From NCBI RefSeq assembly GCF_023277115.1, contig NZ_JALQCS010000001.1:2536001-2600000 (forward strand): 64,000 bases of DNA, read 5' to 3'. Of the stretch, positions 1 to 64,000 are shown one piece after another. The DNA comes from Acidithiobacillus acidisediminis. GTDB lineage: Bacteria; Pseudomonadota; Gammaproteobacteria; Acidithiobacillales; Acidithiobacillaceae. How positions within the stretch are numbered: the stretch's first letter is position 1; each line of letters opens with the position of its first letter. A model generated the notes under the pieces. It was given only the letters and a program-made list of their open reading frames with translations. It ran no database searches and had not been told where the DNA came from. The position numbers were made by a program, and so were the translations under genes.

Positions 1-144
1 CGCGCCAACTTTCTGCTGCGGATCATTGCTCTTTTGCGATCCGACCGATGCAGTGTAGCTGCTGGCGTTCCCGGCCGGATTGACCAATATTGCCGCATCC
101 TTGGTCATACCGCTTACACTGGCATTCACAATTGGACTGTCCAT
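1..144 (-). CDS. N-terminal part of a FlaG-like protein (cut by window edge)
   Basis: An open frame starts at ATG 144 and runs off the window after 48 codons. It reads MDSPIVNASVSGM... and is rich in Ser, Ala, Asn and Gln. It lies directly downstream of flagellin on the same strand, where flaG usually sits. FlaG family proteins are small soluble proteins linked to filament length control. The visible part is too short and too low in complexity to prove the family, so the name rests mainly on position. A hairpin terminator separates it from fliC, so it may depend on read-through or have its own promoter. Confidence 0.45.
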   Translation of the reverse strand, partial: MDSPIVNASVSGMTKDAAILVNPAGNASSYTASVGSQKSNDPQQKVGA

Positions 145-162
145 GATTCAACCCCCGCTGCC

Positions 163-187
163 AAAAACCCCCCGGGCGTCCCCGGGA
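163..187 (-). terminator. Rho-independent terminator after fliC
   Basis: On the minus strand a CCCGGG-GACG-CCCGGG hairpin (171-186) is followed by GGG and a short run of five T (163-167). It begins about 20 bp after the fliC stop codon. The stem is GC-only but the T-run is short, so termination may be partial, which would let the FlaG-like gene be transcribed at a lower level. Confidence 0.7.
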
Positions 188-204
188 GGCAAACGCAACA
201 CCCG

Positions 205-1806
205 TTACGGGATGAGCTTGAGATAGCTCTGCTGCAAAGCATTTTCCTGAGCCAAGGTCGAGATACCCGCCTGTTGCAGGATCTGGTACTTGGTCAACTG
301 CGAAGTTGCCTGAGCGATATTCGCATCCTGGACCGTGGACTGGGCCGATTGCAGGTTCGTTGCCGTGGTCTGATCATTACTGACCGATGCCTGCACCCGG
401 TTCTGAATGGCACCCAATGCACCATTCTGCTGGTTCAGGTAGTTGATGGCCTGATCGACGATGCCGATGGCCTGCTGCGCGCCAGCTGCCGTGCTTACGT
501 TGATGGTAGCTACCTGGGAACCGCCAGCGCCGGATGTCAGGCTGGCTGCCTGAGAACTGAAGCCAATCAAAGACCCACTACCAATCGAGTAAGAACTAGA
601 CGATTCGAACTGCACAACGCCTTGGATAAGCGCATTACCGGTACCACTACTAATGGTTCCCGACGACGCTATTTGGGCTCCAGTGGCCCCATTCAATGCC
701 GTCAAAGTACCTGTGGAGCCCGAAGCCAAACCAGTCCCAGATAGCGCGCCACCTGTCGTCACACCTGCGGAAATATTGATGTTATTCCCATTGGCATTGG
801 TAAGAACCAATTCCGTCTGGCCACTGACGACCTGAGTGCTCGCAGAAGTTCCTGTGATTGCCGCTTGGTTATTGATCGCAGTGACCAAAGAACTCAGATC
901 CGGCTGTCCGTTGCTACCATTGGTCACATTGGCAGAGATGTTGACCGCGTTGGTAGGGGCACCGCTGCTACCGTTACTCAAGGTAAACGTGTAGGTCCCG
1001 GCAGACGCCTTGAAAGCCACACTGGTGTAGGCTTGCGCGGATACGCCAGTCTGACTCGATACCGCGTTGACCGCAGATGCCAGATTGGCTGCTGACTCTC
1101 CGGATGACGTAACGCTTACGGCAGCGGTACCTACACTGCCAGCAATGCTTAAAGTACCCGAGCTGAAGTTACCATTGCCGCTAACACCAAATGAGAACGC
1201 GCTACCGGCCGCATATCCACCATCCACATACGCACCACTCGCTGTATAAGCGCCGGCAGTAGAACTACCTGATGCCGCAACCGTATAATTCCCCATCGCC
1301 GAGGTCTGGGTATTGCCTACCGCAACATTGATGATCTGGTTGGAGTTTGCGCCCACCTGGAAGGCAGCGCCCGCAAAGGTTCCGTCCAGAATGTTCTGCC
1401 CGTTAAACTGTGTCTGGGTAGCGATGGTCTGCACCTGGGCCAGCAACTGGCTTACCACGCCCTGCAGGGCCTGACGGTCAGAGGTGGTGTTGGAGGCATT
1501 GGCCGCCTGCACCGCCGTGGTACGGATCTGCTGCAAGAGACTGGTCTGGTTCTGGATCGCACCGGTAGCAGTCTGGATCAGGGAAACGCCCTGGTTACCA
1601 TTGGAAACCGCCTGATTCAAACCATTGATCTGGGTCTGAAACCGCTGGGAAATGGCATAGCCCGCTGGATTGTCCTGAGGGCCGTTGATGCTCTTGCCTG
1701 TGGACAATTGCTGCAAGTAGGTATTCAAACTGCTCTGCGTACCATTCAGAGCATTGAGGGTGCTTAATGCCCCCACGTTGGTGTTGATGATTCCTGCAAT
1801 AGCCAT
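205..1806 (-). CDS. fliC: Flagellin
   Basis: Filament subunit of the flagellum, 533 residues, exported by the flagellar type III system. The N-terminal D0/D1 region (about 1-150) has the flagellin signature INTNVGALSTLNALNG and LSTGKSINGPQDNPAGYAIS, and the C-terminal D0 helix (about 450-533) ends QENALQQSYLKLIP. The central region (about 160-440) is almost entirely Ser, Thr, Gly, Ala and Asn, a typical surface-exposed and glycosylatable domain. The start ATG has a strong AAGGAG site. A sigma28-type promoter and two CsrA-type hairpins lie upstream. The gene is monocistronic or co-transcribed with the FlaG-like gene. Confidence 0.97.
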   Translation of the reverse strand: MAIAGIINTNVGALSTLNALNGTQSSLNTYLQQLSTGKSINGPQDNPAGYAISQRFQTQINGLNQAVSNGNQGVSLIQTATGAIQNQTSLLQQIRTTAVQAANASNTTSDRQALQGVVSQLLAQVQTIATQTQFNGQNILDGTFAGAAFQVGANSNQIINVAVGNTQTSAMGNYTVAASGSSTAGAYTASGAYVDGGYAAGSAFSFGVSGNGNFSSGTLSIAGSVGTAAVSVTSSGESAANLASAVNAVSSQTGVSAQAYTSVAFKASAGTYTFTLSNGSSGAPTNAVNISANVTNGSNGQPDLSSLVTAINNQAAITGTSASTQVVSGQTELVLTNANGNNINISAGVTTGGALSGTGLASGSTGTLTALNGATGAQIASSGTISSGTGNALIQGVVQFESSSSYSIGSGSLIGFSSQAASLTSGAGGSQVATINVSTAAGAQQAIGIVDQAINYLNQQNGALGAIQNRVQASVSNDQTTATNLQSAQSTVQDANIAQATSQLTKYQILQQAGISTLAQENALQQSYLKLIP

Positions 1807-1810
1807 GATT

Positions 1811-1846
1811 GCTCTCCTTAGCTAAAAATGAGTGGCTTCCTTGCCA
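1811..1846 (-). promoter_or_regulatory. fliC mRNA leader with two CsrA-type hairpins
   Basis: The flagellin leader holds two small hairpins with the CsrA core GGA in a hexaloop. The upstream one is TGGC-AAGGAA-GCCA (1833-1846, 4-bp stem). The downstream one is GCT-AAGGAG-AGC (1811-1822, 3-bp stem), and its loop is the Shine-Dalgarno itself. The two GGA cores are 23 nt apart, a spacing compatible with one CsrA dimer bridging both. csrA and fliW lie in this window at 23085-23806, which supports translational control of flagellin as known for Bacillus hag. Confidence 0.65.
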
Positions 1847-1880
1847 ATATTGTGGGCACCTATGACGACCCACAGTCACA

Positions 1881-1907
1881 TTAACGACACAAGGCGCAAA
1901 AACTTGA
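1881..1907 (-). promoter_or_regulatory. Sigma28-type promoter of fliC
   Basis: On the minus strand TCAAGTTT (1900-1907) and GTCGTTAA (1881-1888) are separated by 11 bp. They match the enterobacterial sigma28 consensus TAAAGTTT-N11-GCCGATAA at 7/8 and 6/8 positions. Transcription would start near 1873 and give a leader of about 65 nt containing both CsrA-type hairpins. Confidence 0.7.
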
Positions 1908-1998
1908 ATACCATTCGCCCTCCGCAGCTTGAGCACTGCTTCCCGTCCGGCTACAGTTTTGATGACGGCCATCCTGTAGGGACGGCAGCGGGGGAATC

Positions 1999-2208
1999 AT
2001 GAGCGTGAAGCGAGTGCACCAAGCGTTGAGCGAAAACGACTACATGTTGGCAGACGCCGAGCAGGTCGAGGCACGCCTCTTCAGCCGCGAGGGGGACGGC
2101 TGGCGCGCGCAGACCTTGGACCGCGAGGACCGCATCCTGCTCGATTGTGGCGGCCTATCCCTGCCCCTGTCACTGGATGCCCTCTATGAGGATACGGGAC
2201 TGCTTTGA
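1999..2208 (+). pseudogene. Probable C-terminal remnant of a Uma2-family protein
   Basis: A 69-codon frame whose last 45 residues (VEARLFSREGDGW ... LSLDALYEDTGLL) look like the C-terminus of Uma2-family proteins, predicted PD-(D/E)XK endonuclease-fold proteins. The catalytic core expected upstream is missing, and the frame begins inside the fliC upstream region. It is most simply read as a decayed fragment. An expressed small protein cannot be excluded, since an ATG is present, though without a convincing ribosome binding site. The end of the frame lies in a 16-bp tandem duplication. Confidence 0.4.
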
Positions 2209-2222
2209 TACGGGACTGCTTT
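2191..2222. repeat. 16-bp tandem duplication
   Basis: GATACGGGACTGCTTT occurs twice head to tail (2191-2206 and 2207-2222). The first copy contributes the end of the Uma2-like frame, and the second overlaps the stop codon of the convergent VOC gene. It looks like a small replication-slippage or repair duplication at the junction between the flagellin locus and the arsenic cassette. Confidence 0.8.
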
Positions 2223-2676
2223 AGGGCGCTGTCCGAGGTACCAGAAAGGTCGGCTCCTGGTCTGCGGGCATGGCCCCAAGCTCCTCGGGGGTCATCCGCG
2301 CGTAGACCTCCAGTAGATACCCGCTGGGATCCCGCAGCCACAGCTCGTGCAAGGGGGTTCCCCGCCAGGTACTGCGGGGCGGCTTGACGATTTCCGCCCC
2401 CGCCGCCAGCGCGCGCTGGTAGCTCTCGATTACCGCTGCCCGATCCCCCACCCCCAGACCCAGGTGATAGAGACTGTAGGTATCCAAGGCCTCTCCTTTA
2501 TCGTTGACCAGCAGCACAAAATTCAGGCGTAGATGGGGAACGATGAAGGTACTGTAGCGGGCCGTGTGGTCCTTGGGCTCTACGCCGAAGAACTGGCGGT
2601 AGAACGCCGTACTGCGCCCGAGGTCTGCAACGCGAATGCTGAGGTGAAACTCTTGACTGTTGGGGATCATTTCCAT
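2221..2676 (-). CDS. VOC/glyoxalase-fold protein of the ars operon
   Basis: A 151-residue vicinal-oxygen-chelate protein, third gene of the arsR-arsC operon, starting 3 nt after the arsC stop. The fold signature is clear: FHLSIRVADLGRSTAFY near the start, LYHLGLGV in the middle and DPSGYLLEVY near the end. H11, H71 and E123 fit a metal-binding triad. Position suggests an ArsI/CadI-like role in arsenic resistance. The protein contains no cysteine at all, so it lacks the vicinal cysteine pair that binds trivalent organoarsenicals in characterised ArsI. The substrate is therefore open. Confidence 0.8.
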   Translation of the reverse strand: MEMIPNSQEFHLSIRVADLGRSTAFYRQFFGVEPKDHTARYSTFIVPHLRLNFVLLVNDKGEALDTYSLYHLGLGVGDRAAVIESYQRALAAGAEIVKPPRSTWRGTPLHELWLRDPSGYLLEVYARMTPEELGAMPADQEPTFLVPRTAP

Positions 2677-2679
2677 GGT

Positions 2680-3174
2680 TCATGCCACTCCGATCTGAGC
2701 AATGCGCGCCAATTCCTGTCCCAGGCGTGCCGGATCTTCCGCCAGCCACTGGGCTACCGGCAGCGCCAGCAGGGCCTCGATGCGCTGGCGCAAGACGGTA
2801 TACGCCTGACGAAACGCCGCATCGATTTCCTCCTTTGTCCCTGTTGCCTTGGCTGGATCCTCCACCCCCCAGTGGGCCCGCAGGGCAGGCCCCAGGTAGG
2901 CTGGGCAAGTCTCGCCGGCGGCACTGGCACAGACCGTAATGACGATATCTGGCGTCTGGGCAAGGTCGTCCCAGGACTTGCTCGTGAGACCCTGGGGTGC
3001 AAATCCCTCCTGCTGCAAGAGGGCGATGGCGCGGGGGTGTACCTGACCCGTGGGATGACTGCCGGCGCTGATGGCATGCAGTCGTCCCTGGGCCAGACCA
3101 TTGAGGGTGACTTCGGCAAGGATGGAGCGGCAGGAGTTGCCGGTGCACAGAAACAGGATTTCGGGAACTTTCAT
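2680..3174 (-). CDS. arsC: Arsenate reductase, low-molecular-weight phosphatase type
   Basis: A 164-residue thioredoxin-coupled-type arsenate reductase that reduces arsenate to arsenite for export. The N-terminal P-loop CTGNSCRS gives C10 and C15. The redox pair lies at C82 and C90 in a VCASAAGETCP segment, and the catalytic Asp is in the EDPAKATGT motif, as in Staphylococcus pI258-type ArsC but with one extra residue between the last two cysteines. It follows arsR by 28 bp on the same strand. The exported arsenite would leave through ArsB, encoded divergently. Confidence 0.93.
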   Translation of the reverse strand: MKVPEILFLCTGNSCRSILAEVTLNGLAQGRLHAISAGSHPTGQVHPRAIALLQQEGFAPQGLTSKSWDDLAQTPDIVITVCASAAGETCPAYLGPALRAHWGVEDPAKATGTKEEIDAAFRQAYTVLRQRIEALLALPVAQWLAEDPARLGQELARIAQIGVA

Positions 3175-3202
3175 AGGGAGACTCCAGGGCAGAACGGGGG
3201 AA

Positions 3203-3529
3203 TCAGGGAGTACAACTCTGGGTACCGCTACAGCAGTTGTCGGTCAGATACGCGAGGAGCCCGCGAATTTCTGGCATCTGGGCGCGGTATCGCTGATAGC
3301 GGCCCTCCCGCTGCACGGCAACGAGCCCCGCATGTTGCAGGCTCTTCAGGTGAAAGGACACGGCGTTGGCGGGCTGCCCCATGGCTGCGGCGATGTCGCC
3401 CGAGACCATACCGACGGGCTCCTGCTCCACCAGCAGACGAAAGATCTCCAGACGCTGGGGCGAAGCCAGGGCCTCCAGTTGGGCGACCCGCTGCAAAAGC
3501 TCTGGCGAAAGGTCAGGGTTATCGGGCAC
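3203..3529 (-). CDS. arsR: Arsenite-responsive repressor ArsR, A. ferrooxidans type
   Basis: A winged-helix ArsR/SmtB repressor of 108 residues. I start it at GTG 3529 because GGAGGG lies just upstream; a TTG four codons earlier would swallow that site. The DNA-binding helix is in ANAVSFHLKSLQHAGLV. The usual ELCVCDL inducer motif in the DNA-binding helix is absent. Instead the C-terminus has NCCSGTQSC (C99, C100, C106), the same CC-x5-C spacing as the arsenite site of A. ferrooxidans ArsR (C95/C96/C102). It should repress both the arsR-arsC operon and divergent arsB. Confidence 0.92.
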   Translation of the reverse strand: MPDNPDLSPELLQRVAQLEALASPQRLEIFRLLVEQEPVGMVSGDIAAAMGQPANAVSFHLKSLQHAGLVAVQREGRYQRYRAQMPEIRGLLAYLTDNCCSGTQSCTP

Positions 3530-3545
3530 AGCACCCTCCAATCAT

Positions 3546-3593
3546 TTCAATGTTATTTGAAGTATTGACATATTCGTCAGCATCGTCAAGACT
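3546..3593. promoter_or_regulatory. Divergent arsR/arsB promoters with candidate operator
   Basis: Minus strand: -35 TTGACG (3584-3589), 17 bp, -10 AATACT (3561-3566) for arsR. Plus strand: -35 TTGACA (3565-3570), 17 bp, weak -10 AAGACT (3588-3593) for arsB. The promoters overlap, so one bound repressor could block both. An inverted repeat TTCAA-N6-TTGAA (3546-3561) abuts the arsR -10. The pair TTGAC/GTCAA (3565-3589) brackets the overlap. Which repeat ArsR binds cannot be decided by reading. Confidence 0.6.
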
Positions 3594-3623
3594 GCGCCCA
3601 TCGTATCCACCGCGAGATTGCCC

Positions 3624-4934
3624 ATGTTGGCCCTGGCTATTTTTCTGCTCACCCTGACGTTGGTCATTTGGCAACCCCGCGGCCTGAACATTGGCTGGTC
3701 GGCCCTGGGCGGCGCCGTCCTGGCACTGGCCACGGGGGTGATCCAGTGGCGGGATATCCCGGTAGTCTGGGGTATTACCTGGGACGCCACCTTTACCTTC
3801 GTCGCCCTGATCATTATTTCTCTACTGCTGGACGAGGCGGGATTCTTCCACTGGGCCGCCCTGCACGTTGCCCGCTGGGGAGGAGGCCGCGGTCGTCGCC
3901 TCTTTCCCCTCATCGTGCTCCTGGGTGCGTTGATTGCGGCGGTCTTTGCCAATGATGGGGCGGCGTTGCTGCTGACCCCCATCGTCATGGCCATACTGCT
4001 GCAGTTGGAATTCAGCCCCAAGGCGACTTTCGCCTTTGTCATCGCCACCGGCTTTGTGGCCGACACCACCAGCCTGCCCTTGATGATCTCGAATCTGGTG
4101 AACATTGTCAGCGCCAATTACTTCGGCATTTCCTTCGATCGCTATGCCCTGGTCATGCTGCCCGTGGACCTGATCGCCTTTCTCAGCACCCTCCTGGTGT
4201 TACGCTGGGCCTTCCGCCGCCAGATCCCGGAACACTACGCCACGGCCCATCTGCCCCGGCCAGCGTCGGCCATTCGTGATCCCTTGGTCTTTCGTGCCAG
4301 CTTTCCGGTGCTTGTCCTGCTGCTCGTGGCCTACTTCGTGACCGCTCGCTGGCAGATTCCAGTTTCTGCGGTGACTGGCGCCGGGGCCTTGGCACTCCTG
4401 GCCGTGGCCGGGCGCTGGTGGCGGGGCGGCAGCGGGGCGGTCCTGTCGGTACGCCAGATTGTCTGGGAGGCGCCATGGAAAATCGTTATCTTCCTGCTCG
4501 GCATGTACCTGGTGGTCTATGGCCTGCGCAACGCCGGGCTGACGGCCATCGTCGCCCAGATCCTGCAGACGCTCGCCGGACATGGCCTGCTGGTTGCCAC
4601 CCTGGGCACCGGCTTCCTCGCCGCGGCCCTGTCATCCATCCTGAACAACATGCCCGCCGTTCTGGTGGGTGCCCTCAGCATCCACCACGCAGATCTGGCC
4701 CAGAGTACGCCACAGATCCACGAGGCCATGGTCTACGCCAATGTGATTGGCTGCGATCTGGGACCAAAATTCACCCCCATCGGCAGCCTGGCCACCCTGC
4801 TCTGGCTGCATGTCCTGGACCGCAAGGGGGTGCATATCGGCTGGGGGCAGTACATGAAAACGGGCTTGCTCCTTACCCCACCCGTGCTTGTGCTGACTTT
4901 ACTGGCTTTGGCGGGGTGGTTGAGCTGGATCTGA
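3624..4934 (+). CDS. arsB: Arsenite efflux permease
   Basis: An inner-membrane arsenite/H+ antiporter of 436 residues and about 12 membrane segments, length as usual for ArsB. ATG 3624 is chosen over the in-frame TTG at 3618 because the protein then begins [18 protein letters not shown], which aligns end to end with known ArsB N-termini. [14 protein letters not shown] and [14 protein letters not shown] are family motifs. Divergent to arsR and sharing its regulatory region. The stop codon is 2 bp from the end of the convergent glycosyltransferase gene and no terminator is evident between them. Confidence 0.95.
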
Positions 4935-4936
4935 GC

Positions 4937-7900
4937 TCAAGGCAACCAGGCGGCGATCCAGTTGTCCAGATTCTGCTCCAAGAGCCAATGGGTCCGCACC
5001 TGCTCCCGCAATCGGTCCCCCGCCGCAGCGAGGGCCGCCCGATCGGCAACGGCCTCGCGGATGGCCTTGATCCAGTCACGGTAGCGGTTGCTCACCCGTG
5101 TCACCGGAAAGTCTCCTTGATACGGATAAATGTCTGAGCAGACCACCGGATAGCCCAGAATCCCGTACTCCAGCAGACGCAAGTGGCTCTTCGCCTCGTT
5201 GAAGGGGTTATCCTCCAGGGGGGCGATGGCCAAATCTAGATCCAGGCTCGCCAGCTTGGCCGGGTACTGAGGCAAGGGCACCCCTGGATGAAACTCTCGC
5301 ACGTAAGGCTTGAGGGCTTCGGGGCAAAGACCAAAGAAGACCCAATCCACTTCCTCGGCCAGGTCCCGCACCACGTCGGCAATCAGCTCCAGATCACCCG
5401 TGTGCCCGACCCCACCGGCCCAGCCTACCCGCGCCTTGGCACCATCACGACGTCGGGGCTGTAGTTTGCCCCAGATGGCGTATTCGATGCAGTTGGGCTG
5501 TACCCGGACCTCATCGGCAAAGCCGGCATAGGCCTTGGCCAGGGGCTCCGTGGCCACCACCAGCCGGTTGCATAGTCCTGCTGCCTTGCGGAAACGCTTG
5601 GCGATATCCTTGTGGATATGGGCCTTGTGTAAGCTCTTGACGGGCAGGTTGGTGATCAAGTCGTCGATCTCGAAGACCCGAAAGGCCTTGCTCAAGGCCT
5701 TGTGGCGTTCCAGGGCCTCGATCTGGGGCCACTCCATCTGCCGTTGCAGGACGATGCTGTCCGGAGACATCCGCTCCATCTCCGCCACATCAAAGATCCG
5801 CATAGTCTCCCAGCCCTGCACCCTACCTGCCTGTTGCAGGGCGCGCATCGGGCTGATGATCCGGTATTCTCCGCAACCCTCTCGGTCGGCAGGATGCACC
5901 AGAATCCGCGGCCGGGGCCGCCAGTCCGGACTCCAGGTCAGGGCGGCCTGATCCTCGATCAAAAATTCGGTACTCGCTAAGCTCAATTGCCGGTTGTAGG
6001 CCGGATCAAAGGCCAGTTGCGGCAACCACTTGTGGTAGAACGCCAATTTTTCGCCAGCGAAACGCTTTTCCTTTTCGGGGCTGGGCTTTTTCTCCACTTC
6101 TCCGCGCTGGCTGGCGGAGCCTTCGTGCAAGAGCATGGCCCAGGGGGTAAAGACGATCTTTTTGCCCGCCTCCCGGACCTTCAGGCAGAGGTCCACATCG
6201 TTATAAGACACCTGAAACTTTTTCTCATCCAGCCCGCCCACTGCCTCGTACAGGTCCTTACGGATGAGCAGGCAGGCTCCGGTCACGGCGGAAAGATTCT
6301 GGGTCAGCATGGCCCGGCCAAAGTAGCCCCGATCCTCGGGCGCGCGACCAATGAAGGGGTGCTCCGCCGGCCCCCGCATACCAAGGATCACCCCCGCATG
6401 CTGAATCTTGCCATCGGGGAAGAGCAGCTTGGCGCCGACGATACCCACTTCCGAGCGCAGGGCATGGCTGACCATCTCGTCCAGCCAGTCCTCATGCAGG
6501 GCCGCTGTATCGTTGTTGAGCAACAGCAGGAGCTCGCCCTGGGCCGCGGCAACCGCCCGATTGTTCATGGCCGAGAAATTGAAGGGGCCAGGATGACGCA
6601 GCACCCGCAAACGCCCACCAAGTTGTTCCTCCTGGGCCGTGAGCATATCGAGATAGGTGCAGGTTTCCGGATCATCGCTGTCGTTGTCGATGATGAGAAT
6701 TTCGTACTGGGGATACCGGGTCTTTTCGATCAGGGACTCGACGCAACGCTGCAAGAAACCCAACTGGTTGCGGGTGGGGATGAGAATGGAGACCAGCGGC
6801 GTGCTGCTCAGAGGGTAGCGCACCCGCGTCGAGGGTGGGAAGGGACCGGGCTGCACCTCGGCTGCAACACCACAACGCTGCAGGTGTCGCTCCAGTGCTG
6901 CCTTGCTCGCCGCAAGGATTTCTTCAATCGACTTTGTGCAATGCCCACCCCCCTGCAAGCGATGGTAGAGCAGTTCGGGAATATGACCGATGCCCGCGTC
7001 CCCTATCCGCTCCCAGGCCCGCAGTACAAAATCATAGTCCTCGGCGCCATCGGCTGCCGGCTCAAAGCCGTCCAGCTCCACAAACAAGGATTTCTTGATT
7101 ACCAGCAAGCCCCCCACATAGGGCAGGCTGCGCAAATAATCCAGGTTGAAATCCGGTTTGCAGTGAGCATTCCCATGCTGCCCGTCAGGAGTTACCGAAT
7201 CCTCGTCGGTATAGAGCAACTGCCACTCCGGATGCTGCTGGATGGCTTGGGTGATCCGAAAACTCGCGTCGGGGGACAGCTGATCGCCGGCATCCAGCAG
7301 GGCAAGCCAGTCGCCATCCAAAGTGAATAGCTCCTGATTGGCGCTCTCGAGCCAGCTGGCGCTCCTCGTCTTGGCGTCCAAGGATTGCATTTTTACAGGC
7401 TGCCACTGCGCCGCGATGCTGGTGCTGGTAACTTCCCTGTTCCCATTGGCGTTGCCCAAAACGCCAAACGCGAGGTTCGGAGTCGTCGGCGCTGCTGCAA
7501 GGGCTTCTTCGGCCCACTGGCGTTCTTGGGGGAGCCAACGATGCTGGGGCAGCCAAGCGATGGGCTGAGGAGAGGAGTTACGCGCTACGCCAGAAACATC
7601 CTCCGCTGATTGTCCGGAGACAGAGGAATCGCCGTGCAGAATACGTTTCTGCCATTTCAAAGCAAGTAATGTGGACCACCAATCATCCTGATCTGCGCTC
7701 TGGTTCCACCGCGCGATATGTGCCTGTGCGCGTTGACCAATTGCAACTCGCTCCTCTGGGTGTCTACATAACCATCTAATCCACGCACTCGCCTCAGTGA
7801 GGTCGGGTTCGGCCCACTGCGTACCTGGAGGAACAACAGGTGCCTGATAAACCGGTTGAGATCCGCGCACATCAACCAGTCGATAATTTACGAGACACGC

Positions 7901-10357
7901 TACACGCGCATCCATATAGGCCATATTTCCTGACCATGCGGTTGCTATGACAGGCCTCCCAAGCGTCATCGCCTCGAAAGGGCCTAGTCCGAAGCCCTCT
8001 GCCCTATGCAACGATATGTAAACATCACATAAAGCCATGAGGGAAAGAACTTGTGTATACGGAAGCGATGCAGTGAGAATATGGATTCTGGGATGAGAAT
8101 GAAATAATGGCAGCAGAGGCTCTATCAACCTTTTAGACTCAACAGAATCGTTTGCGTTGATTTTTATAATGAGCCAGGCATCAAGGTCTCCATCTTCCAT
8201 CGCGGCGCAAAACGCCTTGACCACTCCGGCGATATTCTTTCTTTCTTGATCGCTCCAGGGCTCAAACGCGGTCAAAAACAGGACACCTGTTTCTGGCAAC
8301 CCAAACGTAGCACGCTGAGACGGCTCCCAAGGCGGCAACCTCATCGGAACCGGTGCATTCACCAATCTTGGACCGGGACAGGAAAAGGAAAAGGCAGCAT
8401 GAATGAAGGGTGTGGCCGCCAAAACAGCATCTAAGGAACGAAGAGAGTCACACCAAGCCGGTGGTATTACGGGCAACTCCCAGAACACCATAGCCGCATT
8501 AAACCGGCCTGCTAATTGCAGATCTTCATTATGCCGATCAACAAGCCAACCAATAGTTTCTGGCGGAAGAACGAACACATTTATATCATACCGAAGATCT
8601 CCAAGACGCTCGACACTCCGCAAACCAGAAGGAACCGCTTCTTTACCGCCTCGACCTAATCCGGGATCGAGATCAAATAGGGATACAGGAACACCCAGGT
8701 TAGTCAAATAGGATATCAGATAGCGGGCAGAAACTCCCAGACCCAATCTTCCACTCAAATAACCGATTACATTTATTCCCACCCTTCCTTCTGCACCCCA
8801 AGATGCTCTGGCGACATCACTATCCTGGAATATATCTCCACATAATCCAACAGGAATAAATTCCTCAGGCAATTTTTCAAAGCGAGAACCTTCCTCAAGG
8901 CCGTCCTCAGGCAGGTAGATTTCTCGGAACTCGTCCCCTGAGCCAGACTGCAGATTATTGTATAATTCCACCTTATTTTTTCGAAATTCATAGCTGTGAA
9001 AAACGCAATCAAAATGCAATATACATGCGCTATCCTGGGCAAGAGCTGATTTGGAAAAAACAAAACCAGGAGTATAAATCTTTGATACATACTCTACCCG
9101 ACTCTTTCTAAAAAGCCTCCACTGCCAATCAAGACCAATCTTAGAACTAACAATAGTCTCCAATGATCCGTCTCTGTAACAACACCATTTTCTACTAAAG
9201 CCTACACAATCAATGTCCTCCGGAAAATCACCCTCCCTTAAATAGGCCAATAATTGCGGAGAAAGTAGTTCATCGTCATCCAGTCTAAAAATCCATTCAT
9301 TTCTGGCGAGACTGGAAAGATGCGGTACAACCTTATGCTCCGCGATGCAACCATCTTCGTTAGCAACAACAACACTCTTTACCGAATATCTACTCAACAC
9401 GCCTAAAGTCCCGTCTGTCGTCTTGCTATCAACCCCGACAATTACATCATCAAATATATCCGATATAATACTTAGCGTATGAGAAATGTATTTTTCAGAA
9501 TTCATTGTTGGTATTATTATACTTACATTCATAATGCGGTCGCTTTGGATAATTTTAGATTCATTATCTGAATCCACACAAGAATCATGCTTCCGTTTAT
9601 AATAGCTATTAACTCTAACGTCAAATTTCCGTGCAAGCGTTTCGGTGGAGACCCCAAAATCTCTCTCAAAAATTATATTGAAGCTATTCAATACCTCTTT
9701 ATGTGAGCCTTTTTGTCCAACAACTGCATAATCCGGACTGACCCCACCAAGAACTTCAAGCAACCCGATGTCATCACGCACCGCCATTCCTTGACGTTCT
9801 TGAAGACGAAGGACTTTGCTTCGCCTAAAGCCGCTATATTCTACCAGGAAATCTAGGAGCAATGGCGGTATGGGCCGCTGATGGGTGGGGTCAAGGTAGA
9901 AATTACAAGCCCCCACCATAAGATTTTCCGGATTGGGAGTTTCCAAGATCAACAGACCACCAGGACGTAGCACTCTGAGAGCGTGCGCCACCAATTCCTG
10001 CAACCGTGGAAAAGGAAGGTGTTCCGCCACATGAAACGCGGTAACAACCGCCACGCTTTCATCTGCACAACTCTGTAGATGCGCCAATATATCTTCCTGC
10101 TTTGCCGGTAAGTGCCTTTCCTCACAAGCCTGAAGCATCCCCAAATCCTGATCCACACCAACCGCACGAAAACCCCACTCACTTACCAGCTGCAACCACT
10201 CTCCCCGCCCGCAGCCAAGATCAAGGGCTTCCGCGTCGGGGTATATCGTCAGCAGGGGTTTAACAAAGGGTTCATACTGCACCAAACGTGACATTATCAA
10301 TTCTCTGGAGCCACGATAGCGCTCCTCGAAAGCGCGATAAAAGTCCGAGGTGTTCAT
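4937..10357 (-). CDS. Giant methyltransferase/multi-glycosyltransferase, probable flagellin glycosylation
   Basis: A single frame of 1806 residues from ATG 10357 (an in-frame TTG lies 7 codons upstream). Order of domains: SAM methyltransferase (about 1-250, LDLGCGRGEW); GT2 glycosyltransferase (about 275-450, SIIIPTMNSEKYI, FRLDDDELL); GT4/GT1-like domain (about 525-890, EGFGLGPFEAMTLGRPVIAT); a GT2-like domain (about 1010-1170, LYTDEDSV); a canonical GT2 (about 1180-1420, PLVSILIPTRNQ); and a GT1/4-like C-terminus (about 1460-1806). It is the last gene of the flg operon, 36 bp after flgL, and fliC lies just beyond the ars cassette, so modification of flagellin is the best guess; O-antigen or capsule synthesis is the alternative. 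The DNA between about 8760 and 9720 is far more AT-rich than the rest. Confidence 0.85.
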   Translation of the reverse strand: MNTSDFYRAFEERYRGSRELIMSRLVQYEPFVKPLLTIYPDAEALDLGCGRGEWLQLVSEWGFRAVGVDQDLGMLQACEERHLPAKQEDILAHLQSCADESVAVVTAFHVAEHLPFPRLQELVAHALRVLRPGGLLILETPNPENLMVGACNFYLDPTHQRPIPPLLLDFLVEYSGFRRSKVLRLQERQGMAVRDDIGLLEVLGGVSPDYAVVGQKGSHKEVLNSFNIIFERDFGVSTETLARKFDVRVNSYYKRKHDSCVDSDNESKIIQSDRIMNVSIIIPTMNSEKYISHTLSIISDIFDDVIVGVDSKTTDGTLGVLSRYSVKSVVVANEDGCIAEHKVVPHLSSLARNEWIFRLDDDELLSPQLLAYLREGDFPEDIDCVGFSRKWCCYRDGSLETIVSSKIGLDWQWRLFRKSRVEYVSKIYTPGFVFSKSALAQDSACILHFDCVFHSYEFRKNKVELYNNLQSGSGDEFREIYLPEDGLEEGSRFEKLPEEFIPVGLCGDIFQDSDVARASWGAEGRVGINVIGYLSGRLGLGVSARYLISYLTNLGVPVSLFDLDPGLGRGGKEAVPSGLRSVERLGDLRYDINVFVLPPETIGWLVDRHNEDLQLAGRFNAAMVFWELPVIPPAWCDSLRSLDAVLAATPFIHAAFSFSCPGPRLVNAPVPMRLPPWEPSQRATFGLPETGVLFLTAFEPWSDQERKNIAGVVKAFCAAMEDGDLDAWLIIKINANDSVESKRLIEPLLPLFHSHPRIHILTASLPYTQVLSLMALCDVYISLHRAEGFGLGPFEAMTLGRPVIATAWSGNMAYMDARVACLVNYRLVDVRGSQPVYQAPVVPPGTQWAEPDLTEASAWIRWLCRHPEERVAIGQRAQAHIARWNQSADQDDWWSTLLALKWQKRILHGDSSVSGQSAEDVSGVARNSSPQPIAWLPQHRWLPQERQWAEEALAAAPTTPNLAFGVLGNANGNREVTSTSIAAQWQPVKMQSLDAKTRSASWLESANQELFTLDGDWLALLDAGDQLSPDASFRITQAIQQHPEWQLLYTDEDSVTPDGQHGNAHCKPDFNLDYLRSLPYVGGLLVIKKSLFVELDGFEPAADGAEDYDFVLRAWERIGDAGIGHIPELLYHRLQGGGHCTKSIEEILAASKAALERHLQRCGVAAEVQPGPFPPSTRVRYPLSSTPLVSILIPTRNQLGFLQRCVESLIEKTRYPQYEILIIDNDSDDPETCTYLDMLTAQEEQLGGRLRVLRHPGPFNFSAMNNRAVAAAQGELLLLLNNDTAALHEDWLDEMVSHALRSEVGIVGAKLLFPDGKIQHAGVILGMRGPAEHPFIGRAPEDRGYFGRAMLTQNLSAVTGACLLIRKDLYEAVGGLDEKKFQVSYNDVDLCLKVREAGKKIVFTPWAMLLHEGSASQRGEVEKKPSPEKEKRFAGEKLAFYHKWLPQLAFDPAYNRQLSLASTEFLIEDQAALTWSPDWRPRPRILVHPADREGCGEYRIISPMRALQQAGRVQGWETMRIFDVAEMERMSPDSIVLQRQMEWPQIEALERHKALSKAFRVFEIDDLITNLPVKSLHKAHIHKDIAKRFRKAAGLCNRLVVATEPLAKAYAGFADEVRVQPNCIEYAIWGKLQPRRRDGAKARVGWAGGVGHTGDLELIADVVRDLAEEVDWVFFGLCPEALKPYVREFHPGVPLPQYPAKLASLDLDLAIAPLEDNPFNEAKSHLRLLEYGILGYPVVCSDIYPYQGDFPVTRVSNRYRDWIKAIREAVADRAALAAAGDRLREQVRTHWLLEQNLDNWIAAWLP

Positions 10358-10393
10358 AATATGGAATTCCCTACTCAAGAAATTAGCGCGTGG

Positions 10394-11686
10394 TCACGAA
10401 ATATAATTAAACAAACTCAATCCCTGCACCTGCACAAAGGCCTTCTGCGCAGCCTGCAGCGCCGTCGAACTCTCCTGGAACTGAGTGATCACCTGCGGGT
10501 AGCTAATGTCTGTCAGGCTGCTTTGGGTGGTCTGAAACTGCGTCGTCAGGTTGCTATTGAGGGAGCTCACCGACTGTGCTTCCTGCAGGTTGGAGCCGAT
10601 CTGCGCCTGCACACTGAGGACCTGGGTTTGCGCCTGACTGAGATTTTGCAGGACATTACTGATGCCTTGGGCACGCTGGGCATTCGCGCCGGGCGAACCA
10701 CTACCCGCCTGGAAGGCCTCGATGAGATCGCTGAAGGTCTGGAACAGGCTCTGGGGCTTGGCCGCTGCCAGGGTAAAGCTTTGGGTCTGCCCGTCGGCGG
10801 GTTGCCCCTGTGCCTGAACCGTCGCCATGGGGCTGCCATCTGGGCCCGGAATCGTAATGCTCTGGCCTGGCGTATAGACTCCAGAGGACACCACACCGGA
10901 ACTGCTCAGAGCACCGCTACTGCTGGCTACCCCGCTGCTGACGCTATAGCTCAGCGCACCACTGGCGTTGGCACTGACACTCACCTGATACTCCACACCC
11001 TGGGCCACGAAGGCATTGTTGGCCGCACTCGTATTGATTACGGAGCCCGGACCCAAGGTTACCGTCCCCGAACCCCCACTATAATTGCTGCCACTGGGTG
11101 TAACGCTGAACGTGCCGTTGCCATCCGGAATATTCATGAATACCTGATTGCCGGGCTGCGACACCCCCATGTTCAGGGATGGCCCAATCTGCAGGGTCTG
11201 CTGACTGCTATCCCCTTGATAGACGACCTGACCGTTCCCTTGCAGGGTGAACGGCTGCCGATTGGTCAGAGAGCCACCGTAGAGATACGCGCCGTTGCCA
11301 TCCTGGGTATTGGCCAACTGCACCAGCTGCTGCAGATTCCCTTGCATCTGCGTGACTGCGTTCTGCAAATCGTTGCCGTTGACAGTGGCATTATTCATTT
11401 GCACCGCCAGCTGTTTGACCTGATCAATCAGCGTTCCCACGCTCTGCAACGAACTACTACTGAGCTGCAGGTTCTGCTGCGCGTACTGATTGCTTTGCTG
11501 ATAACTCTGCAGATTGGCAATGCGCGCACCCAGATTCAACGACTGGGAATAGGCCGTTGGGTTATCCGCCGGGTTGGTCAGGGCATTACCGGTGGAAAGC
11601 TGCTGACTCAACTGATTGAGGGTGCTTTGTTGTTGCAGCATACCGCTGAGCCCGGCCTGAAAGATCTGTTGGGTGCTGACACGCAT
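10394..11686 (-). CDS. flgL: Hook-filament junction protein 3
   Basis: A hook-associated protein of 430 residues that joins hook to flagellin filament. The N-terminus (MRVSTQQIFQAGLSGMLQQQ, LSTGNALTNPADNP) and the C-terminal helix are flagellin-like. It is longer than enterobacterial FlgL (about 317 residues) because of a Ser/Gly/Asn-rich middle at about 170-290. It lies 11 bp after flgK. FlgN, encoded at 22696, would be its export chaperone. Confidence 0.95.
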   Translation of the reverse strand: MRVSTQQIFQAGLSGMLQQQSTLNQLSQQLSTGNALTNPADNPTAYSQSLNLGARIANLQSYQQSNQYAQQNLQLSSSSLQSVGTLIDQVKQLAVQMNNATVNGNDLQNAVTQMQGNLQQLVQLANTQDGNGAYLYGGSLTNRQPFTLQGNGQVVYQGDSSQQTLQIGPSLNMGVSQPGNQVFMNIPDGNGTFSVTPSGSNYSGGSGTVTLGPGSVINTSAANNAFVAQGVEYQVSVSANASGALSYSVSSGVASSSGALSSSGVVSSGVYTPGQSITIPGPDGSPMATVQAQGQPADGQTQSFTLAAAKPQSLFQTFSDLIEAFQAGSGSPGANAQRAQGISNVLQNLSQAQTQVLSVQAQIGSNLQEAQSVSSLNSNLTTQFQTTQSSLTDISYPQVITQFQESSTALQAAQKAFVQVQGLSLFNYIS

Positions 11687-11697
11687 CTTGGCTCTCC

Positions 11698-13710
11698 TTA
11701 CAAGGCCTGGATCAAGGACTGAAACAAGGTATTGCCGACGGATATCGCCTTGGCCGCCGCCTGATAGGCCTGCTGATAGAGGATGAGGTTGGCCGCCTCT
11801 TGATCGAGGTTGACGCCGGAATAGGACTGCTGCGCCGATTGCGCTGAGCTGAGTACCGCGGACTGAGCCTGGGCCGTGCTCTGCGCTTGATTGGCCTGGG
11901 TGCTGACCTGACTGAGGAGTTGCGCCGCCTGGGCGTTGGCATTGTTTCCCCCAGCAAAGACCCCCTGCGTCGCCAGGGCTGCCAGTTGCTGCGCATTGCC
12001 ATTGCTGCCCGCACCGCCGGGACTGAGGGTAAAGGTATCCCCCTTACCCACCAAGGTTCCCGAAAGGGTCATCTGATAATAACCGCCCGGGGGATTGTTG
12101 GGATACGCAATATCGATGGCGGTACCCGAACTGCCTAGAGCCACCGTCCCACTGGCCAGGGTGCTGCCGCCCGCGCTGATAGTGAAGCCGGCGGAACCAC
12201 TGCTGGCGCCAGCAGCAAATTGCAGCTCCAGATTCGGCAACGGAAAAGCGAGTCCGCTGAGCACCACCGCACCAGTACCACTCGTGCGCACATACTGCCC
12301 CGCCGAGAGGGTCATGTTGCCGGCATTGGTGTTCACTAGGCTACCACTGCTGAGGCTGCCAGGACTTCCTACATACAGGCTGGCCGCGGCAATCTGACTG
12401 GGATCGGTCAGGACCGTTTGCATACCCGTCGCCCCTAAGCGGGTAGGCTCCACCAGATAACGATCGCCCGTGGCCACCGTACCAGACACCTGCAAGGAAA
12501 AGCCTTGCCCTGAGAAATTCAGGGTGGTCGTGCCGCTACTGACGGTACCCGACGTTGTGGCCAGCACGTTACCCGTATTGGCATCGGCCAACTGCCAGCC
12601 GCCGCTGGTCTTGCTCAGCAGATAGTCGCTGCCGGTGAGATTGGCGGTGGGACCGATACTGCCCGAGATCACCGCCGCCAGCCCACCGCTGCTGTTCTGG
12701 CTATTGGCAAAGACCTGCACTGGCCCGGTCTGGAACAGGGCGGATCCGGAGCTTCCCTGCAGAGTCAATCCCTGCGCCTGTTGCGCATTGACCGCAGCCG
12801 CCAAACCATCCGCCAGGAGCCCCAGACCATTTTCCGCCGGCTGCAGCGACTGACTGCGTAACTGCAGCAGTCCGCCCAGCACGCCACCCGTCAGATTCTT
12901 GGTAATGTCGGCGCTGCCCTGGGACCCCACATAGGCCACATCGAGGTTCTGTTGGTTATACTGGCTTGGCTGGGTCTGCAAGGAAAAGGCCTGGTTGCCC
13001 GCCACCAGCACCTGTCCGTTGGACAGAAAGACATTGATCTGAGAATTGTTCTGCCGCACCACCTGTACCCCAACCTGGCTGTTGAGCTGGGTGAGCAGCT
13101 GATCCCGCTGATCGAGTAGGTTATTCGGCTGCCCATTCCCCAAACCGGCGGAATTAGCGATTTGTTGATTCAACTTCGCAATCTGGCTGCTCAACTGATT
13201 GATGCTGCTGACACTCTGCTGCATCTGCTGGTTGATGCCTTGGCCAATGCTATCGAGCTGCTGTCCAAGGGACTGAAAGGTGCTGCTGAGGGTCTGGGCG
13301 TCGCCGAGCAGCGCCTGGCGCGACGGGATATCACTGGGATTGGCGGCCACCTGGGCTGCCCCCGAAAAAAACTGCTGGATTTGCGTGCTGACGTTGCCAT
13401 TGTTGAGCACCCCCAGGACCTGCTGCAATCCCTGGGATAGCGTCGAGGCTCCGCTGGAACCAGCACTGGCAGACCAGACCTGCCCCTGCAAGAAGCTACT
13501 GTAGAGCCGCTGCACCTCGCTGATCTGCGTGCCGTTGCCATAAAATTGTCCGCCGAGGAAACTGGGCGAGGTCGTAGACTGAATGACATTTTCTTGGCTA
13601 TAACCGGGCGTATTGACGTTGGCAATATTGTTGCCCGTAACCTGCAATGCCTGCTGTGCTGCCTGCAAGCCGGTGAGAGAGGTATTGATCAGACCCGATA
13701 CGCCAGACAT
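11698..13710 (-). CDS. flgK: Hook-filament junction protein 1
   Basis: A hook-associated protein of 670 residues. The start is ATG 13710 (MSGVSGLINTSLTGLQAAQQ), which matches FlgK N-termini; an in-frame extension of 43 codons upstream runs through the preceding gene and is not credible. VTGNNIANVNTPGYSQEN is the rod/hook family signature, and the C-terminus (EAANLILYQQAYQAAAKAIS) is the conserved D0 helix. The middle (about 320-590) is Ser/Thr/Gly-rich and makes it longer than E. coli FlgK (547). The start is immediately after the stop of the small gene upstream, which implies translational coupling. Confidence 0.96.
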   Translation of the reverse strand: MSGVSGLINTSLTGLQAAQQALQVTGNNIANVNTPGYSQENVIQSTTSPSFLGGQFYGNGTQISEVQRLYSSFLQGQVWSASAGSSGASTLSQGLQQVLGVLNNGNVSTQIQQFFSGAAQVAANPSDIPSRQALLGDAQTLSSTFQSLGQQLDSIGQGINQQMQQSVSSINQLSSQIAKLNQQIANSAGLGNGQPNNLLDQRDQLLTQLNSQVGVQVVRQNNSQINVFLSNGQVLVAGNQAFSLQTQPSQYNQQNLDVAYVGSQGSADITKNLTGGVLGGLLQLRSQSLQPAENGLGLLADGLAAAVNAQQAQGLTLQGSSGSALFQTGPVQVFANSQNSSGGLAAVISGSIGPTANLTGSDYLLSKTSGGWQLADANTGNVLATTSGTVSSGTTTLNFSGQGFSLQVSGTVATGDRYLVEPTRLGATGMQTVLTDPSQIAAASLYVGSPGSLSSGSLVNTNAGNMTLSAGQYVRTSGTGAVVLSGLAFPLPNLELQFAAGASSGSAGFTISAGGSTLASGTVALGSSGTAIDIAYPNNPPGGYYQMTLSGTLVGKGDTFTLSPGGAGSNGNAQQLAALATQGVFAGGNNANAQAAQLLSQVSTQANQAQSTAQAQSAVLSSAQSAQQSYSGVNLDQEAANLILYQQAYQAAAKAISVGNTLFQSLIQAL

Positions 13711-13711
13711 C

Positions 13712-14062
13712 TCACGCACTCCCCAAGGAATGACCGCGCCCGATACGATCAGCAAAACTTGCCGTAGAAGATTGGCTCTCCGGCTCCAGACGCGCGCGGA
13801 TCTCTTCCATCCCAACGCGAAGGGCATGTTCAAAAGCAACGACGATCTCTTGCAGGTCTAGCACCGCAGCAGCCAGCTCTGGACTGGCCGGGCGCTGCCC
13901 TGCGGCGGCCCGCAGGGAGAGCAACTGCGCGAGCAGTTCCTGCTGTCGCAGCAATTGCTTGGGATCGCTCGGCTCCCCCGCCTGCAAAGCTGTCCGCGCT
14001 TGCGCAAGCAGGGCCGTGAGGCTTTGCAGTGTCTGCAGTTCTTCGCGATCTTTGGCTTCCAT
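13712..14062 (-). CDS. Unknown small helical protein between flgJ and flgK
   Basis: A 116-residue protein starting at ATG 14062, which has GGAGAAGG just upstream; an earlier in-frame ATG (14086) is possible. The sequence is Leu/Ala/Gln/Glu-rich and looks all alpha-helical with coiled-coil potential, with a Ser-rich tail. It has no cysteine, signal peptide or membrane segment. It sits between flgJ and flgK and its stop almost touches the flgK start. Small helical proteins at such positions are often export chaperones (FlgN/FliT type), but a better FlgN candidate is at 22696. No family is recognised. Confidence 0.75.
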   Translation of the reverse strand: MEAKDREELQTLQSLTALLAQARTALQAGEPSDPKQLLRQQELLAQLLSLRAAAGQRPASPELAAAVLDLQEIVVAFEHALRVGMEEIRARLEPESQSSTASFADRIGRGHSLGSA

Positions 14063-14112
14063 GCCCTTCTCCACTTCTCCTGCCATCTATAACGTCACAT
14101 TGCTCCGAAAAC

Positions 14113-15075
14113 TCAAGGGGTAAGCCCCGTACCGGCCAGGGCGGCCTGCATGACGGGTCCCTGCGCCAGAGCCGTCATCTTCGCGGCATAGTCGGGATCC
14201 GTGGCATACCCGCCATTTTGCAGGGCCTGCGCAAAACCGATAATGTTATTACCCTGCCCCAAAGCCGCGCGATAACGGGGACTATTGAGCAATAACTGGG
14301 TGTAATTTTCCACACTGGAAGCTACATTCTGATAAGCGCGGAAGCTTGCATCTTCCGTAGTATTTACGCCAGAAACAAATTCATGGGTAAGATTTTCTAG
14401 AGTATTGCCGCCCCAGCCTGTACCCGCCTTGATGCCAAATAGATTATTTCCGGGGGCATGTGCGCCCCAGCCGGTTTCCAGGGCGGCCTGGGCGAGGATT
14501 GCGACGGGCGACACATCCAGTTCCACGGCTGCCTGCCGCACCGCGGGCAAAATATTTTCGACAAAGGCACGCGCGCGTTGCAGGAGATTTTGACCCGGCT
14601 TCTGCCAACTGGCGGGTGTCGCTCCATTCGCTGGTAAACCGGCGTTATTCGGGGCGGCTGGAATGGTAACCGGAGTAGTCGCTGCCTCCGCCTTGGCCGC
14701 GGTCTTTGCATCCCAATGCAGGTGATAGCGATTGGCAATCTCTTTCGCGAGGGTGCTCGCCAGGCCAATTCCCGAGCCCTGCGCCACCGTTTGCGCGATT
14801 TGCTGCGTAAAGAGAGACTGGAACATTGGCCCACTGCTTTTGCCCAACAGGTCTGGGCCAAAACTGGTCTTGCTCATCGATTCCAGCATTTGGTCGAGAA
14901 GCATGGCCTCGAATTGCTTGGCCGTAGCGAGGATGGCGGCGGGGTTCTTCGCGGCGGCTTCCTGATGCAACTGCTGCAATTGCGCAAAGCTCAGGGCGCT
15001 TCCCGCCGCAGTCTGGGCTGTGCCAGCGCTGAGCGGAACGGCCTGGGCCGATGCCTGCAGGGCAATGCCGGCCAT
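14113..15075 (-). CDS. flgJ: Rod-capping protein and peptidoglycan hydrolase FlgJ
   Basis: A 320-residue two-domain protein. The N-terminal rod-binding domain (about 45-120, AKQFEAMLLDQMLESM) caps the growing rod. The C-terminal glucosaminidase domain (about 165-315, AILAQAALETGWGAHAPGNNLFGIK) cuts peptidoglycan to let the rod through; the Glu in ALETGWG is the expected catalytic residue. Start ATG 15075 follows a near-perfect AGGAGGTGATC site, and the long upstream extension of the frame overlaps flgI and is rejected. Confidence 0.95.
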   Translation of the reverse strand: MAGIALQASAQAVPLSAGTAQTAAGSALSFAQLQQLHQEAAAKNPAAILATAKQFEAMLLDQMLESMSKTSFGPDLLGKSSGPMFQSLFTQQIAQTVAQGSGIGLASTLAKEIANRYHLHWDAKTAAKAEAATTPVTIPAAPNNAGLPANGATPASWQKPGQNLLQRARAFVENILPAVRQAAVELDVSPVAILAQAALETGWGAHAPGNNLFGIKAGTGWGGNTLENLTHEFVSGVNTTEDASFRAYQNVASSVENYTQLLLNSPRYRAALGQGNNIIGFAQALQNGGYATDPDYAAKMTALAQGPVMQAALAGTGLTP

Positions 15076-15077
15076 GC

Positions 15078-16208
15078 TCAGATCACCTCCAACTGGGCAT
15101 GCAGGGCGCCAGCTGCCTTCATCGCCTGCAGGATGGCGATCAGATCGGTGGGCGTGGCGCCAACGGCATTCAGGGCACGCACCACCGCCTCCAGGCTTAC
15201 CCCCGGCTGAAACATCAGCAACTTGGCCTGCGGTTGCTTGACCGTGACATTGGCCTGCGGCACCACCACTGTCTGCCCCGCCCCCAGGGGATTGGGCTGA
15301 CTCACCAGATATTTCTGCGAGATGGTGACGGAGAGATTGCCGTGGGCGACAGCACAACTCCCCAGGGTCACGTTCTGCCCCAAAACCACCGTACCGCTGC
15401 GGGCATCGATGACCACCTTGGCGACGGGGGTTTCCGGATCGACATTGAGGTTTTCGATCAGGGCCAGAAAATTGACGCGCTGACTCGGATTGCTTGGTGC
15501 CCGCACCTGCACCACGCCCGCATTCAGGGCTTCGGCCGTGCCATAGCCCAGACTGCGGTTGATCGCATCGACAATGCGTGCAGCAGTGGTGAAACTGGGG
15601 GTGTGCAAATCGAGTTGGAGCGGCCCGCCATTCGTAAAGCCGCTGGGCACTGCCCGTTCCACATTGGCGCCATTGGGGATGGTCCCTGCCGTAGTGATGT
15701 TCACCTGGGCGGAAGCGCCATTACTGCTGGCGCCAAAGCCGCTGACGATGATGCTGCCCTGGGCCACGGCGTAGGTCTGCCCATCGGCACCCTTGAGCGG
15801 CGTCATGAGCAGGGTGCCCCCCGCCAGACTGGACGCATTGCCCACCGCCGAGACCGTCACGTTGATAGTCTGCCCCGGCTGTGCAAAGGGGGGCAGGTGC
15901 GCGGTTACCATCACCGCCGCCACATCCTTGGGTTGCAGATTATTGGCTACCGAGGCCGGTAAATTGATGCCCAGACGCTGAAACATATTGAGCAACGATT
16001 GTGTGGTGTAGGGCACCTGAGTGGCCTGATCGCCAGTGCCATTCAACCCCACCACCAGCCCGTAACCCACCAGCTGATTACTGCGCACTCCGGATACCAT
16101 AGCTAGGTTGCGGATGGTTTCTGCCGATGCCGGGGCCATCGCAAAGATCGTCAAACTGAACAAGGCAAAGCCAAGGGTCCAGAGGGGTAGGCGAAGGTAG
16201 CGATGCAT
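15078..16208 (-). CDS. flgI: Flagellar P-ring protein
   Basis: A periplasmic P-ring subunit of 376 residues with a Sec signal peptide (1-29, cleavage after APASA). Conserved FlgI features are the NQLVGYGLVVGLNGTGDQ segment near the N-terminus and the C-terminal LNAVGATPTDLIAILQAMKAAG. Length is normal for the family. The flgJ start and its ribosome binding site lie at the very end of this gene. Confidence 0.97.
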   Translation of the reverse strand: MHRYLRLPLWTLGFALFSLTIFAMAPASAETIRNLAMVSGVRSNQLVGYGLVVGLNGTGDQATQVPYTTQSLLNMFQRLGINLPASVANNLQPKDVAAVMVTAHLPPFAQPGQTINVTVSAVGNASSLAGGTLLMTPLKGADGQTYAVAQGSIIVSGFGASSNGASAQVNITTAGTIPNGANVERAVPSGFTNGGPLQLDLHTPSFTTAARIVDAINRSLGYGTAEALNAGVVQVRAPSNPSQRVNFLALIENLNVDPETPVAKVVIDARSGTVVLGQNVTLGSCAVAHGNLSVTISQKYLVSQPNPLGAGQTVVVPQANVTVKQPQAKLLMFQPGVSLEAVVRALNAVGATPTDLIAILQAMKAAGALHAQLEVI

Positions 16209-16226
16209 GGGGCGATCTCCCGTGGC

Positions 16227-16949
16227 TCAGAATGGCCAGAGGGAAAGAAAGAATCGTGCCAGCCAAGGCATCCGCGCGGCGGCATAGATGCTGCCGTCAC
16301 CGCTGTACTCCACCCGCGCATCGGCGATCTGGGTCGAGAGCACCGTATTCTGTGGCGTCACGTCGGCAGGCCGCACCACTCCGGCCACCCGAATGAACTC
16401 ATGGCCGCCATTCAGCAGCACCTCCTTGGAGCCTTCGATCACCAGATTGCCATTCCCCATCACCCGCACCACGGTCGTCTCCAGCGTTGCGGTAAAGGTA
16501 TTGCTCTGCGTCGTGGCACCCGTTCCGCCAAATTTTTGGCTGCTATTAGCCCCCATCGACGGGCTGATCTGCGAGCCGCCGATGTTGCCAAAGGCCGGGG
16601 TCAGACCAAAGAAATTGGTCAGCGCCGCGCTCAGGCTATCGGAGCGATTGATTGCCGTGTTCGTATTATTGGAGGCGCTGGCATTCTCCTGGATCAGCAC
16701 TGTGATGAGGTCACCGACACGGTTGGCGCGGTTATCGGCAAAGAGGGACACATTGGTCTCCGGCTGCCAGATGGCACCATTGGCCGGATGCGCGTTCAAG
16801 GAAGCGGGCTCGGCCGGGATCGGCAAGGGCTTGATCGGCTCCATGCTGGGATGCTCCATCGTCGCACAGGCACTCAAGCCAAGCGCCAGCAGGACGATCG
16901 GAATGAGGCGCCCAAGGCTACGCCAAAGTTGCCAAATCTGTGCGCGCAT
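16227..16949 (-). CDS. flgH: Flagellar L-ring lipoprotein
   Basis: An outer-membrane L-ring subunit of 240 residues from ATG 16949, which is 8 bp after GAGGAGG; a TTG two codons upstream is less likely. A lipobox LSAC places the acylated cysteine at about residue 28. The conserved core includes GDLITVLIQENASASN and the C-terminal VVRPADVTPQNTVLSTQIAD. It lies between flgG and flgI as in the standard flg operon order. Confidence 0.96.
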   Translation of the reverse strand: MRAQIWQLWRSLGRLIPIVLLALGLSACATMEHPSMEPIKPLPIPAEPASLNAHPANGAIWQPETNVSLFADNRANRVGDLITVLIQENASASNNTNTAINRSDSLSAALTNFFGLTPAFGNIGGSQISPSMGANSSQKFGGTGATTQSNTFTATLETTVVRVMGNGNLVIEGSKEVLLNGGHEFIRVAGVVRPADVTPQNTVLSTQIADARVEYSGDGSIYAAARMPWLARFFLSLWPF

Positions 16950-16961
16950 CAGCAAGCCTCC

Positions 16962-17747
16962 TCAAATATTGTTGATGGCGTAGCCCAGCATGGCGTCAGA
17001 GGTCGACACCGCCTTGCTGTTGATTTCATAAGCGCGCTGGGTCGATATCATATTCACCAGCTCGGAAACCACATTCACGTTGGAGGATTCGAGGTAGCCC
17101 TGTTGCACGGTGCCCAAGCCATTCAGGCTCGGTTGACCGGTCTGGGGCGCGCCAGAGGAGCCGGTCTGCAGGTAGAGGTTGTCGCCGATGCTCTGCAGAC
17201 CGGTCGGATTGATAAAATTGGCCAGCTGAATGGTGCCCACCTGCTGCGGTGCCGCCTGTCCGGGCAAGACCACGGAAACCGTACCATCCTCGCCAATGGT
17301 AATGCTCTGGGCGTTGGGGGGAATGGTGACAGGCGGCTGCAGAAGATAGCCGTTGGCGGTCACCAACTGGCCCTGGTTGTTGAGCTGGAAGGTACCATCG
17401 CGGGTGTAGGCAATGGTGCCGTTGGGCTCCAGGATCTGAAAGAAACCCTGGCCGTTGATGCCCACATCCAGAGAATTGCCCGTTTGCGTCAGATTCCCCT
17501 GAGTCATCAAGCGTTCCGTGGCCACCACCCGCACCCCCGTTCCCAACTGCAGACCGGAGGGATACTGGGTCGTTTGCGAGGATTGGGCGCCTGGTTGGCG
17601 CAGGTTCTGATAGAGCAGATCCTGAAATACCGCCCGCGACTGTTTGAACCCGGTGGTATTGACGTTCGCCAGGTTGTTGGCGATGACGTCCATCTTGGTC
17701 TGTTCGCCTTCCAGACCCGTAGCGGCAACATAGAGCGAGCGCATCAT
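16962..17747 (-). CDS. flgG: Distal rod protein
   Basis: An axial rod protein of 261 residues. The N-terminal [30 protein letters not shown] and the C-terminal [22 protein letters not shown] are the paired D0 helices of rod/hook proteins. Length equals E. coli FlgG (260). Ribosome binding site GGAGG is 8 bp upstream of the first of two adjacent ATG codons. Confidence 0.97.
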
Positions 17748-17766
17748 AAGAAAAACCTCCTCAGCT

Positions 17767-18513
17767 TCAAGTGAGCACGAGTATCTGATTGGCCGTGTTA
17801 CGGTCCTGATTGATGGTCTGGATCAATTTGGTCTGCATCTCAAATTGACGACTGTCTTCCAACATCTGGATCATGCTGTGGATGGGATTCACATTGCTCC
17901 CTTCCAAGGCACCACTCTCCAGGTATACCTGTGGGTCTTCCGGTGCGGCTTTGCCGTTACTATTCAGAAACAACCCATCTGCCCCCTTTTGCAGACCCTT
18001 TTCCGGCGGATTGACCAGCTTAATCTGGTTGATGGCAAGGATACCATTCGGTTGATTTCCCTGAGGAATCCCGGAGATAGTGCCATTACTGCCGATGGTC
18101 AGACCGGTCATGGATGGCAAGGAGATGGGCGCGCCATTGACCCCCAACACGGGATGCCCGGTGGCCGTCTCCAGAATTCCCTGCCCATTCACCTGCAGAT
18201 TGCCGTCGCGGGTGTAGGCCTCTTTGCCATCGGGCCCCTGCACGGCGATCCAGCCCTGACCGTTGATGGCCACATCCAGAGAGCGTCCGGTATGCACGAT
18301 CGGCCCGCTCTGGAAATCCCAACTCTGGTCTGTGGTAGCGGTATATACGCGGGTCGGCAAGCCGGCACCAGAACCATAGACGGGGAGCGCACGGGACTGG
18401 GCAATTTCGGCGCGAAAGCCGTTGGTATTGGCATTGGCGAGATTGTTTGCCACCACCGATTGCCGCTGCAGGAGTGTTTTGGCACCAGTCATCGCAATAT
18501 AGAGGGTATCCAT
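17767..18513 (-). CDS. flgF: Proximal rod protein FlgF
   Basis: A rod protein of 248 residues, close to E. coli FlgF (251). It starts [18 protein letters not shown] with the family motif [14 protein letters not shown]. It carries the [13 protein letters not shown] segment shared with FlgG and FlgE. The C-terminal helix includes [19 protein letters not shown]. It lies between flgE and flgG. Confidence 0.96.
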
Positions 18514-18526
18514 GGTGCCCTACTCC

Positions 18527-19768
18527 CTACAGGCTCAGGAGGGTCTGGACCACGGTATTCTGGGTCTTGATGGTCTGTGCATTGGCCTGATAGGCCTGCT
18601 GCGCCACAATCAGATTCACCAAGTCCTGCGATAAATTGACGTTAGACTGCTCCACGGCCCCAGACTGCAGCACACCGAGATTGGTGCTGCCGGGACTACC
18701 CTGTAGGGGTTGCCCCGAGGCATAAGTCTCTGCCAAATAGTTGTTACCCAAGTTCTGCAAGCCATTGTTATTGGCAAAGCGCGTCAGGCTGATCTGGCCC
18801 ATGACTTGCGATTGACCATTACTGTAGCGCGCGAAGATATTGCCGCCGGAATCGATGGAGAGGCCGGAGAGCTGTCCAGGCCCATAGCCATTGCTGGTGG
18901 CACTGATGACCGCATTGGGCGAGTTGTAATTGGTGCTGCCGCTGTAATTCACATTGATCGTCGTCGATGCAGCGCCATCCGCCCAGGAAATTCCAGAGGT
19001 CGAGAAACTTTGGGAGCCCACCTCGGTTCCGAGAGAATTGAATTGCAATGTTCCCAATCTACCCGACGTAACACCACCTGACGTGGTGGTTCCGGTAACC
19101 GAGTAATCAACATTCCAGGTTTGCCCCGAACTTCCTGGTGTGCTGGGTTGGAGCTGATAATAGGTGGTCAGTAGCTGCGGCGTACCCAAACTGTCGTAAA
19201 CCGTTGTCGTGGTCGAGTAGTTATAGCTAGAGGGATCATTGATGTTTAGCGGGATGTTAGGAGATGTATTGGTGGAATTGAGATTCAGATTGATGTTGAG
19301 ACCCGAGGTTGCCTGCGGTGGCAATGCATTCTGGCTGATCGTCAACGGCCCACTGGCACCCGTCAGTTTGCCATTCTGCGCCTGAATTCCAATGAGTTCG
19401 CCGCCATTACCGTCGACAATCACGCCGCCGGAATTGAGCTGAAATTGCCCATTACGGCTGTACACCGTGGAACCATTATAGTTGAACTGAAAAAACCCGT
19501 TGCCGTTGATCGCCACATCCAGCGGGTTACTGGTCGTTTGAATATTTCCCTGGGTGAATTGCTGCGCTACTGTCATCACCTGGGTGCCAATACCTACCTG
19601 CCCATAGGTCGGTGCGGAGTTGGCCATAGCCGCGGCATAGGCATCTGAAAATTCGGCATTGGACGATTTGAAACCGACGGTGTTGGCATTGGAGATGTTG
19701 TTGCCCAAGACCTGTAGATCGGTTTGCGCAGCATTGAGACCACTAAGAGCCGTATTGAATGCACCCAT
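18527..19768 (-). CDS. flgE: Flagellar hook protein
   Basis: The hook subunit, 413 residues, like E. coli FlgE (402). The N-terminus MGAFNTALSGLNAAQTDLQV plus LGNNISNANTVGFKSS, and the C-terminal LVNLIVAQQAYQANAQTIKT, are diagnostic. The insert region (about 130-330) is Ser/Thr/Asn-rich. GAGGAGAAG precedes the start codon. Assembly needs the FlgD cap, encoded 10 bp upstream. Confidence 0.97.
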   Translation of the reverse strand: MGAFNTALSGLNAAQTDLQVLGNNISNANTVGFKSSNAEFSDAYAAAMANSAPTYGQVGIGTQVMTVAQQFTQGNIQTTSNPLDVAINGNGFFQFNYNGSTVYSRNGQFQLNSGGVIVDGNGGELIGIQAQNGKLTGASGPLTISQNALPPQATSGLNINLNLNSTNTSPNIPLNINDPSSYNYSTTTTVYDSLGTPQLLTTYYQLQPSTPGSSGQTWNVDYSVTGTTTSGGVTSGRLGTLQFNSLGTEVGSQSFSTSGISWADGAASTTINVNYSGSTNYNSPNAVISATSNGYGPGQLSGLSIDSGGNIFARYSNGQSQVMGQISLTRFANNNGLQNLGNNYLAETYASGQPLQGSPGSTNLGVLQSGAVEQSNVNLSQDLVNLIVAQQAYQANAQTIKTQNTVVQTLLSL

Positions 19769-19778
19769 CTTCTTCTCC

Positions 19779-20474
19779 TCAAATAATGTTTTGCACCGAA
19801 CTGAATGGCACCGAGCCTTGCTGACCGGAGAGCTGCAGGGTTGGCCCGGAACTGCCCAGGGTCACCCCCGTCACCGTCCCCGTTGTGTAGGGCGTAGCAG
19901 TTACCGCCTGTTGCCCATTGCTGGCCTGCACCGAGAACTGATAGGCACCCGCTGGCAAAGGGGTGCCCGCGGCATCCTCACCATTCCAGGCAAAACTCTG
20001 CATCCCCGTGCCCTGCGGCCCCTGGGGGAGGATGGCCAGGGTCTGGCCAGCGCTGTTCTGCACCAGAACATCGACCGCGCTTGCGGCACCGTTCAGGTCG
20101 TAGGCACCCGTCGCCGTACCGCCGCTCAGGGTGAGGGTGTTGCCCGCAGTGGTCACCGATTTGCCAATCAGGCTGGCCGCCTGCAGGCCCTGGTTCTGAT
20201 TGATCTGATCCATGAGTCCACTGAGAGAGCCCTGAATGGCTTGCACACCATTGGCAACGCTGAACTGCGCGAGCTCTGCCGAAAGAGCCTGGTTGCTCAG
20301 CGGGTTCAAGGGGTCCTGATTGGTCAACTGAGTAACCAGCAAGTTATAAAAAGTATTCTCACTGGCGAGGCCACTCGCCCCGGAACTGGCTGAGCCCGAA
20401 CTTGTGGCACTGCTACTCTGCAGCGAGGCGTAAAAGGGATTCACACTACTGGCCAAAGAATTGACGCCACTCAT
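19779..20474 (-). CDS. flgD: Hook-cap scaffolding protein
   Basis: A hook assembly cap of 231 residues. The conserved N-terminal part (about 36-85) contains FYNLLVTQLTNQDPLNPLSN and ELAQFSVANGVQAIQ. A FlgD Ig/Tudor-like part follows (about 100-225, QSFAWNGEDAAGTPLPAGAY). The start is 2 bp after the flgC stop with AGGAG upstream, so translation is likely coupled. Confidence 0.96.
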   Translation of the reverse strand: MSGVNSLASSVNPFYASLQSSSATSSGSASSGASGLASENTFYNLLVTQLTNQDPLNPLSNQALSAELAQFSVANGVQAIQGSLSGLMDQINQNQGLQAASLIGKSVTTAGNTLTLSGGTATGAYDLNGAASAVDVLVQNSAGQTLAILPQGPQGTGMQSFAWNGEDAAGTPLPAGAYQFSVQASNGQQAVTATPYTTGTVTGVTLGSSGPTLQLSGQQGSVPFSSVQNII

Positions 20475-20476
20475 GA

Positions 20477-20887
20477 TCAGGCTCCTAGACTCAAGGTCTT
20501 CTGCAAGAGGATTTTCGTGGTATCCAGGACGTTGACATTCGCCTGGTAGGCGCGTGAGGCCGAGATCATATTGACTAACTCATCGACGGGGTTCACGTTC
20601 GGCATCTTCACATAACCTTGACTATCGGCGAGGGGATTGCCGGGTTGATAGACCAATTTGAATGGTCCCGGCTTTTCGACGACGCCGGCCACTTGCACAC
20701 CGTCCACCCCCGCCGGCGCGGTACTGAAGGGCTGCGCTGCAAACACTACCTCTCGAGCGCGATACGGCTGCCCATTGGAGCTGGTAGCGGAGTTGGCGTT
20801 GGCCAGATTGCTGGCTACCACATTGAGGCGGTAGCTCTGGGCCGTGAGGCCGGAGCTGGCAACATTAAATACAGAAAACAAAGACAT
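20477..20887 (-). CDS. flgC: Proximal rod protein FlgC
   Basis: A rod protein of 136 residues (E. coli 134). I choose ATG 20887 over ATG 20893: it gives a normal 7-bp spacing to GGGGGG and the N-terminus [20 protein letters not shown] aligns with FlgC. The motifs [11 protein letters not shown] and, at the end, [20 protein letters not shown] are the axial-protein helices. Confidence 0.96.
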
Positions 20888-20910
20888 GAGCATTCCCCCC
20901 GAGGAATCAA

Positions 20911-21324
20911 TTACTGGGTCGTGCCAGTGATGGCGGACAAGAGGACCTTGATCTTGCCCGTCAAGAAAGTGACGTCTGCCTGATAGCGCACCCCATTTTG
21001 CGCAAACTCCGACTGCTCGCGGTTCATATCCACCGAGTTGCCGTCCAAGCCGACGGCACTTCCCCGCTGGTATTGAACGGCGCTCGCCAGCGCCAAGGAG
21101 CTGGGGGAAGAAGTAAATTGCCGAGCTTGATCCGCTTCAAGCGCCAACCCACCTCCCTGTCCGGCTTGCACCGCCTGCAAGGTCTTGGTGAAGGGAATAT
21201 CCACTGCCTTGTAATTAGGCGTATTGGCATTCGCGATGTTGGCAGCCAAAAGCTGTTGCCGATAGCCGGATACGCGCAGGGCATCCGCCAAAGGATCCAG
21301 AGTTTGGTTCAAGAGACTGGTCAT
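20911..21324 (-). CDS. flgB: Proximal rod protein FlgB
   Basis: The first gene of the large flg operon, 137 residues (E. coli 138). It starts [20 protein letters not shown] with the motif [19 protein letters not shown], and the C-terminal half has [20 protein letters not shown]. FlgB is a rod component at the base of the axial structure. A strong sigma54 promoter lies about 37 bp upstream of the start codon. Confidence 0.97.
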
Positions 21325-21360
21325 AGCGCAAGCCCCCGCAAAAGATAACGTCGCCTACCA

Positions 21361-21376
21361 AGCAATCACCGTGCCT
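21361..21376 (-). promoter_or_regulatory. Sigma54 promoter of the flgB operon
   Basis: On the minus strand AGGCACG-N4-TTGCT matches the sigma54 consensus TGGCACG-N4-TTGCW at 11 of 12 fixed positions, with the invariant GG and GC 12 bp apart. The transcription start would be near 21350, about 25 nt before the flgB start codon. Confidence 0.8.
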
Positions 21377-21428
21377 ACTCTCCATACGCCCCGTAATCCT
21401 GCCATTCCTCAACCCTTCTGTAGATCCG

Positions 21429-21474
21429 GCGGCGGCAAGTTTCCGCCGCTGGGCAATCTCGGCAAGGTTTTGCC
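21429..21474. promoter_or_regulatory. Two inverted repeats between the divergent sigma54 promoters
   Basis: GCGGCGG-N7-CCGCCGC (21429-21449) and GGCAA-N4-TTGCC (21461-21474) lie in the 261-bp gap between flgB and flgA, about 55-100 bp upstream of both -24/-12 elements. That is a normal distance for an enhancer-binding activator of the FleQ/FlrC class. Neither repeat matches a published FleQ box that I can recall, so the role is inferred from position only. Confidence 0.4.
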
Positions 21475-21527
21475 GCCCCAGCATTGCCGCAGGCGGCGCC
21501 AGGTCAGGCAAAGCCATGGGGCGGCGC

Positions 21528-21543
21528 TGGCCTGTGATTTGCT
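21528..21543 (+). promoter_or_regulatory. Sigma54 promoter of the flgA operon
   Basis: TGGCCTG-N4-TTGCT matches the sigma54 consensus TGGCACG-N4-TTGCW at 10 of 12 fixed positions with correct GG-GC spacing. Transcription would start near 21554, about 32 nt before the GTG start of flgA. Confidence 0.72.
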
Positions 21544-21585
21544 TGCTACTGCCCATAAAGCTGTTCTGGTATTGCTGAGGCCATC

Positions 21586-22293
21586 GTGTACAGAATCTTT
21601 CCCCACTGGACCATTTCCGTCGCCATTACCCTGGGATGTCTGGGACTTGCCAGCAACGCCATGGCAGGCGAAGGAGCGGCGTCCATCAAAGGCGCGGTAA
21701 TGGCCTTTGTACAAAAGCACCTGCCGGAAGCAGCAGTCGGTAGTGAAATCCGGGTCGACGTGCCGGCAACGAGTGTCAGCTTTCCGACCTGTACGGCTTT
21801 ACAACTGGCTTACTTCGGCTACGCCAATCCGTTCGGCAATCAAACCGTTGCCGTCCACTGTCAGAGCCCGCAGAGCTGGACCCTCTATGTGCCGGTACAG
21901 ATCCAGCAGGGGCGCCAAATTCTGATCGCAGCCCATAGCCTGAGCGCCGGCACCATTCTCAGCCGCGCAGATTTTGACGTCAGCGAGGCCAATCCGGGCG
22001 AGCTCTCCGGCACCCCGGTAAACACTCCCGAACAGGTCATCGGACAACGCTTACGCTTTGGCGTGATGGCTGGGCAACCATTGCTGCTATCCATGTTGCA
22101 AAGCCGAAATCTGGTACATGCTGGGCAAATGGTAACGGTCATTGCCGAGGGGGATGGGGTACGGATTGCCACCGTGGCGCAAGCCATCGAAGATGGACGT
22201 GACGGACAAAGCATTCTCGTACGCAATGTGCAATCGGGGCGGGTTCTGCATGCCATTGTGACGAGCACCGGTAATGTGCGGGTATCCTTTTGA
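21586..22293 (+). CDS. flgA: P-ring assembly chaperone FlgA
   Basis: A periplasmic chaperone for FlgI polymerisation, 235 residues. It begins at GTG with GAGG upstream. A Sec signal peptide spans 1-27 (cleavage after SNAMA). The C-terminal SAF-like domain (about 105-235) has AHSLSAGTILSRADFD, VIGQRLRFGVMAGQPLLLSML and VRNVQSGRVLHAIV, typical of FlgA. First gene of flgA-flgM-flgN-csrA-fliW and divergent from the operon that encodes its client FlgI. Confidence 0.94.
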   Translation: MYRIFPHWTISVAITLGCLGLASNAMAGEGAASIKGAVMAFVQKHLPEAAVGSEIRVDVPATSVSFPTCTALQLAYFGYANPFGNQTVAVHCQSPQSWTLYVPVQIQQGRQILIAAHSLSAGTILSRADFDVSEANPGELSGTPVNTPEQVIGQRLRFGVMAGQPLLLSMLQSRNLVHAGQMVTVIAEGDGVRIATVAQAIEDGRDGQSILVRNVQSGRVLHAIVTSTGNVRVSF

Positions 22294-22323
22294 GTGGGCG
22301 AGAGAAAACGTTTCTTGCACGAT

Positions 22324-22351
22324 TCAAGAGATTCTGCAATTGTGCCGTTAT
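22324..22351 (+). promoter_or_regulatory. Sigma28-like promoter before flgM
   Basis: TCAAG (from 22324) and TTGTGCCGTTAT (ending 22351) resemble the fliC promoter (TCAAG, TTGTGTCGTTAA), with a spacer one base longer. Core GCCGTTAT matches GCCGATAA at 6/8. A sigma28 promoter in front of flgM would be the usual feedback arrangement. The 16-bp spacing lowers confidence. Confidence 0.45.
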
Positions 22352-22380
22352 TGTGGTGACGAAGTGAGAGGAACGCATTC

Positions 22381-22692
22381 ATGAATCCCATCCAAGCAAA
22401 TAATCGCATCACGCCATTGCCGAGCGACACGCCGCGTAGCAAAAACGCGCCTGCGAAAGGTCCAGCTAATACAACAACGGGAGGCGCCACGCAGGAACAG
22501 GTGACCCTCTCCCCGGCTGCACAGGCACTCCTGCACGCCAGTGGCAACAACAAGGAATCCGGTCATCTTGAGGCCCTCCGCGCGGCCATAGGCAACGGCA
22601 GCTTTACCATCCTACCGGCAAAGATTGGCCAGGGCCTCGTCCAAGACCAAACCCAGCTGCTACCCGGCAAGCCCAACAGCCAGCAGAGCTAA
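22381..22692 (+). CDS. flgM: Anti-sigma28 factor
   Basis: A small 103-residue protein that holds sigma28 (FliA) inactive until the hook is complete and FlgM is secreted. The C-terminal half has VTLSPAAQALLHASG followed by EALRAAIGNGSFTILPAKIG, which is the FlgM sigma-binding signature (R-x-A-I-x-x-G-x-[FY]). The N-terminal half is polar and disordered-looking, as usual. It lies 88 bp after flgA and 3 bp before flgN. Confidence 0.9.
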   Translation: MNPIQANNRITPLPSDTPRSKNAPAKGPANTTTGGATQEQVTLSPAAQALLHASGNNKESGHLEALRAAIGNGSFTILPAKIGQGLVQDQTQLLPGKPNSQQS

Positions 22693-22695
22693 TCC

Positions 22696-23085
22696 ATGCC
22701 CGCCAGCAGCGAAATCCTGTCGCAACAAATCACTCGTCTCGAGGCGTTACGACAGGTTTTGCACGCGGAGTCCGAGGCTCTGCTCGGCAGCGACTGGGCG
22801 CGGGTGCAGACAATCGCGGCGCAGAAGGTACAGCTTTTCCGCGAGATCAGCGTCCTCGAAACCCAGCGTCGATCCCAGCGTGGCAGCGCCGAGGAAATGC
22901 GCCAACGCCACTGGCTGCTCCAGGAAATCGCCCAGATCAATCGCCGCAACGGGGCGAGCATCCAGGCCTTGGGACAGTTTCAACAGGAAGCTTGGCGGGT
23001 CCTTTTTGGTGCCGAGAACCAGCTCTATGACGATGATGGCCAGATCGGCAAAGGCAAGAGTGGTCATCGATTGGGAAGCGCCTGA
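22696..23085 (+). CDS. flgN: Flagellar export chaperone FlgN
   Basis: A 129-residue helical protein that chaperones FlgK and FlgL to the export gate. The sequence is a long amphipathic coiled coil (about 5-100) with the FlgN-like segment LLQEIAQINRRNGASIQALG. The order flgM-flgN is the classical one. The stop overlaps the csrA start by one base (TGATG), so translation is coupled. Confidence 0.85.
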   Translation: MPASSEILSQQITRLEALRQVLHAESEALLGSDWARVQTIAAQKVQLFREISVLETQRRSQRGSAEEMRQRHWLLQEIAQINRRNGASIQALGQFQQEAWRVLFGAENQLYDDDGQIGKGKSGHRLGSA

Positions 23086-23333
23086 TGCTCGTCCTGACGC
23101 GCAGAAAGGGACAGGCGATTCGCATTGGGGAGGATATTCGGATCGTTATCACGCGCATCGAGGATGGACAGGTTCGTATTGGTATCGAAACCCCCAGCGG
23201 CGTCGCCATTCTCCGGGAGGAATTATTCGAAGCCATACGCAGCAACAATCGTGATGCAGCCCAGAATCAACTGGACCAGCTCGATGCCTGGTTGACCGGG
23301 CGTGGCACTGACAAGGTGCGGGAGAACTCATGA
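23085..23333 (+). CDS. csrA: Translational regulator CsrA
   Basis: A homodimeric RNA-binding protein, 82 residues. The core MLVLTRRKGQAIRIGEDIRI, VRIGIETPSGVAILREELFE is the canonical beta-fold with both RNA-contact strands intact. The C-terminal tail is about 20 residues longer than E. coli CsrA (61), as is common where FliW is present, because FliW binds the CsrA C-terminal extension. It overlaps flgN and fliW. Its likely target in this window is the fliC leader. Confidence 0.95.
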   Translation: MLVLTRRKGQAIRIGEDIRIVITRIEDGQVRIGIETPSGVAILREELFEAIRSNNRDAAQNQLDQLDAWLTGRGTDKVRENS

Positions 23334-23806
23334 GTAGCAAGCAATACCCAACTCGCTTTGGCCTTCTGCCCATTGCCGAGAAGCAGATTTGGCACTGTGA
23401 GCCAGCGCTGTCTGGCTTTGCGGAGCTGCGCCATTTTGCGTTGATTCACGTCGACCAGCAGGGGCCTTTCCTGTGGCTGCAATCCCTGGAAGATCCCTTG
23501 ATTGCGTTTCTGCTCTGTGCGCCCCAACATTTCGGCCTACAATACGGTGCTCCGCAGGCCGCCTGCGCCGGGGGCGTCAATATGTTGATGGTGATCCTGC
23601 CGCAAAATGCAGCAGAAGACCTGCGGGCGCATCAGTTGGCGCCCCTCTATTTTTGCCCCAATCAACGTAGCGTCCAGCAATGGATAGTAGAACAAGCGCA
23701 GGAAGCCCCACGGAACGGCTCAGATACGCCGCCGGCGGAGCTCTTGGCTCATGTTGTGCCTCTGAGCCTAGACACCGCAGCCCCCTCAGAGACGAGCGCG
23801 ATGTAG
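23330..23806 (+). CDS. fliW: Flagellar assembly factor FliW, CsrA antagonist
   Basis: A 158-residue FliW. The signature TRFGLLPI near the start, then SGFAELRHFALI and FLWLQSLEDPLIAFLLCAP, match the family. FliW binds flagellin in the cytoplasm; when flagellin is exported, freed FliW binds and inhibits CsrA. The ATGA overlap with csrA means they are made together. FliW is typical of Firmicutes, Epsilonproteobacteria and Spirochaetes and is not part of the enterobacterial or pseudomonad flagellar set. The C-terminal about 35 residues are low complexity. The 3' end overlaps the convergent PilZ gene by 21 bp. Confidence 0.88.
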   Translation: MSSKQYPTRFGLLPIAEKQIWHCEPALSGFAELRHFALIHVDQQGPFLWLQSLEDPLIAFLLCAPQHFGLQYGAPQAACAGGVNMLMVILPQNAAEDLRAHQLAPLYFCPNQRSVQQWIVEQAQEAPRNGSDTPPAELLAHVVPLSLDTAAPSETSAM

Positions 23807-24517
23807 CGCTTCCCGATCATGGCGCAGGGCATATTGGATCAGCTGTTCCTGTAATGCCAAAGGGGGGGCAAGAAATTCCACTCCCAGTTCTTGTACCGCC
23901 CCATTGCTGCTCCGCCGTGGGCCACTCAGATGCCGCAGGGTCGCCGCCAAGGCGTACTGCTTTCCTGCAAAAGCGAAGTTCAGCATGGGCAAACGCTCTT
24001 CGACACTGAGGGCATAATCCTTTGGGGTAGACACGCGTAGCCGGAGTCCACCCGCGCCGAGGTCGAGCACTTCCATTGCCAGGGCCTGGGCACCCTGACG
24101 CTGCAGACTGCCGCGGCAACCGGCCGGGGCTGGGGCCCGCAAGAAGGCCCGCCGTTGCCACTGGTACACTTGCTCCGGCATCGCCAGATGGACGGCAGGA
24201 TAGCGTCGCCACTGGGCCCGTCCCAAAAAGCGCGTGACAAAGCCGGTGGGTATTCCCCCCAAGGTACTCCAAAGCAAGACCTCCTCGCCTACCCCCTCCA
24301 CGGCATCAGGAGCGCCCATCCAGGGATCAAAAAGCAACCCTTGTTCGTCGGGCAAGATGTCAAAAATTTCACTTTCCACCACTCGCTGTGATGCACCGGC
24401 AAGGATGGACCAGGAGACCTGATCAAGCATGGCGGCACCGAGACGGCGGAGAGTCGCCTCCCCCTGTCGATGACTTTTTTGAAACAGCTGTTCGATAAAA
24501 CTCTGATCCGACAGCAT
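23786..24517 (-). CDS. YcgR-like PilZ protein (c-di-GMP effector)
   Basis: A 243-residue protein with a YcgR-type N-terminal domain (about 15-115) and a C-terminal PilZ domain (about 118-235). The c-di-GMP motif RxxxR is R123-R127 in QRRAFLRAP. The second motif is DLGAGG (152-157), with Gly in place of the usual Ser of D/NxSxxG. Start ATG 24517 has GGGGAGG at good spacing; the 18-codon upstream extension is rejected. It would slow motor rotation at high c-di-GMP. It lies divergent to motD, a stator gene. Confidence 0.85.
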   Translation of the reverse strand: MLSDQSFIEQLFQKSHRQGEATLRRLGAAMLDQVSWSILAGASQRVVESEIFDILPDEQGLLFDPWMGAPDAVEGVGEEVLLWSTLGGIPTGFVTRFLGRAQWRRYPAVHLAMPEQVYQWQRRAFLRAPAPAGCRGSLQRQGAQALAMEVLDLGAGGLRLRVSTPKDYALSVEERLPMLNFAFAGKQYALAATLRHLSGPRRSSNGAVQELGVEFLAPPLALQEQLIQYALRHDREALHRARL

Positions 24518-24565
24518 TGGCAGCCTCCCCACAAAAACGACGGATTTGCCAAGCAGCATCCATGC

Positions 24566-24581
24566 CGGCATGATCCTTGCG
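24566..24581 (+). promoter_or_regulatory. Sigma54 promoter of motD
   Basis: CGGCATG-N4-TTGC matches the sigma54 consensus TGGCACG-N4-TTGCW at 9 of 12 positions, with invariant GG and GC 12 bp apart. The predicted start of transcription (about 24592) is some 23 nt before the motD ATG. Confidence 0.65.
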
Positions 24582-24614
24582 GATGGACAATCGGGATTCG
24601 TGCAGGAGAGGGAA

Positions 24615-25466
24615 ATGACCAGACGTTCTCGCCAGGAGGAAGAATGGGAAAACCATGAGCGCTGGCTAGTGTCCTACGCCGACTTCATTACTTTGCTGTT
24701 CGCGTTTTTTGTCGTCATGTACGCGATATCCTCCGTCAACGAAGGCAAATACAAGGTACTCTCCCAGACCCTGGTTTCGGCTTTTTCCGGGCACCCGTGG
24801 TCGCCAACCCCAATTCAGGGGAGCGCCAGCCGTGCCCCTACACCCAGCGCAGCGGTGCAGCTACCGCCCCTGCCGAAAATCGTCGACGCCACCCCAGGCA
24901 AAATGCAAAATCCAGCTGATCCATCCCATCCTGTGGCCAAGCAGCCACCCGCAGACGATACTCGTCTCGATACGCTGAAAAAGGAGATGGAAGCCTTGCT
25001 CCAACCCCTCATCAGCAAGGGCAGCGTACTGATCCACCGCAGTGGTCTCGGTGTGGTGATCGATCTCAATGCCAAGATCCTGTTTCCCTCTGCCCAGGCA
25101 CACCTGACGCCAGCGGCAGAACAAACCTTGGCGCAAATCGCCCAGGTCTTGGCGCAGGTTCCCTATCAGATTCAGGTGAATGGTTTCACCAACGATCTAC
25201 CCATCAACACGGCGCAGTACCCCAACAACTGGGCCCTGTCTGCGGCGCGGGCCGCAGCCGTAGTGGAAATCTTCACCGCCCACGGAGTAAATCCGCGGCA
25301 TCTGGTTGCCGCCGGCTATGGCAAGTATCATCCGGTTACACCCAACGACACCGCCAAAGGATTGGCCATGAATCGTCGCGTCAGTATTGTCGTCGTCGCC
25401 CCGCAACACCCCAGCAAGGCGGGCATGGATCCCATCATGGCCGGATCCATTGAGCAGCGCGGCTAA
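24615..25466 (+). CDS. motD: Flagellar stator protein MotB/MotD
   Basis: A stator subunit of 283 residues from ATG 24615 (AGGAGAGGG upstream). Single membrane helix at about 17-40 with the proton-carrying Asp in WLVSYADFITLLFAFFVVMY (D23). A Pro/Ala-rich linker follows, then an OmpA-like peptidoglycan-binding domain (about 150-270, NGFTNDLPI, NNWALSAARAAAVVEIF). The N-terminus and the NHERW sequence are closest to the MotD of Pseudomonas-type MotCD stators. No motA/motC gene is adjacent or elsewhere in the window. Confidence 0.9.
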   Translation: MTRRSRQEEEWENHERWLVSYADFITLLFAFFVVMYAISSVNEGKYKVLSQTLVSAFSGHPWSPTPIQGSASRAPTPSAAVQLPPLPKIVDATPGKMQNPADPSHPVAKQPPADDTRLDTLKKEMEALLQPLISKGSVLIHRSGLGVVIDLNAKILFPSAQAHLTPAAEQTLAQIAQVLAQVPYQIQVNGFTNDLPINTAQYPNNWALSAARAAAVVEIFTAHGVNPRHLVAAGYGKYHPVTPNDTAKGLAMNRRVSIVVVAPQHPSKAGMDPIMAGSIEQRG

Positions 25467-25481
25467 GGAGAGGACAGCGAG

Positions 25482-26075
25482 ATGACACAGAATTCGTCAA
25501 AAAATCGACGACTGAAGGGCCTGCTGTGGTTTGGCCTTTTCCTACTCCTCATCGTCATTTTTCTGGCGTTTATCCTGCAGCGACGACAAACTGCACAGGA
25601 GGTCGCGGTAGGGGCATCGTCGGTGCAGCTTCATCTCCCCCTGCCAGCTGCGGCTGCCATTGCCCCTGCTACCAGTACTCCGCCAACGGTCAGCGCTGCA
25701 ACGACGCAGAGCTTGGCCGCCTCCCCGTCTCCAGCGACAGGCATTTCTTCCGTGAGCAAGGGTCTTTCTGCGGCGAAGATGGAGAAAACGGTACTCGCTT
25801 TACCCGGTACCACCTGCCGCTCCGCTGGCTGGTACGTGCAACTGGCTGCGTTTGGGTCGTTGGCCGGAGCCCAGGAACTGGCACAACATGCCAGCCAGGC
25901 GGGCGTTCCGGCCTGCATCGGCAACCTCCCGCATAACCGCCTGTATCGCGTATTGGTAGGCCATCCTCAAGCCAGTCGCTTGGCTGCCAGCCAATTGATG
26001 CAAAAAATCAGTGCTGCCAAGATTTCCAAGAGTTCTGGCTACCCGCAGTACTGGAGCCCCGCAGCACAGCCGTAA
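25482..26075 (+). CDS. Membrane-anchored SPOR-domain protein
   Basis: A 197-residue bitopic protein: short cytoplasmic start, membrane helix at about 13-33 (GLLWFGLFLLLIVIFLAFIL), Ala/Pro/Ser/Thr-rich linker, and a C-terminal SPOR-like domain (about 115-185, GWYVQLAAFGSLAGAQELA, YRVLVGHPQ). SPOR domains bind denuded glycan strands of peptidoglycan. It lies 15 bp after motD, so a role in anchoring or placing the stator or motor in the wall is possible. Specific function unknown. Confidence 0.82.
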   Translation: MTQNSSKNRRLKGLLWFGLFLLLIVIFLAFILQRRQTAQEVAVGASSVQLHLPLPAAAAIAPATSTPPTVSAATTQSLAASPSPATGISSVSKGLSAAKMEKTVLALPGTTCRSAGWYVQLAAFGSLAGAQELAQHASQAGVPACIGNLPHNRLYRVLVGHPQASRLAASQLMQKISAAKISKSSGYPQYWSPAAQP

Positions 26076-26080
26076 CGCCC

Positions 26081-26108
26081 TCAAGTTTTTCCTCCGTTGT
26101 GCCGTACT
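26081..26108 (+). promoter_or_regulatory. Sigma28-like promoter before cheY
   Basis: TCAAGTTT (26081-26088) is identical to the fliC -35. It is followed by TTGTGCCGTACT (26097-26108), similar to the flgM element TTGTGCCGTTAT. The spacer is one base longer than at fliC, as at flgM. Position, just after the SPOR gene stop and about 90 bp before cheY, fits a class-III che promoter. Confidence 0.45.
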
Positions 26109-26128
26109 GTACCCCTGAGGCAGTACGG
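26102..26128. repeat. Perfect 8-bp inverted repeat upstream of cheY
   Basis: CCGTACTG (26102-26109) and CAGTACGG (26121-26128) are separated by 11 bp. No T-run follows, so it is not a standard terminator. It overlaps the putative sigma28 -10 element, so it may be an operator or an RNA hairpin at the start of the che transcript. Confidence 0.5.
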
Positions 26129-26199
26129 TGCAGAGCAGGAACATTCTTTGCTTGCGCCTGATAGAGTGAGCCATTCATTTCTGGAGGCAGAGCCAATTC

Positions 26200-26619
26200 A
26201 TGGGCGTCGACGAAGTAGACAAAAACATTCGCATCCTCATCGTAGATGACTTCTCCACCATGCGGCGGATCGTTCGCAACCTGCTGCGCGAGATCGGATT
26301 CGGTAACTTCGATGAGGCAGAGGATGGCGTTCAAGCGCTACAGAAGTTGCAGGGTAGCCCCTTCGACTTTGTCGTATCCGATTGGAACATGCCCAACATG
26401 CAAGGAATCGATCTCCTGCGCGCAATCCGCGCCGACGCGCAGCTGCGCCACATTCCCGTGCTCATGGTCACTGCCGAAGCGAAGCGCGAAAACATCCTCG
26501 AGGCCGCCCAAGCCGGGGTAAATGGTTACATCGTCAAGCCTTTCACCGCCGAAACCTTGCGCGAAAAACTCGACGCGATCTTCAAGCGCTTGCAGGCGGC
26601 ACAGGGGGCGAACCGATGA
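26200..26619 (+). CDS. cheY: Chemotaxis response regulator CheY
   Basis: A single-domain receiver of 139 residues. The acidic pair is in [14 protein letters not shown], the phospho-acceptor is D61 ([10 protein letters not shown]), and Thr and Lys are in [10 protein letters not shown] and [22 protein letters not shown] is the CheY signature. When phosphorylated by CheA it binds the motor switch. It overlaps cheZ by 4 bp. Confidence 0.96.
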
Positions 26620-27089
26620 ACGGAGCGGCGCCGGAACATTCCCTCAACGAAATCGAGCTCCTCCTGCGCGAGGGCTTACGGCGAATCGCCAGTACTGCGG
26701 AAGAGGATCTGGTCGGTGCAAAAGATCCCCTGGAAGAAGCCTTGCGCCTGACGGAAGAACAAACCATGGCGACACTGGCGGCGGTTGAAGTCGCGCAAGG
26801 GGCCCTGAGTGACATTCGTAGTGCCCATCACACCTTCATTGATCCAGAACTTGCACAGATCGAGCAGGCCCTGCAACGCATTGTGGCCAGCCAACAAGGT
26901 CAAGATCTTGCCGGTCAGCGGCTGAAGAAGGCCATCACCCTGCTCCGCGCCGTCGAGAATCGCATCCGTCAGACCCTCACCGAGATGGGATTGGAGCGCC
27001 AGCCCTCCGATATCGAAGAGAATGGCATGAGCAATCCTGATATCGATCAGGACGGGGTCGATGCACTGCTCGCAGAGCTGGGGATCTGA
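26616..27089 (+). CDS. cheZ: CheY-P phosphatase CheZ
   Basis: A 157-residue CheZ starting at ATG 26616 inside the cheY stop; the longer upstream frame overlaps cheY and is rejected. The active-site segment [12 protein letters not shown] provides Asp 97 and Gln 101, the equivalents of E. coli D143 and Q147. The C-terminal CheY-docking helix is [14 protein letters not shown]. It is shorter than E. coli CheZ (214), with a trimmed four-helix bundle. Confidence 0.92.
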
Positions 27090-27091
27090 GC

Positions 27092-29092
27092 ATGGATATG
27101 GACATTCTCCAGGACTATCTCGCCGAGGCGCGGGAGCTGCTCGAGAAGGCGCAAGCGGAAATTCTGTGCCTGGAGGATCGGCCCGACGACGACGAGCTGC
27201 TGGCCAGCCTGTTTCGCGCCTTTCATACGCTGAAGGGTGGGGCCGGCTTTCTCGAGGCACAAAACCTCGTCGACTGGACTCATCATCTGGAAGATCTCCT
27301 CGACAAGCTGCGCAGTCACCAGTTGCGCGCCAACGGCGACATGGTCGATGCGATCCTGCGCGGACTCGACGTCATCGATGGCATGCTGCAGCAGCTGGCA
27401 CAAGGGGCATACCCTGCGCCCGGTCCGGAGGACCTTGGCGCGCGGATTCAGGCACTGGCCAGCGGTTGCGTGCCCGAGCCCGCTACCTCGGCATCGCCAT
27501 CCGACCAGGCGGCAGCAACGAGCGAATCCTCCGGAACCGTCTACGCTGAGCAGCGCGCGGATGCACAGGGGAATCCGGGGATCTTCGTCGCCCAATGCCC
27601 GGAGCCGAGCGACATAACACCGGACGCTGCCGCAGATGAGATATCCGAAGCGGAGTTCGAGAGCGTCCTCGATCAACTGTACGGCAGCCGGGCACCGGGC
27701 CTGGACCAGGCGGCGCCGGCAGCAGACGAGATATCCGAAAACGAGTTCGAGAACCTGCTGGATCAGATGTACGGCGATCACAGTGCGCCAGGCCTATCCA
27801 CCGCGGCGCCCGCCGTCGAAAAGCCGGCACCAGATTCCGGGCCACAGGCTCCGGCTCCGGCAACGCCAGCGCCAGTACCAGCCAAGTCCCCCGCGCCGCG
27901 GAGTATCGGTAGCAGCGAGGTGGAGAATACCCTGCGCGTCGATGCGGCGCGCCTTGATGCGGTGATGAACCAGGTTGGCGAACTGGTACTGCTGCGCAAC
28001 CGTCTCAGTTCAGCCATCGGCAGCTTGCTCGAAGAAAATGAGGATCTTGGTCGCATTGCCCGGGAAATGGACCTTAGCGTCAATGACCTGCAGGTCAATG
28101 CCATGCGGCTGCGCATGCAGCCCTGCAAACGCATCTTCCAGCAGTTACCGCGGGTAGTACGCGACGCGTCGCGGCAGCTGGGCAAAAATGTCCAACTCGA
28201 GATCCAGGGGGAAGATGTCGAGATCGACAAGGCCGTCGTCGATGCCCTCTCTGGTCCGATGACCCATCTCATCCGTAACAGTCTCGATCACGGGATTGAG
28301 CTGCCTGAGCAACGACGCACGGCACAAAAACCGGAAACGGCGCGGATTCGCGTGGCCGCCATTCACCTCGGCGACAAGGTACGCATTGAAGTCAGCGACG
28401 ATGGCCGCGGGATCGATCGCCAGATGGTGGTGCAGAAGGCCATCGAAAAAGGGGTGATCAGCGCCGAGCAGGCGGCACGACTTTCGGAGCAGGAAGCGCT
28501 GGAACTGATCTTCCGGCCCGGCTTTTCCACCAAGGAAGAGGCGACGGAACTCTCCGGGCGCGGTGTTGGCATGGATGTGGTGAAAGAGACCGTGCACAAG
28601 TTGCGTGGACGCCTGGACATCCGTACCAGCCTGGGCGCCGGCACCACCATTGCGATGGAATTTCCCCTGACCCTCGCCATTCTGCCGGTCCTCTATCTGC
28701 GCTTGCGCAGAGAGACCTACGCCCTGCCGGTGAACGCCATCGAAAGCCTGATTGATGTCCAGGACTCCCGCATCCATCGCATGCGCGGACGCAGTCTGTA
28801 CCGGCTGGACGAAGGCGAGGTCCGACCGATGATCGATCTCGGGGAACTGCTACACGGCCGTAAGCTACGGCTCGGCTCCGAACCGATTGAAGGCATTCTT
28901 ACCGAGCAGGCCCTGCTCCTCGTCTCCGAAGTGCTCGGCAATGAAGACTCCGTAGTCAAACCGCTGGATTTTTTGGCCAACGAGAACTGGTATCAGGGTG
29001 CCACGATTTCCGGGCGCGGCAACGTGGTGTTGATTCTGGATGCCGCAGCTCTGGGACGGCAGGGCATTGAATCAGGGGAGGCGAGTCGATGA
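27092..29092 (+). CDS. cheA: Chemotaxis histidine kinase CheA
   Basis: Kinase of 666 residues. P1/HPt domain (1-105) with phospho-His H45 in FRAFHTLKGGAGF. In place of a clear P2 domain there is a low-complexity linker (about 110-280) with two copies of ADEIS-x-x-EFE-x-x-LDQ-x-YG (181-198, 211-228). Dimerisation P3 (about 285-345), ATPase P4 (about 350-530, HLIRNSLDHGIELPEQRR, DDGRGID, GRGVGMDVV) and CheW-like P5 (about 530-660) follow. All kinase boxes look intact. No separate cheW is seen in the window; CheV supplies a CheW domain. Confidence 0.95.
   Translation: MDMDILQDYLAEARELLEKAQAEILCLEDRPDDDELLASLFRAFHTLKGGAGFLEAQNLVDWTHHLEDLLDKLRSHQLRANGDMVDAILRGLDVIDGMLQQLAQGAYPAPGPEDLGARIQALASGCVPEPATSASPSDQAAATSESSGTVYAEQRADAQGNPGIFVAQCPEPSDITPDAAADEISEAEFESVLDQLYGSRAPGLDQAAPAADEISENEFENLLDQMYGDHSAPGLSTAAPAVEKPAPDSGPQAPAPATPAPVPAKSPAPRSIGSSEVENTLRVDAARLDAVMNQVGELVLLRNRLSSAIGSLLEENEDLGRIAREMDLSVNDLQVNAMRLRMQPCKRIFQQLPRVVRDASRQLGKNVQLEIQGEDVEIDKAVVDALSGPMTHLIRNSLDHGIELPEQRRTAQKPETARIRVAAIHLGDKVRIEVSDDGRGIDRQMVVQKAIEKGVISAEQAARLSEQEALELIFRPGFSTKEEATELSGRGVGMDVVKETVHKLRGRLDIRTSLGAGTTIAMEFPLTLAILPVLYLRLRRETYALPVNAIESLIDVQDSRIHRMRGRSLYRLDEGEVRPMIDLGELLHGRKLRLGSEPIEGILTEQALLLVSEVLGNEDSVVKPLDFLANENWYQGATISGRGNVVLILDAAALGRQGIESGEASR
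27632..27775 (+). repeat. Two 30-codon repeats encoding docking-like peptides in CheA
   Basis: Two units, 90 bp apart, encode ADEISEAEFESVLDQLYG (27632-27685) and ADEISENEFENLLDQMYG (27722-27775). The peptides resemble the CheY-binding C-terminus of CheZ encoded just upstream. See the separate finding. Confidence 0.8.
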
Positions 29093-29715
29093 GTACCGCA
29101 CGGCAAATCATGGAGGTTGTCGATGCCTCCTTTCGCGCGCGCCAGGATATCGATCGGGCCTTGCAGGAAATCGACCGACGCGCCCTCAACGCCATGGTGC
29201 TGGTGAAAAAGCATGGCAATGTCCTGGCGGGCTACGGAGTCGTCGCCCAGGCCTTCCGGGAACGTGCTGCAAACTTGCGCGAATCCGCCTCGCACCTGCA
29301 AGCCAATATCGCGCCGCTGATCGAAGCGCAGATGCGCATCCTGCAGCAGGAGCGCCTGATTCAAAACTACGATCAGATGATGCAAAGCCATGGCAGCACC
29401 CTGCATCAACAATGTCCCGGTTTTGCATCGACACGCCAGGCCTGGGTCAAGACCATCACCATCGAACAGGACAAGGCGCGCAGGATCCTGCGCCAATTGC
29501 TGGAAAAGGTGCGGGTACTGCAAGAGGGCGTCGAAGAACAGGAATATGTAGTGACCAGTGGCCGCATCGAAGCGGCCTTGGTGGAGGCGAGTGGGGCACC
29601 GCTCATGCGGGTGTCACGAGACATGGGTGAGGCGGTACAGATCGTGGCGCGGGCCATACGCGACTATCGTCAGCAACTGGAGCGGTTACAAGATGAAAGC
29701 AACGAAAGTCTTTGA
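29089..29715 (+). CDS. Unknown helical protein in the che operon
   Basis: A 208-residue soluble protein overlapping the cheA stop (ATGA) and the next start by 23 bp, so clearly part of the operon. It is almost entirely helical, with long heptad-like stretches rich in Arg, Gln, Glu and Leu (about 15-100 and 115-205). It has one cysteine (in QQCPGF), no membrane segment and no MCP hairpin tip signature. The helical layout could suit a scaffold for the chemoreceptor array or a partner of the neighbouring di-iron protein. I do not recognise the family. Confidence 0.85.
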   Translation: MSTARQIMEVVDASFRARQDIDRALQEIDRRALNAMVLVKKHGNVLAGYGVVAQAFRERAANLRESASHLQANIAPLIEAQMRILQQERLIQNYDQMMQSHGSTLHQQCPGFASTRQAWVKTITIEQDKARRILRQLLEKVRVLQEGVEEQEYVVTSGRIEAALVEASGAPLMRVSRDMGEAVQIVARAIRDYRQQLERLQDESNESL

Positions 29716-30448
29716 GGCCAAGGATCATCGCTGGTGGATACTCTATGACCAAGAGGAAAGCCGGGTCATTGACTCCAATGTCTATGTCATGGAATCGAAA
29801 GGTCAGTCTCTCCTGCTCGATCCGGGCGGATTCGAGATCTTTCCGCAAGTCTTTGCCGCACTCGTCGAGGCTGTGCGACCGGGCAGCATTCAGGCGGGCT
29901 TTGTCTCGCATCAGGACCCCGATATTGCCTCCAGCCTGCCTTTATGGCATGCCTGTAATGCCGACATGCAGTGGCATGTCCCCGCTCTGTGGGAGGGGTT
30001 CATTCGCCATTACGGGGCCTTGGAAGCGCCATTGCAAAAGATCCCTGACGAAGGTGGAGGCATCCTGGTTGGCGGGCGGCGTCTGGAATTCATCCCGGCG
30101 CATTATCTGCATTCCTCCGCCAATTTTCATGTCTATGACCCAGAGGCCAAGGTGCTGTTTTCTGGTGACGTCGGGGCGGCGCTCCTCCCCCCCGGACATG
30201 CGCCTTGGGTGGATCGGCGTGATCCCGATGGCAAATCCTTCGCCGCCCATATCGAAAAGGCGCGCTATTTCCATCAGCGCTGGATGCCGTCCAACCGCGC
30301 CAAAACTGACTGGCTGGAACGCGTGAGCCAACTCGAAATCGATTTTCTCTGTCCCCAACATGGCGCCATTTATAGCGGTCCGCAGGTACAGCGCTTTTTC
30401 GACTGGTTTGCTGCCCTCCCCGTTGGCAGCGCTCTGACCAATGGATGA
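29693..30448 (+). CDS. ODP/flavodiiron-like metallo-beta-lactamase-fold protein
   Basis: A 251-residue protein from ATG 29693. It has the oxygen-binding di-iron/flavodiiron fold: SHQDPD (H73, D75, D77), [11 protein letters not shown] (H140), [11 protein letters not shown] (D159) and CPQHGAIY (H223). These align with five of the six ligands of flavodiiron proteins; the final His of the HxExDH motif is Ile here. There is no flavodoxin domain. An analogous protein (ODP) senses oxygen with a CheA-coupled receptor in Treponema denticola. Lying between cheA and two soluble receptors, it is probably an oxygen or NO sensor for chemotaxis rather than a hydrolase. Inferred from motifs and context. Confidence 0.8.
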
Positions 30449-31709
30449 ATCTATGCAGCTTCAGGACCTGAAAAACTACGCCCAGGCACTGCTCGAGCCG
30501 CTTTCCACCCTGGAGATGCTCTGTGCGGCCGATCCAGCGATGGAAAACCGGATCTTTTATATGAACGAGAGCGCACGGCAGGTGATGGATCAGTATGCCC
30601 AACGGCTGCAACCGCTGCTGCGGGGAGCCGATACCCGCACTGCCCTGGGGCAGTCGATTCATCAATTTCATCGGGATCCGGAACGAGTGCGGGGGATATT
30701 CCGCAAACTCGCTGATGGAAGCCTGCGTGAACATCACAATGTACTGGATTTGGGAGACATCCGCTTCATTCTGCGCTTCAGCGTGGTGCGGGAAGAAAAT
30801 GGGAGTCCCATCGCCTTTCATGCTTCGTGGTCAGACCACAGCAGTGAACGCAAGAATCGCCAGGTTCTCGCAGACATCGCCGCCAATGCCATCGACAGCG
30901 CAGTGACCATTGGCGAACTCAGCAAGGACGCCGAGCAGGCCATGGGCAGCACCAGTCGTAACCTGGACTTACTGCGCACGAGCATTGCCAGCAACCAGGA
31001 GAAGGTTTCGGCCCTGGTCAACCAGATCGGTGGCATCGGCAGAATCGCCCAAACCATTCGCGAGATTGCCTACCAAACCAATCTTCTTGCCTTGAATGCC
31101 GCCATTGAAGCGGCGCGCGCCGGGGAGCATGGACGCGGTTTTGCCGTCGTCGCCGACGAGGTGCGCAATCTCTCGCGCCGCGTCCAGGAAGCGACCGAAG
31201 AAGTCCAGGAAAACCTGGGCACGATCGCAGAGTCGGCGCGATCGCTCGGCGAGGTGGCGCGGCAAAATCAGGCGCAGGCCGGCGATGCCAAGGCCGTGAC
31301 CGAGCACCTACAGAAGCAGGTGGAGAAACTCCGCTGGCTAGCTGCCGCAGCCAGCATCGATGCGGCACGGCAAAGCCATCAGGATCGCTTTCAGCAAGTG
31401 GCCGATGAAATCCAACTGGGCACCCATCACCTGCAAGCCACTGACCTTGCGAATGAGCATAGCTGTTCCCTGGGACGCTGGATGGAGCGCATGGGCGACG
31501 CCCTGCTGCGGAACCAGCCGGAATATGAGGCGATTCGCAGCCCACACCACAGGTTCCATGAAAGTTTGCGTGCAGCCCTGGAAGCGAGAGCAGCGGGCCA
31601 GCTGGATACGGCGCAGCAGCTCATTGACCGAGCCCGCCCGGCCCGCGACGAAACCCTGCAACATCTGCAACGGCTGAGCAGCGAACTGCATCAGCGGATC
31701 AAGGAGTAG
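30441..31709 (+). CDS. Cytoplasmic chemoreceptor, PAS-MCP-CZB
   Basis: A soluble receptor of 422 residues with no membrane segment. The N-terminus (about 15-135) looks PAS-like ([31 protein letters not shown]). The signalling hairpin tip is [20 protein letters not shown] followed by [13 protein letters not shown] (about 208-245). The C-terminal CZB domain (about 300-385) keeps the 3His/Cys zinc set: H313, C342 (HSCSLGRWM), H370 and H373. CZB domains sense zinc or oxidants such as hypochlorite. It overlaps the ODP-like gene by 8 bp, which suggests paired function. Confidence 0.9.
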
Positions 31710-31712
31710 GAA

Positions 31713-32675
31713 ATGGACAGTATCTTGCGCGAAGTCGATGAACGTGCCCAACTCGCCGGGACCAACAAGTTTGAGCTACTCGTCTTTCGCCTCGGTGCCG
31801 ATGCTGCGCTCGGGAGCCAGGAACTTTTCGGCATCAATGTCTTCAAGGTGCGTGAGGCCCTGGTCATGCCGAAAATTACCCCCATGCCCGGGGCGCCAGA
31901 GCATGTCCTGGGCGTGGCCAATATCCGTGGACAAATCATTCCCGTCATCGATCTGCCGCAAGTGGTCGGCTGCCAGGCCAAGGGCCTGAACATTCTACTG
32001 GTCACCGAGTATGAACGCTCGGTGCAGGGCTTCGCTGTGGAGGACGTGGAAGAAATCGTCCGCCTCGACTGGAGCCACGTGCTCTCGGCCGAGGGCGCTG
32101 CAGTTGGCGGCCTAGTCACCAGCCTTGCGCGCTTGGATGAGGATATTGAAAAGGCGCGTCTGGCGCTGGTGCTCGATGTCGAACACATCCTGCGCAAGGT
32201 CCTGCCCTCGCGCTTCAAATCGGGGGATGAGCTCAACCAGCATCATGCCGTGGACATCCCCGCGGGGTCGGTGATTCTCTACGCCGACGACTCCGCCGTG
32301 GCACGCAACCAAATCGAAAAGACCCTGCGCAGCCTGGGCCTGCCCTTCATCAGCACCAAAACGGGCAAGGAGGCCTGGGAGCGCCTGCAACAGTTGGCCA
32401 AGGATGCGCGCGCCGAGGGACGCGCCGTTACCGACAAGGTAGCCCTTGTCCTGACCGATCTAGAAATGCCGGAAATGGATGGGTTTACCCTGACCCGCCG
32501 CATCAAGGAAACCGAAAACCTGCGCTCCGTGCCGGTGGTCATCCACTCCTCGCTCTCCGGTAGCGCCAACGAGGCCCACGCCCGCAGCGTTGGCGCCGAT
32601 GGCTACGTGGCCAAATTCCTCCCCGATGACCTGGCGCGATCGGTCGAAAGCGTCATCCACCGCGACGCCAAATGA
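31713..32675 (+). CDS. cheV: CheV coupling protein with receiver domain
   Basis: A 320-residue CheW-REC fusion. The CheW-like domain (about 18-165) has FGINVFKVREALVMP and VLGVANIRGQIIPVIDL. The receiver (about 185-318) has acidic pocket ILYADDS, phospho-acceptor D249 (VLTDLEMPEMDG) and VVIHSSLSG. It couples receptors to CheA and can act as a phosphate-dependent adaptor. It lies between the two soluble receptors and 3 bp after the first one. Confidence 0.95.
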   Translation: MDSILREVDERAQLAGTNKFELLVFRLGADAALGSQELFGINVFKVREALVMPKITPMPGAPEHVLGVANIRGQIIPVIDLPQVVGCQAKGLNILLVTEYERSVQGFAVEDVEEIVRLDWSHVLSAEGAAVGGLVTSLARLDEDIEKARLALVLDVEHILRKVLPSRFKSGDELNQHHAVDIPAGSVILYADDSAVARNQIEKTLRSLGLPFISTKTGKEAWERLQQLAKDARAEGRAVTDKVALVLTDLEMPEMDGFTLTRRIKETENLRSVPVVIHSSLSGSANEAHARSVGADGYVAKFLPDDLARSVESVIHRDAK

Positions 32676-32684
32676 GGTAAGAAC

Positions 32685-34037
32685 ATGCCAAGCACCCCAG
32701 ATTCTCTCAGCTCCCTCCTCAGCGCTTGCCTCGACGGTGACGCGGATACCGCTCGCCTACTGCGCGAGGACGAAGAATTTCAAAGCTCTATCGCCCCCAT
32801 TTGCCAACAGCAGCGAGATCAGTTGCGCCGGTATTGTTCCGTGTTGGACCAGCAAATCCGGGCATTGCAGGATGCCAACGACAGTCATCTGCTGGAACTG
32901 GAGTTTCGTGCCAGCTTGCAACGGGCAGAGCTCGATAGCCAGTCCCTGGTTGATCAGGCGCAGGCCGTCATCCGTGCCGTCAAGGACTCGGCCGTAGCGG
33001 TCGCCGCCAATCAGGATCTCGCCTCACACACCTTGCATGATGTTCAACTGGGTAACCAACGTCTCTCCGAACTCATCGGCGAGATGGATCTGGTCGAACA
33101 GGCCGTGAATGGTATGGGGAAAACGGTACAGGCCTTTCTCGAACAGACCCGCACCATCACTACACTGGCGGTGAAAGTGCAGGAAATCGCCAAACAAACC
33201 AACCTGCTCGCCCTGAATGCCGCCATCGAAGCGGCTCGTGCCGGAGAACATGGACGGGGTTTTGCCGTCGTCGCAGATGAAGTCAAAAAGCTGGCGCAAA
33301 GCTCTTCTCATGCCGCCAGCGAAATCCGCAGTGCCGCCAGCAATATCAATGAAGGCGCAGCAGAAGTGGAAAACCGGGTATCGGCCAGCATTCAACACCT
33401 CCGTCGCGGCGGGGACTCCCTGGAAACGGTGGCCGAGGTCCTTGGCATGGCGAACCACTCTGCGCAGGAGACCCAGGAAAACATCAAAAACATCATCGAC
33501 GGCAGTGCCCAGGAGATTGCTGCGGCGGAGGCCATGGGGGCGCACATGGAAACCCTGCGCGGGTCCATGCAAAAATTTGACGGCAGCTTTAGTGAGATTG
33601 GCAACTGCCTCGGAAACATACAGAAAAATCTGGAGCAGGCCGCAGAAGAGGCCATGAATGGGCCTGTTGTCCCTCTTGCCGTGCGTCTCAGCATTGCGAA
33701 AAGCGAGCATGTGCGCTGGGTCGGAAAGATACTGGAAGCCATCCGCAGCGGCAACACCAGTCTGGGCACAGAGGAGCTGAAAGACGAGCACGCCTGTCGC
33801 CTGGGACTCTGGATGGATGCCTTGAGCGAGTCTGCCTTGACCCAAAGCACGGAATTCGCGTCCTTGCAGCAGGTCCATCCGCAGGTGCACAAACTTGGCT
33901 TGCGTCTGCTACAGTCAGTGCGCGAGCACGACAGGACGGCAATTCACAAAGGCGCCGAACAGCTAAAAAGTCTCAGTACGCTGGTGCAGACGCAACTCGA
34001 CAAACTGCGTGACAAGATCCTCAGCGCGGGGGATTGA
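32685..34037 (+). CDS. Cytoplasmic chemoreceptor, MCP-CZB
   Basis: A soluble receptor of 450 residues. The N-terminal about 90 residues are helical without a recognisable sensor domain. The MCP core (about 95-330) has tip [20 protein letters not shown] and [14 protein letters not shown]. The C-terminal CZB domain (about 335-415) has H342 (SEHVRW), C371 (HACRLGLWM), H398 and H402. No membrane segments. The CZB may be the only sensor, reading zinc or oxidant level in the cytoplasm. Second soluble receptor of the operon. Confidence 0.92.
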
Positions 34038-34039
34038 CG

Positions 34040-34348
34040 GTGGCAAAGCAGGAACCTGTGGCCAGCGAAGACGCCGCCGCGCCAGAGCACCCTGTCGCAT
34101 GCTGGCCGCGCTTTCGACTCTGGGCCATTGCCCTCGCCGCCGCCATCGCTGCCGCCAGTGGAACGATTTTGCTCCCGCCCGCCATTCCCGCCGCCGCCCC
34201 ATTTTGGGCACCCTATGCCCTCGATATTTTTCGCTTTCTGGTTCTCTGGTATGTCGCGCGGGTCTTGGTCCGCAGCCTATTTTCTGTGGCCGAGTGGGTC
34301 TTCTTAGCGCTATTCCCCGTCCAGCATAAAGTTTCGTCGATCGACTGA
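34040..34348 (+). CDS. Small membrane protein at the end of the che operon
   Basis: A 102-residue protein starting at GTG 34040 (GGGGGA upstream; a TTG two codons earlier is possible). Two hydrophobic segments (about 26-48 and 58-92), with a short polar start. It begins 2 bp after the preceding receptor gene. No family recognised. Confidence 0.65.
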   Translation: MAKQEPVASEDAAAPEHPVACWPRFRLWAIALAAAIAAASGTILLPPAIPAAAPFWAPYALDIFRFLVLWYVARVLVRSLFSVAEWVFLALFPVQHKVSSID

Positions 34349-34359
34349 GCGGTTTAAGC

Positions 34360-34641
34360 TCAATGGCGCCGCGCCGTCCACCAATCGCGTCCCAGCCCAA
34401 AAACCGTGAGCGCCAGTGCCACAAGCAACAAATCAGCGATCCAGCGCCAGCGCACCCAGTCGCAGATCGCTGCCAAATGCAACAGGGTACTGACTCCCAT
34501 GCTCGGCCCGTGCAACGCCAGTTGCGCCTTCGCATTGGTTTCGAAGACCACCCCCAAATATCGCATCACCATCAGCAGCAGCACTACCGCGAACAGTGCC
34601 AAGCCGGTGTAGATCCAGGCCGAGCGCCGACGCCAACGCAT
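34360..34641 (-). CDS. Small two-helix membrane protein
   Basis: A 93-residue protein with Arg-rich start (MRWRRRSAW), membrane helices at about 9-30 and 68-84, and a basic end. GGAG precedes ATG 34641, which lies 2 bp after the stop of the phosphohexomutase gene, so the two form an operon. No family recognised. Confidence 0.7.
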   Translation of the reverse strand: MRWRRRSAWIYTGLALFAVVLLLMVMRYLGVVFETNAKAQLALHGPSMGVSTLLHLAAICDWVRWRWIADLLLVALALTVFGLGRDWWTARRH

Positions 34642-34643
34642 GA

Positions 34644-36092
34644 CTACTCCTGACGCCAGGACTGCAGTTTCTGCATCGCCGCCGACAAGAGAGTGTTTGC
34701 TCGTGCCAGTGACCCCGCTTCCACGTAGCAGCGCAACTCCGGGGCATTACCCGAGGGGCGCAGGTGCAGAATCTCGTCCGCTTCACTGTGCAGGCGCAGC
34801 CCATCGGTCAGATCCGAGCGGGCGGCAACAAAGCCGATATCAGCAAAATCCCTGTTAAACGCTGCCAGCCCAGTTGCAGGCTCCTGGTAGCACGCCAGGA
34901 TGCTGCGGCTGCGCTCCGTCGGAAATTCCTGTACGCGATCACTGCTGGTAAAACGTTGCGGCAGATCTTGCAGTAGCGACGAGAGCGGCGTTCCCGCCCG
35001 CGCAGCCGCCAGTAAAGCGGCCAGCATGGGTAAGATTGCATCCCGCGTCGGTAGTGGATGCAAATTGCGCCCATCCTCGTGCAGGGTCGAGGCGAGCAGA
35101 AAACCGCCATTGGCCTCGTACCCTACCACCCGTGTACAGCCTTCTGCCAAGAGCTGCTCCATACCAGCGATTACATAGGGCGATCCGATCCGCGTGCGAA
35201 GCGTACGCGCAAAGCGACTGGCGCGCTCCAAGCCGGTATTGCTGGAGACGGGCGTTACCACGGCATCTGCCTGCAAGAGCGCGGCGCAGACTTGCCCGAG
35301 CTGATCCCCACGCCACCATTCGCCTTGCTCGTCCGCTACCATAGGACGATCCGCATCCCCATCCGTGCTGAGCAGGGCATGCAGCTGCCATTCCTGCACC
35401 CACTGCTGTGCCAAGGCGCGATCCTCCGGGCGTAACGCCTCGGTATCCATAGGCACAAAGGCCTCCGATCGCCCCAGGGTCAGCACTTCGGCGCCCAGGG
35501 CCTCGAGGATTTCCGGCAATAGATCGCGGGCAACACCGGAATGCTGGTAGACCCCAATACGCCAGTTTTTCAATGGCTGACCAGGGAAATAGTCCAGATA
35601 ACGCTCTTTGTATTGCACGCGTCCTGCATCCTCCGCAGGCGGAAGCTCCGGTCGTCGGCGCAGTGCGCCGGAGTCGGTAAAGACCCCTCGATCCAAGGCG
35701 GGCCGCCGGGCGAGGATGCCTGCTTCATCCTCCTTGCGCAGTTCGGTATGCGGTCGGTTGAACTTGATGCCATTGCGATCAAAAGGGATGTGACTGCCGG
35801 TAACCATCAAAGACGGCACCTTGGCGCGAAAACCGGCATAGGCCAACGCCGGCGAAGGAATGCGTCCGAGATAATGTGGCTCGCCGCCAGCATCCAGGAC
35901 TCCCTGCCAGGCCGCTTGCAGGATCGCCGTAGTGCTGGGACGAAGATCACCTGCCAGGAAAACCTTCATCCCGGGCTGAAACTCGTTCAGCTCTTGCAGA
36001 TGCTGCAAAAAGGCGATGACGTGGCCAAGCACCACCTCGTCTCGCAACTCCGTCACCAAACCCCGCAAACCGCTCGTACCAAACGCCGCCAT
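34644..36092 (-). CDS. Phosphomannomutase/phosphoglucomutase family protein
   Basis: An alpha-D-phosphohexomutase of 482 residues from ATG 36092 (GGAGGAAG upstream; a 108-codon extension beyond it is noncoding). Family sites in order: FGTSGLRG at the start, active-site Ser in TGSHIPFDRNGIKF, metal loop STDGDADRPM, sugar-binding GYEANGGFLL and phosphate-binding RPSGNAPELR. The active-site loop reads TGSHIP where TASHNP is usual. It interconverts hexose 1- and 6-phosphates and would feed nucleotide-sugar synthesis. Substrate preference cannot be read from the sequence. Confidence 0.88.
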   Translation of the reverse strand: MAAFGTSGLRGLVTELRDEVVLGHVIAFLQHLQELNEFQPGMKVFLAGDLRPSTTAILQAAWQGVLDAGGEPHYLGRIPSPALAYAGFRAKVPSLMVTGSHIPFDRNGIKFNRPHTELRKEDEAGILARRPALDRGVFTDSGALRRRPELPPAEDAGRVQYKERYLDYFPGQPLKNWRIGVYQHSGVARDLLPEILEALGAEVLTLGRSEAFVPMDTEALRPEDRALAQQWVQEWQLHALLSTDGDADRPMVADEQGEWWRGDQLGQVCAALLQADAVVTPVSSNTGLERASRFARTLRTRIGSPYVIAGMEQLLAEGCTRVVGYEANGGFLLASTLHEDGRNLHPLPTRDAILPMLAALLAAARAGTPLSSLLQDLPQRFTSSDRVQEFPTERSRSILACYQEPATGLAAFNRDFADIGFVAARSDLTDGLRLHSEADEILHLRPSGNAPELRCYVEAGSLARANTLLSAAMQKLQSWRQE

Positions 36093-36155
36093 CGTCTTCC
36101 TCCGGGAGTGCCGCACCATCATAGCATGGCATGCTCCTGTCCCACTGAACACGCC

Positions 36156-36184
36156 TTGACACTCTCTACGGAACTCTCTACATT
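36156..36184 (+). promoter_or_regulatory. Sigma70 promoter of the metal ABC operon
   Basis: -35 TTGACA (36156-36161), 17-bp spacer, -10 TACATT (36179-36184). Transcription would start near 36191, about 22 nt before ATG 36214. Confidence 0.6.
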
Positions 36185-36204
36185 GCGCAACTCTGTTGCA
36201 ATGT
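36180..36204. promoter_or_regulatory. Palindromic operator candidate over the -10 and start of transcription
   Basis: Outer arms ACATTGC / GCAATGT are perfect over 7 bp within a 25-bp stretch (36180-36204), and GCAAC-TCT-GTTGC nests inside. The repeat covers the -10 box and the transcription start, the normal place for a Fur/Zur/MntR-class repressor. The sequence does not let me choose which one. Confidence 0.5.
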
Positions 36205-36213
36205 GTCGACGCC

Positions 36214-37026
36214 ATGTCCACTCCCTCAGCCACATCCGATCCGCTTTTGGCAGTGTCCGCTCTTGAGGTGCGCCTGGGCGGGCGACAGGTCCTGCAGGAC
36301 ATCTCCTTTTCCCTGCAAGCCGGGACGGTTGCGGCCCTGATTGGCGAAAACGGTGCTGGCAAGACTACCCTCCTGCGCAGCATCCTGGGCATGCAAAGCT
36401 GGCACCAAGGCAGCATTCGGGTCCTCGGCCAGCCAGTGCAGGAACAGCTCGGCGCCCTGGGCTATGTGCCGCAGAAGATCAGCTTTGACCCTTATCTCCC
36501 TCTGCGAACCCGGGATCTGGTGGCCTTGGGGCGTATGCCGCGGCGCTGGTGGCAGCGCCCCGATGCCCGCATCCTCCGCGACGCCCTCGCTGCCGTGCAG
36601 GCCGAGTCTTTTGCCGAACAACGGGTGGGCATGCTCTCGGGCGGGCAGCAGCAGCGTGCCGTCATCGCCCACGCTCTCGCCCGCCAACCCCGCCTCTTGC
36701 TCCTGGACGAGCCTCTGGCCAACCTGGACTTTGCCAGCGCCAGTCGTCTGGTGCAGCTGCTGGGGAGCCTCGCCCACCAGCAGGGCATTAGCGTGCTGGT
36801 CACCGCCCATGACATGAACCCGCTCCTGCCCGTGTTGGACCAGCTGATCTACCTGGTGGGTGGACGCGCTGCCGCCGGTACCGTGGACGAGGTGGTGCGC
36901 AGCGATGTGCTGAACCGCCTTTATGGCTACCCGGTAGAGGTCCTCCAACACCGCGGACGCCTGCTGGTCCTGCCCGAAGATCCTCGTCAGGGTCTTGAAA
37001 TCCCCTGCCACGTGCATCATGACTGA
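36214..37026 (+). CDS. ABC transporter ATPase, zinc/manganese family
   Basis: A 270-residue ATPase of the ZnuC/MntB-like family, started at ATG 36214 rather than the TTG at 36196, which lies at the predicted start of transcription. Walker A GENGAGKTT, signature LSGGQQQR, Walker B LLLLDEPLANLD, and switch His in LVTAHDMNPLL are all intact. YVPQKISFDPYLPLRTRDLV is typical of metal importers. It overlaps the first permease by 8 bp. Confidence 0.88.
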   Translation: MSTPSATSDPLLAVSALEVRLGGRQVLQDISFSLQAGTVAALIGENGAGKTTLLRSILGMQSWHQGSIRVLGQPVQEQLGALGYVPQKISFDPYLPLRTRDLVALGRMPRRWWQRPDARILRDALAAVQAESFAEQRVGMLSGGQQQRAVIAHALARQPRLLLLDEPLANLDFASASRLVQLLGSLAHQQGISVLVTAHDMNPLLPVLDQLIYLVGGRAAAGTVDEVVRSDVLNRLYGYPVEVLQHRGRLLVLPEDPRQGLEIPCHVHHD

Positions 37027-37879
37027 TCCTCTGCATCTGGCCAGCTTTTTTCAGAACTCCGCCGTGCAGACCGCGCTCTGGATTGGCGCGTTGGCAGCGA
37101 TCCTCAATGGGACAATAGGGGTCTTTACCGTGCTGCGGCAGCACAGCTTTGCCGGCCATGCCCTGGGGGACGGCAGCAGCGCCGGGGGTTCCCTGGCAAT
37201 CTTTGCTGGCATCAGCGCCTTGTGGGGATTTTTGGCGATGGCGTGGCTGGCGGCGTTGGCCATGGCGGCCCTGGGCTTGCGTCGGGCGCAGGAGCGCGAC
37301 CTCGCCACCGGCATCGTCCTGGGGGCCACCTTGGGTTTGTCAGCGCTACTTCTGTACTTTGATGTCACCCTGACCCGGGCCAGCAGCGCCACGGTAGACG
37401 TGATGTTTGGGTCGATCTTCGCCCTGGCACCCCAGTTGTTTTGGCCCATTGTGGCCCTGGTGGGGGTAGCCATCGGTTTGGTCCTGATCCTATACCGGCC
37501 GCTGCTCCTCATTGCTGCCGATCCGGACCTGGGCCGCGCTGCGGGCCTGCCGGTACGGCGCCTGGAAATCCTGTATCTGCTCCTGCTCGGCACGGCGGCG
37601 GCCTTGTCCGCTCTCTCCATCGGAGTGATCCTTGCCACTGCGCTCCTGCTTGGGCCAGCGGCCAGTGGCCTGCGTCTGGCGCGCAAACCGTGGCAGAGTT
37701 TTTTCTACGCCCAGGCCATCGCCCTGCTTGCCGTCTTTGGCGGCATTTACCTCGCCTACAGTAGCTACTACTGGTCCGGCGGCGCCAGTTGGCCGGTGAG
37801 CTTTTTTGTGGTCCTGCTCATCCTGCTGTGTTATTTAGCGACGGCAGCCTGGGGTCCAGCACGGGGCCTGCAACGCTGA
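37019..37879 (+). CDS. Metal ABC transporter permease 1
   Basis: An inner-membrane permease of the ABC-3 (ZnuB/MntC) family, 286 residues with about 8-9 membrane segments. Conserved family features include VFTVLRQHSFAGHALGDGSSAGG near the N-terminus and the GVILATALLLGPAASGLRLA segment. It overlaps the ATPase gene and, by one base, the second permease gene, so this is a tightly coupled three-gene unit. No substrate-binding protein gene is in the window. Confidence 0.88.
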   Translation: MTDPLHLASFFQNSAVQTALWIGALAAILNGTIGVFTVLRQHSFAGHALGDGSSAGGSLAIFAGISALWGFLAMAWLAALAMAALGLRRAQERDLATGIVLGATLGLSALLLYFDVTLTRASSATVDVMFGSIFALAPQLFWPIVALVGVAIGLVLILYRPLLLIAADPDLGRAAGLPVRRLEILYLLLLGTAAALSALSIGVILATALLLGPAASGLRLARKPWQSFFYAQAIALLAVFGGIYLAYSSYYWSGGASWPVSFFVVLLILLCYLATAAWGPARGLQR

Positions 37880-38658
37880 TGTTTTCCAGTTATCTCCTGC
37901 ATACCTGGATTGCGGCTACCTTGCTCGCCATTGCAGCGGGTAGCCTGGGGTATTTCGTGGTCCTGCGGCGCAGCGCCTTCGCCGCCCACGCCCTGCCCTT
38001 GGCGGCCTTCCCCGGCGGGGCCCTGGCGACGCTGCTGGGCTTCGCACCCCTCTGGGGCCTGGCAGGATTTGCCCTCCTCGGGGTGGCCTTTCTCCGTTTT
38101 TTCACCCGCCTCGGCCGGCGCGATGTCGCGATCGGCCTGTTGTTGAGCAGTTTTCTTGCCCTCGGCGGGCTGTTTCTGAGCCTGGGGCGCGAATACGCTG
38201 CCCGCGTTTACGGTCTGCTCTTTGGCGAGGTCGTGGGCATATCGGCAGCCAGCCTCCTGCCCTTGGGGCTACTGAGCCTGACGGTTATCCTGCTGTTGCT
38301 CTGGCGCTTTCCCGATCTGCTGCTGCAATCCAGCCAGAGCGAACTGGCCATGGCGCGGGCCATCTCACCCATCCGCATGGAGTGGTTTTTCCTCATCTTG
38401 CTGGCCCTGGTGAGCGCCGCTGCGGTGCCCGTGGTCGGCACCCTGTTGGTCTTCACCCTCCTGGTCAGCCCCGCCGCCGCGGCCCAACGGCTGTCCGCCC
38501 ATCCCTACCGCGCCTGGCTGCTGGCAATCCTCCTGGCGGAGCTCCTCAGCTGGTCTTCGATAGCCCTATCCTATTGGTCCAACTGGCCCCTGAGCTTTTT
38601 TGTCGGTACCCAGGGCGCCCTGCTTTTTTTGCTCAGTCGCTTCCTGACGCGGCCCTGA
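37879..38658 (+). CDS. Metal ABC transporter permease 2
   Basis: A second ABC-3 family permease, 259 residues from ATG 37879 within the TGATG junction. It has YFVVLRRSAFAAHALPLAAFPGG and VVGTLLVFTLLVSPAAAAQRL, paralogous to the first permease. Two different permeases with one ATPase suggest a heterodimeric importer. Confidence 0.88.
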   Translation: MFSSYLLHTWIAATLLAIAAGSLGYFVVLRRSAFAAHALPLAAFPGGALATLLGFAPLWGLAGFALLGVAFLRFFTRLGRRDVAIGLLLSSFLALGGLFLSLGREYAARVYGLLFGEVVGISAASLLPLGLLSLTVILLLLWRFPDLLLQSSQSELAMARAISPIRMEWFFLILLALVSAAAVPVVGTLLVFTLLVSPAAAAQRLSAHPYRAWLLAILLAELLSWSSIALSYWSNWPLSFFVGTQGALLFLLSRFLTRP

Positions 38659-38737
38659 TTCCCTTCCCTCACATCGCGCTTGGTGGCATCATCAGCGGCG
38701 TTGAGGAAAGAACACCGAGACGCAGTCGAGGGAAGTC

Positions 38738-39106
38738 ATGAACACACCGAGCACCAAACGACCCGATCGTTTCATCATCAGCGGAGCCCTGCATGGTGTC
38801 ACCCCCGAAGCAAGAAAAACCCTGGAAGAATTCGAGAAGCTGGGCGGCCATATCGATTATCTCCCGGAAAAGGCCCTGGCATTGATCCAATACGACGGTC
38901 GATGCGGCGCGGAACTGGAGGAACACATGGTGGCGGTATTGCAACGGGCGGGCGCCTCCTGCGATTCCCATGGCGTCATCTGCCATGGCAAAGACCACTG
39001 TGAACCCCTCAATCTGCATGTTGGGCCATTGGCACAGGACCATCCCCGTCGCGGTGAGTCTCTCAGTAAACACCTCGGCCGATGGTTACATCTCAAGCAA
39101 AAGTGA
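38738..39106 (+). CDS. Unknown protein with clustered Cys and His
   Basis: A 122-residue soluble protein. The first two thirds look alpha/beta (FIISGALHGVTPEARKTLEEF). The middle has C-G-A-E, then ASCDSHGVICHGKDHCEP, giving several Cys and His close together (about 56-88) that could bind a metal. The end is basic (GRWLHLKQK). It overlaps the slt start by 25 bp. No family recognised. Confidence 0.7.
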   Translation: MNTPSTKRPDRFIISGALHGVTPEARKTLEEFEKLGGHIDYLPEKALALIQYDGRCGAELEEHMVAVLQRAGASCDSHGVICHGKDHCEPLNLHVGPLAQDHPRRGESLSKHLGRWLHLKQK

Positions 39107-41049
39107 GTCTTTGCCGCCGATGCCACAAGCTCGGCGCTGTCCTCCTGCTGTTTTCTGGCTTTGCTCATGGCGCTCTCAGTGCGCAACAGGAGCTGCTGCT
39201 GCAGAATGCGGCACAAGCCTTTTCCCAAGGAAATTATCGACCGGCTGCCGCAGCCCTGCCGCAGCTCGCCAATACCTATATGGGACCTTGGGTGGCCTAC
39301 TGGTCCTTACAGCCCCGTTTACAGACCCTGCAAAACGCGCAGTTCCGGCAATTCGCCAACGAATTTCCCCAAGGCGCTGCCTATCTATTGTTGCGCCGGC
39401 AGTGGTTGATCGAACTCGGGAAACGGCAGGACTGGCAGCACTTTACCGAGGTCTATCATGCCGGACCCGCGCCCGAGAATATCACCATTCGCTGTTACGC
39501 GGCGCGCAATCCCTTGCTGCGGATGGGTGATCCTGGGTCGCTATGGCAGACAGCGCCGGCGACGGATGGTGCCTGCAACCGTATGGCCAAAAACGCGCTG
39601 AGCCAGGGGCAGATCGCCACCCCTCTCCTGTGGCAGAAACTGGCGCAAATGGTACGCACCCAACAGCTCCACACAGCGGCGAGCTTTGCCACCTACCTTC
39701 CTGGCCCTGCCAGCTCCGCCGTGGCGGCGCTGCTGCAAAATCCCCATGCCTGGCTGGCAGCGCATGCCGAGACTACGGGAGCGGAATTTGGTAGCGTGGC
39801 TGGAGCGGAATTGCTGCACCTTGCGCTGCTCTGTGAACTACCCAATGCACCAGCCCTGGCAGTTGCGCAGGCCGAAACATTGCCGGATCTGACGGCGGCA
39901 CAGCGGGCCTCCGTTTGCTACAGCGCGGCGCAGCAGGCGGCACAGAAATTCCAGACGCAGAATGCCGTTGCTTGGTACCAAGCGGCAGTCAATGCCGACG
40001 CGAGCTACCGGCCAGAGGTGGATGTTCTGCAATGGATGGTCCGTTCCGCCCTGTTGCAACAGGACTGGCCGCTCGTTCTTGCCGCAGTACAACGCTTACC
40101 CAGGGAACAGGCAGAAAAGAGTCAATGGCAGTTCTGGCGCGCTCTGGCGCTGCAAAAAAGTGGTGAACCTGCCGCAGCGCGCGCCATTTGGAGTCGCATA
40201 GCCTCACCCTTTGATGCCTTCGGACAACTAGCCACCGTTGCCCTCGGCCGGCCGCTGGGTCTCCCTACCGCAAATCCGGGCGCAACGACATTCACGGCGC
40301 CGGGAGGTACACGGTCGGCGCCAGAGAGTCAGGAAAATAGCAGCCTGCGTCGCGCATTCAAGCTCTACCAACTGGGCTTGTATTTCGATGCCCTTTGGGA
40401 GTGGGGGCGGTATCTGGACACCCTCCCCAACACCGACGCCATTCGCGCGGCCACTGAAAAGGCCGCCCAGAATCAGGCCTGGTTGCTCGCCATCAATGCC
40501 AGCACCCGCATTCCCAATGATGCGGATTGGCGGCAAGGATATGTGCTTCCCTACCGCAACGATATCCTGGCGAGCGCAGCCCAGAATGCCCTGGCGCCAT
40601 CCCTGGTTGCAGGCGTGATTCGCCAGGAATCGGGCTTCGCGCCGGGAATTAGCTCCTCCGCCGGTGCGCAGGGAATCATGCAGGTCATGCCGGGCACGGC
40701 CGCATGGGTGCAACGACACTATCCCCAAACTGCGACTGCGGATCTACAGAGTGCCAGTGGCAACATCCAGATTGGCACGGCCTACCTGGCCTATCTACGC
40801 TCCCAATTGGGCAACTCGCCCTTGCTCCTCGCCGCCGCGTACAATGCCGGGCCAGGGGCAGTGCAGCGCTGGCTGGCCAAAATCCCCATCGGGGACAGCC
40901 AATGGACCGGCCTGATTTTTGCTGCCAACATCCCCTACCGGCAGACCCGCGACTATGTCCTTGCTGTACTCAGCAACACGATCGTATATCGCATGCTGCT
41001 CGCGGAACCCACACAGTCTCCCCTATCTTACTGGCAACTTGCGCGCTAG
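39082..41049 (+). CDS. slt: Soluble lytic murein transglycosylase
   Basis: A periplasmic Slt70-type transglycosylase of 655 residues that cleaves glycan strands to 1,6-anhydro ends. A signal peptide spans about 1-34 (hydrophobic LGAVLLLFSGFAHGALSA). A long superhelical domain (about 35-480) is followed by a GH23 catalytic domain (about 495-640). The catalytic Glu is near residue 516 in AGVIRQESGFAPGISS, then GAQGIMQVMPGTAAW and AAAYNAGPGAVQRW. Length is close to E. coli Slt (645). The ATG overlaps the upstream gene, so the exact start is uncertain. Confidence 0.93.
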   Translation: MVTSQAKVSLCRRCHKLGAVLLLFSGFAHGALSAQQELLLQNAAQAFSQGNYRPAAAALPQLANTYMGPWVAYWSLQPRLQTLQNAQFRQFANEFPQGAAYLLLRRQWLIELGKRQDWQHFTEVYHAGPAPENITIRCYAARNPLLRMGDPGSLWQTAPATDGACNRMAKNALSQGQIATPLLWQKLAQMVRTQQLHTAASFATYLPGPASSAVAALLQNPHAWLAAHAETTGAEFGSVAGAELLHLALLCELPNAPALAVAQAETLPDLTAAQRASVCYSAAQQAAQKFQTQNAVAWYQAAVNADASYRPEVDVLQWMVRSALLQQDWPLVLAAVQRLPREQAEKSQWQFWRALALQKSGEPAAARAIWSRIASPFDAFGQLATVALGRPLGLPTANPGATTFTAPGGTRSAPESQENSSLRRAFKLYQLGLYFDALWEWGRYLDTLPNTDAIRAATEKAAQNQAWLLAINASTRIPNDADWRQGYVLPYRNDILASAAQNALAPSLVAGVIRQESGFAPGISSSAGAQGIMQVMPGTAAWVQRHYPQTATADLQSASGNIQIGTAYLAYLRSQLGNSPLLLAAAYNAGPGAVQRWLAKIPIGDSQWTGLIFAANIPYRQTRDYVLAVLSNTIVYRMLLAEPTQSPLSYWQLAR

Positions 41050-41162
41050 ACACATGCGTCGATCATCACTTACTAGCGAAGAAAACGAGAACATGCTAGC
41101 TTTGCAGGGTACGCCGTGCGGGGAAGCACAGAAAAACGCCCACAACGCAAAAATTCACCGAC

Positions 41163-43598
41163 ATGTCCAATTTTAGTCCGCTCGATCTTCGCCAGATGCT
41201 CCCAGCACGCTCCGGACTGGACCTGCAGCTATATCACCAGCTTCTCATCAACGATTTCTCTTCTGTCGGCTTTCGTGACCCCGCTGATATTTGCCAAGAT
41301 GCGAACAATACCAGTGTCATTTTTTCCGCAGACGAGGATGATGATGGAAGCATATTTGTGTTTCAGAATTGCTCTAACGACCAAATTCTTTTCCTACCCC
41401 AGGAAAATGTCCTCAGCAAAGTCTACGATAGAAGCCTGATCTGTATAGACAGCAAGAGTTTCATATCCAGCTTTTTTTCTGAATTCTCCACTATCAGAAA
41501 TGGGTCTTTCCTGTTTCAGGCGCCAAACCTGGTCTACTGGAGAAAGAAAAGATTTCGTGATCGTATTCACCTACAGACAAAAATCCTCATTCGGCGGCGG
41601 AATCTGCAGACGATTCACGGCTGGCTGCGCGATTTCAGCACTACGGGCATCGGCTTTCTCGTCAATGACGTGGATCTTCCATTAGGTGAAATCGTACTGG
41701 TCGAATTTTCCGTTCCCAATTGCGGCGATATTGCGAGCACGGCGCGTATCGTGCGGCGGGAGAATCATCTCAATCGCCAATTTGGTCTGTTCGTGGCGGC
41801 GCGCCTCCTACTGACACGAACCCAGGCAGAATATATGAGAAGTCTGTATTTCTGCGCTCAGGGCAAGGGGCTGAACCTGCCCGACACACCGGAGTTGTCA
41901 AAAATTGGCAGCTATGAGAAAAAATCGTACGCTTCCCTCAGTGACAAGAGGCCAGACACTGCACGCATGAAAGACGCTGAGACTCCTCCGCCAGCAGCGA
42001 AAACACCTGCTAGCGAGCAAACTGATCTGGGCATCGCCCCGTTGCCTGTGCAGGCCATTCTCAGCATGGCGACGCCCTACCAGCCAAATTTTTCACCCCT
42101 ATCCATAGAGAATCCGGGCAGCAGTGATGATCAGGTCGACAACGTCTCGGCAACGGACGCGGTGAAGGTGGAAGAAGTACCGCAAGCCATCACCGTAGAA
42201 CCAGCGCCGGTGGAAGATCCGCCAAGTGCTCTCGCGCATGCCAAACTGCCGGCCATATCCACGGACCCTGATGATGCGGATCAGGAGGAACGCCCCCCGC
42301 TTGTCACCCCCCCCCTTTCGCAAAGCGTTGACCTCTCCCAGGAGACCATGATGTCAGAAGAGCAGTCTCAGCAAGCTTCGTTTTCCCCGGTTGCCAACAG
42401 CGTAACCCCGGTACAACCCAGTTACAGCAGTCCGCGGCGACTCAACGCGCGCGTCGAACTCGCGGCGGTCCTGTGCAGTAAAGCAGAAGTCTTTATCGAG
42501 ACGGAAGGGTATCGCGAAGGGTTGGAGTCCTACGAACAAGCCTTGGCCATTCTGCAGGACTTGCCAGAGGCTGATGCAGTCACGCCAAAGACGCTGGATA
42601 TCCGTGGCCGCGCTTTGCTCGGTAAGGCAAGAGCGTTGTTTTCTCTGGGTGACAGCAATGCGGCCAGTTCCGCGAGCGAGGCCATCCAGACGCTCGCCCA
42701 GGTGCAGCAGGACAGCGTTCTCAAACGCCCCCGATTGGGCATGGACCTGGCGCAGGCGTACATGATTCGTGGCACCGCCGCCTCCGGGCAAAATCCTGCA
42801 GAGGCCATTGAAGCCTATCAACAGGCAGACAAAATTCTGCAAGAGATGCGCGGGCAGCTCGCGGACCAAGCCCCGCTCGAGCTTCTGCAGCTGAGCGCAC
42901 GGCTGGCGCTCTGCGTGGGCAACCTCTATGCCAGCGAGGGCAACTTGACCGAATCCCTGCCCCACCTGGATCGTGCCCACGAGTTGAGCGAGCTGGCGCT
43001 GCGCGCGCTACCCGAGGAGGCCTCCTGGGCCTTGCGGACGACGAGTGCCAGTGCCTTATTGCAAAAAGGAAACATGCTTTTTCAGTTGGGAAAGGAAGGC
43101 GAAGGGAAGCAAATTACCGAAGAGAGCATCCAGATTTGGCAAGGACTGCGCACCCAGTTGGCCGACCAGTTCACCAGCAGCCATTACGCGCAATTGGGCA
43201 TAGCGCAATTACAATATGCCAAATTCTTGCGCACCCTGGGGCTCTACAGTCAAGCAGAAAGTACCCTGGCGGCGGTGCAGTCCGTGCTCCAGGAGCTACA
43301 GCAAAAATTTGGCGACGCTTTGCCTCCACACGCGCAGCAGCTGGTCGCTGCGGTGCAGTTGCAAGAGTCCGAACTAGCGCTGGAGCAAGGAAAGCTGTCC
43401 CAGGCATCCACGAGTGCAGAGCGGGTGATTACCGCCATGCGCAGCCTGCAAGATCGACTGGGTAAGCAATTCAGCTTCGAAATGCGGGAGCTGCTCGCCG
43501 CTGCACTGCTCTCTTTGGGCAAAATTCATGGCGCCTCCGGAAACAACAAGGCAGCACTGGACGCGATCAGCGAGGCACAACTGATACTGGCCAGCTAG
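41163..43598 (+). CDS. PilZ-TPR fusion protein
   Basis: An 811-residue soluble protein. Residues about 20-120 resemble a YcgR-type N-terminal domain. A PilZ domain follows (about 125-215) with both c-di-GMP motifs: R130-x3-R134 (KKRFRDR) and DFSTTG (157-162). Residues about 230-425 are a Pro/Ser-rich linker. The C-terminal half (about 430-805) is a run of TPR-like helical repeats (ALGKARALFSLGD-type units, AEAIEAYQQADKIL). The DNA of the first 450 bp is clearly more AT-rich than the rest. Function unknown; it looks like a c-di-GMP-controlled scaffold. Confidence 0.85.
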   Translation: MSNFSPLDLRQMLPARSGLDLQLYHQLLINDFSSVGFRDPADICQDANNTSVIFSADEDDDGSIFVFQNCSNDQILFLPQENVLSKVYDRSLICIDSKSFISSFFSEFSTIRNGSFLFQAPNLVYWRKKRFRDRIHLQTKILIRRRNLQTIHGWLRDFSTTGIGFLVNDVDLPLGEIVLVEFSVPNCGDIASTARIVRRENHLNRQFGLFVAARLLLTRTQAEYMRSLYFCAQGKGLNLPDTPELSKIGSYEKKSYASLSDKRPDTARMKDAETPPPAAKTPASEQTDLGIAPLPVQAILSMATPYQPNFSPLSIENPGSSDDQVDNVSATDAVKVEEVPQAITVEPAPVEDPPSALAHAKLPAISTDPDDADQEERPPLVTPPLSQSVDLSQETMMSEEQSQQASFSPVANSVTPVQPSYSSPRRLNARVELAAVLCSKAEVFIETEGYREGLESYEQALAILQDLPEADAVTPKTLDIRGRALLGKARALFSLGDSNAASSASEAIQTLAQVQQDSVLKRPRLGMDLAQAYMIRGTAASGQNPAEAIEAYQQADKILQEMRGQLADQAPLELLQLSARLALCVGNLYASEGNLTESLPHLDRAHELSELALRALPEEASWALRTTSASALLQKGNMLFQLGKEGEGKQITEESIQIWQGLRTQLADQFTSSHYAQLGIAQLQYAKFLRTLGLYSQAESTLAAVQSVLQELQQKFGDALPPHAQQLVAAVQLQESELALEQGKLSQASTSAERVITAMRSLQDRLGKQFSFEMRELLAAALLSLGKIHGASGNNKAALDAISEAQLILAS

Positions 43599-43649
43599 CG
43601 GCCCAGCGGTCGCTGCGAAAACAGGGGCCCACCGTGAATTCTTCCCCCA

Positions 43650-45176
43650 ATGAGCTTGTCATTACGCAATGTCGCGAAGGTAGCAGGCAATACCTTCGCC
43701 TCTCGCCTGCTGGGATTTGCGCGTGACGTCATTCTGGCGCACCTGTTTGGCGCGGGCATGGCCGCCGATGCGTTCTTTGTTGCGCAACGCATCCCCAATC
43801 TCTTTCGCCGACTGTTTGGAGAGGGCGCCTTTTCCCAAGCCTTTGTGCCCGTACTAGGGGAATATGTTCAGGAACGCAGCCAAGAGGAAGTCCGGGAATT
43901 CGTCGCCGACGTGGCCGGCTGGTTACTGCTTAGCCTCCTGATCATCACCTTCATCGGGATTCTTGGAGCGAGCATCTTCGTTTATCTCCTCGCCCCCGGT
44001 TTCGCCGCCGACCCGGCAAAATTTCAGCTGACCGTCCTGCTCACGCGCATTACCTTCCCCTATCTTTTGCTGGTATCCCTGGTTGCGCTCTCGGGGGGGA
44101 TCCTCAATACCTACGGCCACTTTCAGGTGCCAGCCTTTACCCCCGTCTTTCTCAACCTTGGAATCATTGCTGCGGCAATCCTCTGGGCACCCCACATCAG
44201 CCAACCAGTCATTGCGGTAGCTTGGGGCATGATTTTTGGTGGTATTGCGCAACTGCTGTTTCAATTACCTGCGCTGCATCGCGTGGGACATTTGCGCTGG
44301 CCTCGTCTGCGTCGCCACGACCCCGGTGTGGCACGCACCCTGCGCTTGCTGGGGCCAGCGGCCCTGGGCGCCTCGGCGGCACAAATCAACCTTTTCCTGA
44401 ATACGGTTCTGGCCTCCCTGGTCGGTGCCAATGTGGTCTCCTACCTGTATTATTCCGACCGCTTGGTGGAATTCCCCTTGGGCGTATTCGGTGTCGCTCT
44501 GGGAACCGTGGTCCTTCCCACCCTCACCCGGCAAAGCAAGAGCGCTGAGTTCCCGCACACCCTCGACTGGGCCCTGCGCTGGACCTGGCTCATTGGCCTC
44601 CCCGCCACCCTTGGCCTACTGCTCCTAGGCAAGCCCCTGCTCATCACCCTGTTTCGTTATGGCGCCTATAACGCCGCGGACGTGGATCAGAGTTACCTCA
44701 GCCTCTTCGGTTACGGTCTGGGAATTCTCCCAATCATCGCGGCGCGCGTCTTTGCGCCCGCTTTCTATGCCCGCCAAGACACCCGCACCCCAATGCGCTT
44801 TGGGGTCATCAGCGTGGGGATCAATATCGTCATCAGTCTCCTCCTCGCCTGGCCCCTGCATCAGCTCGGTCTGTCCCTCGCCACCAGCATCGCGGCCTCG
44901 GGAAACGCCTCGTTACTGGCGCGCCGTCTGTGGCGCGAAAACATCTATCGGCCGGCCCCCGGTTGGTCCCGCTTTCTGCTGAAAACCGCGCTGGCGGCTG
45001 CAATTCTGGGCGTGGCCCTGTACTTCTTGCGCGGCACTCCTGCAGATTGGTTGCGCTGGTCTGCCGGCATCCGTGTGGCTCATTTGTTGGTGCTGATCGT
45101 CGGCAGCATCTTGCTCTATGGCTTCCTGCTCTGGCTCATCCGGCTGCCAGAGCTACGCCAGTTACGTCGACGCTGA
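43650..45176 (+). CDS. murJ: Lipid II flippase
   Basis: A 14-helix MOP-family flippase of 508 residues that moves lipid II to the periplasm. MSLSLRNVAKVAGNTFASRL, FARDVILAHLFGAG and the RIPNLFRRLFGEGAFSQAFV motif are diagnostic. First gene of a murJ-ribF-ileS-lspA cluster, an order widely kept in Gammaproteobacteria and relatives (where rpsT is often near). Confidence 0.96.
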   Translation: MSLSLRNVAKVAGNTFASRLLGFARDVILAHLFGAGMAADAFFVAQRIPNLFRRLFGEGAFSQAFVPVLGEYVQERSQEEVREFVADVAGWLLLSLLIITFIGILGASIFVYLLAPGFAADPAKFQLTVLLTRITFPYLLLVSLVALSGGILNTYGHFQVPAFTPVFLNLGIIAAAILWAPHISQPVIAVAWGMIFGGIAQLLFQLPALHRVGHLRWPRLRRHDPGVARTLRLLGPAALGASAAQINLFLNTVLASLVGANVVSYLYYSDRLVEFPLGVFGVALGTVVLPTLTRQSKSAEFPHTLDWALRWTWLIGLPATLGLLLLGKPLLITLFRYGAYNAADVDQSYLSLFGYGLGILPIIAARVFAPAFYARQDTRTPMRFGVISVGINIVISLLLAWPLHQLGLSLATSIAASGNASLLARRLWRENIYRPAPGWSRFLLKTALAAAILGVALYFLRGTPADWLRWSAGIRVAHLLVLIVGSILLYGFLLWLIRLPELRQLRRR

Positions 45177-45230
45177 ACCGACTCTTCGCTACACTACAGC
45201 GGTTTTCGGCTCAGGACCCCGTACTCACTC

Positions 45231-46175
45231 ATGACCCAGCATCTGCGCCTGCATGCGTTGCCCAGACCTGTTCAGGCAGCGGCACAGGCCGTGACCATTG
45301 GGAACTTCGATGGCGTTCACCTAGGACACCAGCGGCTTCTTGCCCAGATGTCCGACAGCGGATTGCCACGCACCGTCCTGACCTTCGAGCCTTTGCCGCG
45401 CGAGTTCTTTCTCGCTGCGCAAGCACCCATACGGCTCAGCAGCCTGCGGGAAAAAACAGACGCCCTGCGGCATTACGGCGCCGATCATGTGGTCTGCGCC
45501 CGCTTTGATGCCAGAATGGCTGCGCTCTCTGCCGAGGACTTCGTCCGCGAGGTCCTGGTAGGGCATCTCCACGCCCGCGCCGTCTATGTCGGCCACGACT
45601 TTCGTTTTGGCGCGCAACGCCGGGGTGATTTCGCCCTGTTGCAGCGTCTGGGGCGGGAATTCGACTTTATCGTGCAAGAGCAGCCGCCCTTTCTGCTCGA
45701 TGGCAAACGGGTGAGCAGTACCGGTATCCGCCAGTTCCTGGAACAAGGCGAACTCGATCGTGCTGCCCGCTGGCTGGGCCGACCCTACGCCGTTTGCGGC
45801 CGAGTACGCCGCGGCGATCAGTTGGGCCGCGAGCTGGGCTTTCCCACCGCCAACCTGCCCCTGGAATCGCGCCCCCTACCCCTGCGCGGCATCTTTGCGG
45901 GTCGCTTGCACAGCGAGATCGGCCACTGGAATGCGGCAGTCAGTATCGGCCTACGCCCCACGGTCAATGGCAAGACCCTCGTCCTCGAGGCGCACTGTCT
46001 CGACGCCGATTCCCCCAACTTGTATGGACAGCAGGTCCGCGTCGAACTCTTCCACAAGTTGCGGGATGAAGAAAAATACTCCAGTCTCAAGCTCCTGATC
46101 GCCGCCATTCACAACGACGTAGAACAGGTACGGCAATTTTTTCTTCCCCATTCATCACAAGCCCATGGACTATAA
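45231..46175 (+). CDS. ribF: Bifunctional riboflavin kinase/FMN adenylyltransferase
   Basis: Makes FMN and FAD from riboflavin; 314 residues. N-terminal adenylyltransferase domain (about 15-180) with TIGNFDGVHLGHQ and STGIRQFLEQG. C-terminal kinase domain (about 185-305) with GRELGFPTANL and RVELFHKLRDEEKY. The end overlaps ileS by 11 bp. Confidence 0.96.
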   Translation: MTQHLRLHALPRPVQAAAQAVTIGNFDGVHLGHQRLLAQMSDSGLPRTVLTFEPLPREFFLAAQAPIRLSSLREKTDALRHYGADHVVCARFDARMAALSAEDFVREVLVGHLHARAVYVGHDFRFGAQRRGDFALLQRLGREFDFIVQEQPPFLLDGKRVSSTGIRQFLEQGELDRAARWLGRPYAVCGRVRRGDQLGRELGFPTANLPLESRPLPLRGIFAGRLHSEIGHWNAAVSIGLRPTVNGKTLVLEAHCLDADSPNLYGQQVRVELFHKLRDEEKYSSLKLLIAAIHNDVEQVRQFFLPHSSQAHGL

Positions 46176-48972
46176 AAGCACACTCAATCTCCCAAAAACC
46201 GACTTCCCCATGCAGGGCAAATTGCCCGAGCGCGAGCCCGAGCGCCTGCGCCGCTGGCAGGAACTAGATCTGTATCAGCACCTGCTCCAGGCCCGCGCCG
46301 AGGCCCCAAGCTTTGTCTTGCATGATGGCCCTCCCTATGCGAACGGGCAGATCCACATTGGCCACGCCGTCAACAAGGTGTTGAAGGACATCATCAATAA
46401 GTCCAGGCTGATACAGGGCATGCGGGTACCCTATGTGCCGGGCTGGGACTGTCATGGCTTGCCGATCGAAATCCAGGTCGAGAAAACCCACGGGCGGCCC
46501 GGCGAGAAGCTGAGTGCGTCGGCCTTTCGCCAGGCCTGCCGCGACTACGCCGCGGAGCAGATTGAAGGGCAAAAAGCGGACTTCATTCGCCTCGGCATCC
46601 TCGGCGATTGGGACCATCCCTACCGCACCATGGACTTCGCGGCCGAGGCGGACATTCTGCGGGAATTGGGTAAGCTCGCGGTAAGCGGACAAGTGTATCG
46701 AGGCGCCAAACCGGTGCACTGGTGCGTGGACTGTGGCAGCGCCCTGGCCGAAGCCGAAGTGGAGTACCGCGATCGCAGTGACCCGTCCATCGACGTGGGC
46801 TTTCGCGTAGCAAACCCGAAGGATCTGGCAGAACGTCTTGCGCTGCCGGGACTCACCGGAGAGGCAGAGGTGGTGATCTGGACGACCACCCCCTGGACCC
46901 TGCCGGCAAATCAGGCCGTTGCTCTGCACCCAGCCTATGATTATGTCCTGGTGCAGGCTGGTTCTCGCTTGCTGATCCTGGCCGATGCCCTGGCGGAATC
47001 CGCCTTGGCGCGCTATGGGCATCCTCACAGCGAAGCCCTCGCCACCTTCCGCGGCGCGACCCTGGAGGGACTGCGCTTGCTCCATCCGTTCCAGGAGCGC
47101 AGCGTCCCCGTCATTCTCGGTGAGCATGTTACCCTGGATGCCGGTACGGGATGCGTACATACTGCCCCGGCCCACGGCGTGGAAGATTACCTGGTAGCCC
47201 AGCAGTACCACTTACCCATTGACAGCCCATTACAGGGTAACGGTCAGTATCGCCAAGACCTCGGTGATGGTCTGGCCGGACTGAGCACGGCGGAAGCCAA
47301 CCACGCCGTACCGTCCCTGCTGCACGAGCGCGGGCGCCTGCTGCATCAGGAAAAAATCGAGCATAGTTACCCCCATTGCTGGCGTCACAAAACGCCGCTG
47401 CTCTTTCGCGCTACCCCGCAGTGGTTCATCAGCATGGAACGCAACGGCTTGCGGCAGAACGCCTTGGCAGCGATCGAACAAACGCGCTGGATTCCTGCTT
47501 GGGGGGAAGAACGCATCGCCGACATGGTGCGCAAGCGCCCGGATTGGTGTATCTCCCGCCAGCGCGCCTGGGGCGTGCCCGTGGCCCTGTATGCCTGCGC
47601 GCATTGTGGCGAACCATTGCGCGATCCCGAGGTTTTTGAGCGCATTGCAGCGGCGGTGGAAGCCGGCGGCGTGGATGCCTGGTTTAGCGGTACCGATGGC
47701 GATTTCCTCGGCGCGGCGGAGCGACACTGCGCCGCCTGCGGGCACAAGGAATTCCAAAAGGTGACCGACATTCTCGATGTCTGGTTCGACTCTGGTTCTA
47801 CCCATGCCTTCGTCCTCGAACGACGCGCAGAATTGCATAGCCCGGCTGATCTGTATCTGGAAGGGGCAGACCAACACCGCGGCTGGTTCCAATCGTCCTT
47901 GCTGGAATCTGTTGCCAGTCGCGGCAGAGCGCCCTACCAGGCGGTCCTCACCCATGGCTTCACCGTTGACGGCGAAGGGCGCAAGATGAGTAAATCCTTG
48001 GGCAATGTCATTGCCCCCCAGGAAATCATCGATCGCTTTGGTGCCGACATCCTGCGCCTCTGGGTGGCTTCCGAGGACTATCGCGGCGAGATCCCCATCT
48101 CCGACAATATCCTGCAGCGGCTGGGAGAGAGCTACCGCCGGATTCGCAATACCGCCCGATACATCCTGGGCAATACCCACGACTTCGACCCTCAACACGA
48201 TGCCTTGGCGGATGCCGAACTGCTGGAAATGGATCGCTGGATGCTCGGCCGTTGCGCGACCGTGCAGCAGGAAATCCGGATCGCCTATGAACAGTTTCAG
48301 TTTCATCGGGTGGTCCAGGCCATGCACAATTTCTGCGCCATCGACCTGGGCGGGCTCTATCTCGACGTGCTCAAGGATCGGCTCTATACCACCCAGGCAT
48401 CGTCACGAGCACGACGCTCGGCACAGACGGTGCTAGCCAGGATCCTCGATGCCCTGCTGGTCTGGATGGCACCAATCCTGAGTTTCACTGCAGAAGAAAT
48501 CTGGCAGCATACCCCCTGGCGGAGCGCGGAAAGTGTCTTCTTCGCCAGCTATCCAGATCTTGGCGAGTCGGCAGAGCCCGTTCTGGACGAAACCTGGCAG
48601 CGTCTTCTTGCCCTGCGGGACGCAGTGAATGCTGCCTTGGAACCCCTGCGCCAGGAGAAAAAGATTGGTTCTGCCCTCGATGCCCGAGTAATCGTCTACG
48701 CCAATGCCGAGTGGCAGTCGCGGCTGCAGCCCAGGGCGGCGGAGTTGCGCTTTTTGCTCCTCTGCTCCGATTTCCACTTGGCCGAGCTCCAGCCCAACAT
48801 GGAAGAATCTCTCCCCGGTTTGCATATTACCGTAGCACCCTACGATGCCCCGAAATGTCCGCGCTGTTGGCACCGCCGCGGAGATATTGGCAGCCATCCC
48901 GATCATCCGGAGGTCTGCACGCGTTGCGCCGAGAATGTGGCTGGCAGCGGTGAACTGCGGGAGTATTGCTGA
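46165..48972 (+). CDS. ileS: Isoleucyl-tRNA synthetase
   Basis: Class I aminoacyl-tRNA synthetase, 935 residues, normal bacterial length. The HIGH motif is in [19 protein letters not shown], the editing domain has the [11 protein letters not shown] segment, and KMSKS is in [14 protein letters not shown]-terminal zinc site is CPRCW ... CTRC (about 892-922). No sign of the eukaryote-like mupirocin-resistant form. It overlaps lspA by one base. Confidence 0.98.
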
Positions 48973-49430
48973 TGCTCCGCTACCTCTGGTTGAGCGTCAT
49001 CGTCATTCTGCTGGATCAGGGCGTCAAACTCTGGCTCAGCCAACTCTGGCGCGTTGGGCAGGGTATCGTAGTCATCCCTGGCATCCTCAACTTTCGCCTC
49101 GTCCACAACACCGGCGCCGCCTTCAGCTTTCTCGCGGGTGCCGGTGGCTGGCAACGCTGGCTGCTGATTGGCATTGCCATACTGGTCGTGGTGGTACTCG
49201 TCGCCATTTTGCGACGCCTAAAGCCTGGTGCCCATTGGACGGCAATTGCCCTGGCCCTGATCCTTGGCGGGGCGCTGGGAAACCTTATCGATCGCATCCG
49301 TTTGGGCTATGTAGTGGACTTCATCGGCGTCCATTGGGGCAACCTCTACTGGCCCTATTTCAACCTTGCCGATAGCGCCATCAGCATTGGCGCCGTGATG
49401 CTCATCGTCGACGCATTTCGTCGCCATTGA
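48972..49430 (+). CDS. lspA: Lipoprotein signal peptidase II
   Basis: A four-helix inner-membrane aspartyl protease, 152 residues, that removes signal peptides from prolipoproteins. Family motifs are [43 protein letters not shown] and [12 protein letters not shown], with the two catalytic Asp in the last two. It starts in the TGATG overlap with the ileS stop. It would process FlgH and the RND adaptor lipoprotein encoded in this window. Confidence 0.97.
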
Positions 49431-49537
49431 TGCACCATTGTCGTGAAAATGAGACAACAACCCCACTATAGGAAGTGCAGGAAAATTCTATCTCACTGAT
49501 TTATAGTAATAATAATATTTGGCCCATATATTGCTTA

Positions 49538-49562
49538 CCTCTTCTACAAGACTGTAAAGAGG
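49538..49562 (+). promoter_or_regulatory. Hairpin overlapping the ribosome binding site of a small gene
   Basis: CCTCTT (49538-49543) can pair with AAGAGG (49557-49562), and the 3' arm is part of the Shine-Dalgarno AGAGGGG of the 68-codon gene. The 139-bp gap after lspA is strikingly AT-rich (49480-49535). Translation of the small gene could be controlled by opening this stem. Confidence 0.4.
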
Positions 49563-49569
49563 GGCAATC

Positions 49570-49776
49570 ATGGATAATCGGGCGAATTTATTGGCAGCGC
49601 TGCGTCGGGTACGACACTATCCGAGCTATCATTCCTTCATGGCGACCCAAGAGCGCGAACGCATCAAGCGGGATCTGCAAAAGCGTTTGCTCCGTTTGCG
49701 TCGTGGACAGCAAACGACGCAGGGAGGCGGTTTTGCTTTCTTCCGCAACGCCTTCCTGGCGCAATTTCTCTACTAA
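49570..49776 (+). CDS. Small basic protein, unknown
   Basis: A 68-residue, strongly basic protein (many Arg, e.g. RERIKRDLQKRLLRLRRGQQ) with a hydrophobic end (FAFFRNAFLAQFLY). A clear GAGGGG site precedes ATG 49570. It stands alone after an AT-rich leader, and its stop abuts the convergent thioredoxin-like gene. The basic helix suggests nucleic-acid or ribosome contact, but no family is recognised. Confidence 0.7.
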   Translation: MDNRANLLAALRRVRHYPSYHSFMATQERERIKRDLQKRLLRLRRGQQTTQGGGFAFFRNAFLAQFLY

Positions 49777-49779
49777 GCC

Positions 49780-50346
49780 CTAGTTCGGCTCGTTGCCCGG
49801 ACGCCACTTGATGCTGCAACCCATACAGGGCTGGACTTGGCGCGGCGCTTCCTGACCCGCGAGCACGGCACGGACGGCAGCATCGAGATCAGCGCCCGTT
49901 ACTGGTAGATCATTCTTGGGACGCGCGGCATCAAACTGACCGTGGTAAAAGAGCTTCCCTTCTGCATCAAACAAGAAGATATCTGGCGTACAGGCGGCAC
50001 GAAAGGCCTTCGCCACGGACTGATCGGCATCAAAGAGGTAAGGGAAGTGGTACCCCGCCCGTTCCGCCTCCACGGGCATTTTTTCCGGCGCATCGTCCGG
50101 GTAGGTCTCTGGGTCGTTACTGTTGATGGCCACGACCGCAAGACCATCATGCTGCCAGGCATCGGCCAGCTTGGCCAATTGCTGCGCAATGTGGATCACG
50201 TAGGGGCAGTGATTACAGATAAAGAGCACCAGCAGTGGCTTCCCCACTGCCTGACTGGTAGACCAAGTCCCGGCACGCCCCCCCAAGGGTAGGGTAAATT
50301 GCGGGAGTGCCGTTCCAAGCGGTAAATCAATACTGGTCATTGCCAT
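49780..50346 (-). CDS. Thioredoxin-fold protein of the AhpC/TSA type
   Basis: A 188-residue redox protein, started at ATG 50346 with GAGGAG upstream. The fold is peroxiredoxin/thioredoxin-like. The CxxC site is in LVLFICNHCPYVIH, and SNDPETYPDDAPEKM and FRAACTPDIFLFD are typical of a widespread family of thioredoxin-like proteins with unassigned substrate. A second pair CMGCSIKW at the C-terminus is also characteristic. No signal peptide, so cytoplasmic. Confidence 0.85.
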   Translation of the reverse strand: MAMTSIDLPLGTALPQFTLPLGGRAGTWSTSQAVGKPLLVLFICNHCPYVIHIAQQLAKLADAWQHDGLAVVAINSNDPETYPDDAPEKMPVEAERAGYHFPYLFDADQSVAKAFRAACTPDIFLFDAEGKLFYHGQFDAARPKNDLPVTGADLDAAVRAVLAGQEAPRQVQPCMGCSIKWRPGNEPN

Positions 50347-50372
50347 CGTTGCTATCTCCTCTTGCTGCAAAA

Positions 50373-52145
50373 CTATGCGGGTGAAAAGTGGCCAAAGGCC
50401 AATTGTGCCTCATCCCCGCGAGCTGCATCTTCCATGCGCCATTCTCCATCCCCCAGCAGGCGCAGACAACGGGAATGATAGCGCCAAAGACTCGAACGAT
50501 GTCCCACACTGATGATCGCGGAGTCCGGCAAACGCTCGGCGATGAGGGCATACAACTCGCCCTCTGCTCGCTCGTCCAGCGCTGAACTCGCTTCGTCCAA
50601 AAAGATCCAGCGCGGCTTCTGCAGCAGGATACGGGCAAAAGCGAGGCGCTGCTGCTCTCCCAGGGAGAGGGTATGGGACCAGAGACGGGTTTCTTCGAGT
50701 TGCCCTGCCAATGCGCCCATCCCCACACTCTGTAGCGCTTCGACCAGCACTTGCGCACTGTCATCCGCAAGACCATAGGGATAAACCAACACCTCGCGCA
50801 GGCTGCCCATGGGCAGGTAGGGACGCTGTGGCAAGAAGAGGGGGCGTTCCGACGCTGGCAGGCCAATCTCGCCATCCCCATAAGGCCAAATGCCCGCCAA
50901 CGCGCGAACCAGAGTGCTCTTGCCGCTGCCCGATGCCCCCATGATCAGGAGATGTTCCCCAGGCGCAACGGACAGATTCAAGCCGCGCACCAGTTCCCGC
51001 CCATCGGGCAAACGCACATGCAAATCGCTGACCTCCAGGGCTGTGGCATTTCTTTGTTGGATATGATAATGCCGGTCCTGAATTTCGTGCACCTCGCGCA
51101 TGGAGCCGCGGAAAAATCGCAACCGGTCGACTACCGCATGCCAGTTGGCCAAGGTCGTATAACTGCTGACGATGAACGACAAGGCGCCTTGCACCTGGGC
51201 AAAGGCAGACATGATCTGTTGCAGACCGCCCACGCCAATTTCCTTGTTGACGAAATAGGCCGGCAAACAAACGATCAGGGGGAAAATAATGGCAATCTGC
51301 CCATAGGCAGAGGTCCACCAGTTCAAGCGCATACTTCGCCAGATGATGCGCCAGAAATTGGCGTAGACCTCGGCGAATCGCTCGCGGAAATTTTTTCCTT
51401 CACGCGCCTCTCCACCATAGAGCGCGACGCTCTCACTGTTTTCCCGCAGGCGCATCATACTGAAACGAAAATCGGCCTGATAGCGTTCCTGCATAAAATT
51501 CAGGCGAATGAGTGGGCGACCAATCAAGGCGGTAATGACCGTACCAAATACCGAGTAAATCAAAGCAGCCCAGACCAGATAACCGGGGATGGTGAACGTC
51601 TGCCCATGTACGGGAATCCAGATCATGGCCGATAATTCCCAGAGCATGAAAATGAAGGTGCCCAAGGTCACCACGGAACTGAACAGACCGATCACGATAT
51701 TCAGTGTTTGATTAGTGAAGCTGGCCAGATCTTCACTGATACGCTGATCCGGGTTATCCGTGCCATCTCCCAATACCTGCATATGGTAAAAGGTACGCCG
51801 TTCCAGCCAAGAATCGAGGTAGGAGTGGGTCAGCCAGCGTCGCCAGCGAATGACCAGCATCTCGGTAAAGAAACTTTGCGATACCGCAGCGATAATGTAT
51901 GCCGTCGCTAAGCCGCAAAAAACGAGGATCTGCTGCCAGGTCGCACCCGATTGATAATGTTGGACTGCGTTCCAAAATACCGCATACCACTGGGTGATGC
52001 GGTAGGAGATGAAAACCATGAACAGATTGAGCCCAATGATCAGGGCAAAAACACCCCTCGCTAGCCAGCGATCCTCCGAACTCGTCCAATAGGGTTTACT
52101 GATCTGCCATAGATCGCGAAAAAATTCGCGATTGAACTGCCGCAT
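50373..52145 (-). CDS. SbmA/YddA-type ABC exporter with fused ATPase
   Basis: A 590-residue half-transporter of the ABC_membrane_2 (SbmA/BacA, YddA, Rv1819c) type from ATG 52145 (GGGGAG upstream). The membrane domain (about 15-330) includes RWRRWLTHSYLDSWLERRTFY and ENSESVALYGGEARE, both family features. The ATPase (about 370-580) has Walker A GASGSGKST, signature LSLGEQQR and Walker B WIFLDEASSALDE. Homologues move peptides, cobalamin or fatty acyl compounds. It lies 26 bp upstream of the thioredoxin-like gene, likely one operon. Confidence 0.87.
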   Translation of the reverse strand: MRQFNREFFRDLWQISKPYWTSSEDRWLARGVFALIIGLNLFMVFISYRITQWYAVFWNAVQHYQSGATWQQILVFCGLATAYIIAAVSQSFFTEMLVIRWRRWLTHSYLDSWLERRTFYHMQVLGDGTDNPDQRISEDLASFTNQTLNIVIGLFSSVVTLGTFIFMLWELSAMIWIPVHGQTFTIPGYLVWAALIYSVFGTVITALIGRPLIRLNFMQERYQADFRFSMMRLRENSESVALYGGEAREGKNFRERFAEVYANFWRIIWRSMRLNWWTSAYGQIAIIFPLIVCLPAYFVNKEIGVGGLQQIMSAFAQVQGALSFIVSSYTTLANWHAVVDRLRFFRGSMREVHEIQDRHYHIQQRNATALEVSDLHVRLPDGRELVRGLNLSVAPGEHLLIMGASGSGKSTLVRALAGIWPYGDGEIGLPASERPLFLPQRPYLPMGSLREVLVYPYGLADDSAQVLVEALQSVGMGALAGQLEETRLWSHTLSLGEQQRLAFARILLQKPRWIFLDEASSALDERAEGELYALIAERLPDSAIISVGHRSSLWRYHSRCLRLLGDGEWRMEDAARGDEAQLAFGHFSPA

Positions 52146-52238
52146 ATGCGCTCCCCGCAACCATTTCCGAAAATGTAGCTCCAGGCGCAGAATTTGCTAC
52201 CTCGTATAGAGCCAATCGCAATCGAAGAGGAGCATAGC

Positions 52239-52727
52239 ATGGCCGAAGACAAAAACCATTCACGCCGCCGCTTTCTAGGTGGCCTGGTCGTTGCCGGTGC
52301 GGCATCGGCGGTGGCCGCAGCGGCACAGGGGCAGAGCATGGGAATGGGCATGATGGGACCGTCCAAGAACAAGGTCGTCTATCAGCTCAACCAATCCGAC
52401 CCCGCCTATATCCTGGATATCTTACACAGCGCGGCCGTGGTGCTGGAGCATTACAACAACGATGTCGACATCGTTCTCGATTGCTTTGGCCCCGGCATCT
52501 GGCTCTTGGTCAAGGACGAGAAGAACAAGCACCATTATGACAAGTTCATCCGCGAACAGGTCTCCAGCCTGCATATGTATGGGGTAACCTTCGCCGCCTG
52601 TGAGCAGACCATGAAAACGGTCAAGATCGACAATGCCGACCTGATTTCCGAGGCAACTACGGTATTCAGCGGCGCGGTGGAGCTGATCAGCCTGCAGCAG
52701 AAGGGATACGCATATGTCGCATGGTAA
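52239..52727 (+). CDS. Tat-exported DsrE-like protein
   Basis: A 162-residue protein from ATG 52239 (GAGGAG upstream). The twin-arginine signal SRRRFLGGLVVAGAASAV (about 8-26) marks folded export. The mature part has a DsrE/DsrF-like core (VVYQLNQSDPAYILDILHSAAVVLEH, DIVLDCFGPGIWLLV, MYGVTFAACEQTMK). DsrE proteins carry sulfane sulfur on a conserved Cys; the Cys in FAACEQTMK is the candidate. Its start is 93 bp from the divergent ABC exporter gene. Periplasmic sulfur handling is a reasonable guess in a sulfur oxidiser. Confidence 0.82.
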   Translation: MAEDKNHSRRRFLGGLVVAGAASAVAAAAQGQSMGMGMMGPSKNKVVYQLNQSDPAYILDILHSAAVVLEHYNNDVDIVLDCFGPGIWLLVKDEKNKHHYDKFIREQVSSLHMYGVTFAACEQTMKTVKIDNADLISEATTVFSGAVELISLQQKGYAYVAW

Positions 52728-52733
52728 TGCGCG

Positions 52734-53543
52734 CTAAAGACGGCAATGTGTCAGCGCGGGCAAACGGGCGCGGAGTTGTGCCATCTGGGCAAGATCCAAC
52801 TCCGCCAAGGCGACGCCAGCGCCCTCATCCTGTTGCGCCAAGATCTGTCCCCAGGGATCAATGATCATGCTGTGCCCCCAGGTCTCGCGCCCATTGACAT
52901 GTCTTCCCCCTTGGTCGGCTGCCAGTACGAAGGCTTGATTTTCGATGGCACGGGCACGCAGGAGTGTCTCCCAATGGGCGCGCCCGGTCTGCACCGTGAA
53001 GGCGCTGGGCACGACGAGAATGGCAGCACCGGCATACTGTCGGTACAACTCTGGGAAACGCAGATCGTAGCAGATCGATAAGCCAATCTCGCCCCAGGGG
53101 CTGGATACCTGCACCGGCTTCATTCCTGGGGCGATGCTGGCCGATTCGCGGTAGCTCTCGCCGTCGGCTAGATCGACATCAAACAGATGGATCTTGTCGT
53201 AGCGAGCCTGTAGTGTGCCCTGGGGGTCGTACGCCAGCAGACTGGCATAACAGCGGCCATCGGGCGCGCGCAACGGGATGCTTCCCCCGAGGAGCCAGAT
53301 ACCATGCCGCGCTGCCTGCTCCCCGAGAAAATCCTGGATCGGCCCGTGGCCTTGGTCTTCCATGAGCGCCAGCTTGTCCGTGTCCCGCACGCCCATGAAG
53401 GCAAAATTTTCCGGCAGCAAGACCAGCTCTGCACCGCGCGCGCCGGCACTGGCAATCGCCTGCGCTGCCGCCTGCAGATTTTCTCGCCAGTCGTCGCTGG
53501 AGACGGTCTGGATGACGGCAGCAATCAGACGATCATCGGCCAC
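52734..53543 (-). CDS. Nitrilase-superfamily amidase, Nit1-like
   Basis: A carbon-nitrogen hydrolase of 269 residues with catalytic triad E45 (LLPENFAF), K117 (YDKIHLFDVD) and C158 (SICYDLRFPELY). The IHLFDVD and DLRFPELYR segments match the Nit1/deaminated-glutathione amidase branch, which repairs a side product of transamination of glutathione. As the last gene of a thiol-redox operon that function fits. It converges with the DsrE-like gene, 6 bp apart. Confidence 0.88.
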   Translation of the reverse strand: MADDRLIAAVIQTVSSDDWRENLQAAAQAIASAGARGAELVLLPENFAFMGVRDTDKLALMEDQGHGPIQDFLGEQAARHGIWLLGGSIPLRAPDGRCYASLLAYDPQGTLQARYDKIHLFDVDLADGESYRESASIAPGMKPVQVSSPWGEIGLSICYDLRFPELYRQYAGAAILVVPSAFTVQTGRAHWETLLRARAIENQAFVLAADQGGRHVNGRETWGHSMIIDPWGQILAQQDEGAGVALAELDLAQMAQLRARLPALTHCRL

Positions 53544-53561
53544 ATCCGCTCTCCTGGATGC

Positions 53562-53987
53562 TCACAGACCCTGCCCGGCCAGCCAGCGCTGAATATCCGC
53601 AGCCCCCATCGCACCGCTTTGCCGCGCCACTTCGCGTCCGCCGCGAAACAGGATCATGGTCGGGATCGAGCGAATCTGGTAGCGGGCGCCACTCTGCCCG
53701 TCCTCCTCGGTATTCACCTTGGCAAAGAGGCAACGCCCTTGCATCTGCTGCGCCGCCTGCGCAAATGCTGGCGCCATCATCCGACAGGGGCCGCACCAAG
53801 GGGCCCAAAAGTCGACCAAGACCGGCAACTCGTTCCGCTCGATATAGCGTTGAAAAGCTACGCCCTGGAGTTCAGCGGGATGATCGGCAAAGAGCAGCTG
53901 ATGGCATTTACCGCATTTCGGGCGCTCGCCAAGACGTTCCTTGGGGACCTGATTCACCGCGCCACAGTGGGGACAGACGATATGCAT
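53562..53987 (-). CDS. trxC: Thioredoxin 2 with zinc motif
   Basis: A 141-residue thioredoxin with the TrxC-type N-terminal zinc ribbon (C5, C8, C25, C28) and active site WCGPC (C65, C68). IRSIPTMILFRGGREV is the conserved cis-Pro region. A cytoplasmic thiol reductant known in E. coli to be part of the oxidative-stress response. It sits between glutaredoxin and nitrilase genes in the RND operon. Confidence 0.94.
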   Translation of the reverse strand: MHIVCPHCGAVNQVPKERLGERPKCGKCHQLLFADHPAELQGVAFQRYIERNELPVLVDFWAPWCGPCRMMAPAFAQAAQQMQGRCLFAKVNTEEDGQSGARYQIRSIPTMILFRGGREVARQSGAMGAADIQRWLAGQGL

Positions 53988-54002
53988 GGTTACGCCTCCC
54001 GT

Positions 54003-54260
54003 TCAATCGCGTAGCAGGGGATCCAATTCGCCCCGACGCTCCAGGGCAAGCAGGTCGTCACAGCCACCCACATGGCGCTGGGCAATGAAGATTTGCGGCA
54101 CCGTACGCCGACCCCCGGCGCGTTGGACCATCTCCCCTCGCCGTTGCGGTTGCTGATCGACCCAGATGATCTGAGGAGCGACGTTTTTCTGCTGCAAGAG
54201 TGCCAAGGCCCGGCGACAGTAGCCACAGGCGTGGGTAGCATAGACGACAACCTCTGCCAC
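54003..54260 (-). CDS. grxC: Glutaredoxin 3
   Basis: An 85-residue glutaredoxin with redox site CGYC (12-15) in YATHACGYCRRALALL, cis-Pro TVPQIFI and GSH-binding GGCDDLLAL. Length and motifs equal GrxC. Its ATG directly follows the rhodanese stop. It uses glutathione to reduce disulfides or persulfides. Confidence 0.93.
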   Translation of the reverse strand: MAEVVVYATHACGYCRRALALLQQKNVAPQIIWVDQQPQRRGEMVQRAGGRRTVPQIFIAQRHVGGCDDLLALERRGELDPLLRD

Positions 54261-54680
54261 CTACTTCTCCACCGGCAGTCCAGCACCACGCCAAGCCTGG
54301 ATGCCACCCTTCAGGCTGTACACCTTCTGAAACCCGGCCTTGTGCAGAATCGACGCCGCCCGCGCCGAACGCATCCCGCTGGCACACTGACAGATCACAT
54401 GATGTTCCTGATGCTTTTCCAGATCCTTGAGATATTTGTTCAATTGCCCTACGGGAATGTGTTTGGCCGAAGGCAAGTGGCCGCGGGACCACTCGTTTTG
54501 CTCGCGCACATCAATCACCAGGGCATCGTGTTGATTGATGAGCTGCACGGCGCGCTCCGGCGTGATTTCTTCCACCCCAGCCAACTTGCGGCTGATCGGC
54601 CCCTTGAACACCAGAACCACAAAGCCCAGGGCCAGCAAGAGCAGTGGCCAATGCGTGGACAATTCTGCGCCGATATTCAC
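54261..54680 (-). CDS. Membrane-anchored rhodanese
   Basis: A 139-residue protein with an N-terminal membrane helix (about 8-27) and a single rhodanese domain (about 36-137). The active loop is C99-A-S-G-M-R in HVICQCASGMRSAR, with an extra Cys two residues earlier (C97). It transfers sulfane sulfur. It lies between DUF2892 and glutaredoxin genes, a combination that points to persulfide relay to thiols. Confidence 0.92.
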   Translation of the reverse strand: MNIGAELSTHWPLLLLALGFVVLVFKGPISRKLAGVEEITPERAVQLINQHDALVIDVREQNEWSRGHLPSAKHIPVGQLNKYLKDLEKHQEHHVICQCASGMRSARAASILHKAGFQKVYSLKGGIQAWRGAGLPVEK

Positions 54681-54683
54681 TGT

Positions 54684-54905
54684 TTATCTCCCGCAACTCG
54701 GGGCATCACTCACCCCTATCTTGTGCAGAATATTGACCAGGGGGCAAAAACCCGAGAGGCCACTTTGGAAGAGATTGAATCCGACAAAGAGGGTAAAGGC
54801 CAGAAACCACTCGCTGATAAAGATCGGACTGGCCGGCGCACCCAAGGCCACGCTGATCATCACGAAGGTACCAGCCACCACACGAACCCAATTTTCTGTA
54901 GTCAT
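54684..54905 (-). CDS. DUF2892 (YgaP membrane-domain-like) protein
   Basis: A 73-residue protein with two membrane segments and the DUF2892 pattern: short start MTTENWVRVVAGTFV, FNLFQSGLSGFCPLVNILHKIG near the end. In E. coli YgaP the same membrane unit is fused to a rhodanese; here the rhodanese is the next gene, 3 bp downstream. It retains Cys in SGFCPL. Confidence 0.88.
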   Translation of the reverse strand: MTTENWVRVVAGTFVMISVALGAPASPIFISEWFLAFTLFVGFNLFQSGLSGFCPLVNILHKIGVSDAPSCGR

Positions 54906-54906
54906 T

Positions 54907-57900
54907 TCAGGTCACTCCCTGCGCTTTGCGCTCCAGATGCCGCTCCCAGAGAAAATACAGCAGCGGAATCACAATCAATGTCAGCATGGTGGAGGCGAAG
55001 GTGCCAAAAATCAAGGATACCGCCAAGCCACCAAAGACGGGATCGGTCACCATGATGGCGGAACCGAACATGATCGCCAATGCCGTCAACAAAATCGGGC
55101 GGAATCGCACCGCACCCGCTTCCAGTACCGCCTCATCCAAGGGGTAGCCCTCGCGTCGGTATTCGATGATGAAATCGATCAGCAGCAAGGAATTCCGCAC
55201 CACGACACCCGCTAGGGCAATCACCCCAATCATTGACGTCGCATTGAAGGGCGTATTGAGCAGCCAGTGCCCCGGAAAGACCCCAATGAGCGTAAGCGGG
55301 ATGGCACCCATGACGATGATCGGCATGATGAAGGATTGGTAGTACGCCACCAGCATCAGATAGATGAAGACCAGGGCAACGATGAAGGCGGCACCGAGAT
55401 CCCGAAACACATCGAGGGTCAGACGCATGTCACCACCCCAAAGGATCTGATAATGGGTGATGTCCCGCGGCTGGGCCGGCAGGAAACCCAGGTTGCCCGT
55501 GCTCAGAGGCACGCCCGCGAGGGTCTTGCCATTGAGCAGGTTATTCAGGGTGTAGGTAGCATAGACCGGGCTGGAGCCCAGCAAGTCGCCGGTGACATAC
55601 ACCACATCGTGCTGGTCCCGGTCGACGATCGGCTTGGCCGCCGTCGTCCTCTTGATCTCGACGATGCTCGATAATGGCACCTGCTGTCCTGTCTGGCTGC
55701 GTACCCGCAGACTCAGAATCTGCGACTGCCAGGCGCGATCTCCCGGCGGCACGCGCAGGATAATATTTACCGGCTCCCGCGCTGTGCGAACGGTAAGGGC
55801 ACCAATCGTACTGCCCGCAACAAAGTCATGCACCAGCGTGGCCACTTGTGCCGGTGCCACGCCAGCCAGCATCGCCTTTTCCGTCAGGACGTGAATCCGA
55901 TATTCCGGGACAGTACCCGTTACCGAGTCATCGACGTTGACCATGTCGTAGACTGTACGGAATTTCTTCTCGACCAGCCCGGCGAGTTGGCGCAGTTTAT
56001 CGTAGTCAGGGCCATAGAGTTCCGCGACCACCTGCGCCCGCACCGGAGGTCCTGGTGGCACCTCGAACAGTTTGATTACGGTGCCGGGAAAGCGCTGCTG
56101 CAGGACGGCAATTTTCCGGTAAATATCGACGCCAATCGTGTGCGACATGGGTCGCTGACTGCGCGGTACGAGATTGACCTGGATCTGCGCATAGTTGCTC
56201 CCCTTGCGCATCATGTCGCCGCGCACCAAGCCGGCAAAATCTACGGGCGCCGAACGGCCAACATAATTCTGGAAATTCTCAACGTACGGATTCTCTGCCA
56301 ATACCCGGCCCACGTCCTGTACCACCCGTCCGGTTTCCGCCAGAGCCGTGCCAGCAGGGGTGTCGACCTGAATCATGAAGTCACTGACATTCCCTGCCGG
56401 CAACATCTTGACGTTCACACCCAAGGGACTAAGCGGTCCGTTCATCCCCGCAGGGCGCACAAATTGCCAGGCCGGCATGAGCATGGCCAACAGCAACAGC
56501 ACGATCACGATCAGGAAAAAGACGTTGCGCCTCGCTCCTGAGCGCAGCAGGGGGGTAAAGATCCGCAGGTAGAGGCGCTGCAGCAGATCCCGCGCGCGCA
56601 TGCCGTCTTCTTCTTGATGCTGACGCGCATGACGATCCGCTTTACCACGGAGAAAGCGATAGGCACCCCAGGGCACCACCGTATACGCCAATAACACCGA
56701 CGCAATCATGGCGATCGGTACAAAGATGGGGATGGGCAACATGAAAGGTCCCATCATTCCCGTCACAAAGGCCATGGGGACAAAGGCCAGAATCACCGCC
56801 AGGGTAGCAATATTCGTTGGATTGCCGATTTCATTGGTCGCCAGCACCACCTTGTCGGCAAAGCTGCGTTTGCCTCCACCGTGACTGATGTGACGGTGGA
56901 TGTTTTCGATTACCACAATACCGCCATCGACCAAGAGGCCGAGAGACAGGATCAGCGCAAAGAGGGTGATCCGATTGATGGTCTGGCCGAGCAACCAACC
57001 GATCCCCAGCACCACCCCCAGGGTCAGGGGGACGGTCAGGATGACGATGCCGGCCTCGCGCCAGCCCAGAAAGACCAGCAGAATGATTGCCACCACCCCA
57101 ACCGCAATACTGAGATGCTCAAAGAGGGTACTCACCGCATCGTTGGCGCGGGCGCCATAATCCCGGGTCACCGATACCTGTATGCCCTGCGGGATGGCCT
57201 CTGCCTGCAAGCGCTGCAGTTTTGCCTTGATCGCATCGGCAACCACGACTGCATTGGTGCCCGGCCGTTTGGCCAAGGTAATGGTTACCGCCGGCATGCT
57301 GCTACCTGCAGGCAAACCGAGATGATTGGCCGGACCGGTATTGTTGGTCATCAAGGTGTCGGTTTCGGCTGCGCCCTCTTCCACACGCGCCACGTCGTGC
57401 AGGAAGATGGGGCGGCCAGCATGGGAACCAATGATGACGTCCCCCACCGCCGTCGCCGAGCCCAACGCTGCATCCACGCGCAACGGAATGCGCTGGTTGT
57501 TGGCGACCAGATGGCCCGCAGGCATGACCAAATTGCTGCCCTGCAGCGCTTGCCGCAGCTGCGCCAGACTGACACCACTGCTGGCCAGCTTCTGCGGATC
57601 GATCCAGACATTGACCGCTCGGCGCGCACCGCCAATCAGCTCGGCGTTGGCCACATCGGGTACGTTCTGCAATTGATCCATGATCCGCAGGGCGACGGCA
57701 CGCAACTGCACCTGGCTGTGGGAGGCGGAACTCAAGGTGACATCGAGGATGGGTACGTCGTTGATGCCGATCGATTTCACCAGCGGCTGCATGGTGCCGG
57801 GCGGCATACGGTCGATGTTCCGGCTCAGTTGGTTATAGACTTCGAGCAGGCTCTTCTCTTCGTTCGCGCCGACCTGGAACTGCACCGTAACGATGCCCAT

Positions 57901-58185
57901 GTCATTCACGGCATACCCATAGGTGTGGTGCACCCCGGGCAATGACGCCATCAGGGCTTCCAGGGGACGCACAACGAGATTGTGAACTTCTTCGCTGTTG
58001 GAACCTGGGCGCATGACAAAGATTTCCGCCGCAGGCACCACGATCTCGGGGTTATAGAGACGTGGCGTGACCAGCACCGCCATCGCCCCGAACAGGGCAA
58101 TGGCCAGCATGATCAACACGGTGATCTTGGAGCGATAAAAGCCGCTGGCAAGCCGACCGGCGAGATTCATTTGCCCGTCAGCCAT
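54907..58185 (-). CDS. RND-family efflux permease (AcrB/HAE-like)
   Basis: An inner-membrane resistance-nodulation-division pump of 1092 residues from ATG 58185, which overlaps the end of the adaptor gene by 8 bp. Duplicated layout: TM1, periplasmic porter loop (about 40-345), TM2-6 (about 350-560), TM7, second loop (about 620-900), TM8-12. Landmarks are GVVAIILLVFLGWREAGIVILTVPL (cut here by description), a GG-rich GLLVDGGIVVIENIHRH helix 4 with the Asp for proton relay, and a C-terminal FGTFASTMLTLIVIPLLYF. Export substrate unknown; the operon suggests thiol, sulfur or metal stress. Confidence 0.93.
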   Translation of the reverse strand: MADGQMNLAGRLASGFYRSKITVLIMLAIALFGAMAVLVTPRLYNPEIVVPAAEIFVMRPGSNSEEVHNLVVRPLEALMASLPGVHHTYGYAVNDMGIVTVQFQVGANEEKSLLEVYNQLSRNIDRMPPGTMQPLVKSIGINDVPILDVTLSSASHSQVQLRAVALRIMDQLQNVPDVANAELIGGARRAVNVWIDPQKLASSGVSLAQLRQALQGSNLVMPAGHLVANNQRIPLRVDAALGSATAVGDVIIGSHAGRPIFLHDVARVEEGAAETDTLMTNNTGPANHLGLPAGSSMPAVTITLAKRPGTNAVVVADAIKAKLQRLQAEAIPQGIQVSVTRDYGARANDAVSTLFEHLSIAVGVVAIILLVFLGWREAGIVILTVPLTLGVVLGIGWLLGQTINRITLFALILSLGLLVDGGIVVIENIHRHISHGGGKRSFADKVVLATNEIGNPTNIATLAVILAFVPMAFVTGMMGPFMLPIPIFVPIAMIASVLLAYTVVPWGAYRFLRGKADRHARQHQEEDGMRARDLLQRLYLRIFTPLLRSGARRNVFFLIVIVLLLLAMLMPAWQFVRPAGMNGPLSPLGVNVKMLPAGNVSDFMIQVDTPAGTALAETGRVVQDVGRVLAENPYVENFQNYVGRSAPVDFAGLVRGDMMRKGSNYAQIQVNLVPRSQRPMSHTIGVDIYRKIAVLQQRFPGTVIKLFEVPPGPPVRAQVVAELYGPDYDKLRQLAGLVEKKFRTVYDMVNVDDSVTGTVPEYRIHVLTEKAMLAGVAPAQVATLVHDFVAGSTIGALTVRTAREPVNIILRVPPGDRAWQSQILSLRVRSQTGQQVPLSSIVEIKRTTAAKPIVDRDQHDVVYVTGDLLGSSPVYATYTLNNLLNGKTLAGVPLSTGNLGFLPAQPRDITHYQILWGGDMRLTLDVFRDLGAAFIVALVFIYLMLVAYYQSFIMPIIVMGAIPLTLIGVFPGHWLLNTPFNATSMIGVIALAGVVVRNSLLLIDFIIEYRREGYPLDEAVLEAGAVRFRPILLTALAIMFGSAIMVTDPVFGGLAVSLIFGTFASTMLTLIVIPLLYFLWERHLERKAQGVT

Positions 58186-59245
58186 GGACGGCGCTCTCGA
58201 TCTGATCGCCATTGTTTACGGCTTCGGTATTGCTCACCACAATACGCTCCCCCGCCGTCAATCCCGCCAGGATCTCCACTGCACCATTCGCCGACTGGCC
58301 TGGGCGCACCATGCGATATTCCGCGATATCCTTTCCGGTAACGACAAAAACACCGGGAATACCGGCCCGATTGAGCAACGCCGCACTGGGAATCTGCAAG
58401 GTCGACGTCTTCCCGACATGGGGAATCTGCACCTGCACAAAGGCACCCGCCTGCACGCCACTATCTGCCGGCAGCGACAGCTTCACCAGGTGGCTATGGG
58501 TCACCGGATCGGCCACCGGAACCAAATCCCGTACCGTCGCCGTCAGACTTTTGCCGTCCTCGAGAATGGTAAGGCTTTGCCCGACGTGGAGGGTGGCGAA
58601 GGCAGCGCTTCCCACACTGCAGTCCACCTCCAGCACGTGGGGATTGGCCAAACTCAGGACGGGATGACCGGGGGCAACCAAGTCGCCATTCTGCAGAAAC
58701 TTTTCCGTTATGACGCCGGCGAAGGGTGCGCTCACTCGGGCATAGCGCAACTGCGCGGCGGCGCTACCGGTGCCGGCCCGCGCTGCCGCCACTTGCGCCT
58801 TCGCCATTTGATACTGACTGCGCACTTGGTCCCACTGCTTCTGCGGGATCGCCTGCGCCGCATACAGCTTCTGGAACCGGTCATAATTCGACTGCGCATC
58901 GGCAAAATTCGCCTCGGCCTGGGCCAGACTGGCCTGGGCCTGGGCGACCTGACTATCGACATCGGCGGGGTCCACCTGGAAGAGCAATTGCCCAGCGTGC
59001 ACTGCCTCGCCCACATGTACCTGCAAGCCGCGCAGATAGCCACTCAAGCGCGACCCCAACTGAATCTGCTGGCTGGCCATGATGGTACCAGGCACGGTCT
59101 CGAAATTTTGTCCCGCGCCCGCCGCTAGTGTCAGCACCTGCGCCTGCACCTGGTGCGTCACAGCGGCAGCATGCGGCGGCTTCTCGCCACAGCCAGCCAG
59201 GGCCAGGGTCAAGACCATACCCACCACCAATACGTGTTTTTTCAC
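58178..59245 (-). CDS. RND membrane-fusion (adaptor) lipoprotein
   Basis: A periplasmic adaptor of 355 residues. Lipobox LAGC gives the lipidated C19. Then beta-barrel, lipoyl (SGYLRGLQVHVGEAVHAGQL), alpha-hairpin (about 95-165) and barrel domains in the AcrA/HlyD order. It overlaps tolC by 4 bp and the pump gene by 8 bp, so the tripartite complex is made as a coupled set. Confidence 0.93.
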   Translation of the reverse strand: MKKHVLVVGMVLTLALAGCGEKPPHAAAVTHQVQAQVLTLAAGAGQNFETVPGTIMASQQIQLGSRLSGYLRGLQVHVGEAVHAGQLLFQVDPADVDSQVAQAQASLAQAEANFADAQSNYDRFQKLYAAQAIPQKQWDQVRSQYQMAKAQVAAARAGTGSAAAQLRYARVSAPFAGVITEKFLQNGDLVAPGHPVLSLANPHVLEVDCSVGSAAFATLHVGQSLTILEDGKSLTATVRDLVPVADPVTHSHLVKLSLPADSGVQAGAFVQVQIPHVGKTSTLQIPSAALLNRAGIPGVFVVTGKDIAEYRMVRPGQSANGAVEILAGLTAGERIVVSNTEAVNNGDQIESAVHG

Positions 59246-60651
59246 TTCTTTTCCCCCGTGTTTGGCGCCCCGGTCAACGACTGCAGGTCCATCTTGCCGA
59301 TTGCCAGAAACAGTGCGCCACGCTCGATCGCCTCTTCATAGCGAGCCTCTACCAGTTCAGCGCGCGATTGGTCGAGAGATGCCTGACCACGCAGCAGGCC
59401 GGTCAGGGTTTCCACCCCGTTCTGATAGCGCAAGCGCACCAGACGCTGTGCTTCCTCACTTTGCCGCACTGCAAGTTGTCGCATCTCTACCCGCTGTGCC
59501 GCCAAATGTGTGGCCAACAGCGATTTCTGCACCTGTAATCGCGTCTTGTCTTCCGCTTGCTGCAAATTCGCCAGGGCCGCCTGTACCCCGGCCTGGGCAC
59601 TATCCATCTGGCCAGAGCGGGAAAAATCGAGCAGGTCCCATTGAATCTGGCCACCCACGGTATAAGAGGGCACAGCATTCCCCAGGGTAGTGCCATTCCA
59701 CTCCTGTTTTGCCATGGCATTGATGTGCGGCAGATACGCCGCACGAGCCACGCCGACATTCGCCTGCGCGGCATGCACTTTTTCGCGCAAGGCACGCAGA
59801 CCGGGGTTACTGGCGAGGGCCTGCTGCTCCAAGGCATAGGCATCACCGGCCGGCAGCGGCGGTTGCACCGCGACGTCCACATTCAGGGGGGTGCCCATCG
59901 GCTTGCCAATCAACAAGGCCAGGTTCGCGCGGGCATTCGCAACCGCATTCTTGGCCTGCTGCACCTGCAAGGCAGCTTCCTCCTGATGGACTTGGGCAGA
60001 CAGCAGATCGCTCTTGACCACCACCCCCTGCGCCAGCAACTGCTTTGTGGTCTTCACATAGGCATCTGCAGCGCGCGAGGCCTTTTCTGCCACCCCCAGA
60101 CCAGCCTTGGCGGCAACCAATCCGTCATACGCCTGCAGCACGACAAAGGTCAGCTTTTGCCGGGCCACTTCGTCGCCCGCCTGGGCGGCATGGAGCATCC
60201 CTTCGGCCGCATCGATACCACTACGAACAGCCCCGCCATTCCAGATGGGGATGGCCAAGGAGATCTCGGTACCCAAATTGTGATACCCACCGGGGTGGTC
60301 CAGATTATTGGGGCGGATGTTCAGCGCGCTGGGATTACTGGGGTCGAACTGGTTGGCGCCAAAGTCATTGAAGGTGGCAACGCGCTGGGACAGCTTCATG
60401 CCAAAAACCGTAAGCGCGTTGTTGGATTGGGCACCAGAAAAACTGGCAGACAATTTCGGCAACAGATGGCCCTGCGCCGCGTCTACCGCGCCCTTGGCCT
60501 GAGCCGCCTGCGCCTCGGCCAACAGCGCCGAGGGATTGCGCTGCAGCGCGGCATGGACGCACGCACTGAAATCCATCGCGTGCGCCACTGGCACGGACAG
60601 CACGGCGGATAGCGCCGGCAAGAAAGCTAGCCAAAGTCGGCGGCGGTTCAT
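59242..60651 (-). CDS. TolC-family outer-membrane efflux channel
   Basis: An outer-membrane factor of 469 residues from ATG 60651, with a signal peptide (1-25, cleavage after VAHA); the 35-codon upstream extension of the frame crosses the promoter and is rejected. Two OEP repeats of coiled-coil helices (about 40-240 and 260-450). First structural gene after the regulator. Its leader contains two short palindromes and the AT-rich operator. Confidence 0.92.
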   Translation of the reverse strand: MNRRRLWLAFLPALSAVLSVPVAHAMDFSACVHAALQRNPSALLAEAQAAQAKGAVDAAQGHLLPKLSASFSGAQSNNALTVFGMKLSQRVATFNDFGANQFDPSNPSALNIRPNNLDHPGGYHNLGTEISLAIPIWNGGAVRSGIDAAEGMLHAAQAGDEVARQKLTFVVLQAYDGLVAAKAGLGVAEKASRAADAYVKTTKQLLAQGVVVKSDLLSAQVHQEEAALQVQQAKNAVANARANLALLIGKPMGTPLNVDVAVQPPLPAGDAYALEQQALASNPGLRALREKVHAAQANVGVARAAYLPHINAMAKQEWNGTTLGNAVPSYTVGGQIQWDLLDFSRSGQMDSAQAGVQAALANLQQAEDKTRLQVQKSLLATHLAAQRVEMRQLAVRQSEEAQRLVRLRYQNGVETLTGLLRGQASLDQSRAELVEARYEEAIERGALFLAIGKMDLQSLTGAPNTGEKK

Positions 60652-60717
60652 ATCGGTAGTACTCCCCTCGATCTTTTGATCTTTGCCAAAAGAGCACAAG
60701 GCGCCGTGGCGCCAAAG

Positions 60718-60752
60718 ATAATCAGTATATGATAATATTCTTTCCGAGAGAA
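60718..60752 (-). promoter_or_regulatory. Promoter and operator candidate of the RND operon
   Basis: On the minus strand -35 TTCTCT (60747-60752), 17 bp, -10 TATACT (60724-60729). The -10 lies inside an imperfect palindrome ATTATCA-N5-TGATTAT (60718-60736, one mismatch per arm), in an AT-rich patch unlike its surroundings. It sits between the regulator gene and tolC, where an ArsR/SmtB repressor would block the pump operon. The -35 is weak. Confidence 0.5.
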
Positions 60753-60759
60753 GCACCCG

Positions 60760-61062
60760 TCAGTGGATACTGCAGAACACCTCGCTCATCATCGAAATCA
60801 GACGCAGAGTACGGGGATCACCAACCCGGTAATAGACCTTGTTGGCATCCTTGCGGGCCTTGAGGATGTCTTTTTCCCGCAAGATCGCCAGGTGCTGAGA
60901 AATGTTGCTCTGCGTCGTGCCAACGGCCGCCACGATATCCTGCACACTCATCTCTTCCGAACCGAGAACGCAGAGCACCTTGAGGCGCAACGGGTGGGCC
61001 ATGGCCTTGAGCGAGCGCGATGCTTGCTCAATGTCTTCTTCGCGGGTGGGTAGTTCTTCCAT
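60760..61062 (-). CDS. ArsR/SmtB-family repressor of the SqrR/BigR type
   Basis: A 100-residue winged-helix regulator. The recognition helix is in GTTQSNISQHLAILREKDIL and the wing is VYYRVGD. The only two cysteines are C31 (LKVLCVLGSEEM) and C97 (EVFCSIH), 66 residues apart. That is the spacing of the persulfide-sensing pair in SqrR (C41/C107) and BigR (C42/C108), which form a tetrasulfide bridge and release DNA. It is the first gene of the pump/rhodanese operon. Sensing of persulfide is inferred, not shown. Confidence 0.85.
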   Translation of the reverse strand: MEELPTREEDIEQASRSLKAMAHPLRLKVLCVLGSEEMSVQDIVAAVGTTQSNISQHLAILREKDILKARKDANKVYYRVGDPRTLRLISMMSEVFCSIH

Positions 61063-61129
61063 TCTTCATCCTCTAATCGTCAGCATTCTGTATGGACCCA
61101 GGCGGCCAGCCGGGCACCTAGACCACGCC

Positions 61130-61157
61130 TTGCCTTTTCTCGACTTTCTTCTATAGA
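61130..61157 (+). promoter_or_regulatory. Promoter of the tRNA-Gly gene
   Basis: -35 TTGCCT (61130-61135), 16-bp spacer, -10 TATAGA (61152-61157). Transcription would start a few bases before the mature tRNA end at 61169. Confidence 0.5.
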
Positions 61158-61168
61158 ATGGAGCATTC

Positions 61169-61242
61169 GCGGGTGTAGTTCAATGGTAGAACCTGAGCTT
61201 CCCAAGCTCATGACGTGGGTTCGATTCCCATCACCCGCTCCA
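61169..61242 (+). tRNA. tRNA-Gly (anticodon CCC)
   Basis: A 74-nt cloverleaf: acceptor GCGGGTG/CACCCGC, D-arm GTTC/GAAC, anticodon stem TGAGC/GCTCA with loop TTCCCAA (anticodon CCC at loop positions 3-5), T-arm GTGGG/CCCAT with loop TTCGATT, and an encoded CCA end. It reads GGG glycine codons. It lies alone between the RND regulator and ubiD, both on the other strand. Confidence 0.95.
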
Positions 61243-61258
61243 AATTCCTGCGATTTTT

Positions 61259-62731
61259 TCAGAACAACGGCTTCTCCAGCCCTCCGAGAATCTCGTCCAC
61301 ACGCTGCTTGACCTCTTCCGTCATGCGGATTGGGGTACCCCACTCGCGCTGGGTTTCCCCCGGAAGTTTGTTGGTGGCATCAAAGCCGATCTTGCCGCCC
61401 AGGCCGGCGACCGGCGAAGCAAAATCCAGGTAATCGATGGGGGTATTTTCCACCATCAAGGTGTCGCGCACCGGATCCATGCGGGTGGTCATGGCCCAAA
61501 TCACGTCCTGCCAGGAACGGGCGTCCACGTCTTCATCCACCACAATGATGAACTTGGTGTACATGAACTGCCGCAAAAATCCCCAGACCCCAAACATCAC
61601 TCGCTTGGCGTGCCCGGGATAGCCCTTGCGAATACGCACCACCGCCAGGCGATAGGAGCAGCCCTCGGGGGGGAGGTAAAAATCCAGAATCTCCGGGTAC
61701 TGCTTCTGCAGCAGCGGGACGAAGACTTCGTTCAGCGCCACGCCCAAGATGGCCGGCTCATCCGGCGGGCGCCCCGTGTAGGTGCTGTGATAGAGGGGAT
61801 TCTGCCGATGGGTCAGGCGCTCCACGGTGAAGACCGGAAAGCGCTCGGTCTCGTTGTAGTAGCCCGTATGATCGCCGTAGGGCCCTTCTACCGCAAAATC
61901 ATCAGGATAAATGTGCCCTTCGAGGACCAGTTCCGCCCGTGCCGGGACCTGCAGGGGGACAGTCAGGGCATTGGCCAGTTCCGTCTTGCCGCCGCGCAGC
62001 AGGCCCGCAAACTGATGCTCGGAAATCGTATCGGGGATAGGGGTGACGGCGGCGAGAATGGTGGCCGGGTCCGCCCCATAAGCCACCGCCACCGGAAAGG
62101 GCTGACCGGGATTCTGGCGCTGAAACTCGCGCAAGTCCTGGGCGCCACCCCGATGCGCCAGCCAGCGCATGATCACACGATTGGGGCCGATCACTTGCTG
62201 GCGATATATCCCCATATTGGCCCGCTTTTTCAGGGGGCCTTTGGTGATGGTCAGGCCCCAGGTCATCAGCGGCCCGACATCCCCTGGCCAACAGGTCTGC
62301 ACCGGCCAGCGCCCGAGATCGATCTCCTTCCCTTGCAAGACGACTTCCTGACAGGGCGGGCGGGAGAGCACCGTCGGCGCCATGTAAAGGACCTTGCGCA
62401 GGGTGGGTAGCTTTGCCCACAGATCGCGCAGCCCCTTGGGGGGCTCGGGCTCCTTGAGATAGGCCAAGAGATGACCGATGTCGCGCAGGTCCTGCAGGGA
62501 TTCGCCGCCCATCCCCAGGGCCACCCGGCGAGTGGTACCGAAGAGGTTGCCCAACACCGGAATGTCAAAACCGCTGGGGCGTTCGAACAATATCGCCGGA
62601 CCGCCCGCCCGCAAGGTACGGTCGCAGATCTCGGTCATTTCCAGGACGGGGGAGATGGGCTGGGAGAGGCGCCGCAGTTCACCACGGCGTTCCAGGTCAG
62701 CGATAAAGGCGCGCAGATCGATGTAGCTCAT
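61259..62731 (-). CDS. ubiD: 3-octaprenyl-4-hydroxybenzoate decarboxylase UbiD
   Basis: A prenylated-FMN-dependent decarboxylase of ubiquinone synthesis, 490 residues (E. coli 497). It has the N-terminal [18 protein letters not shown], a [18 protein letters not shown] segment that contributes to the cofactor site, and [24 protein letters not shown] near the C-terminal half. UbiX, which makes the cofactor, is not in the window. Confidence 0.96.
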
Positions 62732-62754
62732 GCGCGGATAGTAGCGAATCGCGC

Positions 62755-63621
62755 CTAGCTTGTCCCGTCGCCGGGCTCTTCCCGCGCCACCACAAAGGCG
62801 CTGTCATCGATCTGCAGGCTCGAGGTGGCCCGTAGATCGATGGCCTCATGACCACTGATGTATTCCTCGGCAAGGGCGGTGAGGCAAGCGACCTCCTCTT
62901 CTTCGACCGGAGAAAACCCAGAAAATCCGATGTCTTGCAACAGGCGTTGACCAGCCGGATCGTGACCCATGGCGGCAAGGACTGCGCCCAACGGCGCAGC
63001 AAACTGCGCCATGCGCGGCGAGACACAAAAGGCGTGGAACGCGAAGGCGTCATCCGACTGGGCGATGATGCGCAGACTCTCCCGGGTGATGCGGCTGGCG
63101 CCCTCGAAGACCTCATTGAACACAAAGGCAAGGTCCACTTGCCCCTGTAGCAGACTCTTCAGCGCCGACTGATAGCTACCGGTAAAGGTGAAATCCAGAC
63201 GCGCTCGGTCAATGTCTGCTTTATCCAGCAAAAACAGGCCGACCATATGCACCAGGGTAGCGTCACTCGCCGAGGCAATGCGGATGCGCTCGGGCAGACT
63301 GGCCACATTGGTGAGGCCAGAATCACGGCGGGAACAGAGGAGCACCTCATCGTAGTGCTCTTTCGGCTTCGCTACCGGAATGAAATCCCTCTGGGTAACA
63401 TATTGAACCCAGTCAAAGGGATTCGCATAGACCAGATCAAAACCTCCCTGCAAGACGGCCCGGCGCCCATCTTCGAAGGTTTCATGGGGCACAAAATGCA
63501 GACTACATTGCAAGTGGCGTTGCAGGTACGTGTTCATCAGAAACCAGCCGGGAAGATTTTTCCCCGAATAGTTGGGATCTACGGTAAAGCCGAAGGACTT
63601 TTTCTCCGATGTACTTTCCAT
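62755..63621 (-). CDS. PhnD-like periplasmic-binding-fold protein without signal peptide
   Basis: A 288-residue protein with the fold of phosphonate/phosphate-type ABC binding proteins (PhnD): [62 protein letters not shown] (each segment read separately). There is no signal peptide or lipobox, so it is probably cytoplasmic. The start is ATG 63621 or GTG 63627, overlapping or abutting the stop of the SCP2-like gene. No ABC genes are adjacent, so a ligand-sensing rather than transport role is likely. Confidence 0.8.
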
Positions 63622-63626
63622 ACGCA

Positions 63627-64000
63627 CTACAGATCAAAGTCCACGGGAATCTCACCCAAAATATTCAAATGAATATTGAATGGAGTCATATATTTCATTG
63701 CGGTCATCATTGATCCCTTGAACTTCAACTTCCGACTCATCAGCGCAGTTTTGCCGGAAACCTCGCCAGAAAGTATTTTTTGCCAGTTTTCCATGGTTGC
63801 CCACATGATGAAATCTCGGCGCCGCCCATCAGATGGACCCGCATAAATCACCTTGCCTGCCTTACAGAATAGCATTACATGGGGGATGTCTGGCCGGTCC
63901 TCGATATAATACTCCCACGTCGCATTAAAATTCTTGAGATCCTTTTGAATCTCTGGATGGGTGTCCCACTGCTTACCCACCAGACGAATCCACTCCGTAC
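63627..64000 (-). CDS. SCP2-like protein (5' end beyond window)
   Basis: An open frame of at least 124 codons that continues past the window edge (the residues before an internal GTG at 63980, EWIRLVGKQW, still look coding). DIPHVMLFCKAGKVIYAG, FIMWATMENWQKILSGEVSGKTALMSRKLKFKG and the final MTPFNIHLNILGEIPV fit an SCP2 sterol-carrier-type lipid-binding domain. It is translationally coupled to the PhnD-like gene. Confidence 0.75.
   Translation of the reverse strand, partial: TEWIRLVGKQWDTHPEIQKDLKNFNATWEYYIEDRPDIPHVMLFCKAGKVIYAGPSDGRRRDFIMWATMENWQKILSGEVSGKTALMSRKLKFKGSMMTAMKYMTPFNIHLNILGEIPVDFDL

Follow-up and report, generated by a model that had tools for sequence, protein, structure and literature searches.

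A receptor-tip-like protein paired with a predicted oxygen-binding di-iron protein in a cytoplasmic chemotaxis operon of Acidithiobacillus acidisediminis

The closest described counterpart of the system considered here is that of Treponema denticola, in which a soluble receptor without a sensor of its own modulates CheA and is genetically coupled to an oxygen-binding di-iron protein, ODP, as reported in the available portion of PMC7666581. Natural single-chain soluble MCP-like proteins, which carry single-chain MCP signalling domains, are also on record, and their role is stated to be unknown in the accessible text of PMC4692393, which refers to Berleman & Bauer 2005 and to Wuichet & Zhulin 2010. 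An aerotaxis cluster proposed for Corallococcus was considered as a precedent and set aside, since its description deals with PAS and globin, not with ODP.

The window, a stretch of 64,000 nucleotides from the genome of the sulfur-oxidising bacterium A. acidisediminis, contains a che operon with the following genes.

26200–26619, + strand: cheY, response regulator (Response_reg, 2.3e-31)
26616–27089, + strand: cheZ, phosphatase (PF04344 CheZ, 1.6e-8, 35.1 bits against a cut-off of 30.7)
27092–29092, + strand: cheA, kinase with Hpt, H-kinase_dim, HATPase_c and CheW-like domains
29089–29715, + strand: p208, MCP-tip-like helical protein of 208 residues, proposed ODP–CheA adaptor (profile, shuffle, model and neighbourhood evidence)
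29693–30448, + strand: odp, oxygen-binding di-iron protein family (PF19583; ligands H73, D75, D77, H140, D159 and H223)
30441–31709, + strand: MCP1, soluble receptor with an Aer2-like PAS (H77, W130), an MCP signalling domain and a CZB domain
31713–32675, + strand: cheV, CheW-like domain plus receiver
32685–34037, + strand: MCP2, soluble MCP-CZB receptor (MCPsignal 1.6e-30, CZB 2.1e-10; hydropathy)

The p208 and odp genes overlap by 23 bp and odp and MCP1 by 8 bp; the latter overlap and the positions of odp, MCP1, cheV and MCP2 are as given in the initial annotation, the range of which, 29693–34037, omits p208. The cheZ profile check covered the window and one related locus, L009.

The odp product matches PF19583 with an E-value of 1.7e-64 and 217.7 bits against a cut-off of 27.2, a match that is unspecific by itself because 12 of 14 control genomes, E. 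coli among the 12, also contain matches, nine of them above the cut-off. Against the PDB, the protein scores 183.6 bits to 6qrq and 152.2 bits to 6qnm, both of which bear the name oxygen-binding di-iron protein, compared with 31.8 bits to the best flavodiiron enzyme. By sequence, the window protein is an ODP, much nearer to the solved ODPs than to flavodiiron enzymes, and the earlier proposal of an ODP-like di-iron protein in the che operon is borne out. All six ligands that had been listed are present, forming an HxDxD...H...D...H site, and are unchanged in 24 of 24 aligned ODPs (24 sequences of 81, the 80 related loci and the window). Position 78, where flavodiiron enzymes have their sixth His, carries I or V in all of the 24, and both solved ODPs have V there; absence of this His is therefore a trait of the ODP family, and the change of the second HxExDH His to Ile, remarked upon in the initial annotation, is normal for it. 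By analogy with the solved proteins, the site is predicted to bind O2 at a di-iron center. A gene for a soluble receptor-like partner adjoining odp, taken as a mark of an ODP chemotaxis module, is present in the form of the p208 family, a partner unlike a full MCP.

The p208 family accompanies ODP in nearly all related loci. Among the best 80 of 96 such loci, it is found immediately upstream of ODP in 79, and the exception, L076, has 736 bp ahead of odp without a p208 match. The p208-odp pair is present in 36 of 36 loci of at least 64% identity, with cheA in 34 and cheV in 30, so the combination is not unique. At less than 54% identity, ODP is the sole che-type match within the DNA around the locus in 16 of 44 loci, and p208 is also observed beside ODP where the surrounding DNA has no receptor match. 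Profile A1 of the family was built from the window and 31 of the 36 loci (L009, L011, L013, L028 and L034 omitted), and profile A4 from 34 of 40 upstream ORFs (L044, L047, L055, L065, L067 and L073 omitted). The L055 entry among these 40 candidates is a second ODP carried by that locus, upstream of which there is no p208. A search of 369 genomes of the class with A4 at 1e-8 gave 38 matches, of which 30 loci were examined, the eight left out all being frames of at least 526 residues. All 22 short-frame matches among the 30 loci have ODP 18–119 bp downstream, a count in which p208 relatives without ODP could be missed because A4 was built from ODP neighbours. The window p208 lies below this search threshold and scores 29.2 bits directly. 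The tip motif is absent in one of 14 off-target loci (L107). In a set of 29 genomes from the window's family, the 23 that have p208 are exactly the 23 that have CheA, and p208 matches are followed by ODP in 26 of 26 cases. That the pairing is kept in related bacteria suggests how an ODP sensor plugs into the navigation machinery.

The p208 family appears, from its sequence, to be derived from the MCP tip. For p208 of the gammaproteobacterial branch, each half aligns with the MCP tip (1.4e-6 and 8.2e-7; 0 of 400 shuffles each). In the window's branch, the first half does so with an E-value of 7.2e-5 (0 of 400 shuffles), and the C-terminal half of this branch alone is not clearly beyond chance, its score being reached by 5 of 200 and 19 of 200 shuffles. 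The best PDB sequence match of A4 is the receptor 3g6b (5.4e-9). For A1, the top PDB matches are inositol trisphosphate receptors (0.0014), which were taken as chance helical matches, with 3g6b at 0.42. Pfam MCPsignal touches 29 of 32 and 31 of 34 family members, with E-values up to 0.5, but the scores of the window p208 (11.5 bits) and of the L041 protein (16.9 bits) are under the cut-off of 34.6, and p208 is consequently not filed as an MCP. The models of both proteins align over residues 1–208 with the same designed single-chain four-helix bundles, a structural match that is weak evidence given how common this fold is, and a Foldseek search with p208 gave no match at E <= 0.001. Helix breaks are seen at 53–54, 107–112 and 167–169 in the L041 model; the window model has no break at the first tip. 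In the alignment, acidic residues of the MCP tip are lost from p208, so its docking on CheA may differ. Taken together, p208 is probably a natural single-chain mimic of the receptor-dimer tip that links ODP to CheA.

MCP1 and MCP2 each have MCPsignal and CZB domains above the cut-off. Both are membrane-free, as had been claimed: their peak 19-residue Kyte-Doolittle averages are 1.19 and 0.79, compared with 3.25 for a membrane-receptor control. A third receptor, MCP3, likewise has a CZB domain above the cut-off and no membrane segment. In MCP1, H313, C342, H369 and H373 occupy columns nearly invariant in 13 receptors and, judged by motif, are candidate ligands of a 3His-1Cys zinc site. The PAS proposed for MCP1 is recovered, although Pfam gives no match for this copy, by a nine-sequence profile that matches the Aer2 PAS structure 3vol at 5.1e-12; the haem His, H77, and the Trp, W130, are kept in nine of nine aligned sequences. 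The Trp equivalent to W130 presumably has a role in the Aer2 PAS. The MCP1 PAS is accordingly described here as Aer2-like with a haem histidine, and it is predicted to bind haem and O2; in Aer2, H234 ligates haem, according to the available text of PMC13401364. The receptor of another locus, L005, carries a PAS of a different kind, which was missed by the short PAS motif test.

The genome, estimated to be 100% complete, has a single CheA (one PF02895 match, the cheA of the window). PF01584 matches only cheA and cheV, no stand-alone CheW being found in this search of the genome. The three receptors found are all soluble and of the CZB type, with no membrane-bound chemoreceptor found in the genome, where CheR gives nothing above the cut-off and CheB only a partial match. 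This inventory agrees with the self-contained cytoplasmic system that had been put forward, and such a minimal system, with one CheA and CheV, offers a testbed for soluble sensors driving CheA.

The best reading of the operon is cytoplasmic oxygen/redox taxis, in which ODP–CheA coupling is known already and the single-chain p208 partner may be new. An all-cytoplasmic pathway with ODP acting via p208 on CheA/CheV is reasonably probable. In such a pathway, intracellular O2 (and iron) would bind at the di-iron site of ODP, which would change shape, as judged from the solved relatives. ODP would dock on p208. This four-helix protein, presumably descended from the hairpin of MCP signalling domains, may imitate a receptor-dimer tip in a single chain and would in turn sit on CheA/CheV within the receptor array. 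The iron–oxygen state of ODP would set CheA activity, and with it CheY-P (which CheZ removes) and the flagellar motor, with a presumed direction of response. The Aer2-like haem PAS of MCP1 may provide a second O2 input, and a zinc/oxidant input may come from the CZB domains of all three soluble receptors. This reading gives ODP oxygen sensors a definite partner, one conserved over many genomes. More tentatively, gammaproteobacterial and acidithiobacillal ODPs could use a dedicated, previously unrecognised adaptor, a sensorless single-chain pseudo-dimer of the receptor tip that makes a separate soluble O2-binding protein an input of a CheA array. In A. acidisediminis it would feed an array for which membrane receptors, a stand-alone CheW and a full set of methylation enzymes were looked for and not found. 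The adaptor role would be the first function for single-chain MCP-like proteins, the function of which is stated to be unknown in the accessible part of PMC4692393. The literature searched, mostly open journals and with the ODP operon survey of Muok 2019 outside its scope, gave no description of the p208 protein, and the novelty of the p208–ODP link is uncertain.

An unlikely alternative is that ODP signals straight through the CZB receptors, with MCP1 or MCP2 as its cognate receptor, the role that TDE2496 has for the ODP of Treponema, and p208 as a bystander or chaperone. The 8 bp overlap of odp and MCP1 fits this arrangement, as does the MCP homologue that serves as cognate partner of the T. 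denticola ODP in the available portion of PMC7666581. The neighbourhood of odp speaks on both sides: one receptor tip or more is encoded between odp and cheV in 26 of the 30 related operons that extend to cheV, but the remaining four, L006, L012, L013 and L020, have none and keep p208-odp. MCP1 as an obligatory partner was set aside on this gene loss. The receptors of L007 and L014, with 298 and 282 residues, lack the PAS part and that of L027 has lost the zinc ligands. The p208 family stays beside ODP in all but one of the 80 loci, some without a receptor match in the surrounding DNA. The conserved partner of ODP is thus p208, not the CZB receptors; the initial annotation is supported as to a true ODP, soluble CZB receptors and a self-contained system, but not as to the dependence of ODP on those receptors.

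Less probable still, ODP and p208 would form a unit that reduces O2 or scavenges iron/peroxide, senses nothing and only accompanies the che genes. ODP does have the flavodiiron lactamase-type fold, and CheA-less genomes in the window's family keep another ODP, in L090 beside a roadblock-like protein. Yet in the Pfam scan ODP shows no flavodoxin domain, the operon genes covered show no redox-partner domain, p208 is apparently of receptor-tip descent, and the p208 genomes are the CheA genomes among the 29. There is an equally slim chance that p208 is a structural part of the array, a filler or cap where CheW is missing, and that ODP sets array order rather than kinase activity. Deletion of ODP leads to more ordered CheA in T. 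denticola arrays (PMC7666581, available portion), and the lack of a stand-alone CheW match in the own genome points the same way; against this, some loci whose surrounding DNA shows no other che match also have p208 next to ODP. The action of ODP on CheA/CheV through p208 remains the preferred reading.

Among known systems, 3g6b, a protein of 213 residues, is the top PDB sequence match of A4. The 3g6b/3g67 protein is Tm14, the sensorless soluble receptor of Thermotoga maritima, built as one hairpin that dimerises, whereas in the p208 family a single chain holds two segments that resemble tips. MCP1 is similar to the TlpD-type CZB receptors of Helicobacter pylori, which are soluble PAS-MCP-CZB proteins with a 3His-1Cys zinc site in the CZB domain. 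The PAS of TlpD is without an obvious ligand pocket in the available part of PMC12871147, in contrast to the Aer2-like PAS of MCP1 with its haem His. Aer2 of Pseudomonas aeruginosa and the MCP1 PAS are alike in sequence, in the haem His and in a Trp at the equivalent place; Aer2 has HAMP domains flanking its PAS (PMC13401364, in the text available), whereas MCP1 has a C-terminal CZB domain. Like the single-chain soluble MCP-like proteins, as far as the accessible text describes them, the p208 family appears to have two MCP signalling tips per soluble chain; it differs in being short, degenerate and tied to ODP. With the T. denticola system (Muok 2019, as represented in citing papers), the window shares the ODP family, the link to CheA and a soluble receptor-like partner. 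The main differences, within that partial account, are that the partner in the window is an MCP-tip-like single chain of ~200 residues under the Pfam MCP cut-off, and that the operon adds Aer2-like PAS and CZB receptors, with no stand-alone CheW found.

The chemotaxis operon belongs to a 2.81-Mb genome (four contigs, estimated completeness 100%) and runs on the plus strand in the order cheY-cheZ-cheA-p208-odp-MCP1-cheV-MCP2, preceded by a MotB-like gene and a SPOR-domain gene. The p208 and odp frames overlap by 23 bp, and odp and MCP1 by 8 bp.

29089..29715 (+), p208, 208-residue protein and proposed adaptor
29693..30448 (+), odp, oxygen-binding di-iron protein (ODP)
30441..31709 (+), MCP1, PAS-MCP-CZB chemoreceptor
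31713..32675 (+), cheV
32685..34037 (+), MCP2, MCP-CZB chemoreceptor

Among the matches listed, the nearest named ODP relatives are those of Acidithiobacillus sp. YTS05 (88% identity) and an Acidithiobacillus MAG (89%), in keeping with a member of the Acidithiobacillaceae. Approximately 2 kb past MCP2, at 36196-38658, are an ABC ATPase and two ABC-3 permeases of the metal-transport type, possibly relevant to zinc sensing by CZB domains.

The 251-residue odp product scores 217.7 bits against PF19583, a match that is insufficient alone, as the model also hits 12 of 14 control genomes, above cut-off in nine. Scores of 183.6 and 152.2 bits against the two solved ODPs, versus 31.8 bits against the best flavodiiron enzyme, assign the protein by sequence to the ODPs in the strict sense. 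Residues H73, D75, D77, H140, D159, and H223 are invariant in 24 aligned ODPs (out of 81). Position 78, the place of the flavodiiron sixth ligand, is Ile or Val in all 24 and Val in both solved ODPs, and the replaced ligand is therefore a mark of the family. The initial annotation of a flavodiiron/ODP-fold protein with a replaced sixth ligand is thus borne out.

The p208 family is the conserved partner of ODP, as judged from gene order. Among 80 loci chosen by ODP similarity (best 80 of 96, 46-89% identity), ODP is immediately preceded by a p208 gene in 79; the lone exception, L076, has no p208 match in the 736 bp before odp. The first 36 loci (64-89% identity) all contain p208 and 34 contain cheA, the sequences of the other two (L008, L028) starting shortly before or within p208. 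Across 29 genomes of the window's family, p208 is found in 23, CheA in the same 23, and some ODP in 28; an ODP match lies 56-81 bp downstream of each of the 26 p208 matches, and in 24 of them CheA precedes p208 on the same contig. A profile of the gammaproteobacterial p208 branch (A4, 34 upstream ORFs) matched 35 of 369 genomes of the class at 1e-8. In the 30 A4 loci retrieved, ODP lies 18-119 bp downstream of all 22 short frames (210-321 residues) and of none of the eight long frames (at least 416 residues), which, because A4 was built from ODP neighbours, shows that the relatives it can recognise remain linked to ODP and does not demonstrate a lack of free relatives.

The receptors are less constant. 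At least one receptor tip lies between odp and cheV in 26 of the 30 che-type loci that reach cheV, and none in L006, L012, L013, and L020; a PAS remnant containing stops persists in L012 and L013. The PAS part is missing from the receptors of L007 and L014 (298 and 282 residues), and all four zinc-ligand positions are replaced in MCP1 of L027. Receptor loss in 4/30 loci, set against p208 upstream of ODP in 79/80, argues against the earlier proposal that ODP acts on the CZB receptors; its observations were confirmed and its interpretation is partly supported.

The p208-odp pair is preceded by CheB in L041 (Methylobacter) and L084 (Methyloglobulus), by a receiver-SpoIIE protein in the MAGs L043 and L061, and by QueC in L050 (Methylomonas); in 16 of the 44 loci below 54% identity, ODP was the sole che-operon query matched in the sequence available. 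The cheA-p208-odp arrangement also occurs in MAGs, from bogs and elsewhere, that carry the label Acidobacteriaceae or Bryobacterales (L022, L025, L026, L027), as a result of either horizontal transfer or misbinning. In the window's family, a second ODP type occurs away from che genes, followed in L090:1414-2579 and L091:488-1641 by a protein of ~120 residues. That of L090 has a weak Roadblock/LC7 match (7e-4, below cut-off); that of L091 has no match at 0.01, and an HD-GYP-like ORF, recognized by eye, is nearby. The partner of an ODP may change from one pathway to another.

The p208 protein appears, from profile comparisons, to be MCP-derived, but it is not an MCP by the Pfam cut-off. In the window's branch (profile A1, the window and 31 loci), one invariant block extends from around D29-R30-A32-L33-N34-A35 to F56-R57 and a second from around Y153 to L164. 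Pfam MCPsignal is matched by 29 of the 32 members (best 9.9e-8; window copy 0.27), and, of 14 other loci that A1 hits when run on 398 genomes from the phylum, 13 contain an MCP tip. The first half of A1 aligns with MCPs at the tip (7.2e-5; 0/200 column and 0/200 heptad-keeping shuffles reach the score); the second half, taken by itself, falls short of clear significance (0.023; 5/200 and 19/200). Both halves of the gammaproteobacterial branch align to the tip (1.4e-6 and 8.2e-7; 0/400 shuffles each) and to each other (4e-5), and among PDB sequences its profile picks up 3g6b, a soluble receptor (5.4e-9). The two branches constitute one family: they align over 172 columns (hhalign, 8.2e-6), and of 40 upstream ORFs, one of which is not a family member, 37 pass the inclusion threshold with A1. 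AlphaFold models are all-helical (mean pLDDT 90.5 for the window's p208, 88.0 for L041) and both align over residues 1-208 with the same designed single-chain four-helix bundles (Z 17.0, 2.2 Å, 177 residues; Z 17.9, 1.8 Å, 179 residues), a common fold, so the match fixes fold and not ancestry. Helix breaks in the L041 model (53-54, 107-112, 167-169) would bring the two tip motifs to the same end, like those of an MCP dimer; in the window's model, no break occurs at the first tip.

The genome has one CheA match and three MCP signalling domains, all with CZB. Hydropathy values of 1.19, 0.79, and 1.15, versus 3.25 for the control, indicate receptors without a membrane segment, as previously claimed for MCP1 and MCP2 (1.19, 0.79). 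CheW-like domains occur in CheA and CheV only. No CheR above cut-off was found in the genome (two matches fell short of it, at 25.3 and 20.1 bits versus 27), and the one above-cut-off CheB match covers only positions 121-174 of 174, ~250 bp from one CheR-like match. The system thus looks cytoplasmic and free of methylation enzymes, with CheV the sole coupling protein found, divergent sub-threshold homologues being conceivable. The partial CheR-like and CheB matches that adjoin at G000:C1:343312-343885 are perhaps a decayed methylation gene. A fourth CZB, C-terminal and above cut-off, is part of a GGDEF-EAL-like protein (those domains by eye) at L004:1345-3153 (G000:C1 near 2775300), a putative zinc-linked cyclic-di-GMP enzyme.

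Among solved structures, the N-terminal domain of MCP1 is closest to the Aer2 PAS (5.1e-12). PMC13401364 gives H234 as the Aer2 haem histidine. This residue corresponds to MCP1 H77, and an Aer2 tryptophan to W130, both kept in 9/9 aligned sequences. We take that tryptophan to be W283. Given this likeness and conservation, MCP1 may carry its own haem O2 sensor in addition to CZB. PMC12871147 describes 3His-1Cys CZB sites in TlpD as zinc and HOCl sensors.

In the best supported reading, ODP would pass its O2 or iron state to p208, which would take its place in the CheA-CheV array by imitating a receptor tip; MCP1, MCP2, and the third soluble receptor, MCP3, would add haem and zinc/oxidant inputs, with CheY-P as the output. 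For Treponema denticola, PMC7666581 describes the coupling of an ODP to a soluble receptor that is sensorless and can modulate CheA. The associated ODP survey, as recounted in the TREND case study (PMC7319448), located ODPs in operons where MCP genes occur in either of two orders, alongside other signalling genes, and as fusions to signalling domains. Natural single-chain MCP-like proteins of unknown function are mentioned in PMC4692393. What is chiefly new is the partner protein, p208.
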